From Candidatus Brocadiia bacterium (GTDB lineage: Bacteria > Planctomycetota > Uabimicrobiia > Uabimicrobiales > JABWCH01), in assembly GCA_013359215.1 (NCBI GenBank), contig JABWCH010000006.1:1-38533 (forward strand): DNA of 38,533 nucleotides, given 5' to 3'. The position numbers and the translations under genes are program-made. Below are positions 1 to 38,533 of the stretch, one piece after another. The notes under the pieces are model-generated. The model was not told the origin of the DNA. It ran no database searches and saw only the letters and a list, made by a program, of their open reading frames with translations. The first letter of the stretch is position 1; each line of letters opens with the position of its first letter.

Positions 1-380
1 TTTTATAGAAATTTCATTCGCGTAATTTGTATATTCGTTTTATTCGTGATTAATACTAGCATCTCTTGAAATATGTTCAACAGCATTTTGACCAGAACAT
101 TTTTCATGCTCTTTTTGCAATATATACAGCGAATTTTCTTGACAAAAGAACAATATTTTCATTTAATGAAAATTTCTCATATAAATTTTTTATATCAGGC
201 ACAAAGATTGCATAGATTTTTAAAATCTAAATACTGTGTTCAAGTTATGTTTCTTTCTGATTCTAGCATTTTTTTGTACTCAAAAGTCATACAAAATTTG
301 GATAAATATTTTTCCAAGCCCATTACTTTCTTTATGATCATAAAGATGTTAGAATAAGTTTTTTTTAAGGATTGAATATT
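1..380. other. AT-rich gene-free stretch upstream of infA
   Basis: No convincing gene is visible. The one longer open frame (73-357) is rich in Phe, Ile and Lys as expected of AT-rich noncoding DNA, has no clear ribosome binding site and resembles no family I know. Positions 16-50 contain ATTCG/ATTCGTGAT words that match the right arm of the palindromic repeat at 20545-20626, so a fragment of that dispersed repeat may lie here. The infA promoter is presumably in this stretch, but I cannot place it with confidence. Confidence 0.5.
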
Positions 381-602
381 GTGAAAGAAGAAGCAATCAC
401 AATGGAAGGAGATGTCCTAGAGGCTCTCCCCAACACACGTTTTAAAGTAAAATTGGATAATGGTCATGTTGTTCTGGCTCATATCTCTGGTAAAATGAGA
501 CAACGCTATATCCGCATAGTTCCTGGTGATAGGGTAAAAATAGAATTGTCACCCTATGATTTGGAAAAAGGGCGTATCACCTATCGTTTGCCGCCCAAAT
601 AA
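381..602 (+). CDS. infA: Translation initiation factor IF-1
   Basis: IF-1 binds the A site of the 30S subunit during initiation and works with IF-2 and IF-3. The product is 73 residues, the normal IF-1 length, and is one OB-fold (S1-like) domain. Family hallmarks are visible: [20 protein letters not shown], then [13 protein letters not shown], then [10 protein letters not shown] and [12 protein letters not shown] chose the GTG at 381 because an AAGGA at 367-371 sits 9 bases upstream and the N-terminus then aligns with other IF-1 proteins. A TTG at 372 would put the ribosome site directly against the start. The gene stands alone, away from any ribosomal protein operon. It runs convergently into the ABC exporter, and its stop codon overlaps the poly-A side of the hairpin at 601-629. 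Confidence 0.96.
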
Positions 603-629
603 AAAAAGAGGCAATAGAATGATTGCCTC
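601..629 (-). terminator. Rho-independent terminator of the ABC exporter gene
   Basis: GAGGCAAT (608-615) and ATTGCCTC (622-629) form a perfect 8-bp stem with loop AGAATG. Read on the minus strand, the stem is followed by seven T (601-607), a standard intrinsic terminator about 16 bases past the exporter stop. It overlaps the infA stop codon, so it may also slow plus-strand transcription, but no T-run follows it in that direction. Confidence 0.85.
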
Positions 630-644
630 CAAGTCTTTCTAGTA

Positions 645-2510
645 TTATTTTTCTATGGGTTCATGAAGACCTAAAACCTGGCGGTTATAAAGATTGCGAT
701 ATACATCGCTTTTTTCCATTAATTCTCGATGGTTGCCAAACCCTACTAAATTTCCTTCATCTAAAACCAAAATTTTATCTACTTTTTCTATAGTAGAAAA
801 ACGGTGGGCAATAATAAAAGTAGTGCGGCCTTTGCTGAATTCTTCTAACGCGCTCAGAATATAGCTTTCACTCTCAGCATCCAGGTTAGCCATAGCTTCA
901 TCCAGGATGAGAATCTGAGGTGATTTAAAGATTGCTCTTGCTAGCGCGACACGGTGCTTTTGGCCGCCGGATAGGTCAATGCCTCTTGGCCCATAAATTG
1001 TATCATACTTTTGAGAAAGGCTTTCAATAAAAACATCAGAGTTCGCAGCACGGGCTGCTTCTATGATTTTAGGCATTTCTATATTTTCTTTTTTACAGGA
1101 AATATTGGCTGCTATGGTATCATTAAAAAGAAAAGCCTCTTGGGTAACAATACCTATTTGCCTGAGAAGGCTTTGCATTGTAATTTTGCGAATATCATAC
1201 CCATCCAGAAATATAGTACCCTGGTTTACATCATAAAGACGCAAGAGCAGGGAAACAAGGGTACTTTTGCCACTTCCCGATCTTCCTACAATAGCGATTT
1301 TCTCTCCTTTTTGCACTGTAAAAGAAATATCCTTCAAAACTGGCTTACCTGGCTCATAAGAAAACCATACTCTGTCCCAACGTATGCTTTGCTGGAAGCA
1401 AGGCAATTCTATCGCCCCAGGAGCATCCTGAATTTCAGGGAATTTATCCATCAATTCAAAAACCCTTTCGCCTCCTGCAATGGCAGTATTGATTCTATTG
1501 TTAATGTCGGAAAGTTTGCGAATGGGGTCAAAAACAGCAGCAAGAGCAGCATAAAAAGCAAAAAAATCGCCCATACTCATTTTCTGTTGGATGACCATGT
1601 GTGCAGAAAAAAGCATAACTCCAATACCAGATAGGGTTACAAAGACTTCCATTAAAGGGTTAGTTGCTGCATCGGCTGCCACTAGCTTCATGTGATAGCG
1701 AAAAAGACCATTGTTTTCCCTCTCGAATTTCTGGCGGATAAGATCTTCCATCTGGTACGATTTTACAATTTTTATCCCGCTAAAGGTTTCTTGCAAAATG
1801 GAAACCAAGCTAGCCTGCTGAGATAAAGCTTTTTTAGCACCTCGCTTAACCTTCTTGCCTAATTTTCTTAAGCATACAGCCACAACAGGAAAAATCAAAA
1901 AACTCAGCAAAGTCAAATACCAGTTGATGAACAAGGCAAGACAAATCGATGCCACAGCCTTGAGTGGCTCCCGAATTGCCTTTTCAAAAACGCTTTTAAG
2001 CCCTGATGTCATGATGGGAATATCGTTCATGAAGCGGGAACTAATCTGTCCCACGCCTTCTTTGGAAAAGTATTGGATAGGCAGCTTTTGTACTTTTTTG
2101 AAAAGATCGTTTGTAATGTCAATGCTTACACGGCTTGTAATATAGCCTGATATGTATTCCTGCAAAAATCGCAGGATGTTTTTAAGGATTACCATGACCA
2201 AAGCAGCAAACATAATGATGTACAATGTTTTATAGGTATCATGCAAAACATAGGTTTTTAAAAATTCGCCTGTTTTGATTCCCCATTCTCCATACTGGTT
2301 TAGGAATTGGATCAATTTTTCTGCAGCACCAGGAGTAAACAAGAAATCCCCTAAAGGCTTTACCATGCCCAAAGAGCCAAAATGGAAAAAGGATATAAAA
2401 AAGGAAAGAACAAGGCAAACAGCCACAAGCTTAAGATATTTTTTTAAATATCCTAGAATACGAAGGTAAATAGCAAAATTGAGTTTTTGTGATGGATCTT
2501 TTTTACTCAC
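645..2510 (-). CDS. MsbA-like ABC exporter, fused transmembrane and ATPase domains
   Basis: A half-transporter of the MsbA/lipid and glycolipid flippase group, expected to act as a homodimer in the inner membrane. The N-terminal half has several hydrophobic segments (ABC_membrane domain). The ATPase half shows the Walker A motif GRSGSGKST (residues 409-417), a Q-loop Gln near 457, the signature LSGGQ (513-517), Walker B LILDE (534-538) and the switch His in AHR near 569. The D-loop reads MANLD where most relatives have TSALD, a mild deviation. I prefer the GTG at 2510 because GGAGAGGA lies just upstream; the TTG at 2531 is possible and would give 628 residues. It is divergent from the amidotransferase operon at 2729, which suggests, without proof, that the substrate is a lipid-linked glycan. 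The substrate cannot be read from sequence. Confidence 0.9.
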   Translation of the reverse strand: MSKKDPSQKLNFAIYLRILGYLKKYLKLVAVCLVLSFFISFFHFGSLGMVKPLGDFLFTPGAAEKLIQFLNQYGEWGIKTGEFLKTYVLHDTYKTLYIIMFAALVMVILKNILRFLQEYISGYITSRVSIDITNDLFKKVQKLPIQYFSKEGVGQISSRFMNDIPIMTSGLKSVFEKAIREPLKAVASICLALFINWYLTLLSFLIFPVVAVCLRKLGKKVKRGAKKALSQQASLVSILQETFSGIKIVKSYQMEDLIRQKFERENNGLFRYHMKLVAADAATNPLMEVFVTLSGIGVMLFSAHMVIQQKMSMGDFFAFYAALAAVFDPIRKLSDINNRINTAIAGGERVFELMDKFPEIQDAPGAIELPCFQQSIRWDRVWFSYEPGKPVLKDISFTVQKGEKIAIVGRSGSGKSTLVSLLLRLYDVNQGTIFLDGYDIRKITMQSLLRQIGIVTQEAFLFNDTIAANISCKKENIEMPKIIEAARAANSDVFIESLSQKYDTIYGPRGIDLSGGQKHRVALARAIFKSPQILILDEAMANLDAESESYILSALEEFSKGRTTFIIAHRFSTIEKVDKILVLDEGNLVGFGNHRELMEKSDVYRNLYNRQVLGLHEPIEK

Positions 2511-2541
2511 AATTTTATCCTCTCCGCTCAAATTCGTCTGA

Positions 2542-2570
2542 TTGTTTTTAACAGATCTTTTTGATATAAT
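2542..2570 (+). promoter_or_regulatory. Candidate promoter of the amidotransferase operon
   Basis: TTGTTT (2542-2547), a 17-base spacer and a perfect TATAAT (2565-2570) preceded by TTGA. It points towards the gene at 2729 and would give a leader of about 150 bases. The -35 box is weak, so this rests mainly on the -10 box and the spacing. Confidence 0.4.
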
Positions 2571-2728
2571 CTACTCAAGAATATCGTGGATTATCCCAAA
2601 AAACATAATGAAATCAAGATAATTTTAAGATATATATTTTGAGTTACTGTGCATCTAAATTTGAAAATAAATATATAAATCCACGTTCTGCTTAACAATA
2701 TTATTATAGAAAAGGAATAAAAAGCATC

Positions 2729-3940
2729 ATGAACGCATTTTCTGTGACTTCACGCCAAATATGCACAAGATGTATCTATGATGAAAGGGTATCGGGAATT
2801 CATTTTGATGAAAAGGGAGTATGCAGTTTTTGCCATACCATGGATAGCCTGATAGAGCAATACCAGACAGGAAGACCAGAGGGCGAAAAAAAACTCCAGG
2901 CAATTTTGGATCAAATCAAAAAAGACGGTAAAGGCAAAAAATACGATTGCATCATTGGCGTTTCTGGGGGAACAGATTCATCCTATCTTGTCGCAAAGGC
3001 TGTGGAATGGGGCATTCGGCCTCTTGCAGTTCACTACGATAATACCTGGAATACAGGGATTGCAACTGAAAATATCCGCAAGGTTCTAGGAAAGCTTAAA
3101 GTAGATCTTTATACCTATGTTATAGACAACCAGGAAGCAGATGACATCTTTTTATCTTTTATCAAAGCAGGAGTTCCAGAACTGGATGCTTCTACGGATT
3201 TGGCATTGGCCGAGGTAATGTATCGCGCAGCATCAAAATACGGAATCCAATATGTTATGGAAGGACACTCCTTTGTTGCAGAAGGAATCGCGCCTATAGG
3301 GAGCATGTATTTCGATGGTAAGTACATACAATCGATCCATAAAAAATTTGGCACTCTCCCCATGCAAAGCTATCCCTTGATGGATTTTTTGTCTTTTATG
3401 AAATGGGTGCTATGGAAGAAAATAAAAAAAATCAGACCATTCTGGTACATGAAGTATTCCAAAGAAGAGGCCAGAGAATTCCTCACAAGAGAGTTTGGAT
3501 GGGAATACTATGGTGGACACCATCTGGAAAACCGCATAACAGCCTTCCAGCACAGCTATTACAACTATCATAAATTCGGTATAGACAACAGAAATCTAAG
3601 TCTTGCCGCTGCTGTTCGGGCCAATCTACTTGATAGGGAAAAGGCTATTGATATTTTTTATAACCAAAAGCCCAATATTGAAGAAGGTCTGCTCGACTAT
3701 TTTAAAAAAAGGCTTAGAATTTCGGATGCAGAGTTCGAAGCTATGATGAAAATCCCCAATAAAACTTACAAAGACTATGAGACATATAAACCTCTTTTTG
3801 AAAAACTAAGACCTTTATTCTATGTTCTTGCCAAATGCAATTTAGTGCCTATGAGCTTTTACATAAAATACACTTCAAAAGATAAGCCAACAGTGTGCCA
3901 AATTGAAAAAAAGGCATTTTTTGAAAAGGCTAGAAAATGA
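2729..3940 (+). CDS. WbpG-type N-acetyl sugar amidotransferase
   Basis: Belongs to the PP-loop ATPase family of N-acetyl sugar amidotransferases (WbpG/PseA group), which use ATP and ammonia to turn an acetamido sugar into an acetamidino sugar for O-antigen or flagellin glycans. It is 403 residues, near the family length. Two Cys pairs (12/15 and 32/35) form a probable zinc-binding N-terminus, followed by the PP-loop SGGTDSS (79-85). Downstream, EGHSFVAEG and the YGGHHLENR stretch also look typical. It is the first gene of a three-gene operon and its stop overlaps the next start by four bases (ATGA). AAAGGAA lies about 11 bases before the ATG. The target sugar is unknown, as no sugar-nucleotide biosynthesis genes lie in the window. 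Confidence 0.92.
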   Translation: MNAFSVTSRQICTRCIYDERVSGIHFDEKGVCSFCHTMDSLIEQYQTGRPEGEKKLQAILDQIKKDGKGKKYDCIIGVSGGTDSSYLVAKAVEWGIRPLAVHYDNTWNTGIATENIRKVLGKLKVDLYTYVIDNQEADDIFLSFIKAGVPELDASTDLALAEVMYRAASKYGIQYVMEGHSFVAEGIAPIGSMYFDGKYIQSIHKKFGTLPMQSYPLMDFLSFMKWVLWKKIKKIRPFWYMKYSKEEAREFLTREFGWEYYGGHHLENRITAFQHSYYNYHKFGIDNRNLSLAAAVRANLLDREKAIDIFYNQKPNIEEGLLDYFKKRLRISDAEFEAMMKIPNKTYKDYETYKPLFEKLRPLFYVLAKCNLVPMSFYIKYTSKDKPTVCQIEKKAFFEKARK

Positions 3941-4548
3941 TAGCTATAATCAACTATAAACTAGGAAACCTGGGGTCTGTATTCAATATGGTCAAGAAAG
4001 CGGGCGGTATCCCTATCATCACTTGTGATCATCAGGAAATCCTAAAAGCGCAAAAAATCATTCTGCCTGGAGTAGGCCACTTTGATGCTGGCATGAAAGC
4101 GATTTATGAATCAGGATTGAAGGAAATTCTTTATAGAAAAGCAGTAGAAGAGAAAACTCCTCTCCTGGGAATATGCCTGGGAATGCAGCTTTTAACAGAA
4201 GGCAGCGAAGAAGGGAACTTGCCTGGCCTGGGCTGGATACAAGGCTATGCAAAAAGGTTTTCTTTCCCAGAAAGCCTAAACCTCAAAGTCCCCCAGATGG
4301 GCTGGAATACTGTCCGAGTTTCCCATCCCTGCCCGCTTACACAAGATTTTGATCAGGAATACCGATTTTACTTTGTGCATTCTTATTGCGTTACAGTGAA
4401 CAGCCAGGAAAATTCTATGCTGAAAACCATGCATGGCATAGAGTTTGATTCTGGGATACAAAAAGAAAATATCTATGGAGTCCAGTTCCATCCTGAGAAA
4501 AGCCATCGGTTTGGGCTAAAGCTTTTAAAAAATTTTATCCATCTTTAG
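3937..4548 (+). CDS. HisH-like glutamine amidotransferase subunit (HisH2 type)
   Basis: A class I glutamine amidotransferase that hydrolyses glutamine and passes ammonia to a partner. It is 203 residues, the HisH length. The nucleophile Cys80 sits in GICLGMQ, and the catalytic His185 and Glu187 sit in HPEKSH. The oxyanion-region sequence PGVGHF is also present. In histidine biosynthesis the partner is HisF. Here the gene overlaps a WbpG-type gene by ATGA and is followed by a HisF-like gene lacking a cyclase residue. The known three-part WbpG-HisH2-HisF2 arrangement from O-antigen loci therefore explains it better, with ammonia going to the sugar amidotransferase. The sequence alone would pass as ordinary HisH. 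Confidence 0.92.
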   Translation: MIAIINYKLGNLGSVFNMVKKAGGIPIITCDHQEILKAQKIILPGVGHFDAGMKAIYESGLKEILYRKAVEEKTPLLGICLGMQLLTEGSEEGNLPGLGWIQGYAKRFSFPESLNLKVPQMGWNTVRVSHPCPLTQDFDQEYRFYFVHSYCVTVNSQENSMLKTMHGIEFDSGIQKENIYGVQFHPEKSHRFGLKLLKNFIHL

Positions 4549-4560
4549 AATTGGTGAAAT

Positions 4561-5316
4561 ATGCTAAGAACAAGAATCATACCATGCCTGCTTCTTAAAG
4601 GGAATAGCCTGGTAAAAACAGTAAAATTCGATAGATTTGAATACATTGGCGACCCTATGAATACTTGCAGAATTTTCAATGAGCTAGAAGTAGATGAAAT
4701 GGCAATATTGGATATCCGAGCAAGCAAAGAAAAGAAAGAGATCAATTTTTCTCTTCTCGAAGTTTTGGTTAGCGAGTGCTTTATGCCTTTGTCTTATGGC
4801 GGAGGAATCCAGGATGCCAGCCACGCAGAGAAACTCTTTAGTATGGGCTTTGAAAAAATCATCCTCAACAGCATTCTCTTCTCCAAACCTGAGCTTATCC
4901 AAGATATTAGCAAAGTTTATGGCTGTCAGAGCATTATCGTTGCCATAGATGTAAGAAAAAGCTTTTTAAAAGGATATGAAGTATATTCTCATTCAGGGAC
5001 ACAAAGACAAAATATTCCTTTGATGGAATGGGTAAAAAAAGTGGAAAGCTTAGGGGCTGGAGAAATTCTTCTCACTAGTATAGACCGAGAAGGTACATGG
5101 AAAGGCTTTGATCTGGATATGGTAAAAATGGTATCCAATGCAGTAAAAATTCCTGTCATTGCCCATGGTGGAGCAGGCTGCATTTCTCATATACAAGAAG
5201 TTGTGAAAGAAGGGCATGCTTCGGCTGTTGGGCTAGGCAGCATGGTTGTCTTCCAAAACAAAGGAATGGGCGTTCTGGTCAATTTCCCTGACAAAAGACA
5301 ACTGGCTGGACTATAG
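4561..5316 (+). CDS. HisF-like ammonia-channelling subunit (HisF2 type), cyclase Asp11 replaced
   Basis: A 251-residue TIM-barrel protein of the HisF family. In true HisF, two aspartates (Asp11 and Asp130, Thermotoga numbering) do the cyclase chemistry. Here the numbering aligns without gaps at the start: CLLLK replaces CLDVK, so position 11 is Leu, while Asp130 is kept in VAIDVRK. Barrel hallmarks SYGGGIQ, GAGEILLTSIDREGT and AHGGAG are present. Loss of Asp11 argues against imidazole glycerol phosphate synthesis and fits HisF2 proteins that serve as an ammonia conduit for WbpG-type enzymes. It lies 13 bases after the HisH gene, with GGTGA before the ATG. No other his gene is nearby. Confidence 0.9.
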   Translation: MLRTRIIPCLLLKGNSLVKTVKFDRFEYIGDPMNTCRIFNELEVDEMAILDIRASKEKKEINFSLLEVLVSECFMPLSYGGGIQDASHAEKLFSMGFEKIILNSILFSKPELIQDISKVYGCQSIIVAIDVRKSFLKGYEVYSHSGTQRQNIPLMEWVKKVESLGAGEILLTSIDREGTWKGFDLDMVKMVSNAVKIPVIAHGGAGCISHIQEVVKEGHASAVGLGSMVVFQNKGMGVLVNFPDKRQLAGL

Positions 5317-5363
5317 ATACGACTTGTTCCAGTTAGAAAGCCTTTAAATACCAGATCGTCATG

Positions 5364-5377
5364 CGTGTTAAGTTATA
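5364..5377. repeat. 14-base box CGTGTTAAGTTATA, copy 1
   Basis: The same 14 bases occur at 38314-38327. Both copies lie within about 55 bases of a palindrome built from hexamer arrays (5430-5595 and 38202-38310), so the box seems to be part of the same repeat family. Its function is unknown. Confidence 0.6.
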
Positions 5378-5429
5378 GTACATGACTTTCGGATATTATA
5401 AAAAATCGTTGCATCAACATGAGAATCAA

Positions 5430-5595
5430 CCTAAACCTAAATCTGGGCTTAAACAAAAATTGCTCTGAGTCCAAACTAAAAACTAGGCTTGCATTTAGGT
5501 TTAGGATTTGCATAGTGTTACGCTTAAATCGACAGCCATGGGGCAACGCACTGGCTAAAAAGTTAACACCTATGAGGTTTAAGTTTAGGTTTAGG
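5430..5595. repeat. Palindromic array of CCTAAA hexamers
   Basis: CCTAAACCTAAAT (5430-5442) is matched exactly by its reverse complement ATTTAGGTTTAGG (5493-5505). TTTAGGTTTAGG recurs at 5584-5595, after a related GTTTAAG. The 410-base gap between the HisF-like gene and the histidine kinase gene is thus mostly repeat DNA. The short open frame through it is a by-product of the repeats. Confidence 0.7.
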
Positions 5596-5644
5596 CCAAT
5601 TTCTATAGTAGCGTATTTTTTTAACTATATGGTATAAAAAAATT

Positions 5645-5682
5645 TATCCCTAAAGTTTCATCGTGAAAAAAATTACGCAAAG
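5645..5682. repeat. 38-base dispersed repeat, copy 1
   Basis: TATCCCTAAAGTTTCA followed by a GTGAAAAAAATTACGCAAAG segment. Its reverse complement occurs at 14997-15034 with only a few mismatches, all in the middle. Both copies lie between genes. In this copy the element is about 40 bases past the 3' end of the histidine kinase gene. Confidence 0.7.
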
Positions 5683-5725
5683 CTTAAAATAGTAGCTTGT
5701 GTGAAACTTTCCATAGAGGTCATAA

Positions 5726-7129
5726 TTACACTGTAATTGGCAAAAAGATTGTAAAAATGCTGCCTTTTCCAACCTGGCTTTCTACTTCTATTTTACCACC
5801 GTGAGCTTCAACGACCGCTTTGACAAAAGAAAGTCCTAAGCCTGAACCTGGAATGTTTATTGCATTTTCAGCGCGATAAAAACGATCAAAAATATACTTT
5901 AACTCTTTTTCTGATAAGCCTATACCTGTATCGCTTACCTTTAAGGCTGCATAATTTTTTTCTAAATATAAAAAAATTTTTATTTCTCCCCCAACATTAG
6001 TAAATTTAATCGAATTATCTATAAGATTTCCAATTGCCTGGCTTATCGTTTTTGTATTTAAGTTTAGGATAGTATCTGGCATTCCATTATATTCAATGGA
6101 AATATTTTTATATTCTGCTAAATCTCTAAAGATTTCAAAATTTTTATAAACTAAATCGTTTAAATCGATTTTTTTCCTATAAACAGACAAAATTCCAGCC
6201 TCTACTTCCGAAATATCTAGCATTGTATTCAGCATATCTAGCATACGGTCGCATTCGATAATGCAATTTTCTAATACTTCATGCTCCTGATTTGTTTGCT
6301 TCTGGCTCAACAAATAAATTTCGGCATTGATCCTGATTCGACTTATAGGCGTTCTTAAGTTATGAGCCAAGTGATCATTGGTTTCTTTTATATTGACTAC
6401 CAAAGATTGAATCCGATCCAGCATATTGTTGATAGTGACAGATAGATTTTCCAGCTCGTCTTCTACTCCTGTTGTAGGGATACGCTGCGTTATATTCTGG
6501 AAAGAAATCCCTGCTGCTGTTTTTGTAATCTCATGGACAGGCCGTAAGGTATTCTTTACGATAAAGAAAACTAAAATAAAAGATATAAACGCGGGGAACA
6601 AAAAAAAAGGAATAAAAACCCTTATAAGATTTTTTAAAAACATTCTTTCTTCTTTTAAAAAAATAGCTAACTGTAAAACATAGTCTTCTGCTATAATGGA
6701 ATAGGCGATTCGCGAAAATTTTTTAGCAGGTTGGCGTATGGTTTCCCAAACGATTTTTTTCTCCTGTCGCTCAAAAAAGGGAATTTTTCTTTCTAATATC
6801 CATTGCCACTCCTTAAGATCAGAACAACAAACTATATTTCCCTCAAAATCTCGAATACAGTAAAAAATATTATTATTCGATAATAGAAGTTCCTCGTCAA
6901 TTTTCTTTTTTATTTCTTCCTGAGAGATGATACCTTTTTTAAAAGCATTTTGGAGTTCATCTATTTCTTCTAAAAGCCATCTATCTTTCGTGGTTTCCAG
7001 ATGTAAAGAAATCATTTCATAGAGTAGAAAAAATGTAACTAAAAAAGCTAATACCAACAAACCTGTATAGCAAAAGGTAAGTCTTAATACGATAGATTTT
7101 TTATATTTTTTCAGTATGCTTAAAAACAT
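5726..7129 (-). CDS. Sensor histidine kinase of a two-component system
   Basis: A 467-residue membrane kinase. Transmembrane segments at about 14-38 and 170-192 enclose an extracytoplasmic sensor region of about 130 residues. A HAMP linker (about 190-243) follows, then a HisKA domain with the phospho-acceptor His256 in LAHNLRTPIS. The ATPase domain has N-box NLIDNSIKF, G1 motif DTGIGLS, and GSGLGLSFV. The H-box reads AHNLRTP rather than the common SHELRTP, a variant found in some OmpR-partner kinases. The start codon lies inside the 3' end of the regulator gene, a 29-base overlap, so the two are co-transcribed and probably translationally coupled. The layout resembles metal-responsive CusS/CopS kinases, but the signal cannot be deduced. 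Confidence 0.93.
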   Translation of the reverse strand: MFLSILKKYKKSIVLRLTFCYTGLLVLAFLVTFFLLYEMISLHLETTKDRWLLEEIDELQNAFKKGIISQEEIKKKIDEELLLSNNNIFYCIRDFEGNIVCCSDLKEWQWILERKIPFFERQEKKIVWETIRQPAKKFSRIAYSIIAEDYVLQLAIFLKEERMFLKNLIRVFIPFFLFPAFISFILVFFIVKNTLRPVHEITKTAAGISFQNITQRIPTTGVEDELENLSVTINNMLDRIQSLVVNIKETNDHLAHNLRTPISRIRINAEIYLLSQKQTNQEHEVLENCIIECDRMLDMLNTMLDISEVEAGILSVYRKKIDLNDLVYKNFEIFRDLAEYKNISIEYNGMPDTILNLNTKTISQAIGNLIDNSIKFTNVGGEIKIFLYLEKNYAALKVSDTGIGLSEKELKYIFDRFYRAENAINIPGSGLGLSFVKAVVEAHGGKIEVESQVGKGSIFTIFLPITV

Positions 7130-7787
7130 ACCCGACTCCTCGAATGGTTTGTATCAATTTGTCTTCAAAATCATTATCTATTTTTTCTCGCAAATGGCAT
7201 ACATGAACATCGACAATATTGGTAGTGGGATCAAATTGAAAGTCCCAGATATGTTCCATAATCATCGTACGGGTGATCACCTCTCCTGGATGGCTCATAA
7301 AATATTCTAAGATATAAAATTCTTTAGGTTTTAAAGCTATTTTAGTATTATTCCGCCTTACTTCATGTGAAACTTTATTTAAAACCAGATTGCCTGCCCT
7401 TAATTCATAGCTGTTTACACTTGATATTGTTGCCCTTCTTAGAAGAGCATGTATACGAGCTAATAGTTCTACAAATGCAAAAGGCTTTGTCATATAATCA
7501 TCACTTCCTACTCTTAAACCATGAACTTTTTCTTCCACACTTCTTTTTGCGCTGAGGATTAAAATAGGAAGCGACGGCTTTTGCTGGCGTACTTTTTCAA
7601 TTACACTAAGCCCGTCTTTCCTGGGCAGCATAATATCTACAACCAATATGTCATAATTTTCGCTAAGAGCTAAATGCAGACCATCTTCCCCATCAAGCGA
7701 ATGGTCTACAGCAAAGCCGTTCTCTTTTAGTCCTTTGATAATAAAGGAAGCAAGCATACTATCATCTTCCATTAAAAGCAGCCTCAT
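7101..7787 (-). CDS. OmpR/PhoB-family response regulator
   Basis: A 228-residue regulator. The receiver domain has the acidic pair ED at 7-8, phospho-acceptor Asp51 in VVDIMLPRKDG, Ser79 and Lys101 in MTKPF. The C-terminal winged helix (about 130-222) shows LKPKEFYILEYF, the VHVCHLREKID recognition-helix region and IRGVGYVF. It is the first gene of the pair with the kinase. Overall it is closest in character to the CusR/CopR/PcoR group, which is an impression and not a search result. It is divergent from the methyltransferase gene. The shared 230-base region contains candidate operator sequences. Confidence 0.94.
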   Translation of the reverse strand: MRLLLMEDDSMLASFIIKGLKENGFAVDHSLDGEDGLHLALSENYDILVVDIMLPRKDGLSVIEKVRQQKPSLPILILSAKRSVEEKVHGLRVGSDDYMTKPFAFVELLARIHALLRRATISSVNSYELRAGNLVLNKVSHEVRRNNTKIALKPKEFYILEYFMSHPGEVITRTMIMEHIWDFQFDPTTNIVDVHVCHLREKIDNDFEDKLIQTIRGVGYVFKHTEKI

Positions 7788-7831
7788 AAATACAGTTTCC
7801 TTTCCAATTCTGCCAGAGCTAATATGGTAAA

Positions 7832-7859
7832 TTACAAGTTTTTAATCTGTATTTTGTAA
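7832..7859. promoter_or_regulatory. Candidate operator, inverted repeat TTACAA-N16-TTGTAA
   Basis: TTACAA (7832-7837) and TTGTAA (7854-7859) form a symmetric pair 45 bases upstream of the response-regulator start, a plausible place for autoregulation. Further along, TTCCTTTAAT and TTCCATTTAAT occur as a direct pair near 7914-7940, the kind of spacing OmpR-family dimers use. Neither is proven, and chance is possible in AT-rich DNA. Confidence 0.25.
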
Positions 7860-8017
7860 AGCTATAGAGTAGATTTTTTTTCTTTTCAGGTCAAATCAAA
7901 TTTTGAAGATTAACTTCCTTTAATCTATTTTCCATTTAATGTTAATCTTTTTTTGCTATGGTAAAAGCTCCAAATGAAAGAAAATCAGAACAGATTAGTG
8001 CTAAAGGAGATTTTAAT

Positions 8018-8881
8018 ATGAAAGAAATACTCTCTGCTGCCGAAAATTTCCTGTATGAAAACAAAGGATTGGAGCTTTCTTGCCCGATTTTAGTCTGTCC
8101 ATTTTGTCAAAAAGAACTTATAGCTTGCTATAATAGTCTTTCCTGCAAGAGATGTGAATTGTGTTATCCTATTCAGCATGGCATCATGGATTTTCTTCTT
8201 GAAAAGGAATGCTATTGGGTTTCTGGTGCTTTTAGCCATGAAAGCAAGAACTATGAACAAAGATACCAGTCTTTGGAAAAGGCAAAAAATTATAATCTTC
8301 AAAAAAAGAAAGAGGCAACTTTATCAGAAGGAAAGATTATAGAGAAACTTCTTGAGGCGCAAGGCAAAACAAAATTTCTTCTCGACGTTCCTTGCGGTGG
8401 CGGCAGACTGAGCTATTTTTTAGAAAAAAATACTCAATACCTTATAGAAGCGGATATTGCATACGGGCAACTTCTTTATGGACAAAAAAATTTTCAATCT
8501 GCTATTCCTAAAATTTATCTGCGGACTTCAGCTTTAAGGCTTCCATTAAAAGATAACAGCATAGATGCTGCTGTTTGCATAAGGCTTTCACATCATTTGC
8601 ATTCAGAGCAAGAACGGATTCTGCTCATTCGAGAGCTTCTCCGCGTTTCCAGTCGTTTTGTAATACTGTCTTTCAATGATAGCTATGCCTTCAAAAATAT
8701 CTATCGGGGGTGGAAAAAAAGACTAGAAAAAAATACCATGTCTATGGATGAAATTGCCCGAATAGCAAACGATTTCCATGCTGATCTCCTTTGCGCACCA
8801 AACACAGGCTTCATGCGTACCCATCGCTATGCACTTTTGATTAAGCGTGAAAACAGTAATATTATTCTAAAAGAAGAATAG
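8018..8881 (+). CDS. Zinc-ribbon SAM-dependent methyltransferase
   Basis: A 287-residue protein with two parts. The N-terminus has a Trm112-like zinc ribbon with CPFC (27-30) and CKRC (43-46), followed by YPIQHGIMDFL, a pattern common in class I methyltransferases of unknown substrate. Next comes a Rossmann domain with the SAM-binding motif LLDVPCGGGR (121-130), an acidic residue in LIEADIAYGQ, and the late motif SIDAAVCIRLSHHL. I moved the start from 7958 to the ATG at 8018, because AAAGGAG (8003-8009) sits 8 bases upstream. It is a single gene, divergent from the two-component pair and followed directly by repeat motifs. The substrate is unknown. Confidence 0.85.
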   Translation: MKEILSAAENFLYENKGLELSCPILVCPFCQKELIACYNSLSCKRCELCYPIQHGIMDFLLEKECYWVSGAFSHESKNYEQRYQSLEKAKNYNLQKKKEATLSEGKIIEKLLEAQGKTKFLLDVPCGGGRLSYFLEKNTQYLIEADIAYGQLLYGQKNFQSAIPKIYLRTSALRLPLKDNSIDAAVCIRLSHHLHSEQERILLIRELLRVSSRFVILSFNDSYAFKNIYRGWKKRLEKNTMSMDEIARIANDFHADLLCAPNTGFMRTHRYALLIKRENSNIILKEE

Positions 8882-8902
8882 TAATTTGACAATGTTAAAT
8901 TA
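8882..8902. repeat. TTGACA-centred near-palindrome, copy 1
   Basis: TAATTTGACAATGTTAAATT begins on the base after the methyltransferase stop codon. Close copies lie at 13882-13902 and 38101-38120, also near gene 3' ends. The arms TAATTT and AAATTA pair, with ACAATGT in the centre. Confidence 0.6.
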
Positions 8903-8948
8903 GGTAGGAAGTGCGTAATATCTTTTTGGTTTTGGCTTGTCCGAGATA

Positions 8949-8975
8949 GATTACACAGATAAAATCTGTGTAATC
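8949..8975. repeat. GATTACACAGAT palindrome
   Basis: GATTACACAGAT (8949-8960) and ATCTGTGTAATC (8964-8975) form a perfect 12-bp stem with a 3-base loop. It belongs to a type of intergenic palindrome, 'cacagattacacag', that I recall seeing in several environmental bacterial genomes. It lies in the 300-base gap after the methyltransferase gene and may double as a transcription barrier, though no T-run follows. Confidence 0.7.
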
Positions 8976-9070
8976 TGCGGATTATTTTATAGACGATTTT
9001 TGTATGCAATACATCGGAGAACCGATCTAATGCGATTCAAATGTTGTTTGCGAGAATTTTGCAACTGGCT

Positions 9071-9132
9071 CATTTTATTCGACGCTTGAGCATGGCACAA
9101 AAAAATTTTGATTCCTGAAAGAAGGCTTACAC
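9071..9132 (-). mobile_element. Decayed copy of the 131-bp inverted-repeat element
   Basis: TTTTGATTCCTGAAAGAAGG with its continuation to CTTACAC (9106-9132) is the exact reverse complement of the left terminal repeat of the element at 38396-38526. Moving inward, 9071-9098 matches the internal segment around 38448-38475 in about 24 of 27 bases, including GTCGAATAAAAT. About 16 bases between the two blocks are missing here and the other terminus is not recognisable, so this is a partial copy in reverse orientation. Confidence 0.65.
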
Positions 9133-9163
9133 GAATCGATCTATTCAGATGTGATTCTTTTTT
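9133..9163 (+). terminator. Hairpin followed by T-run
   Basis: GAATC-g-ATCT (9133-9142) pairs with AGAT-gt-GATTC (9147-9157) and is followed by TTTTTT. It looks like an intrinsic terminator for plus-strand transcription, but the nearest plus gene ends 250 bases upstream. It directly abuts the end of the element copy at 9071-9132. Confidence 0.35.
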
Positions 9164-9180
9164 CTATAATTTTAGATTTA

Positions 9181-10353
9181 TTATAGACCGCGTAAGGCAA
9201 CGGCAACGGGCATTCTGGATGCACGCCAGGCAGGAAGCAAGCCGCCCAGGAATCCCATGACAAAAGCAAAAATCATTCCACTCAAGAGAATCTCTGTGCT
9301 AATGGCAAAAGAAAAATTGAGATGAGAAAAGGTTTGCCAGTTGATTGTGGATGCCATTTGTCCGTGGGCAGGGATGATAATGATGCAGCCCAATGCACCG
9401 CCCAAAAGTGCCAGAAACAAGGATTCCAGGATAAAGGAAAATAGGATACTTCTTTCGGAAAAGCCAATAGCGCGTAGTGTGGCGATTTCTGTGGAGCGTG
9501 CAGAAATTGCGGAATACATAGTGTTTAAAGCTCCGAAAATTGCGCCAATGCCCATAACGAAAGCTACTAGAAATCCCAGAACTTTGATTAAAGTAAAAAC
9601 CATTTCAGATCGTTTTTCATAGTAGGCTATTTCTTGTTCAACGCTGACAGTAAGCCTTGGATCTAAGGAAATAGCATCTTTAAACGCAGGAAAAGTTTCT
9701 GGAGTTTCTAATTGCACGGTAACAGACTGGAATGAATTCTCATTTCCTTTGTAGGTTTGTCTTAAAATATTGTGATCACACCATACTTCAGAATCAAAGG
9801 AGCTTCCGCCCGCTTCCATGATGCCTACGATTGTCCATTCTTCACCGCCAAATTTTATTTTGCCATTTAAATCCATGCCATCGTAGGACTTTATTGCATT
9901 AGATCCAACAACAAGCTCAGCCAGTCCAGGAGTAAAAAAGCGGCCACGGCTGATTTTAACCTGGGATCGGATTTTTAAGGCATTGTCGGATACGCCACGG
10001 ATCTGGACATTGGCATCTGTTCCAGAAGACCGAAGCTTGAAGCATTGGATTCCAACGACTTCTGGGCTTATAAGAGCCTTTCCGTCTTTGTCTCGCTGGA
10101 TGCCTGCTGTATCGCCTATAATTTTTGTCTGTTCCAGGGAAATGCTGCTTTCGATTTCTGAAGTAGCTCCGCCTCTGAGGATGATTGCATTTTGGGGAGA
10201 GCCAGAAATCATCAAGGTTCGTCTGAATCCATTCGCCATAGCGAGAACAGCTACAAATACGGAAACAACGCCAGCGATTGCCAGGATTGCTACAAACGAA
10301 GAAACATAGCGTGCTTTGACGCTGCGAATGTTGTAAATAATAGGAATAGCCAT
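9181..10353 (-). CDS. FtsX/MacB-type ABC permease, second copy in operon
   Basis: A 390-residue permease with the MacB topology: one N-terminal transmembrane segment (about 15-42), a large extracytoplasmic domain (MacB_PCD-like, about 45-255) and three C-terminal segments. The conserved cytoplasmic stretch STEIATLRAIGFS precedes the final helices, and the C-terminus GLLPAWRASRMPVAVALRGL is typical. It starts one base after the end of the upstream permease gene, with GAGGAG before its ATG, so it is translated from the same message. With two different permeases and one ATPase, the complex is probably a heterodimer. Relatives export macrolides, lipoproteins, peptides or glycolipids; which applies here is unknown. 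Confidence 0.9.
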   Translation of the reverse strand: MAIPIIYNIRSVKARYVSSFVAILAIAGVVSVFVAVLAMANGFRRTLMISGSPQNAIILRGGATSEIESSISLEQTKIIGDTAGIQRDKDGKALISPEVVGIQCFKLRSSGTDANVQIRGVSDNALKIRSQVKISRGRFFTPGLAELVVGSNAIKSYDGMDLNGKIKFGGEEWTIVGIMEAGGSSFDSEVWCDHNILRQTYKGNENSFQSVTVQLETPETFPAFKDAISLDPRLTVSVEQEIAYYEKRSEMVFTLIKVLGFLVAFVMGIGAIFGALNTMYSAISARSTEIATLRAIGFSERSILFSFILESLFLALLGGALGCIIIIPAHGQMASTINWQTFSHLNFSFAISTEILLSGMIFAFVMGFLGGLLPAWRASRMPVAVALRGL

Positions 10354-10354
10354 T

Positions 10355-11494
10355 TTATATTCTCCTCATAGCATCTACAATGTTCAATCTCATGGCTAAA
10401 CAAGATGGAATGATTCCAGCGAGAAAACCAACCATTGCGCTAATGCCTAAGCCCAATGCTATATAAGCATGGGAAAGTTCAAAAATAATCAACATGCCGT
10501 TTGTAGGATCGCCTTGCAGCGTATATAATTTACATAAACCCAGGCCAATCGTGCCTCCCACAAAAGCATAGATTATGGATTCTGCCAATATAAGAAATAG
10601 TATTCTAATGCCAGAAAAGCCCAAAGTTTTCATGACAGCGATTTCGTTTGTCCGCTCTCTTACTGCAATCGCCATGTTGCTGCCTGTAATGAGGAGCAAA
10701 GTAAAAAAGATAACGCTGCCAATGCAGATCAAAACGAACTGGATGTTACCCATTTGCTTTAAGAATCCAGCAGCAAAAGCCTTTTCGGTTTCCGTGGCTG
10801 TTTCATAGGGAGAATTGGCAAACATTTCATCGATGGTCTGGGCAATTCGGTCGGCCTGCGAAGGGTCGGACAACTGCACATAATACCACCCTACAAGCCC
10901 TTTTGTAGAGGAATCGCGTTCATCCAGATATTTATAGTGAAACCAGAATTGCTTGGTGTCGCTTTCTGGTGTTTTTCCTTTGAAAATCCCGCAAATGTTG
11001 AATTCCCATAGCCCAGGAAAAATTGTTCCCTGTATGGGAATTCTATCGCCAATTTTCCATCCAAAACGCTCTATAAGCCCTTCTCCAATAAGGCAACCTT
11101 GCCGATCTTTCATAAACAATTCCCATTGTTCAGGGGCAACGGAATATTCCGAAAAAATAGAAAGATACGTTTCGGAATCAATGGCAAATTGGGGAAAGAA
11201 ATTGCGTTCTGTTTGATAGACACCGCCAAACCAGCTACCAAATGTTACGCTTTTGACTCCTGATACCTGGGCAAGCCTTTGTTTATAGGAAATTGGCAAA
11301 GGCATAATCAGAGAAATACGATTTCGCACTACTAGTCTGTCTGCACCTGCTATCTTGACTTGATGGCTGAAGGCAGAGTGGATTACGGTAAGCAAACCAA
11401 ACAAGAACAGCGCAACGGCAAAAGAGCCTATAGTGAGCATGGTTCTCATTTTTTTTCGTTTGAGGTTTACCCAGATCAATGGTATAAATTTCAT
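10355..11494 (-). CDS. FtsX/MacB-type ABC permease, first copy in operon
   Basis: A 379-residue permease with the same architecture as its neighbour: an N-terminal segment (about 15-38), an extracytoplasmic domain, then three C-terminal helices introduced by ERTNEIAVMKTLGFS. It ends GIIPSCLAMRLNIVDAMRRI, the same ending pattern as the partner, so the two are paralogues that have clearly diverged. It lies three bases after the ATPase gene and one base before the second permease gene. The DevC/FtsX-like pairing with a LolD-type ATPase and an adaptor fits a trans-envelope export or lipoprotein-release machine. It contains no ATPase domain, unlike fused MacB. Confidence 0.9.
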   Translation of the reverse strand: MKFIPLIWVNLKRKKMRTMLTIGSFAVALFLFGLLTVIHSAFSHQVKIAGADRLVVRNRISLIMPLPISYKQRLAQVSGVKSVTFGSWFGGVYQTERNFFPQFAIDSETYLSIFSEYSVAPEQWELFMKDRQGCLIGEGLIERFGWKIGDRIPIQGTIFPGLWEFNICGIFKGKTPESDTKQFWFHYKYLDERDSSTKGLVGWYYVQLSDPSQADRIAQTIDEMFANSPYETATETEKAFAAGFLKQMGNIQFVLICIGSVIFFTLLLITGSNMAIAVRERTNEIAVMKTLGFSGIRILFLILAESIIYAFVGGTIGLGLCKLYTLQGDPTNGMLIIFELSHAYIALGLGISAMVGFLAGIIPSCLAMRLNIVDAMRRI

Positions 11495-11497
11495 GAT

Positions 11498-12211
11498 TTA
11501 ATCCTTATTTTGCGCTTCTATCAAGACCCCTTTTTCGAGATGCAAAACCTTTTTGCTTCTTTCTGCTGCAATAGGATCATGCGTTACCATAAGAATAGTC
11601 TTGCTAAATTCTTGGATTAGCCTGCTCAAAAGATCGAGAATTTCATTTGCACTGCTACGATCCAGATCGCCTGTTGGTTCATCGCATAGAAGGAAGCTTG
11701 GGTCAGAAACAATGGCTCTTGCAATGGCAACACGTTGCTCTTGTCCACCCGAAAGCTGGCGAGGATAATGATGCATTCGGTTGCCTAAACCCACAATGGA
11801 CAAGGCTGCTTCTACGTGTTTTTTGCGATCTTGTTTTGATAGCTTTGTCAAAAGCAAGGGCAATTCAACATTTTGGAACGCAGTTAGCACAGGGATTAGA
11901 TTGTACAACTGGAAAATAAAACCAACATGCCTTGCTCTCCAGCTTGTGAGCTGCTTGCCAGACAGGGAAGTAATTTCTGCATCTCCAATTCTTACACTGC
12001 CAGAAGTAGGAACATCAAGACCACCTAGAAGATTGAGCAAGGTAGTCTTTCCTGATCCGCTTGGCCCCATGAAAGAAACGAACTCTCCCTGGTTTATATC
12101 CAGATTCAGATTTTTGAGGACTTCGATTTTTTCATTGCCTCTTTTGTATGTTTTGCTTAAATTGCGAACCTGGATCAATGATTTTGTTTGGTTTTCCTTA
12201 ATTTCGTTCAT
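11498..12211 (-). CDS. LolD/MacB-type ABC transporter ATPase
   Basis: A 237-residue ATPase that would power the two permeases encoded downstream. Motifs: Walker [10 protein letters not shown] (49-57), Q-loop in [10 protein letters not shown] near 100, signature [14 protein letters not shown] (153-166), Walker B with D-loop [11 protein letters not shown] (174-184) and switch His in THDP. The PTGDLD form and the [17 protein letters not shown] stretch are characteristic of the LolD/MacB/FtsE group. Its start overlaps the stop of the adaptor gene by four bases (12208-12211), indicating coupled translation. It is confidently an ATPase of this group; the transported substrate is not known. Confidence 0.93.
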
Positions 12212-13431
12212 TCAAGCCTCCGGGCTTTTTGACCATCTTTCAAATCCATAACATTTTCCATCACAATAAGTTCGCCTTCTCTCAGACCAGCCTTGATTTC
12301 GATTTCACTGCTGCGTTTATAGCCTGTCTGCACAGCTCTTCTCTCGACATGATCTTCTTTGAAGACGAAAACAAAAGCTTTTTCATTTTGGAGCAATATG
12401 GCATTTTGAGGTATGCTCAAGATGCTTTCTTGGCCTTGTGGGGCATTTTCTCTTTCAAAAAATGACACTTTGACTCCCATGTCTGGCAAAATTTTAGGAT
12501 CTAGTTTTTCGAACAAAATCCGTACTTTTACCGTTGCTTTTTGTCTGTCAGCCGTAGGAATTACAGCTCGGACACGCGCAGGAATACGCCAATCTGGGTA
12601 TGAATCCAAAACAGCCTCTACGATTTGGCCTTCCTTAACACGGGCAATATAAGATTCATTCACATCCACTTCAATTTCCAAAGACTGCATATTGACAATC
12701 GTGGCAATTCCTGTTCTGGTAAATCCGCCTCCTGCTGACATGGGCGAAACGATTTCTCCGATTTGGGCATCTTTGGAAACAACAACACCAGAAAAGGGAG
12801 CTTTGATTGTATAGTTTTCCAGAATCTGCCTGGCAGCCTGGCAGCGTTTTTCTGATGCTTCTATTTGCTTTTGAGCCACATCTATCTTTGCCCTCAAGGC
12901 ATTGACAGCGATTTGCGCATTTTCGATATATTCCTGGCTTGTGGTATTGGTGGAGTAAAGCTTTTCTGCTCTGGTTAGCTTTCTTTGGGCATCCGATAAA
13001 TTGATTTTCAATTCCATGAGGGAAGCCTGCGTAACCTTGAGATCCGCCAATGCAGTTTCCAGAGAGTCTTGCGCTTCTCTATCATCCAGCCTGGCTAAAA
13101 CCTGGCCCTGGCTCACATTCATGCCTTCTTCAACAAATAGCTCGGAGATAAGCCCTGTAATTTTAGAAGCCATGGTTGCCCTTTGCCTTGGCGTAACATA
13201 CCCACTCGCTTTGAGAACAGAAACCTTTTGGTTTATTTTCGTAAGCTTGACCACCCCTGTCTTAACCTGCACAGGCTTTTGCTCATTCCAATAGAACCAT
13301 CCTGCCCCTGTAGCTATAACCAAAAGCAAAAAAAACAAAAATCCCTTTCCTCCACCAGAAGTGCTGTTCTGGTTGCGCTGGTCTACAGGAATTGCTAAAA
13401 TGGATAAATCATGTTGTACATGCTCTGGCAT
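12208..13431 (-). CDS. Periplasmic adaptor (HlyD/MacA-like membrane fusion protein)
   Basis: A 407-residue adaptor that would link the inner-membrane permeases to the outer envelope. A short cytoplasmic N-terminus is followed by a single transmembrane anchor (about 30-47), the first biotinyl-lipoyl half (GLISELFVEEGMNVSQGQVL), and a long alpha-helical hairpin (about 115-205) rich in Ala, Gln and Lys. The second lipoyl half (IKAPFSGVVVSKDAQIGEIV) and a beta-barrel domain follow, ending LREGELIVMENVMDLKDGQ. No TolC-like outer membrane gene is in the window, so any outer partner would be encoded elsewhere. It is the second gene of the five-gene operon, 28 bases after the small gene and overlapping the ATPase gene. 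Confidence 0.9.
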   Translation of the reverse strand: MPEHVQHDLSILAIPVDQRNQNSTSGGGKGFLFFLLLVIATGAGWFYWNEQKPVQVKTGVVKLTKINQKVSVLKASGYVTPRQRATMASKITGLISELFVEEGMNVSQGQVLARLDDREAQDSLETALADLKVTQASLMELKINLSDAQRKLTRAEKLYSTNTTSQEYIENAQIAVNALRAKIDVAQKQIEASEKRCQAARQILENYTIKAPFSGVVVSKDAQIGEIVSPMSAGGGFTRTGIATIVNMQSLEIEVDVNESYIARVKEGQIVEAVLDSYPDWRIPARVRAVIPTADRQKATVKVRILFEKLDPKILPDMGVKVSFFERENAPQGQESILSIPQNAILLQNEKAFVFVFKEDHVERRAVQTGYKRSSEIEIKAGLREGELIVMENVMDLKDGQKARRLE

Positions 13432-13459
13432 TTTTTCTGAATTCCCTTAAATTTTGCTT

Positions 13460-13678
13460 TCATTCCAATTCTGATGCGTCTATTGTTCCCATAGGTTTTA
13501 TTTCGTCTTTCATTTTCTCTAAAACCTTTTGTATTTCTTCGAGGGGAACATCGTAAAAAGCTGCAATGTCCTCTTCCGTCATCCAGGAATCAGGCGGTGC
13601 GTTCAAAAATCGATCTACCCTTTTTTGGATGGATTCATTTCGATAAACAGGAAAACGTTTTTTGGGATCTAGCTTCAC
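13460..13678 (-). CDS. Small acidic protein, first gene of the exporter operon
   Basis: I do not recognise this 72-residue protein. It has a basic N-terminus and then charged helices, with SWMTEEDIAAFYDVPLEEIQ resembling a helix-turn-helix or small antitoxin-like fold, although this is only an impression. The start is GTG, with AAAGGGGG four bases before it, a good ribosome site, so the gene is likely real. It lies 28 bases upstream of the adaptor gene on the same strand, which suggests it is co-expressed with the exporter, perhaps as a regulator. There is no signal peptide or membrane segment. Confidence 0.6.
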   Translation of the reverse strand: MKLDPKKRFPVYRNESIQKRVDRFLNAPPDSWMTEEDIAAFYDVPLEEIQKVLEKMKDEIKPMGTIDASELE

Positions 13679-13881
13679 AGAACCCCCTTTCTATATTGGA
13701 TTTTAATTTGACAATTTGTGGTTCGGTATCTGTGTGGTAATTGGTATTGAAGTCGATTCTGACCATCTTTTCGATTCCGATAGCGACCTCGACACCAAAG
13801 CCAGCAAGATTCTATCAAAAGAAGAGAATGCTTCAAGCTTTTTTTTAAAATTCCATAGCTACAAATTTTTTTGCATCCAAC

Positions 13882-13902
13882 TAATTTGACAATGTCAATT
13901 TA
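13882..13902. repeat. TTGACA-centred near-palindrome, copy 2
   Basis: TAATTTGACAATGTCAATTT, differing from copy 1 (8882-8902) at a few bases in the right arm. TTGAC and GTCAA pair across AAT. It lies four bases past the stop of the DUF1573 gene. A partial copy, AATTTGACAATTTGTG, is at about 13706-13721 in the same gap. Confidence 0.6.
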
Positions 13903-13906
13903 GTGA

Positions 13907-14905
13907 TTATTGCTTTCCAAAGACAATCCCTTGCAAGGGTAACTTGATAACAGGCTCTTTGGCTACATCAGTAATGAGTTCCAGGTAGCCTCTCTGTTCT
14001 CCATGAATCATGTCTTGAGAAATAGCCCAGGTTACCTCGATTTCGTAAAAATGGTTTTCAATCAAAACTTTGAGTTTTGTCTGAACTTCAGGTATGGAGC
14101 ATTTTATTTCTTTGATTTGAAAAGCTTGCTGTATTTGATTGTGGCTCACTCTGAATACTTTACGATAGGATTTTCCAGGGTTCATCATTCCAAAAGCAAG
14201 GTATGCAGGAATAGTCTGGATATAGCCATTGACATACGCAAAAACAGGAATAGAAACCATTTCTTGCCCTACAAGATCTGTTTTGACTAAAATTTCGCCT
14301 TTTTTTGATCCTGGAGCGATCCCTGGTTCACAGGAAAGTCTTAGAGTATAGCCTTGTTCTACACCATAGAATCCTTCCACAGGGCTTTTCGTAGTTTCTA
14401 TAATAAAGCCAGGGATATTGCACTCAGCAGAAAAAATTTGAAAATCAGGTTTATGGCGTGAGGCTATCCAAAATTTTTTTTCCCAGGCATCGCCTTTAAA
14501 AAAAGGCTTGATATGCAAGGGGTTTTCTGACACTAGAGTATCCTTTAAAACATAGGCTCGTATGGGCAAGGTGAGCATAGGAATATCTTTAGAATCAGTA
14601 TAAAGGTTCATCTCCCACAAATATCTTCCCATTTTACCAGCAGGATTCAATGTAACAAAAAATTCTTTTTCCTCTCCTGGGTTTAGCAGGGGAGGCAGCT
14701 CCATGATAGCATTGCATGAACAGCTAGTAATAGCATGGGTTAGTTTAACAGGATAAGAAAGTAAATTTTTAATCTTCAAAGTTTGCCTGTGGACTTTTGT
14801 ATCGCTGATAGTCCCTAAATCCCAGGTATCAGGGGAAAGCAAAATTGACAATTCTGCAAAAAGAAAAACAGGATACAAGCAAAGGAAAAAAAGAAACAAC
14901 TTCAT
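13907..14905 (-). CDS. Exported DUF1573-domain protein
   Basis: A 332-residue secreted protein. The first 17 residues are a signal peptide (MKLFLFFLCLYPVFLFA). An immunoglobulin-like DUF1573 domain follows: WDLGTISD, a hydrophobic NLLSYPVKL strand, then ITSCSCNAI and LLNPGEEKEFFVTLNP. In this family the Cys pair after the third strand is typical. The remainder (about 120-332) is probably two more beta-sandwich domains; VSIPVFAYVNGYI and IKLPLQGIVFG look like closing strands. DUF1573 proteins are abundant in Planctomycetota and Bacteroidota, but their roles are not established. It appears to be transcribed alone, with AAAGGCG before the ATG. Confidence 0.82.
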   Translation of the reverse strand: MKLFLFFLCLYPVFLFAELSILLSPDTWDLGTISDTKVHRQTLKIKNLLSYPVKLTHAITSCSCNAIMELPPLLNPGEEKEFFVTLNPAGKMGRYLWEMNLYTDSKDIPMLTLPIRAYVLKDTLVSENPLHIKPFFKGDAWEKKFWIASRHKPDFQIFSAECNIPGFIIETTKSPVEGFYGVEQGYTLRLSCEPGIAPGSKKGEILVKTDLVGQEMVSIPVFAYVNGYIQTIPAYLAFGMMNPGKSYRKVFRVSHNQIQQAFQIKEIKCSIPEVQTKLKVLIENHFYEIEVTWAISQDMIHGEQRGYLELITDVAKEPVIKLPLQGIVFGKQ

Positions 14906-14996
14906 TTGAATATCGCCTTTCTATAGTAAAAACTGAGCGATAGGAATTCATAATGTTAGATCAAATCAATCGCGCAGTGTAAGCCGTTATATTACT

Positions 14997-15034
14997 CTTT
15001 GCGTAATTTTTTTCATGGTAAAACTTTAGGGATA
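14997..15034. repeat. 38-base dispersed repeat, copy 2 (inverted)
   Basis: CTTTGCGTAATTTTTTTCA onward to ACTTTAGGGATA is the reverse complement of 5645-5682 apart from a few central mismatches. It occupies the middle of the 318-base gap between the DUF1573 gene and the double PEP-CTERM gene. Confidence 0.7.
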
Positions 15035-15075
15035 AGTAGAGCGGAGTGTAACAAGATAAGAGCGTAAAGAAGTGT

Positions 15076-15155
15076 CCGCGAAAAACACAAAAGGCACGAA
15101 AAGAAATGGATGAATTTTTTTAAAATCATTTTCGTGTCTTTCGCATTTTTCGCAG
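15076..15155. repeat. CGCGAAAAACAC palindrome
   Basis: Left arm CGCGAAAAACACAAAAGGCA with CGAAAA, right arm TCGTGTCTTTCGCATTTTTC with GCAG. The arms pair imperfectly over about 27 bases, with an AT-rich centre. It lies 70 bases past the stop of the double PEP-CTERM gene. Confidence 0.6.
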
Positions 15156-15223
15156 ATTAAGCGCAAGAATATTGGGCAAGAAGCATACAAAAAATTTTTG
15201 GTAGATAGCTTCCCGCTGTCAAC

Positions 15224-16726
15224 TTAATTTGCAATGCCACAATGATTCTTAAGCAATTTTTTATGAATAAAATAGAGCAATAGGCTCAATCCCATAAAAA
15301 CAACGCTGCAAGGTTCTGGAATAGTCAAGAACTGGGTACTTGTGAGAGCCACATCGGAAACTCTGACTTCATCGAGAATTATATTAGGGGAACAACCTTC
15401 AGGATGAGAAAGATCAAGACCTGATTGCGGTGTTAAGCTGCCAGACCATGCTTGGGAAGCAACAACATTGCCATTCACATAAAATTTAATGCTGCTTCCA
15501 TCATAAGTCAATGCAATGTGATACCATGTATCCATCAAAGGTTTATAATTTGTGACAACCCAGCCTTGGCTGCCAGATGTAGTCGTGAGTCCATATCGAA
15601 AATCTTGTGTTGCTGTATTTATGGTGATTCCATCTATCCAGTTGACATAGTTCCTTGTTTCAATGATGTGGTTCCATGAGCCTGTAAGAGACTTTACATT
15701 CAATACTACTTCATAGGTAAGCTGCGTCCAGTTACCAGAGGGGCTAATTTGGATACTGTCGTTGTATGCATAATCATCAATTCCATCGAATTCAATGCCT
15801 TTATGGATTCCATCATCGCGATATACAGCATTGCCTACAGGAGTAGCATGATGGTTGTTTCCAGAATAGTCTAAAATAGAATTAGCACCAGAAGCTGCCT
15901 GGTTGTTTACACCTTCGTTGAATTTCCAATATGCCAGTGTCGCAGCATCACAAGATAACGACAATATCATAAAGGCTATGAAGAAAATGGATAAGCTTTT
16001 TTGGAGCATACTTTTCCGTTTGGCTTTGAGAAACCAACCTAATGCCATGCCAAGAGCTACGATAAGACAGCTTTGGATTTCGGGGACATTAGCAGTAATC
16101 AGAACATCGTCCAAATAGGATTGCCTGCCATTTTCTCTATTGTGGAATACAATATAGTTGCTAGGCATCACAGATGTGCTTGTTGTAGTGATCGTCAATG
16201 TATGGCCTGGTGTTCCTACTTTTGTCAAAGTAAAGGAAAGATTTGTACCATTGTCCATTATGTCGAAATCAAAGCTCTCTCCTGCATTGATGGTGTATGA
16301 CTGGCTTATAGACGTAGCCGATGCATTACCACGTGATAGAATAGACATGCTATCGCTGATTGCTGTAGCAAGGAATTCGATTCCATTTTGGGTTTCGCTG
16401 TAAGCACCTGTTGGAACTGCATCGCTACGTGTGAGGATTTGGAGGAAATCGTCGCTGGAAACGAATGTCCACCTGCCTCGGATTCTCAAATTCCATGTTA
16501 CAGGGTTGAATTCTTGTTTGGTAATCAGATATCCTCTGCCTGTAAGGAGGATTTGCTGGTTGGTTTCCTGAACACCAGGCGTTCCAACGATACCGCTTGT
16601 AAGTGCTGTCCATTTATTTGTATCGAGAACATTGTCGTTGAAGTTGTCTTGCAACAGAATCGTTTCAGCAGACAATGGTATCACGACAGCAAAAAGAATG
16701 AACAGCATTGTTTTGATGTTGATCAT
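15224..16726 (-). CDS. Double PEP-CTERM protein, apparent head-to-tail fusion with LamG domain
   Basis: A 500-residue open frame holding two complete exported proteins in series. Part one (1-239) has a signal peptide (about 1-20), a beta-rich domain beginning TILLQDNFNDNVLDTNKW, and a sorting-type tail VPEIQSC, hydrophobic helix, KAKRK. Part two starts at Met240 with a second signal peptide (SLSIFFIAFMILSLSCDA), then a LamG/concanavalin-like domain (about 270-460; YWKFNEG, YSGNNHHA, EFDGIDDYA, YHIALTYDGSSIKFYVNG). It ends with IPEPCS, a hydrophobic helix and HKK. The first ATG has a strong ribosome site (GAGGAG); the internal ATG at 16009 has only GGAAAAG very close. No stop separates the halves. 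PEP-CTERM proteins are normally anchored by exosortase; none is in the window. Confidence 0.85.
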   Translation of the reverse strand: MINIKTMLFILFAVVIPLSAETILLQDNFNDNVLDTNKWTALTSGIVGTPGVQETNQQILLTGRGYLITKQEFNPVTWNLRIRGRWTFVSSDDFLQILTRSDAVPTGAYSETQNGIEFLATAISDSMSILSRGNASATSISQSYTINAGESFDFDIMDNGTNLSFTLTKVGTPGHTLTITTTSTSVMPSNYIVFHNRENGRQSYLDDVLITANVPEIQSCLIVALGMALGWFLKAKRKSMLQKSLSIFFIAFMILSLSCDAATLAYWKFNEGVNNQAASGANSILDYSGNNHHATPVGNAVYRDDGIHKGIEFDGIDDYAYNDSIQISPSGNWTQLTYEVVLNVKSLTGSWNHIIETRNYVNWIDGITINTATQDFRYGLTTTSGSQGWVVTNYKPLMDTWYHIALTYDGSSIKFYVNGNVVASQAWSGSLTPQSGLDLSHPEGCSPNIILDEVRVSDVALTSTQFLTIPEPCSVVFMGLSLLLYFIHKKLLKNHCGIAN

Positions 16727-16805
16727 ATTTTCTCCTCAAAGTAAAAAAATCAAAAGAAGCTACAAAAGATAAGATCTGTCATCATTCAAATGAAAAATAC
16801 TTTTC

Positions 16806-16886
16806 ACCGCAGAGACACAGAGATCGCAGAGAATTCCAATTTATTTTTTTTTCTCTGCGTTCTTGCTTTCTCTCTGCCTCTGCGGT
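16806..16886. repeat. ACCGCAGAG palindrome
   Basis: ACCGCAGAG (16806-16814) pairs with CTCTGCGGT (16878-16886), and CGCAGAGAA (16825-16833) pairs with TTCTCTGCG (16851-16859). It lies between the two PEP-CTERM genes. Palindromes of the 'accgcagagacacagag' type are, as I recall, scattered in many environmental genomes. Confidence 0.75.
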
Positions 16887-16923
16887 AAAAAAATTCTTGA
16901 AAAAAATTTTTGAATGACACGCC

Positions 16924-18255
16924 CTAATTTTTCTTGAATTTTCTTGTATAAAAGCATACCAAGACAAAGAAGCCAAGCATGGTTATGGTGCAAGGCTCAG
17001 GGATAGTCGTGGCTTGTAAATTGAAAGAATAGGTAGATCCATTGCTTCCCAAAGCTGCATTCACATCTGTGGTAAATGTTAGTGTGGCATTGCGGACATA
17101 GCCATACTCATCCCTGCCTGTATAGTTATGCATAAAACGGATTGCTAAATTTTGCAACTGTCCTTTGCTGAGTTGTGTGCCAGGGGTGAAATTTTCTAAA
17201 GTGAAGTACGAGGCATCTGGCCCTGTGATCGTGGCACTTAGCAACGTCATATTTGTCAAGTTTCCCAAATCAGCATCAGGCGTAAGATTTTGTATGCTTA
17301 AGCTCTGGTTTGCTATGTACTCTACCTCTCCAAAGTTGATGGTAGAGCCTGCTGCTACAGAACTGCTGAAAACAGGGCTTACGCCTGTTCCTGTGAGTGT
17401 TCTGGTAATGTTTTGGGCATTGCTGGTAATAGAAACGTCTACGCTCTGTGTGCCTCTTGCTGTTGGTGAATAAGTAAAAGTCCTTGAGGCAGATGATCCA
17501 CTTCCTAAAGAAAAGCTTTGGCTGCCAGACGTAGGAGAGAAGTTTCCAGAAGCAGCGTTAATGTTACCAGTAAGCGTGCTTCCAGAAGCCCCTGTATTGC
17601 TAACAGTGATGCTAGAAGAAGAGCTTGTACCTACACGGACGTTCCCAAAATTAATGTTGTTGGCAGAAATAGAAGGACTCACAACCGTTCCTGTGGTTTG
17701 CACTTCGATGTTGTCTATCTGTCCAGCCTGGAAGGCACTATCAATGGCAGTACCAGAAGAACTTTGTGTGTATTTGATCAAAACTTCATTATATCCACCG
17801 CCTTGAAATCCAATGAAGCTTGGGCCTATGTTGACAACGCCAGAAAAAACATTAACACCATTGTTTCTGAGCATGTAATGCAGATAGGCAGTAGACCCGC
17901 CCCATCCGTTTCCAATCCGCATACCCATACTTCCAAAATCGCCATTGTTGGTAAGCGTTATTTTAGTATAGCCGTTGTCTCCTCCACTTGGATACCAGGA
18001 ACGACTACCAAAATAAGCACCACCGCCTGAATAGGTTGTCCATATATCGCTGCCATCGCCATTGATTTGCTGTACACGGATTCCATTTTCCGTATAGTCT
18101 GGAGTTGTACCACTACTCGATATCATGCCTTCAAATCCATTAAAGTTTGTCCGAGTAGAATCATTAATAAAATCTGTGGTATACAGCGTAATGGCATTTG
18201 CATTTCCTGCCAGCACTAGCAGAATTGTAAACAAAATAAAGTAAAAATGATGCAT
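16924..18255 (-). CDS. PEP-CTERM protein with choice-of-anchor-D domain
   Basis: A 443-residue secreted protein. Signal peptide at 1-21 (ending AGNANA). The N-terminal half is a Gly/Ser/Tyr-rich beta domain. An ASPM-SPD-2-Hydin/choice-of-anchor-D Ig-like domain (about 197-300) follows, with INFGNVRVGTSSSSSITVSN and RTFTYSPTARGTQSVDVSI. A second, similar domain begins at INFGEVEY. It ends with the sorting signal IPEPCT, a hydrophobic helix and TRKFKKN. A GGAGG six bases before the ATG makes the start firm. As in its neighbour, Cys follows the PEP. It probably ends up on the cell surface or in extracellular matrix after exosortase processing, which is family knowledge and not shown here. Confidence 0.88.
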   Translation of the reverse strand: MHHFYFILFTILLVLAGNANAITLYTTDFINDSTRTNFNGFEGMISSSGTTPDYTENGIRVQQINGDGSDIWTTYSGGGAYFGSRSWYPSGGDNGYTKITLTNNGDFGSMGMRIGNGWGGSTAYLHYMLRNNGVNVFSGVVNIGPSFIGFQGGGYNEVLIKYTQSSSGTAIDSAFQAGQIDNIEVQTTGTVVSPSISANNINFGNVRVGTSSSSSITVSNTGASGSTLTGNINAASGNFSPTSGSQSFSLGSGSSASRTFTYSPTARGTQSVDVSITSNAQNITRTLTGTGVSPVFSSSVAAGSTINFGEVEYIANQSLSIQNLTPDADLGNLTNMTLLSATITGPDASYFTLENFTPGTQLSKGQLQNLAIRFMHNYTGRDEYGYVRNATLTFTTDVNAALGSNGSTYSFNLQATTIPEPCTITMLGFFVLVCFYTRKFKKN

Positions 18256-18351
18256 AATCCACCTCCGTTTCTAAGCTATGGTATTAGTTTAGGAATCAGA
18301 ATCAAATAATTATTTAATTTCGATTTCTTAATTCTTGTTGCTTCGTTATTT

Positions 18352-19896
18352 CTATTTTGCCATTTTTCTTGTATAAACACCAACAAAGACTGTCATGAGA
18401 AATAGCCCAAGAAAGCCTTCCCACACAACAAAGTATTTGATCCAGTTGTCGAATTGGGGAGAAATGCCTTCTGTGCCTAAGGTTGTGAAGGTCATTGCAC
18501 TAAGATAAAAAGCTTGTGAGAAACTGATTCCCTGCATTCCTGGGGTACGAAGGGCAGAGTCGATTACAAACTGGTCTCCAAAAGCCCAGAATATGAGAGA
18601 AAACGAGAGGATTACCAGAAGAGCGAGTATGGCAACATTAGAAGGTTTTGTTCCATAGCCGCTGCCCAAATCAAAGAAAAGCCAGCTAAAGAATCTGCGC
18701 ATTGCGCTATCAATTCCCGTGACTTTTTCAGATTTACGCTCAGAACATCGGAAGTGGTAGTATGCCCAGTCGGCTGCATCATGGTTTCCTGTGATTTCGA
18801 AATTGCGGCGGAGCATAGCATAGACCTTTTTGGCGTTTGCATATTCTTTGCTAGAGTCGGAAAAAATCTTCCCTTCAATTTGTGCTTTTTCTATAATCAT
18901 GCATTCTGTTCTGGTGTCCTCTAGCTTGATTTTTTCCTGGATTTTGACATCTTTAAGGTCAAAGCGCATGGAAAATATGGCTTCTGAAAAATTCACTTCT
19001 TTATGGAAGACTGTTCCCCTAAGGTAGACATCATGGTGGAAAATAGATTTGGAAAAGTCTGCCATGTCCTGGAAAGAGCTTTCTTCCATGACAAAGCTAT
19101 TGAAAACCTCAAGCCCTGAAAAATCGGCTTTAGCCTTACAATCCAGATGGCTCAGATAAATATGGTCTTGGACATCGCAACCTCGGAAAATGAATTCTTC
19201 ATCGAATCTGGAGCGATGAAAGTAGCTTTTGCCTTGGAAAGAAACAACTTTGAATATGATTTTATTTTTGGAATACATATCTTCGAAGCGAGCTGTGTTG
19301 ATAGATGCATTTTCGAATGTTGCCCCATCTTCGAAGATGGTCTTGCGGAAAAAGGCATTTTCAAAAAAACGGCTTTTCTTGAAATTGGCTTTTCCCACAA
19401 AGCGTGTTTCCTGGAAAAAGGCTGTGTTGTGGAACATTATGTCTTCAAACCTGGAAGTATCCAGGAATTGAGATCCTTCAAAGCTCATTTTGCCCCGAAA
19501 TCTGACGCAAGGGAAAGAGGCTCTTTTTTCAAACCTGCATTTTTCCCAAAAGGCTTCTTCCAGGAACTCCACTCCTTTGGCTTGGAATTCATCCAGGAAG
19601 ACACAATTTTTAAAGGAAACAGACTTTTCAAAGATTGTTCCATTGTCCTCTGTATTCCAATCCACTTTGCCTAAAAAGGTGACTTCGGAAAAAACAAGAG
19701 GTGCTTTAAAAATACACTGCCTGATTTCCCATGCTTTCAACTGGCAATTGCTAAACTGGATAGGCTGGAGAAATATTTGCTTGACAAACGAAAGGTTTTC
19801 TGTCTGTATGCCTTGTATGGGCTTTCCTGCTTCTATCCATTTTGCTACTTGTTCGTTAGAAACGCTTTGAAAAGTTTGCTCATTTTGGTTTTCCAT
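18352..19896 (-). CDS. Pentapeptide-repeat protein with C-terminal ion-channel domain
   Basis: A 514-residue protein. Residues about 40-345 are pentapeptide-like repeats with a Phe every fifth position (for example FKKSRFFENAFFRKTIFEDGATF), forming a right-handed beta helix in the cytoplasm. A linker with VYAMLRRNFEITGNHDAADW follows, then a two-helix pore domain (about 395-514): helix VAILALLVILSFSLIFWAF, pore loop, helix GLFLMTVFVGV. The pore loop reads TFTTLGTEG, where potassium channels have TxGYG, so the selectivity filter (472-477) is atypical. I prefer ATG 19896 over the TTG at 19899, as AAAGGTG lies upstream. Fused pentapeptide-channel proteins are known in many bacteria; the gating stimulus is unknown. 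It is not confirmed to conduct ions. Confidence 0.82.
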   Translation of the reverse strand: MENQNEQTFQSVSNEQVAKWIEAGKPIQGIQTENLSFVKQIFLQPIQFSNCQLKAWEIRQCIFKAPLVFSEVTFLGKVDWNTEDNGTIFEKSVSFKNCVFLDEFQAKGVEFLEEAFWEKCRFEKRASFPCVRFRGKMSFEGSQFLDTSRFEDIMFHNTAFFQETRFVGKANFKKSRFFENAFFRKTIFEDGATFENASINTARFEDMYSKNKIIFKVVSFQGKSYFHRSRFDEEFIFRGCDVQDHIYLSHLDCKAKADFSGLEVFNSFVMEESSFQDMADFSKSIFHHDVYLRGTVFHKEVNFSEAIFSMRFDLKDVKIQEKIKLEDTRTECMIIEKAQIEGKIFSDSSKEYANAKKVYAMLRRNFEITGNHDAADWAYYHFRCSERKSEKVTGIDSAMRRFFSWLFFDLGSGYGTKPSNVAILALLVILSFSLIFWAFGDQFVIDSALRTPGMQGISFSQAFYLSAMTFTTLGTEGISPQFDNWIKYFVVWEGFLGLFLMTVFVGVYTRKMAK

Positions 19897-19921
19897 CAAA
19901 AGTCACCTTTCCTGTAAATTT

Positions 19922-20464
19922 TTAGCTTTTGGCCTTATCTATACCATCGTCATCGTCGTCATCGTCCATGCCATCTTCATCGTCTTCGTTATCATCGTCA
20001 TCATCGTCCATGCCATCTTCATCGTCTTCATATTCATTCTCTATATCATCATCTTCATCGTAGTCGTTCTCCATGCCATCTTCTTCTTTGTCTTCCTGGT
20101 CTTCCACACTTTCCATGGGAGGAACAGGAGAATCTTTGGTGACTTCCCTAAGCATCCTGCTCATTTCTATGCTTTTTTCAATAGAATGATCTTCGACAAA
20201 TTTTAGAATAGGTGTGTGGCGAAGGGCCAGTCTGTCGCCAAGTTTTGTCTGGATATGTCCTTTAGCATGTTCGATTCCTCTCATGACGGTTCTTTGTTGT
20301 GGCTTATCTCCTAAAATTGAGACGTAGACACTGCAATACCTGTTGTCTTTGGACAACTCTACTTTGGTCACCGAGGCAAATTTAATGCGAGGATCGCTCA
20401 TTTCATAGGTAATGATCTGCGCTAATAGCTGCTGGATTCTTTTTAATAGTTTTGGACTAGCCAT
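19922..20464 (-). CDS. rbfA: Ribosome-binding factor A with long acidic C-terminal tail
   Basis: RbfA helps mature the 5' end of 16S rRNA in the 30S subunit and is needed for cold adaptation in model species. The core (about 1-115) is the KH-like RbfA fold: LAQIITYEMSDPRI, VSILGD, HAKGHIQTKLGDRLALRHTP and ILKFVEDHSIEKS. A tail of about 60 residues (from 117) is almost all Asp and Glu with repeated DGM units, then ends IDKAKS. Typical RbfA proteins are about 110-130 residues. The tail is coded by an imperfect DNA repeat with a 42-base period. The gene is not in the usual nusA-infB context; upstream lies a palindromic repeat, downstream the ion-channel gene 23 bases away on the same strand. Confidence 0.9.
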   Translation of the reverse strand: MASPKLLKRIQQLLAQIITYEMSDPRIKFASVTKVELSKDNRYCSVYVSILGDKPQQRTVMRGIEHAKGHIQTKLGDRLALRHTPILKFVEDHSIEKSIEMSRMLREVTKDSPVPPMESVEDQEDKEEDGMENDYDEDDDIENEYEDDEDGMDDDDDDNEDDEDGMDDDDDDDGIDKAKS

Positions 20465-20544
20465 AAATAATGTTGTTTTTCCTTATCTGGTATAATAATC
20501 ATAATAAACTATAAACGCTTAATGACTTAGCTCCTAATTTTAAA

Positions 20545-20626
20545 ATCACGAATAGCGCGAATAACACATATAACACGAGCTAAGATAATCTATTCGTGCT
20601 ATTCGTCCATTCGCAAAATTCGTGAT
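20545..20626. repeat. CACGAAT palindrome between the TPR gene and rbfA
   Basis: ATCACGAAT (20545-20553) is matched by ATTCGTGAT (20618-20626), with partial internal pairing (AATAGCGCGAATA against CTATTCGTCCATTCGC). It fills much of the 290-base gap upstream of rbfA. Similar words occur at 16-50 of the window. Confidence 0.7.
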
Positions 20627-20753
20627 AAAATATTTTTCTTATGTATCCAGATTAGTAGCTAAATCCATAAGTATTTAAACTGTAATATTTTTTAACTTTT
20701 CGATGCAAGCCTTTACCCTGAAAGGGTTCTATATACTTACCATGGGCAAAAAT

Positions 20754-23700
20754 TTACGAAACTGTCTTGAGATTTTTACGGATTTTGCTGTATTCTTCAG
20801 AAATATTGTATAGCAGAAGATCATGGATGGCTTCATGCTTTGCCAATTCCTGAATCGTATTTTTTTGGATTGTGCCTGTTTGTAGCAGGGACTGGAACTG
20901 GCAGAAAGCCTGAATACTGTTTTCTAAAGAATCTGTCAATAAAAGGCCGCATCGATTGGAGGCAAAATCCATATCTTTAAGATAATGGGATGCTTCATCT
21001 TTTCCTTTTGCTTCCCATAAATCTGGCCGATCTTCCATGGTTTTTCGCACTTTTCTGGGCAGGGAGTTTTTGATTTTTTTAAAAAGGGCGAGTTCTTCTC
21101 CAGCAAATTTATCTTCGCTTCCTACAAAGGATTCCCTCATAAGATGGAAGTAAGTTTTAATTTCTTGCGGCTCTAGTTTAAAAGCTAGAACCTGGTTTTG
21201 TGCAATATAAAACAGGAATTTTGCCAGGAGAAAATACATAATCTCATCAGAAAAATTTTCCAGAAAAGGCGCGTTTAAGATCAAACTCGCAGGCTGTGTG
21301 TTTTCTATGTACACACGGGCTGTTTTTTTGGGGTTTACATAAATATCTATGGGCTGCATCCCCAGAATTTTTCTTATGCTCTCGGCTTGAGACAGAACTT
21401 TAAGGCTGTCGCCCACAAGGCGATCCTTGCGTTTAAGCCCATATTTGGTTTCTAAATCGGCTGGATAGATCTTGCTTACATGCTCTGAAGTGAGTGCCAG
21501 GATTTCATAGGACAAAGCACTTCTGTTCGGAACAAGATAGGCAAGCAAAGATTCATTATTGACAAACTGCGGTTTTTGAGGCGCAGAGCTTGCCATAAGT
21601 TCTTTTTCTTCTTCCACAAGCTCGCCTACAATGGCAATATTCTGGCAGGCTCTTAAAGCTAAATCCTGCTGTTTTTTCATCTGGAAAATTTTATAGAGAC
21701 AACGATAAGAAGCTGTTCTAAATGGTTCTCTATGCAAAAGATACGTATGCTCTTGAATACCTTCGTCGTAAAATGCAGGATCTTCTGACTCAATCGCAGC
21801 AAGAGCAGCATGGCTGGCTATATGGTTGCTGTCTAAAGCAAGGGCTTTCTTGAATTCCTGGATTGCTTCATTGCGCTTTCCAAAGCGTTCATAGTAAAGA
21901 TTTCCCAAAGCCAGATGTATGGGCAAACCTGCCATTTTCATGCTTTCAGGCAAATTTTGTAAAAACTCCTGGTATGCCTGCACTACAGAATCCCATTGTT
22001 GCAGCTTAGAATACGTATCAGCGATTCCGCGAATCGCAGGCAGCCATGAAGGATCTGCTTGCAATGCTTGTTGGTAAATGCGAATGGCTTCCTGGGTTTC
22101 GCCTTTAGCCTGAACAATCAGAGCCATGAGGCAACGGTTCTCTACTTTTTGTTGAGGCTCTTCCAGGCAGGTGTAATGCTTTTCGATCCATTCATAGGCT
22201 CTGTCCCATTCCTGAAGAGCAATGTATCCTTCTCCTAGATTTTTGAGGATGCCAGGATCTTCTACGCCCATACCCAATGCTTTAAGCCTGGCCTCAATGG
22301 CTTCTCTATGGCGATTCAATCGAGTCTGCACCTCTGCTATGGTCAATAAGGCACTTCTTCTTTCCTGGAAAGAAGAAAAATCGCTTCTGGCGGTTGTCTG
22401 TAAATATTTTAAAGCTTCCTCGTCTTCTCCCTTTTTCAGATGCAATTTCGACAGAGCTTGTATGCTTTCGGAATCTTCTGGTATATCAGCAAGAACTCTG
22501 CGATACCATTCAATGGCGGATTCATTTTGTCCTAGCTTCTCATAGATAATAGCAAGCCGCCTTACAATGTCTTTTTTGCCATCCTCCAGATTAGGGTGCT
22601 GATAGGCTCTTTGGTATATATCCAAGGCTTCCTGCCACTGGGTTTTATCAAAGCCCCACTGCGCCCTTTCAAAATAGAGAGATCCCAGGGAAACGAGAGC
22701 ATCGAGATTGTCTTCCTTGATTTTAAGTGCTGTGCTGTAACGGACAATCGCATCGTCTTTTCTGCTCAACTTTTCCGCCATAAAACCCCATTTATAATAG
22801 ATACTGGAAAGCTTGTCAATCTTATTCTTGTCTACCAATAAAACAAGCCTTCCAAAAAGAGGCTCTGCATGTGCAGGCTCGTTTTGCATGAAATAGATTT
22901 CAGCCATGGCTTCAATAGCAATGGTAGACTGGGGATCGATTTCCAAGGCTATCTGGAAAACTTCTTTGGATTTCTGGATGAGCTTGAGTTTGTTTTGGTA
23001 TAAAGACCCAAGATCATTGAGTGCCTCGACCTTTTCCGATGGGTCTTTAATATGGTTGATTTCCATGCTGATGTATTTTACAGCTTGTGTCCAGTCTTCA
23101 TTCAAAATTGCAAGACCTGTCAAAGCCTTCAGGGATTTTCTCAGTGTGGGCTGATAGTCAATGGACTCCAGGAACATTCGTTTGGCTTCTGTGTATTCAT
23201 GGAAGCGGTCGCGCTTTAAAATGCCCAACCGATAGCAAAGCTCTGCCTTTTCTTCCAAATCCTGGCTTACTTCGATTTCCTGGGTACAAATCTGAACCAG
23301 CTTTTCCCAATTTTTCTTGCGGAGATACAGCCAATCCAAAGATTTTAAAATATCCAGCCTCTGGTTATCCAGTCCAAGAGCAGATTCAAAAGCTTCAATT
23401 GCTTTATCAGGATCATCCAGTTCTTTTTCATACAGCATGCCTATATGCGCATATAGTTCCAGGCGTTCCTGGTTGTTTTCGCAGAAAAGAAGTTTTTGGT
23501 TAATCAAGTTTGCCAATTCGTGTAGTTTCCCCAAGCTTTTATAGAGATGATCCAAAGCTTGCAAAGCTTCTCTATGGTCAGGGTCAAGATCTAAAATTCT
23601 TTTGAAAACATCAATAGCGGTTTCTGGCTTTTTGATATGATCCTGGTACACAGCACCCAAAGAGAGAAGATAGGAAATCTGGTCTTTGGTATTTTCTTTT

Positions 23701-26700
23701 TTTTGGGCTTCTTCGATCAATATGTTATATACAACAATCAGCTTTTCCCAGGACTGGTAACGATTATAAAGATTAGAAAGGCACTTTACAGCCGATATAT
23801 TGCCTGGATCAAGCTCCAAAATGCGCTCATAGGATTTGATCGCCTGGTCATCTTCAAAGAGCCTTTTTTCCCAGGTTTCACCAATCGCGCTATGCAAATA
23901 GATGATTCTTTCTTTGTCGGTGATCAGCAAGATTTCCTTTTGGTAAAGCCCAATGAGTTTTTTGAAAAAACCCCAATCGAAATATAGCCTTTGCAAGGTA
24001 TGGATGATCTGAATATCATGAGGCGAAAGATCCATAGCCTGCTCATAGTATTTGATTGCTAGGTTTCCTTTGTGCAACTCTTTATCGTAGAGTTCTGCGA
24101 TTTTAAGATAAACGCTGATGAGTTGCTTATGGTCGCTCAGGTTCTCTTTTTTAGCTAGGAGTATGGTAATGAGCTTACCCCATTTTTTTTGGTTAGTCAA
24201 AAGCTCATCCAGTGCGTTGAGCGCATCCATTTGCTTATTGTCAATTTTCAAAACCTTGCTATAAGTTTCTACCGCAACTTCAGGATAGTTCAGATGCTTC
24301 CATTGTATAAAAGCAAGATACAAAAGCTTGGGCAAAAGATCTTCGTTTTTTTCCGTTACACGCAAGTCCTTTTCCAGGATTTCAACAAGCCCCTGGTAGT
24401 CTCCGACTTTTTCCTGAATGCGCATAATTCTTTCTGCCGTAGTACGATGAAAACCATGTCCCATAACTTTCAGATAGCATGTGAGTGCCTGGTGAGGCAT
24501 ATCCAGCTTTTCTTCCCAGTATTCCCCCATCTTGAGGTACAAAGGAGGTTTTTTCTTTTCGTCCACAAGGTGGACTTCGCCACTAAGCATTTCAATAGAA
24601 TCACCCCACCGCTTCTGTCTCTCGAAGATTTTGCGCATGCCATTCACTGCCATATAGTTTTTATTGTCCATACAATAGGCTATCTGGTAAGCAAGGAGGG
24701 CTTTGTTGTCATTATGGAGTTCTTTTTCCCAAAGCTCTCCTATTTTTAAATAAAGCCCCAAAACTTCGATGGAGTTTTTGCTAAGCTGGGCTGCAAGTTC
24801 GTAGATTTTAATCAAATATTCCCAATCCTTCAGATTGTTCAAAACCTCTACCATGCCAGACAGTGCCTCTTTGTTTGTGGGATCAAGCTTTATGGCCTTT
24901 TGGTAGCAAGCCTTTGCCAGATCCATATTTCCAAGCTGGCCTGCTAGAATTTTGGCACTTTCCAGGAAAAGGAAAATAAGACGTTCTTCTTTGCCTTCTT
25001 TGCTGATAAGCTCTGCTTCTTTCAAATAACAATCCACCATTTTCTGCGTTTGCCCGCTTTTTTTATAAAGGCTTTCCAGCTTAATGATGCTATTCAGATG
25101 ACTATCAACAAACTGGAGAATCCTCTCTCCATGAGAAATGGCTTTTTCTGTTCTCTGTAAATGCACATCATACACGTGGAGCAAGTCTTCATGCAATGGC
25201 AAAAGGTCAGGCTTTAGATCGCATAGAAGAATTTCCTTTTCTACGATTTCAGCATAGTTCTCCCATCTCTGAGAAATGCGCAGCAGGGTTTTGAGCCTTC
25301 TTAGAATGGCAAGATTTTTGGGCCTGGAAAGATGAGCCTCATAGAAATGCTCAATAGCGACATCAATATCATCCAGTTCTTCTTCCATCAGACAGGCAAG
25401 GTCAAGATGCACCTCAATCAAGCGGTTGCGGTCTTTTTGCAATTCAAGCTCTTTAAGGAACATGCTTTGCAAATCTTTGTATTGTTTTTTCTCTCTATAA
25501 AGGTCTTCCAGCCCACGTATAGCAATCAGGTTGTCTGGATCATTAGGAGGCAAGGCCATCTCCAAAACAGCCTGATAGCTTTTGATTGCTCCTGCTATAT
25601 CCTCTAGCTTGTATCTTTGCAATTCTGCAGATTCTAAATAGAGAGCAATTTTTCTTTCTTTTTCTAAATCAGTCAAAGTAAGCTCTCGCTGGTAAGCTTC
25701 TAAAAGCTCTTTGTATTGTTTTTCCAGACAATAGATGCTTTCCAGACTTTTGATCGCCAGGATATTTTGAGGTTCAAGGCTCAAAACTTTCCAATACCAG
25801 GGAATTGCCTTGGTACTCATATTCAAATGAGTTTCCAGAATTTTCCCTATTCTATAATGAAGTTCTACAAGGCGCAGGTTGTCTTTGCAAAAAGAGATTT
25901 CTTCCTGATAGAAGCGGGCCAGATCTGTCCATTCCTGCCGTCTTGTATAGAGAATTTCCAAAGCATTTCTTGCAGGCAAATACGTGTTGTCCAGAGCAAG
26001 AGCCTCTTTAAGGCAGACTTTCGCTTTATCATCGTTTTGCAATTTTTCCTGCCACAGGATGGCACATTCCAGACAAATTTCCTTTTGTTTATCAGGAGTG
26101 GAAATAGGGATTTGCCTTTGGAGTATATTGATCCAGCTTTCGTAGGATTCCCTTTTGCTATGTATCTCTGTTAGCTCGTTATATGCTTTTATATTATTAG
26201 AATGAATAGACAAAATTTTTTCCAGCGATTCTATGGCCTTTTCAAAATTGTATAGACGATTTTTTGCCAGATCGCTTTTTTCAAAGAGAAGGGCGATTTG
26301 TTCTGTCTGGCCGACTAAAGGCAATTCCATGTCTATGGTAGCAATGACATCTTCATGGTTCTCTATCTTGTAATAAAGGCGGCGTAAGGATCGGATAGAA
26401 TCTAAATGCTCTGGATAGTATTGCAGCAAAGTTTTATAATGAGCAATTGCCTTGGGAAAATCATAGAGCTTATCTTCGCACAACTGTGCCATTTGGATTA
26501 GAAGCGATTTTTTCTTTTCCTTATCTTCAACCAAAGAACACTCCATTTTCATGGTTTGCTCCAGGGCTTCAAAATTGGATAGCTTGAGATACATGTCTTT
26601 CAAAGCATAAATGGCTTCTAGTTCTGAAAAGTCCAGAGATAGTATATCCTGGTATATTTCGATTGCCTTGCTAAATGCCTGTAAATAATCCCTATAGATC

Positions 26701-29483
26701 GCGCCTAACTCAAACGCCAGGACAATAGTCTCTTCGCTGGACTCGATAATCGATATTTTCTTTTCATAGATTTTGGCTAAATCAGACCATTTTTCTTGCT
26801 GCCGATAGATTTTCAGCAAGCGATCTATGGAATGCATATTGTTACTATCCAGATCTATGATTTGACTATAGTATTCGCTTGCCTTGGCACTGTCTTTCAG
26901 ATTTTCATCCCAAATTTTGGCGCACATTAGTAACAAAGAAATTTTTTCTGACAGATTCTCTGCAAGACATGACATTTTCTGATAAACATGAGCCAGATTT
27001 TCATAGTCTTCTAGCTTTTTATATAAATTCCTTAATTTTTCTAATGCTAGCGAATGCTTTCTGTCCAGAGCAATGGTTTTGGAAAAATAGAGAATGGCCT
27101 GGGAGTCGTTTTGGAGCTTTTCCTGCCAGAGGCTGCCTATTTCATAATAGTATTCTTTTTCGATATTTACATCAGAGGATATGCTGGCCTTGGATTCTAA
27201 AATAAAAATCCATCTCCTGTATTCTTGCTGGATTTCATACAGCCTTTCCAGCTCTGCCAGAGTGTTTTCATCATTAGGGTAAAGATGGCGGGCCTTTTCG
27301 TAGTAGTGGATTGCTTTGGGATTTTTCTTTGTTTTTACCTCGGCAAGTCTGGCGATTTTATGATATAAGGCAAAAAGAGCTTGTGCTGGCAAAGGAAAAA
27401 TCTGGGCTTCTTTTTCGAGGAGAGTCAGAAGATGCTCCCATCTCTCTTGCTTTTCATAGAGCGTCTTTAAGCTCTCGAAAGCCACTTTATGGTCTACCTC
27501 TATTTTTAGAATTTCCAGAAAATGCTTTTCTTCCTCTTTGTCATTATCGAGACTATGGTACACAGAACACAAAGAAAGATGAAGGTCTATTCTCTCTTTG
27601 TTTTCAATGCTCAATTCTATCTGGCAGGAAACAATCTGGATGTATTCTTCCCACTGCTGCCTTAATTTGTATAGAGAGGCAAGAGATCGTATTGCCGTAA
27701 GGTTTCTGGGATTCAGGAAAATGACTTTTTCAAAAGACTCTACTGCCTTGTCTATATTTTCCAACCTTTGCTGGTATAAAAAGGCAATTTCCAGGTAGCC
27801 ATCTTCTGCTCTTTCCTCATTCAACTGCACAATGCTTTCCAGGCATTGGATGATTTTGCTATAGCTTTTTGTTTTCTGATAGTATTCATACAGAGTTTGC
27901 CATACATCCAGTTTCTGGGGAGAAATTTCTAAAATCTTAATATAGCATTCTATTGCTTGAGGCTCTTTATTTAGCTTTTCTTTGAGTATATCCGCCATCT
28001 GGAAATAGAAGGCAATCCTGGCATCAGGATCTACAGAAAGAGCAATCTGCTTTTGTATTGTCTGGATTAGCGAAGGATAGTTTTCCAAAGATACATAAAG
28101 AGATCTCAATTCCAATAAAGAGGGATGGTGTTGAGGGTATTTCTTGATAACATCTTCATAAATATCGGCGCAGGACTTAAGATCGTTGAGGCTTTTATAA
28201 ACAGAAGCAATTTTGTAGTAGGTTAGAATCTTTTCTTCATCGTTATCTAAAAGCTCGATTTCCTGGTAATACTTCTGAATCAATTCTTTAAAATTGCGTT
28301 GTTCTTTATAAAGTTCCTGTAGGATTCTTAAAAAAGCCAGATTTTTGGAATTCTTTTGGTGCGCCAGAGTATACCATTGGATTGCCATCTCCAGGTTGTT
28401 CAAATTTTTTCTGGCAATTTCAGCGATTTTGGTATAAAGCGAAATCTGGTATTCTATGTTTTGGGTTCTTTTGGCTTGTTTTTGGTATACTTCGGACAGC
28501 TTTTTCCAGTCTTTCTGAGAAAAATGGATTTCCTCCAGAGTTTTTAATATGCTATCGTCTTCCTGGATTTGCAAAGCTTCTTCATAGTATTTCACTGCTT
28601 CTGAATGGTTATTTAGCTTTTGTGACCATACTTCAGCAATATTAACAAGGATTTTATATTTTTGAGAGGAAAATTCAGGAAGCTGTAACTCTCTGAGCAA
28701 AATTTCAACTAGTTTATTCCATTGCTGGAGTTGCAAATATATATTTTCTAAAGATTTCAGTGTGTTTAAATGCCCAGGGGAAAGAGACAAAAGATTTTGA
28801 TAAAATTCTGCTGTCCTGCTGGAATCCTGCAACTGTTCTTTACTGATAAGTGCGCATTTTTCCCAAAAATGAATTTTAGATTTTATATCGGTAAAAGATG
28901 GAAGAACATTTTGGTAGAGGCGGATCAATTCTTCCCATTGTCTGTCTTCAGAATATAGTGTTTCTAATGCCCGTATTGCTTCTTCTTGTGTCTTTTGCAG
29001 TTCCAACACTTGCAATAAGGCTTTTTTGGCTTCAGCTTTATTTTGCAATTTTTCTTTGAAAAGATATGCAATTTTTAAAAGAATGGAAATTTTTCTGTTG
29101 CTTTCAGGAAAAAGCTCCCATTGCCTTCGCAAAATTTCCAAACATTTTGTGTAGTTTTCTTCTGCCTGGTAAAAACTGACAAGAATATCTCCATATTCTT
29201 GCTTTCTTGGCTGCAAAGAAAAAGCCTTGTTATAGGAAGAAACTGCCTTTTCTTTTTCTCCTAAATGCTTTTCATATATTTCACCGCTTTTAAAAAAAAG
29301 CTTTGCTGATTCAGCAGTGTCTTCTCTTTGGATAATATCCGCTCTAAATTCATAAAGCTCTGTCAATTTTCGCCAATTGTTAGAAAGAAAATATTGTTCT
29401 TCTAAACTTTTAAAAGCATTTACATCCTTGGGATTGCTTTTAAGAATTTCGGTTGTTTTTTTTATCTTTTCATCTATTTCCAT
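20754..29483 (-). CDS. Giant tetratricopeptide-repeat protein (2909 residues)
   Basis: One uninterrupted frame, nearly a quarter of the window. From the start to about residue 2600 it is a chain of TPR-like helix pairs, repeating roughly every 70-75 residues as a double unit: YLKIAELYDKEL, AIKYYEQAMDLSP, then a looser pair such as LERLYEIQQEY. By eye there are around 70 TPR motifs. The last 280 residues (from about SAPQKPQFVNNESLLAYLVP) lack repeats and look like a separate globular domain with no catalytic motif I know. No signal peptide or transmembrane segment is seen, so it is probably a cytoplasmic scaffold. I chose the ATG at 29483 (GGAG eight bases before) over 29540. Large TPR proteins of this style occur in myxobacteria and Planctomycetota; their function is unclear. 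Confidence 0.9.
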   Translation of the reverse strand: MEIDEKIKKTTEILKSNPKDVNAFKSLEEQYFLSNNWRKLTELYEFRADIIQREDTAESAKLFFKSGEIYEKHLGEKEKAVSSYNKAFSLQPRKQEYGDILVSFYQAEENYTKCLEILRRQWELFPESNRKISILLKIAYLFKEKLQNKAEAKKALLQVLELQKTQEEAIRALETLYSEDRQWEELIRLYQNVLPSFTDIKSKIHFWEKCALISKEQLQDSSRTAEFYQNLLSLSPGHLNTLKSLENIYLQLQQWNKLVEILLRELQLPEFSSQKYKILVNIAEVWSQKLNNHSEAVKYYEEALQIQEDDSILKTLEEIHFSQKDWKKLSEVYQKQAKRTQNIEYQISLYTKIAEIARKNLNNLEMAIQWYTLAHQKNSKNLAFLRILQELYKEQRNFKELIQKYYQEIELLDNDEEKILTYYKIASVYKSLNDLKSCADIYEDVIKKYPQHHPSLLELRSLYVSLENYPSLIQTIQKQIALSVDPDARIAFYFQMADILKEKLNKEPQAIECYIKILEISPQKLDVWQTLYEYYQKTKSYSKIIQCLESIVQLNEERAEDGYLEIAFLYQQRLENIDKAVESFEKVIFLNPRNLTAIRSLASLYKLRQQWEEYIQIVSCQIELSIENKERIDLHLSLCSVYHSLDNDKEEEKHFLEILKIEVDHKVAFESLKTLYEKQERWEHLLTLLEKEAQIFPLPAQALFALYHKIARLAEVKTKKNPKAIHYYEKARHLYPNDENTLAELERLYEIQQEYRRWIFILESKASISSDVNIEKEYYYEIGSLWQEKLQNDSQAILYFSKTIALDRKHSLALEKLRNLYKKLEDYENLAHVYQKMSCLAENLSEKISLLLMCAKIWDENLKDSAKASEYYSQIIDLDSNNMHSIDRLLKIYRQQEKWSDLAKIYEKKISIIESSEETIVLAFELGAIYRDYLQAFSKAIEIYQDILSLDFSELEAIYALKDMYLKLSNFEALEQTMKMECSLVEDKEKKKSLLIQMAQLCEDKLYDFPKAIAHYKTLLQYYPEHLDSIRSLRRLYYKIENHEDVIATIDMELPLVGQTEQIALLFEKSDLAKNRLYNFEKAIESLEKILSIHSNNIKAYNELTEIHSKRESYESWINILQRQIPISTPDKQKEICLECAILWQEKLQNDDKAKVCLKEALALDNTYLPARNALEILYTRRQEWTDLARFYQEEISFCKDNLRLVELHYRIGKILETHLNMSTKAIPWYWKVLSLEPQNILAIKSLESIYCLEKQYKELLEAYQRELTLTDLEKERKIALYLESAELQRYKLEDIAGAIKSYQAVLEMALPPNDPDNLIAIRGLEDLYREKKQYKDLQSMFLKELELQKDRNRLIEVHLDLACLMEEELDDIDVAIEHFYEAHLSRPKNLAILRRLKTLLRISQRWENYAEIVEKEILLCDLKPDLLPLHEDLLHVYDVHLQRTEKAISHGERILQFVDSHLNSIIKLESLYKKSGQTQKMVDCYLKEAELISKEGKEERLIFLFLESAKILAGQLGNMDLAKACYQKAIKLDPTNKEALSGMVEVLNNLKDWEYLIKIYELAAQLSKNSIEVLGLYLKIGELWEKELHNDNKALLAYQIAYCMDNKNYMAVNGMRKIFERQKRWGDSIEMLSGEVHLVDEKKKPPLYLKMGEYWEEKLDMPHQALTCYLKVMGHGFHRTTAERIMRIQEKVGDYQGLVEILEKDLRVTEKNEDLLPKLLYLAFIQWKHLNYPEVAVETYSKVLKIDNKQMDALNALDELLTNQKKWGKLITILLAKKENLSDHKQLISVYLKIAELYDKELHKGNLAIKYYEQAMDLSPHDIQIIHTLQRLYFDWGFFKKLIGLYQKEILLITDKERIIYLHSAIGETWEKRLFEDDQAIKSYERILELDPGNISAVKCLSNLYNRYQSWEKLIVVYNILIEEAQKKENTKDQISYLLSLGAVYQDHIKKPETAIDVFKRILDLDPDHREALQALDHLYKSLGKLHELANLINQKLLFCENNQERLELYAHIGMLYEKELDDPDKAIEAFESALGLDNQRLDILKSLDWLYLRKKNWEKLVQICTQEIEVSQDLEEKAELCYRLGILKRDRFHEYTEAKRMFLESIDYQPTLRKSLKALTGLAILNEDWTQAVKYISMEINHIKDPSEKVEALNDLGSLYQNKLKLIQKSKEVFQIALEIDPQSTIAIEAMAEIYFMQNEPAHAEPLFGRLVLLVDKNKIDKLSSIYYKWGFMAEKLSRKDDAIVRYSTALKIKEDNLDALVSLGSLYFERAQWGFDKTQWQEALDIYQRAYQHPNLEDGKKDIVRRLAIIYEKLGQNESAIEWYRRVLADIPEDSESIQALSKLHLKKGEDEEALKYLQTTARSDFSSFQERRSALLTIAEVQTRLNRHREAIEARLKALGMGVEDPGILKNLGEGYIALQEWDRAYEWIEKHYTCLEEPQQKVENRCLMALIVQAKGETQEAIRIYQQALQADPSWLPAIRGIADTYSKLQQWDSVVQAYQEFLQNLPESMKMAGLPIHLALGNLYYERFGKRNEAIQEFKKALALDSNHIASHAALAAIESEDPAFYDEGIQEHTYLLHREPFRTASYRCLYKIFQMKKQQDLALRACQNIAIVGELVEEEKELMASSAPQKPQFVNNESLLAYLVPNRSALSYEILALTSEHVSKIYPADLETKYGLKRKDRLVGDSLKVLSQAESIRKILGMQPIDIYVNPKKTARVYIENTQPASLILNAPFLENFSDEIMYFLLAKFLFYIAQNQVLAFKLEPQEIKTYFHLMRESFVGSEDKFAGEELALFKKIKNSLPRKVRKTMEDRPDLWEAKGKDEASHYLKDMDFASNRCGLLLTDSLENSIQAFCQFQSLLQTGTIQKNTIQELAKHEAIHDLLLYNISEEYSKIRKNLKTVS

Positions 29484-29753
29484 AGCATATTCTCCAGCAT
29501 TGAGGAGATTCAGAAGGTTGGAACTACATTTTACAAGCAAAAATTTTTTATAAAAATAAATTTTTAGCTATATTACGATAAACAAGCATAAAATTTCAAG
29601 CACAAAATATTTCTTTTGGCTGCAAACGCAGAGTATTCTGCATTTTTTATTATTTCTACGTATTATAAATTAGCTCAATCTTTTTGTATTATAGAAAAAA
29701 AATATTTAAATTCCTATATTTTTTTTAATCCTTCTTTTAAAATTGATTATATT

Positions 29754-29924
29754 CTATCGAATCATTCCCGAATTATGAAAACTATAGCTTTCTTTATTTT
29801 TTAGACACTCTGTGATAAATAATAATAATGCTTCTTCCAAACTTTTACCAGGGTATTGCTGAGCAATGTACTTTTTTTGTTCGTCATTCACTGTAACAGG
29901 AACCATATAAGTCCCAGAATTCAT
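29754..29924 (-). CDS. Small hypothetical protein (56 residues)
   Basis: I do not recognise it. The frame is open from 29954, but AGGAG eight bases before the ATG at 29924 indicates that start. The product has a short beta-like MVPVTVNDEQ followed by two helices (EEALLLFITECLKNK), faintly like a ribbon-helix-helix DNA-binding protein, though too uncertain to name. It is divergent from the NagD-type phosphatase gene, with about 48 bases between starts, so the two may share a control region. The 270 bases between it and the giant TPR gene are AT-rich and hold nothing I can identify. Confidence 0.45.
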   Translation of the reverse strand: MNSGTYMVPVTVNDEQKKYIAQQYPGKSLEEALLLFITECLKNKESYSFHNSGMIR

Positions 29925-29972
29925 ATTGTTGTCTCCTAAATCTATTGTTATCAAAGAAAAAAGGGGGGGATT

Positions 29973-30818
29973 ATGAAAACTCTACAAGATAAAAAAGCAA
30001 TCCTTTGCGATATGGATGGAGTATTGTATCATGGAAATCGCCTATTGCCTGGCGCAAAAGAATTTATTGAATGGATAAAAAAAGAAAAGAAAAAAATTCT
30101 ATTTTTAACCAACAGTAGCGACCGCACTCCTGTTGAATTGCAACAAAAGCTAAGAAGGTTAGGCATCGAAGTAGAACCTAAAAATTTTTACACAAGCGCA
30201 ATTGCCACTGCACAATTTTTAAAAAAACAATGCCCACAAGGCAGTGTATACATCATTGGTGGGGCAGGTTTAGTCCATGCTCTTTATGAAGCTGGCTTCT
30301 CTGTGAATGATGTGAACCCTAATTATGTCGTGATTGGAGAAACCAAAGACTACGACTTCGATAAGGTAGAAAAAGCAATCAACCTGGTTCTGGCAGGAGC
30401 CAAACTGATTGGCACAAACCCAGATACTAAAGATCGTATAGGAAATGGTTTTACGCCAGGCACAGGTGCTTTGATTGCTCCCATAGAGAAGGTCACAGGC
30501 TGCCAGGCTTATTTTTTAGGCAAGCCCAATCCCTTCACCATGAGTCAAGCCATGAAAAAGCTAAACGCCAAAAAAGAGGATACCATCATCATCGGCGACC
30601 GAATGGATACAGATATCATCGGCGGGATGGAAACAGGTATAGAAACAGTTCTGCTTCTTAGTGGAGTAACAACCCAAAGCACTCTTAAACAATTTGCATA
30701 TCATCCTGACTATATATTCCAAGGGCTTATAGACTTTGTAAAATTTTGCACTCAAGAAGGCGAAACTCCTAATGTTTTTCAATACAACCGATTTTCTTTC
30801 ATCCCTCTTTCTGGCTAA
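29973..30818 (+). CDS. HAD-superfamily IIA phosphatase, NagD-like
   Basis: A 281-residue hydrolase of the HAD IIA subfamily, which covers NagD (a nucleotide phosphatase), phosphoglycolate phosphatases and p-nitrophenylphosphatases. The nucleophile motif is CDMDGVLYHG with Asp13 and Asp15. Motif II is FLTNSS. The C2-type cap contains IGGAGL and the NPDTKD stretch. The motif III Lys is in YFLGKPNPF, and motif IV is IGDRMDTDIIGG. All catalytic positions are kept. AGGGGGGG precedes the ATG. The substrate cannot be told from the sequence; the family acts on small phosphorylated metabolites. It appears monocistronic. Confidence 0.9.
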   Translation: MKTLQDKKAILCDMDGVLYHGNRLLPGAKEFIEWIKKEKKKILFLTNSSDRTPVELQQKLRRLGIEVEPKNFYTSAIATAQFLKKQCPQGSVYIIGGAGLVHALYEAGFSVNDVNPNYVVIGETKDYDFDKVEKAINLVLAGAKLIGTNPDTKDRIGNGFTPGTGALIAPIEKVTGCQAYFLGKPNPFTMSQAMKKLNAKKEDTIIIGDRMDTDIIGGMETGIETVLLLSGVTTQSTLKQFAYHPDYIFQGLIDFVKFCTQEGETPNVFQYNRFSFIPLSG

Positions 30819-30884
30819 AATGTTTTTACTTTTCTGTTGGTTGCAGGAACAGCTTCTGGCAGAAAAGTTTCCTAAAACTATTCT

Positions 30885-31322
30885 TTAAAACCCACATCTT
30901 TCATGCTCTATTTTAGTACACTTGCTTTGAACTACTTTAATTCCTTCTTTTTCCAGCATATCAGCAGCTTCCTGGTTTGCCAGCCCTAATTGCATCCAAA
31001 ATACTTTTGGTTTTTGCTTGAGTTGCAAACATTCTTTTGCAATGGATAGAATGGCATCGGGTTTGCGGAATACATCCACAATATCAATTTTTTCAGGAAT
31101 TTCAGAAAGAGAAGAATAGGATTTTTCTCCCAAGATTTCTGGATATTTAGGATTTACAGGGATGATTTTATAATGGTTTTTTTTAAGATATTCCGCTACA
31201 TGATAGCTATCCTTATCTGGTTCATTGGATAGTCCCACAATAGCGATTGTTTTAGCATTTTGGAAAATTTGTGAGATTTCCTGGCTGCTTGGATTGGATT
31301 TGGGTATTTCGCAAGTACTCAT
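30885..31322 (-). CDS. CoA-binding domain protein (YccU-like)
   Basis: A 145-residue single-domain Rossmann-type protein of the CoA_binding_2 family. Visible hallmarks are TIAIVGLSNEPDKDSYHVAEYL, IIPVNPKYPEILGEKSYSSL, IDIVDVFRKPDA, VFWMQLGLANQEA and the ending VQSKCTKIEHER. These proteins bind CoA, but their function is not established. AAGGAG lies just before the ATG. It converges with the phosphatase gene and may share a transcript with the small gene at 31346 and the S51-like gene at 31670, which lie upstream on the same strand. Confidence 0.9.
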   Translation of the reverse strand: MSTCEIPKSNPSSQEISQIFQNAKTIAIVGLSNEPDKDSYHVAEYLKKNHYKIIPVNPKYPEILGEKSYSSLSEIPEKIDIVDVFRKPDAILSIAKECLQLKQKPKVFWMQLGLANQEAADMLEKEGIKVVQSKCTKIEHERCGF

Positions 31323-31345
31323 AGTCTTTTCTCCTTATAGCAAAG

Positions 31346-31591
31346 TTATCTTACGGAAAACCTACGACACAATTTGGTAAATCTTTTCGCCTCCCATGAA
31401 GGAACAGCAATTCCTTCCTTAGTAGAAGGAAAAGAATTTTCCATAATGGCATGAGCTTTGGAAACAACAGGGCTTTCTGGAACAACCCAAAAATCTCCAA
31501 CAACAACGGAGCTTCCCGCATGTGCCAGATTTTTTCTTTTTGCTCCCAAACGTAGCATAGTTTTTTTGATATTTTTTTTCGTTCTTTTCAT
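31346..31591 (-). CDS. Small basic hypothetical protein
   Basis: I do not recognise this frame. From the ATG at 31591 it would give 81 residues: a Lys/Arg-rich N-terminus (KRTKKNIKKTMLRLGAKRKN), then a hydrophobic SSVVVGDFWVVPESPVV segment and a basic end. The open frame begins at 31654, but no ribosome site supports that start, and the one before 31591 (AAGAAAG) is weak. It sits in a same-strand gap between the CoA-binding gene (23 bases) and the S51-like gene (about 80 bases), which fits an operon member. An overlapping frame at 31419-31613 is poorer. It may be a spurious frame. Confidence 0.4.
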   Translation of the reverse strand: MKRTKKNIKKTMLRLGAKRKNLAHAGSSVVVGDFWVVPESPVVSKAHAIMENSFPSTKEGIAVPSWEAKRFTKLCRRFSVR

Positions 31592-31669
31592 TTTGTGCTT
31601 TCTTGAATAACAATAATAAATCCTTGGGGCGAAAGAATCCTTTGTTGAAGGCAATCGCCCCTGGAAAAG

Positions 31670-32596
31670 CTAATGGTTCGCTAAAATTTCGTCAATGCTA
31701 TTGAATCCAGAAAATTTTTGAGACCAATAATCCAAGATTGTTCCATTTTGAACAAGCCATGCTTTTGTATAACGATTGTCGCCTGACATAACGCGAACCA
31801 TCTTATCGCCTCCATTGAAAGACCAGTGTCTTCCATCTGGATAGAAATGCTCTATTTTCATTCCTCTTCTAGTCTTGATATGCCATCCATCCTGCGGTGC
31901 GTCCCAGGAGCAATCAATCAAGAATTCGATTACCTGCCATATATTTCCAGAAGGCAAGTAATCCTGATCGATTGCTAGACCTGAATCATTAGGCAAACCA
32001 AAAGCAGCACAATGAGGGAGGTTTTGGGCCAGGGTATAAATTTCTCCTTCATTACCCCATTCATGGTGTAGAGTAGTCACAACATTTCTTGCTAGAGAAA
32101 AGCCGCAAGGATTATAAACGCTAGGGGAAAACATACAAGAAATGTATTCGCACAACTGGTCTGCGCCTGCTGAAAAGCCCACGGTCAGCTTTCCTTCGCT
32201 TTGACGCTCATGAAGAATGCGCCCGAATAAATCGCTGTCTCCATAGAAAATCTCCCCTAATGCTCTGTATCTCTGCATACCCAGAAAGCTATTGCCACCA
32301 CCCAAAATGACGACTTCATAGCTACGGAGATATTCGAAAAGCAAATCAACATCTTGCTTTCTAAGATTGTCGCTCCAGAAAAAAGGAATAGCATGCAAAC
32401 CATATTGTGTAAAATGGTTAAAATACCAGGAAAAAGTACTCCAGCTATAGTCTTGCTGGTGCTTTTCTCCCATGGACATAGTTAAATACAATATTGTTTT
32501 ATTATAAGGGCTTCGTAAAGCTCTTTCCACTATCCATTCTCGATGAATGTATTCGCAACGATTATGAGAACTATAAACTAATGCTGTTGGAAACAT
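31670..32596 (-). CDS. Peptidase S51 / class I amidotransferase-like protein
   Basis: A 308-residue protein with the fold of peptidase E and cyanophycinase. The strand-loop VVILGGGNSFLGMQ (95-108) matches the conserved GG-N region, and GFSAGADQL (140-148) is the nucleophile elbow with Ser142. FGLPNDSGLAID corresponds to the family's 'glpegsgl' loop. Members hydrolyse Asp-X dipeptides or cyanophycin, while others are uncharacterised. The length exceeds peptidase E (about 230); the C-terminal 80 residues (from about GWHIKTRRG) look like an added beta domain. No signal peptide is seen. I cannot say whether it is a peptidase. Confidence 0.72.
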   Translation of the reverse strand: MFPTALVYSSHNRCEYIHREWIVERALRSPYNKTILYLTMSMGEKHQQDYSWSTFSWYFNHFTQYGLHAIPFFWSDNLRKQDVDLLFEYLRSYEVVILGGGNSFLGMQRYRALGEIFYGDSDLFGRILHERQSEGKLTVGFSAGADQLCEYISCMFSPSVYNPCGFSLARNVVTTLHHEWGNEGEIYTLAQNLPHCAAFGLPNDSGLAIDQDYLPSGNIWQVIEFLIDCSWDAPQDGWHIKTRRGMKIEHFYPDGRHWSFNGGDKMVRVMSGDNRYTKAWLVQNGTILDYWSQKFSGFNSIDEILANH

Positions 32597-32804
32597 AGAA
32601 TACCTTTCTTAAAGAAATTATTTACAAGGTTTTTGGGCGTGCTTTCATAAAATTTTCTAAATTTTATAATTTCATACTGGATAAATCAAAGAAAATTTCC
32701 TATAAAGTTATATGTTGATTATAAGAATTTTTTCATGCTCTTTTTGATTTCATGGTAAACTCAAAAAAAAATACTACTATGAATCTTTTATATGGGGAGT
32801 TTTT

Positions 32805-35213
32805 ATGGCAAAACATCTTGTAATTGTAGAGTCGCCAGCCAAATCCAAAACCATACAAAAATTTCTTGGTAAAGACTACCAGGTAAAAGCCTGTATGGGT
32901 CATGTCAGAGATTTACCCAAAACTAAAATGGGAATCGATATTGAAAATCATTTTCAACCAACCTATCTTCCTATTTCTGCCAAAACATCTTTAATCAAAG
33001 AGCTTTCTATGGATGCCCAAAAAGCTACTAAAGTATTTTTAGCAACAGATTTGGACAGAGAAGGAGAAGCGATTGCCTGGCATCTAGCGGAAACTTTGCA
33101 TATTCCTAAAAAGAAAATTGCAAGAGTCATTTTTAATGAAATCACGGCTTCCTCTATTCGTGCTGCCTTTGATTCGCCTTTGGAAATCCAGATGAACAAA
33201 GTAGATGCACAGCAAGCTAGACGAGTTTTGGATAGAATCGTTGGCTATGAACTGTCTCCTCTATTATGGCAAAAATTCACAAGAGGTTTATCTGCTGGCC
33301 GAGTACAGTCTGTTGCTGTCAAATTGATTGTAGATAAAGAAAAAGAAATCCAGGCGTTCAAGACTGAAGAATACTGGAGAATTATAGCGCAACTATGCCC
33401 ACAGAAAAGAAAAGAAGATACAATAGAGGCTGAACTTAAAAAGCATAAACAAGAAAAAATCAAAATTCCAGAGGAAAAAAGTGCAAAAAAAATTTTACAA
33501 GATCTGGAAAAGGAAACTTTTATCATCCAGGAAATCAGCCAAAAAGAAAAGCTGGAAAAGCCTTTGCCTCCTTTTGCAACAAGCCAGTTGCAACAGCAGG
33601 CATCCATTCAACTGGGATTTAGTGCCAAGCACACTATGTCAATAGCCCAACAGCTTTATGAAGGTCTGGAATTGGGACAGGAAGGGCCTATAGGGCTTAT
33701 TACCTATATGCGTACCGATTCTTTTCACATTTCTCAGGAAGCCTTGACCGAATGCAGAGATTTTATTTCCAAAAACTTTGCTCCTGATTTCCTTCCCAAA
33801 AACCAGCAGCTATATACCAATAAAAAAGCCCAGGGAGCGCATGAAGCTATAAGACCAAGCTCTGCCTTCAGAACTCCTGATTCCATTAAGTCTTTTCTAA
33901 GCAAAGACCAGTACAAGCTGTATAAGCTGATATGGGAAAGGTTCGTGGCAAGCCAGATGACTCCTGCCAGAATTAGCACAACCAGCATAAGCATAGAGGC
34001 AGGAGAATACACCTTTGAAGCTAAAGGAAAGCAACTCCTTTTCCCTGGCTACCAAATCCTTATGCCCAAATCCGCAGAAGGAGATGTTTTGCTGCCCAAG
34101 CTCCAAGAAAAAGAGAAAATGGATCTACTCCATCTCAAGCCATCACAGCATTTTACTCAGCCTCCTCCAAGATATTCAGAAGCTACCCTTGTTAAAGCTT
34201 TGGAAACAAAAGGCATCGGAAGGCCAAGTACGTATGCTCCCATCATAAGCACTATCCAGGAAAGAGGCTATGTAAAAATAGAAAATAGAGCTTTTTATGC
34301 TACAGAACTAGGGATGAAAGTAACAGACCAGTTGGCTATTTTTTTTCCTAAAATCATGGACACAGCCTTTACCTCGGAAATGGAAAATAAACTCGATGAA
34401 ATAGAAGAAAATAAAATTGTATGGGAAGCACCTGTTGGAGAATTCTATCAATTTTTTTCTGCCAATCTAAAAGAAGCATACCAGAATATGCAAAGCATCA
34501 AGCAAAATCCAGAGGTTTCCCCCTATTTTTGCGATCTTTGCCAATCCCCTTTGATTTATAAATACAACAAGCAAGGGAAATTTTTAGGCTGTTCTGGTTA
34601 TCCTAAATGCAAATACGCTGTTTCTATCGATAGTACAGGAAAGCCATTAAAACCAGAGCAAACAGAATACAAGTGCGAAAAGTGTGGCAAGCCCATGATT
34701 TTAAAAAATGGAAAGTCGGGCAAATTTCTTGGCTGCTCTGGTTATCCTGAATGCAAAAATGCTATCCCCGCCAATAGCGAAGGCAAACCTTTAGTTCCAG
34801 AAGCAACAGAAGAAAAATGCACTTTATGTGGATCTCCTATGCTCAAAAAATGGGGGCCACATGGGCCTTTCCTCTCCTGCCTGCGCTATCCTGAATGCGA
34901 AGGCAGAAGATCTCTGCGCCAAAGCCAAAAAGAAGATATGAGCAAATTCATCCAAGCTAAATGCGAAAAATGCGGAAAACCTATGACAATAAGGAAGGGC
35001 AAAAGAGGTGCGTTTTTGGGGTGCAGTGGTTATCCCCATTGCAAAAATATCCAAAAATTCACTCTGGATGCACTGGTTTTCCCAGAAGGCTTCGCTATTC
35101 CCAAATGCCCACAATGCGGCAAAGATCTTATGCTCAAATACAGCAGCAAAGGAATCTTCTGGGGATGCCCTGGCTATCCACAATGCAACCATACTTCCCC
35201 TTGGGAATTTTAG
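32805..35213 (+). CDS. topA: DNA topoisomerase I (type IA) with five zinc ribbons
   Basis: Relaxes negative supercoils by a transient single-strand break. It has 802 residues. The toprim domain holds Glu9 in IVESPAKSKT and DLDREGEA (82-89). The catalytic Tyr301 is in ITYMRTDS. GLSAGRVQS (161-169) and KGIGRPSTYAPII are conserved core motifs. The C-terminal region (from about 570) carries five four-Cys zinc ribbons in tandem, each CxxC...CSGYPxC-like: FCDLCQ, KCEKCGKP, KCTLCGSP, KCEKCGKP and KCPQCGKD. E. coli has fewer such canonical units. GGGGAG lies before the ATG. It is followed by a strong hairpin and then gyrB, 263 bases on, on the same strand. Confidence 0.97.
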   Translation: MAKHLVIVESPAKSKTIQKFLGKDYQVKACMGHVRDLPKTKMGIDIENHFQPTYLPISAKTSLIKELSMDAQKATKVFLATDLDREGEAIAWHLAETLHIPKKKIARVIFNEITASSIRAAFDSPLEIQMNKVDAQQARRVLDRIVGYELSPLLWQKFTRGLSAGRVQSVAVKLIVDKEKEIQAFKTEEYWRIIAQLCPQKRKEDTIEAELKKHKQEKIKIPEEKSAKKILQDLEKETFIIQEISQKEKLEKPLPPFATSQLQQQASIQLGFSAKHTMSIAQQLYEGLELGQEGPIGLITYMRTDSFHISQEALTECRDFISKNFAPDFLPKNQQLYTNKKAQGAHEAIRPSSAFRTPDSIKSFLSKDQYKLYKLIWERFVASQMTPARISTTSISIEAGEYTFEAKGKQLLFPGYQILMPKSAEGDVLLPKLQEKEKMDLLHLKPSQHFTQPPPRYSEATLVKALETKGIGRPSTYAPIISTIQERGYVKIENRAFYATELGMKVTDQLAIFFPKIMDTAFTSEMENKLDEIEENKIVWEAPVGEFYQFFSANLKEAYQNMQSIKQNPEVSPYFCDLCQSPLIYKYNKQGKFLGCSGYPKCKYAVSIDSTGKPLKPEQTEYKCEKCGKPMILKNGKSGKFLGCSGYPECKNAIPANSEGKPLVPEATEEKCTLCGSPMLKKWGPHGPFLSCLRYPECEGRRSLRQSQKEDMSKFIQAKCEKCGKPMTIRKGKRGAFLGCSGYPHCKNIQKFTLDALVFPEGFAIPKCPQCGKDLMLKYSSKGIFWGCPGYPQCNHTSPWEF

Positions 35214-35241
35214 GAGTTAGGGTTGCACAAAGAGATTTTTA

Positions 35242-35282
35242 TTTGGGGGAAAATTTTTGGAAAAATTTTCCCCCAAACCCCC
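35242..35282 (+). terminator. 17-bp hairpin after topA (repeat copy 1)
   Basis: TTTGGGGGAAAATTTTT (35242-35258) and AAAAATTTTCCCCCAAA (35261-35277) pair perfectly around a GG loop, followed by CCCCC and TTTAAAAAC. Almost the same 60 bases occur after gyrB at 38034-38069. The stem is very strong, but there is no classic T-run directly after it, so it could be a terminator, an mRNA-stabilising element or a repeat. Confidence 0.7.
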
Positions 35283-35328
35283 TTTAAAAACTTTTATATA
35301 TTGATTTTTAAATAGGCAAATATCTATC

Positions 35329-35356
35329 TTGAGTTTATAGGAATTTTTGATATAAT
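35329..35356 (+). promoter_or_regulatory. Candidate gyrB promoter
   Basis: TTGAGT (35329-35334), a 16-base spacer, and TATAAT (35351-35356) preceded by TGA, an extended -10 form. It leaves a leader of roughly 110 bases before the gyrB ATG. The leader contains a small CCCAGGG...CCTTGGG stem near 35440-35457. Confidence 0.5.
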
Positions 35357-35476
35357 TTATAGGATATATTTTTGCAGATTTTTTTTACGAATTATAAAAA
35401 AATTATATCGCATTAATTACGGGTTGAGCTAATGATCCCAGGGCAACTCCTTGGGAAATAGGAAACAAAAAAAATT

Positions 35477-38011
35477 ATGAGTAAAGATGAAAATTTTGTC
35501 AATCCAGAAGAATTTTCGATTGAAGATGGCAATTCTCCTCAAGGGGAAAAAGTCGCACAAGACTATGATGCAAGTAAGATTAAAGTATTAGGGGGGACAG
35601 ATGCTGTAAGACAGACTCCTGCTATGTATATTGGAGATACAGCCAGCTATGGCTTGCACCATCTGGTTTATGAAATTGTAGACAATAGCATTGATGAGGC
35701 ACTGGCAGGATATTGCAGCCATATTCAAGTAAAAGTACATTCCGATCAAAGCATTACAGTATTGGATAATGGTCGTGGTATGCCTGTGGATTATCATGAA
35801 AAAGAGAAAAAATCCGCACTAGAAGTGATTACAACGGTTTTGCATGCTGGTGGAAAGTTTGACAAAAAAAGCTATAAGGTCTCTGGTGGACTTCATGGCG
35901 TAGGCGTGTCTGTAGTCAATGCTCTTTCAGAACGAATGGAAATAGAGGTTTTTCGCAATGGCGATGTTTATTGCCAGGTTTACGAAAGAGGGAAGCCGAT
36001 CACTGAAGTAAAAAAGATTGGCAAAACAACAAAACGAGGCACAAAAGTCTGGTTTAAGCCTGATGCTTTGATTTTCTCTGAAATTGTATATAGCTATGGA
36101 GTATTATCTAAAAGACTAAGAGAGCTTTCTTTTCTTAACCCAGGAATCAACATTACTCTGATAGATGAAAGAGAAAATAAAACAGAAGTTTTCCACAATG
36201 AAGAAGGAATCAAAGCCTTTGTCCGACACCTGAACGAGAGTCGCAATGTTTTGCATTCTGAAGTCATCTACTTTATAAAAACAGTTCAGGATGCCCAGGA
36301 AGGGGAAGTTATTGTTGAAGCAGCCATCCAATATCACGATGGATACAATGAAACAATATATACTTATGCCAACAATATTCATACAAGAGAAGGCGGATCT
36401 CATCTTTCTGGCCTGCGTTCTGGTCTTACAAGAACCATGAACGCCTATGCTAAAAAGGAAAACTTAATCAAAGAAAAAGACAAATCGATTCCTATTGGTG
36501 ACGACTGGAGAGAAGGCATTACTGCTGTAATATGCATTAAGCTACCCAGACCTCAGTTTGAAGGCCAGACAAAAGCCAAATTAGGGAATCGAGAAATCCA
36601 GGGCATCGTGGAAACGGTTGTAAACGACCAGCTAGCCATCTATCTTGAAGAACATCCACAAATTTCTAAAGCCATTATAGCAAAAGGAATAAACGCAGCA
36701 AGAGTACGCGAAGCAACAAGAAAAGTCCGCGATCTGGAAAGACAGAGAAAAAGCCCTCTTCATTCTGGCGGATTGCCAGGCAAACTGGCAGATTGCATTA
36801 GCAATGATGTAGACACAACAGAACTGTATCTCGTGGAAGGCGATTCAGCAGGCGGTTCGGCTAAATCTGGACGAGATCGTCAATTCCAGGCTATTTTACC
36901 CCTGAAGGGTAAAATTCTGAACGTGGAAAAAACACGATTGGATAAAATTCTGGACAACAATGAAATCAAGATGATCGTTACTGCCCTGGGTGCGGGCATA
37001 CAAAATGAATTCGATATAACCAAAAGACGGTATGGAAAAATCATCATCATGACCGATGCGGATGTGGATGGCTCGCACATCAGAACCTTACTTCTGACAT
37101 TCTTTTTTAGGAATATGCGCTCTTTGCTGGAAGAGGGATGCGTCTATATTGCGCAGCCTCCTTTGTATAAATTCAAACGCAAAAAAAAAGAACAGTATGT
37201 ATATTCTGACCATGAATATCAGAATACGCTTGTAGAATTTGGATCACAAGATGCCAAACTCAATCTAAAAAAGCATAAAAAAATTGTAGAAGGAGAAGAT
37301 TTAAAAAATTTACTTTCTTCTCTTACTAACCTTCATATACAATTGCATTTATTGGAAAAGCATCATAGCATTCCTTCTAAAAAATTTTTAGAGCTTAGAG
37401 ATAAAGACAGCAAACTGTTCCCGCGCTTTGCGTATAAGTACCAAAAGCAAAATGGATACTTCTTTGATCAGCAAGAGATCAACCATTTTATGAAAGAAAA
37501 AGAGAAGGCGGGAGAGCAAGTTTTTGTCCATGAAGAATCAGAAAAAATTCCTCAAGCCAACACAGCTTCTGCTTCTGATCCTATGAAGGCCAAATATGCA
37601 CTGACTCTGAAAGAAATTTACGAATCGCAGGAAATCCATAAAGCGGTTGCGTCTATAGAAAGCTTTGGCTTGCAGCTAGAGGACTATATCCTTGCATCAG
37701 GAGAAGGATATGAATTGATCGAAGAAAAAGAAAGCATTCCTTTAAAATCCTTGAGCCAGGTCATAGAAGAAATCAAAAATATTGCCAAAAAAGGGCTGGA
37801 AGTTCAGCGTTATAAAGGGTTAGGCGAAATGAACCCTGATCAGCTCTGGACAACAACCATGAACCCAGAAACCAGAACTTTGTTTCGAGTACGCCTGGAA
37901 GATGCCAGTGAGGCAGAACGCCTTTTTTCTATTCTGATGGGAAGCAATGTAGAACCCAGAAAAGAATTCATAGAAAGGCATGCACTCGAAGTCCGAAATC
38001 TGGATATTTAG
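35477..38011 (+). CDS. gyrB: DNA gyrase subunit B
   Basis: The ATPase subunit of gyrase, which with GyrA introduces negative supercoils. It has 844 residues. The GHKL ATPase domain shows IVDNSIDEAL (Asn70), DNGRGMPV and GGLHGVGVSVVNALS. The transducer domain includes QFEGQTKAKLGN. The toprim domain has YLVEGDSAGGSAK with Glu near 454, and MTDADVDGSHI near 526. QRYKGLGEMNPDQLW and the ending are standard. It is about 200 residues longer than the Gram-positive type because of an insert (about 560-770) within the toprim region, plus about 30 extra N-terminal residues. A similar insert exists in E. coli GyrB; this one is Lys/Glu-rich. No GyrA is nearby. Confidence 0.97.
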   Translation: MSKDENFVNPEEFSIEDGNSPQGEKVAQDYDASKIKVLGGTDAVRQTPAMYIGDTASYGLHHLVYEIVDNSIDEALAGYCSHIQVKVHSDQSITVLDNGRGMPVDYHEKEKKSALEVITTVLHAGGKFDKKSYKVSGGLHGVGVSVVNALSERMEIEVFRNGDVYCQVYERGKPITEVKKIGKTTKRGTKVWFKPDALIFSEIVYSYGVLSKRLRELSFLNPGINITLIDERENKTEVFHNEEGIKAFVRHLNESRNVLHSEVIYFIKTVQDAQEGEVIVEAAIQYHDGYNETIYTYANNIHTREGGSHLSGLRSGLTRTMNAYAKKENLIKEKDKSIPIGDDWREGITAVICIKLPRPQFEGQTKAKLGNREIQGIVETVVNDQLAIYLEEHPQISKAIIAKGINAARVREATRKVRDLERQRKSPLHSGGLPGKLADCISNDVDTTELYLVEGDSAGGSAKSGRDRQFQAILPLKGKILNVEKTRLDKILDNNEIKMIVTALGAGIQNEFDITKRRYGKIIIMTDADVDGSHIRTLLLTFFFRNMRSLLEEGCVYIAQPPLYKFKRKKKEQYVYSDHEYQNTLVEFGSQDAKLNLKKHKKIVEGEDLKNLLSSLTNLHIQLHLLEKHHSIPSKKFLELRDKDSKLFPRFAYKYQKQNGYFFDQQEINHFMKEKEKAGEQVFVHEESEKIPQANTASASDPMKAKYALTLKEIYESQEIHKAVASIESFGLQLEDYILASGEGYELIEEKESIPLKSLSQVIEEIKNIAKKGLEVQRYKGLGEMNPDQLWTTTMNPETRTLFRVRLEDASEAERLFSILMGSNVEPRKEFIERHALEVRNLDI

Positions 38012-38033
38012 GCATTATGTAAAGAGGTTTTTA

Positions 38034-38069
38034 TTTGGGGGAAAATTTTTGTAAAAATTTTCCCCCAAA
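38034..38069 (+). terminator. 17-bp hairpin after gyrB (repeat copy 2)
   Basis: TTTGGGGGAAAATTTTT (38034-38050) and AAAAATTTTCCCCCAAA (38053-38069) around loop GT, 23 bases past the stop. It differs from the topA copy only in the loop and a few flanking bases (for example AGAG-A/G-TTTTTA upstream and CCCCCTTTAAAAACT downstream). Confidence 0.7.
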
Positions 38070-38100
38070 CCCCCTTTAAAAACTCTTATATTTTTATTTT

Positions 38101-38120
38101 TAGTTTGACAATGTTAAATC
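38101..38120. repeat. TTGACA-centred near-palindrome, copy 3
   Basis: TAGTTTGACAATGTTAAATC, sharing TTTGACAATGTTAAAT with copy 1 at 8882-8902. It follows the gyrB hairpin by about 30 bases. Confidence 0.6.
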
Positions 38121-38201
38121 TGATTTCTTGTATTTCAAGGCTTACCGTGAATTTATTGCTAATCAACAACAGTAATTTACTGTATAGGAAATTATAGTTT
38201 T

Positions 38202-38310
38202 GTCTTAATCTTAATCGTAATCGTAATCTTAATCTTAATCTTTATCAATGATCATAGAGGATAGGGATAAAGAGAATGATTAAGATTAAGATAACGATTA
38301 CGATTAAGAC
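38202..38310. repeat. Palindrome with hexamer-array arms (TTAATC/GTAATC)
   Basis: The left arm (from 38202) is GTCTTAATC followed by TTAATC, GTAATC, GTAATC, TTAATC and TTAATC units. The right arm (38278-38310) is GATTAAG repeats ending CGATTACGATTAAGAC. The arms are reverse complements except that the left has one more hexamer unit and there is one base difference. The centre (about 38243-38277) is non-repetitive. The CGTGTTAAGTTATA box follows 3 bases after. Confidence 0.75.
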
Positions 38311-38313
38311 ATA

Positions 38314-38327
38314 CGTGTTAAGTTATA
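38314..38327. repeat. 14-base box CGTGTTAAGTTATA, copy 2
   Basis: Identical to 5364-5377 and, like it, next to a hexamer-array palindrome. Here the box lies on the right of the palindrome; in copy 1 it lies on the left. Confidence 0.6.
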
Positions 38328-38381
38328 AGTATCTTAAAAAAAATAGCTTGTATTAACCCAAAAAGCAAGCGAGTTTTATCT

Positions 38382-38395
38382 GAAGCGATCGCTTC
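38382..38395. repeat. Perfect palindrome GAAGCGATCGCTTC
   Basis: A 14-base perfect palindrome containing the octamer GCGATCGC. It ends on the base before the terminal repeat of the element at 38396, so it may be the insertion target. Confidence 0.7.
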
Positions 38396-38526
38396 GTGTA
38401 AGCCTTCTTTCAGGAATCAAAAAAACAGGTATCACATTTTTATTTTTGCGCCAGGCTCAAGAGTCGAATAAAATTTTTTGATTTGCCAGGCGGTACTGTT
38501 TTTGATTCCTTACAGAAGGCTTACAC
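38396..38526. mobile_element. 131-bp element with 28-bp terminal inverted repeats (MITE-like)
   Basis: GTGTAAGCCTTCTTTCAGGA at the left continues to ATCAAAAA (38396-38423). Its reverse complement, with 2 mismatches in 28, forms the right end (38499-38526, TTTTTGATTCCTTACAGAAG then GCTTACAC). The interior has no gene and includes a segment (38448-38475) found again at 9071-9098. Length, terminal repeats and repetition fit a miniature inverted-repeat element mobilised by an enzyme encoded elsewhere. I see no clear target duplication, and only seven bases remain beyond its right end in the window. Confidence 0.7.
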
Positions 38527-38533
38527 TACGCTC

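Follow-up and report, generated by a model that had tools for sequence, protein, structure and literature searches.

A reading frame with two consecutive PEP-CTERM units in a planctomycete draft genome and similar frames in its phylum

PEP-CTERM tails usually close a protein, and 87% of them were found less than 10 residues from its end (Haft et al., 2006; PMC1569441). The DNA stretch analyzed here (38,533 nucleotides, hereafter the window) carries an ORF in which such a tail is followed, in the same frame, by a second signal peptide, a second exported domain and a second tail. This layout raises the question of whether the frame is authentic, whether it yields one chain or two separately initiated proteins, and how an internal sorting signal could be handled.

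Layout of the double-unit ORF and its neighborhood

A sequence-only reading of the window had described two PEP-CTERM proteins fused in one frame. This description proved accurate, as all 500 codons are open and both tails, a signal peptide at Met240 and a LamG domain were found (Table 1); the strand, which it did not give, is minus (16726 -> 15224), the plus-strand translation of 15224-16726 being riddled with stops. Met240 (codon 16009-16007), directly preceded by Ser239, opens a typical signal peptide, and Laminin_G_3 (PF13385) matches residues 322-464 (E = 2.9e-12; 47.4 bits vs. a curated cut-off of 27.6). A PDB sequence search returned weak matches in the LamG region only.

The terminal tail of unit B, recognized by pattern, has the motif, helix and basic cluster near the C-terminus that define PEP-CTERM. 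The tail of unit A likewise has a PEP-like motif, a hydrophobic helix and a basic cluster, and 261 in-frame residues come after it; its position would become approximately C-terminal only if the chain were cut after signal peptide 2. Against a profile of tail and signal peptide junctions this tail gives E = 5e-26, a value for a profile in which the window junction is itself one row. The PF07589 profile reported neither tail of the ORF, even at E = 10, which indicates that the internal motif is off-consensus; it lacks the second P of PEP. The AlphaFold2 model (single sequence; pLDDT 36) has helices at residues 216-234 and 238-281 with a break at 235-237, which fits a hairpin and is not counted here as evidence.

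Table 1. Features of the double-unit ORF and of the gap upstream of it
Feature	Position	Strand	Remarks
Whole double-unit ORF (P0001), 500 aa	15224..16726	-	Translation
Signal peptide 1, residues 1-20	16667..16726	-	Strong SD gaggagaaaatATG ahead, -8.6 kcal/mol
Unit A domain, residues 21-213	16088..16666	-	No Pfam family; beta-rich-looking
Internal PEP-CTERM-like tail, residues 214-239	16010..16087	-	VPEIQSC / hydrophobic helix / KAKRKS
Signal peptide 2, residues 240-261	15944..16009	-	MLQKSLSIFFIAFMILSLSCDA; CDA site; internal ATG, weak SD, -3.5 kcal/mol
Unit B with LamG domain, residues 262-468	15323..15943	-	PF13385
C-terminal PEP-CTERM tail, residues 469-500	15227..15322	-	IPEPCS / helix / HKKLLK
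28-nt imperfect inverted repeat, upstream intergenic gap	16801..16891	none	Sequence
Upstream neighbor, separate PEP-CTERM protein	16924..18255	-	IPEP tail and choice-of-anchor D domain; gap of 197 bp to the double-unit ORF

The reading frames beside the double-unit ORF are intact, and between the two units there is no intergenic spacer and no hairpin like the upstream inverted repeat. This repeat contains a CGCAGAGACACAGAG motif, of which eight further copies occur in approximately 1 Mb of the genome, and a second repeat family, CGAAAAACACAAAAGGCACGAAA, is present at about position 15079. Three other minus-strand ORFs were characterized by eye: a pentapeptide-repeat-like protein with an ion-channel-like C-terminal segment (18352-19899), an RbfA-like ORF extended at its C-terminus by a long stretch rich in Asp and Glu (19922-20464) and a TPR-like repeat protein of 2928 amino acids (20754-29540).

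Double units in the same genome and across the phylum

The genome of the window encodes an exosortase (PF09721 match at contig C247, E = 1e-62) and about 120 ORFs with a terminal PEP-CTERM tail; a PF07589 search gave 109 matches at E up to 10, with 63 over the curated cut-off. We surveyed approximately 1.0 Mb around PEP-CTERM matches, out of 6.39 Mb, and scanned all frames of this DNA for an internal tail followed by a signal-peptide-like segment. Two of about 123 PEP-CTERM ORFs were double units: the one in the window and another on contig C51. The latter encodes a 511 amino acid protein in which a LamG unit ending in VPEANTF..RRIF runs seamlessly into a second signal peptide (MKHLISLFFLL) and a LamG unit with a VPEPYSF tail. 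In a tree of LamG domains the second halves of the two ORFs do not group; given the long branches and the low support, an independent origin of the two fusions is likely, not proven. Internal tails that the pattern scan picked out in transport and other membrane proteins were discarded as ordinary transmembrane helices.

The scan also identified an orphan tail, NIPEPSGLVLFAISLCCFLWRKN, on contig C423 (locus L167, minus strand, frame from 11150), the upstream body of which is missing and which continues in frame into the next LamG gene. Further orphan PEP-CTERM tails were seen on contig C460 of this genome and on contig C357 of the nearer relative G001.

The junction was compared using paralogues of the halves. 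Unit A has one weak relative (27% identity over 178 amino acids, E = 2.8e-8), a tailless protein of genome G018 that stands on its own and carries a lipoprotein-like signal, and a whole-protein search of genome contigs returned LamG relatives only, mostly from Chryseobacterium, and no double unit. The sequence-only reading had allowed that the middle segment might be an ordinary internal transmembrane helix of one conserved protein. This was tested and not seen, the relatives of each half, including the LamG paralogues of unit B, being separate proteins.

No double unit was found in the parts of three nearer relatives (G001, G004 and G005) that were surveyed, which hold about 119 PEP-CTERM genes; the difference from the two in about 123 is not significant. 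The junction profile was then used to search 392 genomes from the phylum, judged by gene content to be probably Planctomycetota, and revealed at least four more double units in two distant lineages, a count that is a lower bound because 16 candidates were scored per genome. Three of them are in G159, from an order represented by two genomes, on contigs C26 (frame truncated at its 5' end by the end of the contig), C226 (truncated likewise at its 3' end) and C239; the internal tail of C26 is the best PF07589 match of its genome (34.8 bits). The fourth, on contig C36 of G079, encodes a 1241 amino acid protein comprising, with domain names assigned by eye, a signal peptide, a sulfatase, a dockerin, VPEPG/helix/RRRR, a second signal peptide, a second exported unit, a dockerin and a VPEP tail. 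That the same layout is found in at least five further frames, the one on C51 included, argues for more than chance.

These data bear on whether a stop codon or an indel between two separate genes was simply lost by sequencing or assembly error. The draft assembly is fragmented, with 576 contigs and a completeness of 85%, and one base would be enough. Against this, the junction DNA occurs only once in the 6.39 Mb of draft sequence, so that no repeat favors a mis-join there, and the same architecture occurs at no fewer than six junctions in three assemblies. Moreover, ordinary second genes should keep normal SDs and starts, and five of the six do not. We consider such an error very improbable; the recurrent layout looks like a small polyprotein split by the export machinery rather than a sequencing accident.

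Translation, origin and fate of the fused frame

If the frame is authentic, its second unit could be made as part of one chain or from a start of its own. SD energies, computed with an assumed anti-SD sequence rather than one read from the 16S rRNA of this genome, had a median of -7.3 kcal/mol at 106 PEP-CTERM starts chosen blind to the SD and of -1.75 at internal ATG controls (n = 424). The internal ATGs of the window (16009) and of C51 have values of -3.5 and -2.8 kcal/mol, and only 1.9 and 0.9% of the starts, respectively, are as weak. The sequence-only reading had offered re-initiation at 16009 as a source of two products. This proposal is not supported, since re-initiation presupposes a termination event, for which the frame offers no codon between the units, and the SD at 16009 is of background strength.

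Ribosomes could instead initiate de novo at Met240, in which case the fused frame would functionally still be two genes. In favor of two starts, C239 of G159 has a full AAAGGAGG SD before an in-frame ATG (-11.8), so that its second unit could start by itself; the orphan-tail locus on C423 has a usable SD (-6.4), and overlapping tandem genes in the genome of the window carry SDs inside basic-tail codons. Other junctions point the other way: besides the background SDs of the window and C51, the C26 and C226 junctions lack any ATG, GTG or TTG in the stretch from the tail to the h-region of the internal signal peptide. At the C36 junction the only ATG is preceded by an SD of background strength and followed by no basic residues. 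Separate initiation as the source of two products is thus unlikely in our view, and ribosomes starting at 16726 meet no stop, so the fused chain would be made even with some internal initiation.

How the frame arose is suggested by its single-unit counterparts. The double-unit frame may derive from two tightly packed tandem PEP-CTERM genes that lost the intervening stop codon, a possibility already raised from the sequence alone. As an origin this is plausible, given that tight tandem PEP-CTERM genes are common in this genome and some are one base from fusion. In 13 of 22 same-strand PEP-CTERM pairs the genes are no more than 24 nt apart; those of two pairs share an ATGA and those of one pair overlap by 7 nt. 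The two genes of the pair on C216, ggtTAAactATG, share a frame and are separated by 3 nt, a single substitution being enough to join them, and the layout of this pair is close to that of the window junction, cggAAAagtATG. The gene on C423 is 50% identical to a C216 gene whose start lies in an ATGA overlap, and one extra base in such an overlap would put the ATG in frame and remove the stop, a plausible path to fusion judging from the sequences. In the tandem pairs at L154, L129 and L186, which have ATGA or 7-nt overlaps, basic-tail codons (e.g., AGGAGAAAA) double as the SD of the next gene.

A recent stop loss might also have produced a protein that does not function or is badly sorted, and that is on its way to loss. 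Fusions are rare, which fits tolerated accidents as well as selection, and PEP-CTERM genes turn over fast and leave debris, such as the bodiless orphan tails noted above. The missing proline of the internal motif in the window would agree with decay, as would the proposal that tails at internal positions, of which there are few, may not function (Haft et al., 2006; PMC1569441). Nevertheless, the complete fusions have open frames in both halves, each closing with an intact signal, C26 has an internal tail that outscores every other PF07589 match in its genome, and two cases have no second start codon, which suggests that fusions persisted. Decay is accordingly an explanation to which we give little credence.

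A processing model and its relation to known systems

We return to translation as a single chain. The sequence-only reading had listed, as one option, a protein made on purpose that crosses the membrane twice and is processed at two sites; one chain of this kind is the best-supported product, purpose aside. It had also expected a sorting signal in mid-chain not to work, a premise rendered doubtful by a report stating that C-terminal sorting tags function mid-protein, with reference to studies of LPXTG sortase and of the archaeosortase ArtA (Guo, Haft and Wall, 2025; PMC11980579).

In the model that we regard as probable, the ORF would be translated from 16726 as one chain and signal peptide 1 would export unit A. 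The internal tail helix would enter from the periplasm and span the inner membrane, its basic end KAKRKS staying cytoplasmic, and signal peptide 2 would start in the cytoplasm and go out as the second leg, so that unit B is exported too. With one helix going in and the other out, the two would form a tight hairpin whose turn is positively charged and cytoplasmic, and both domains would lie outside. Signal peptidase I would cut after signal peptide 2 (candidate site CDA|A) and exosortase would cut unit A at the VPE motif (candidate site), so that two surface proteins of the ordinary kind would remain and the hairpin would be discarded. We infer the topology, single-chain translation in vivo, the path of origin and both cuts. 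A [small]-x-A site follows the core in all six internal signal peptides found, vs. 31% of internal hydrophobic control segments. Together with the exosortase gene, the recurrent layout, the intact frame and the poor internal start, these sites support processing as the best reading.

With at least six two-unit frames known from three lineages, and no second start codon in two of these frames, it seems that concatenated substrates are tolerated or used by the system. A wider claim, that these bacteria repeatedly join tailed surface proteins into polyproteins with a disposable hairpin and fixed 1:1 delivery, exosortase acting on internal signals, is put forward only tentatively. Double units make it testable whether exosortase needs a free C-terminus, and they caution against assuming, in gene calling and in proteomics pipelines, that an ORF always corresponds to a single mature surface protein rather than two.

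No description of double PEP-CTERM units turned up in the literature that was searched. Cleavage at an internal signal peptide occurs in the Bradyrhizobium cytochrome b/c1 and flavivirus prM-E precursors, in which, as in the proposed hairpin, an anchor helix is followed by the signal peptide of the next unit, cut by signal peptidase; unlike in our model, there is no sortase-type cut and the upstream unit stays membrane-bound. With described PEP-CTERM/exosortase proteins (PMC1569441) the window ORF shares the signal peptide, a variable exported domain, the PEP-like motif with helix and basic end, and a genomic exosortase, but those proteins are one unit with the tail near the C-terminus, whereas here a complete second unit comes after the tail. 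A Haloferax ArtA substrate (Abdul Halim, 2017, as cited in PMC11980579) is similar in that a non-C-terminal tripartite signal is reportedly processed by an exosortase-type archaeal enzyme, and differs in being archaeal and in its signal motif. Finally, one internal MYXO-CTERM protein, MXAN_5598, has been described and gene fusion proposed for it (PMC11980579); its tag and protease (myxosortase) are different and its second part is an outer-membrane barrel/OmpA protein, and it is a single case, compared with the six or more two-unit frames of the present survey.
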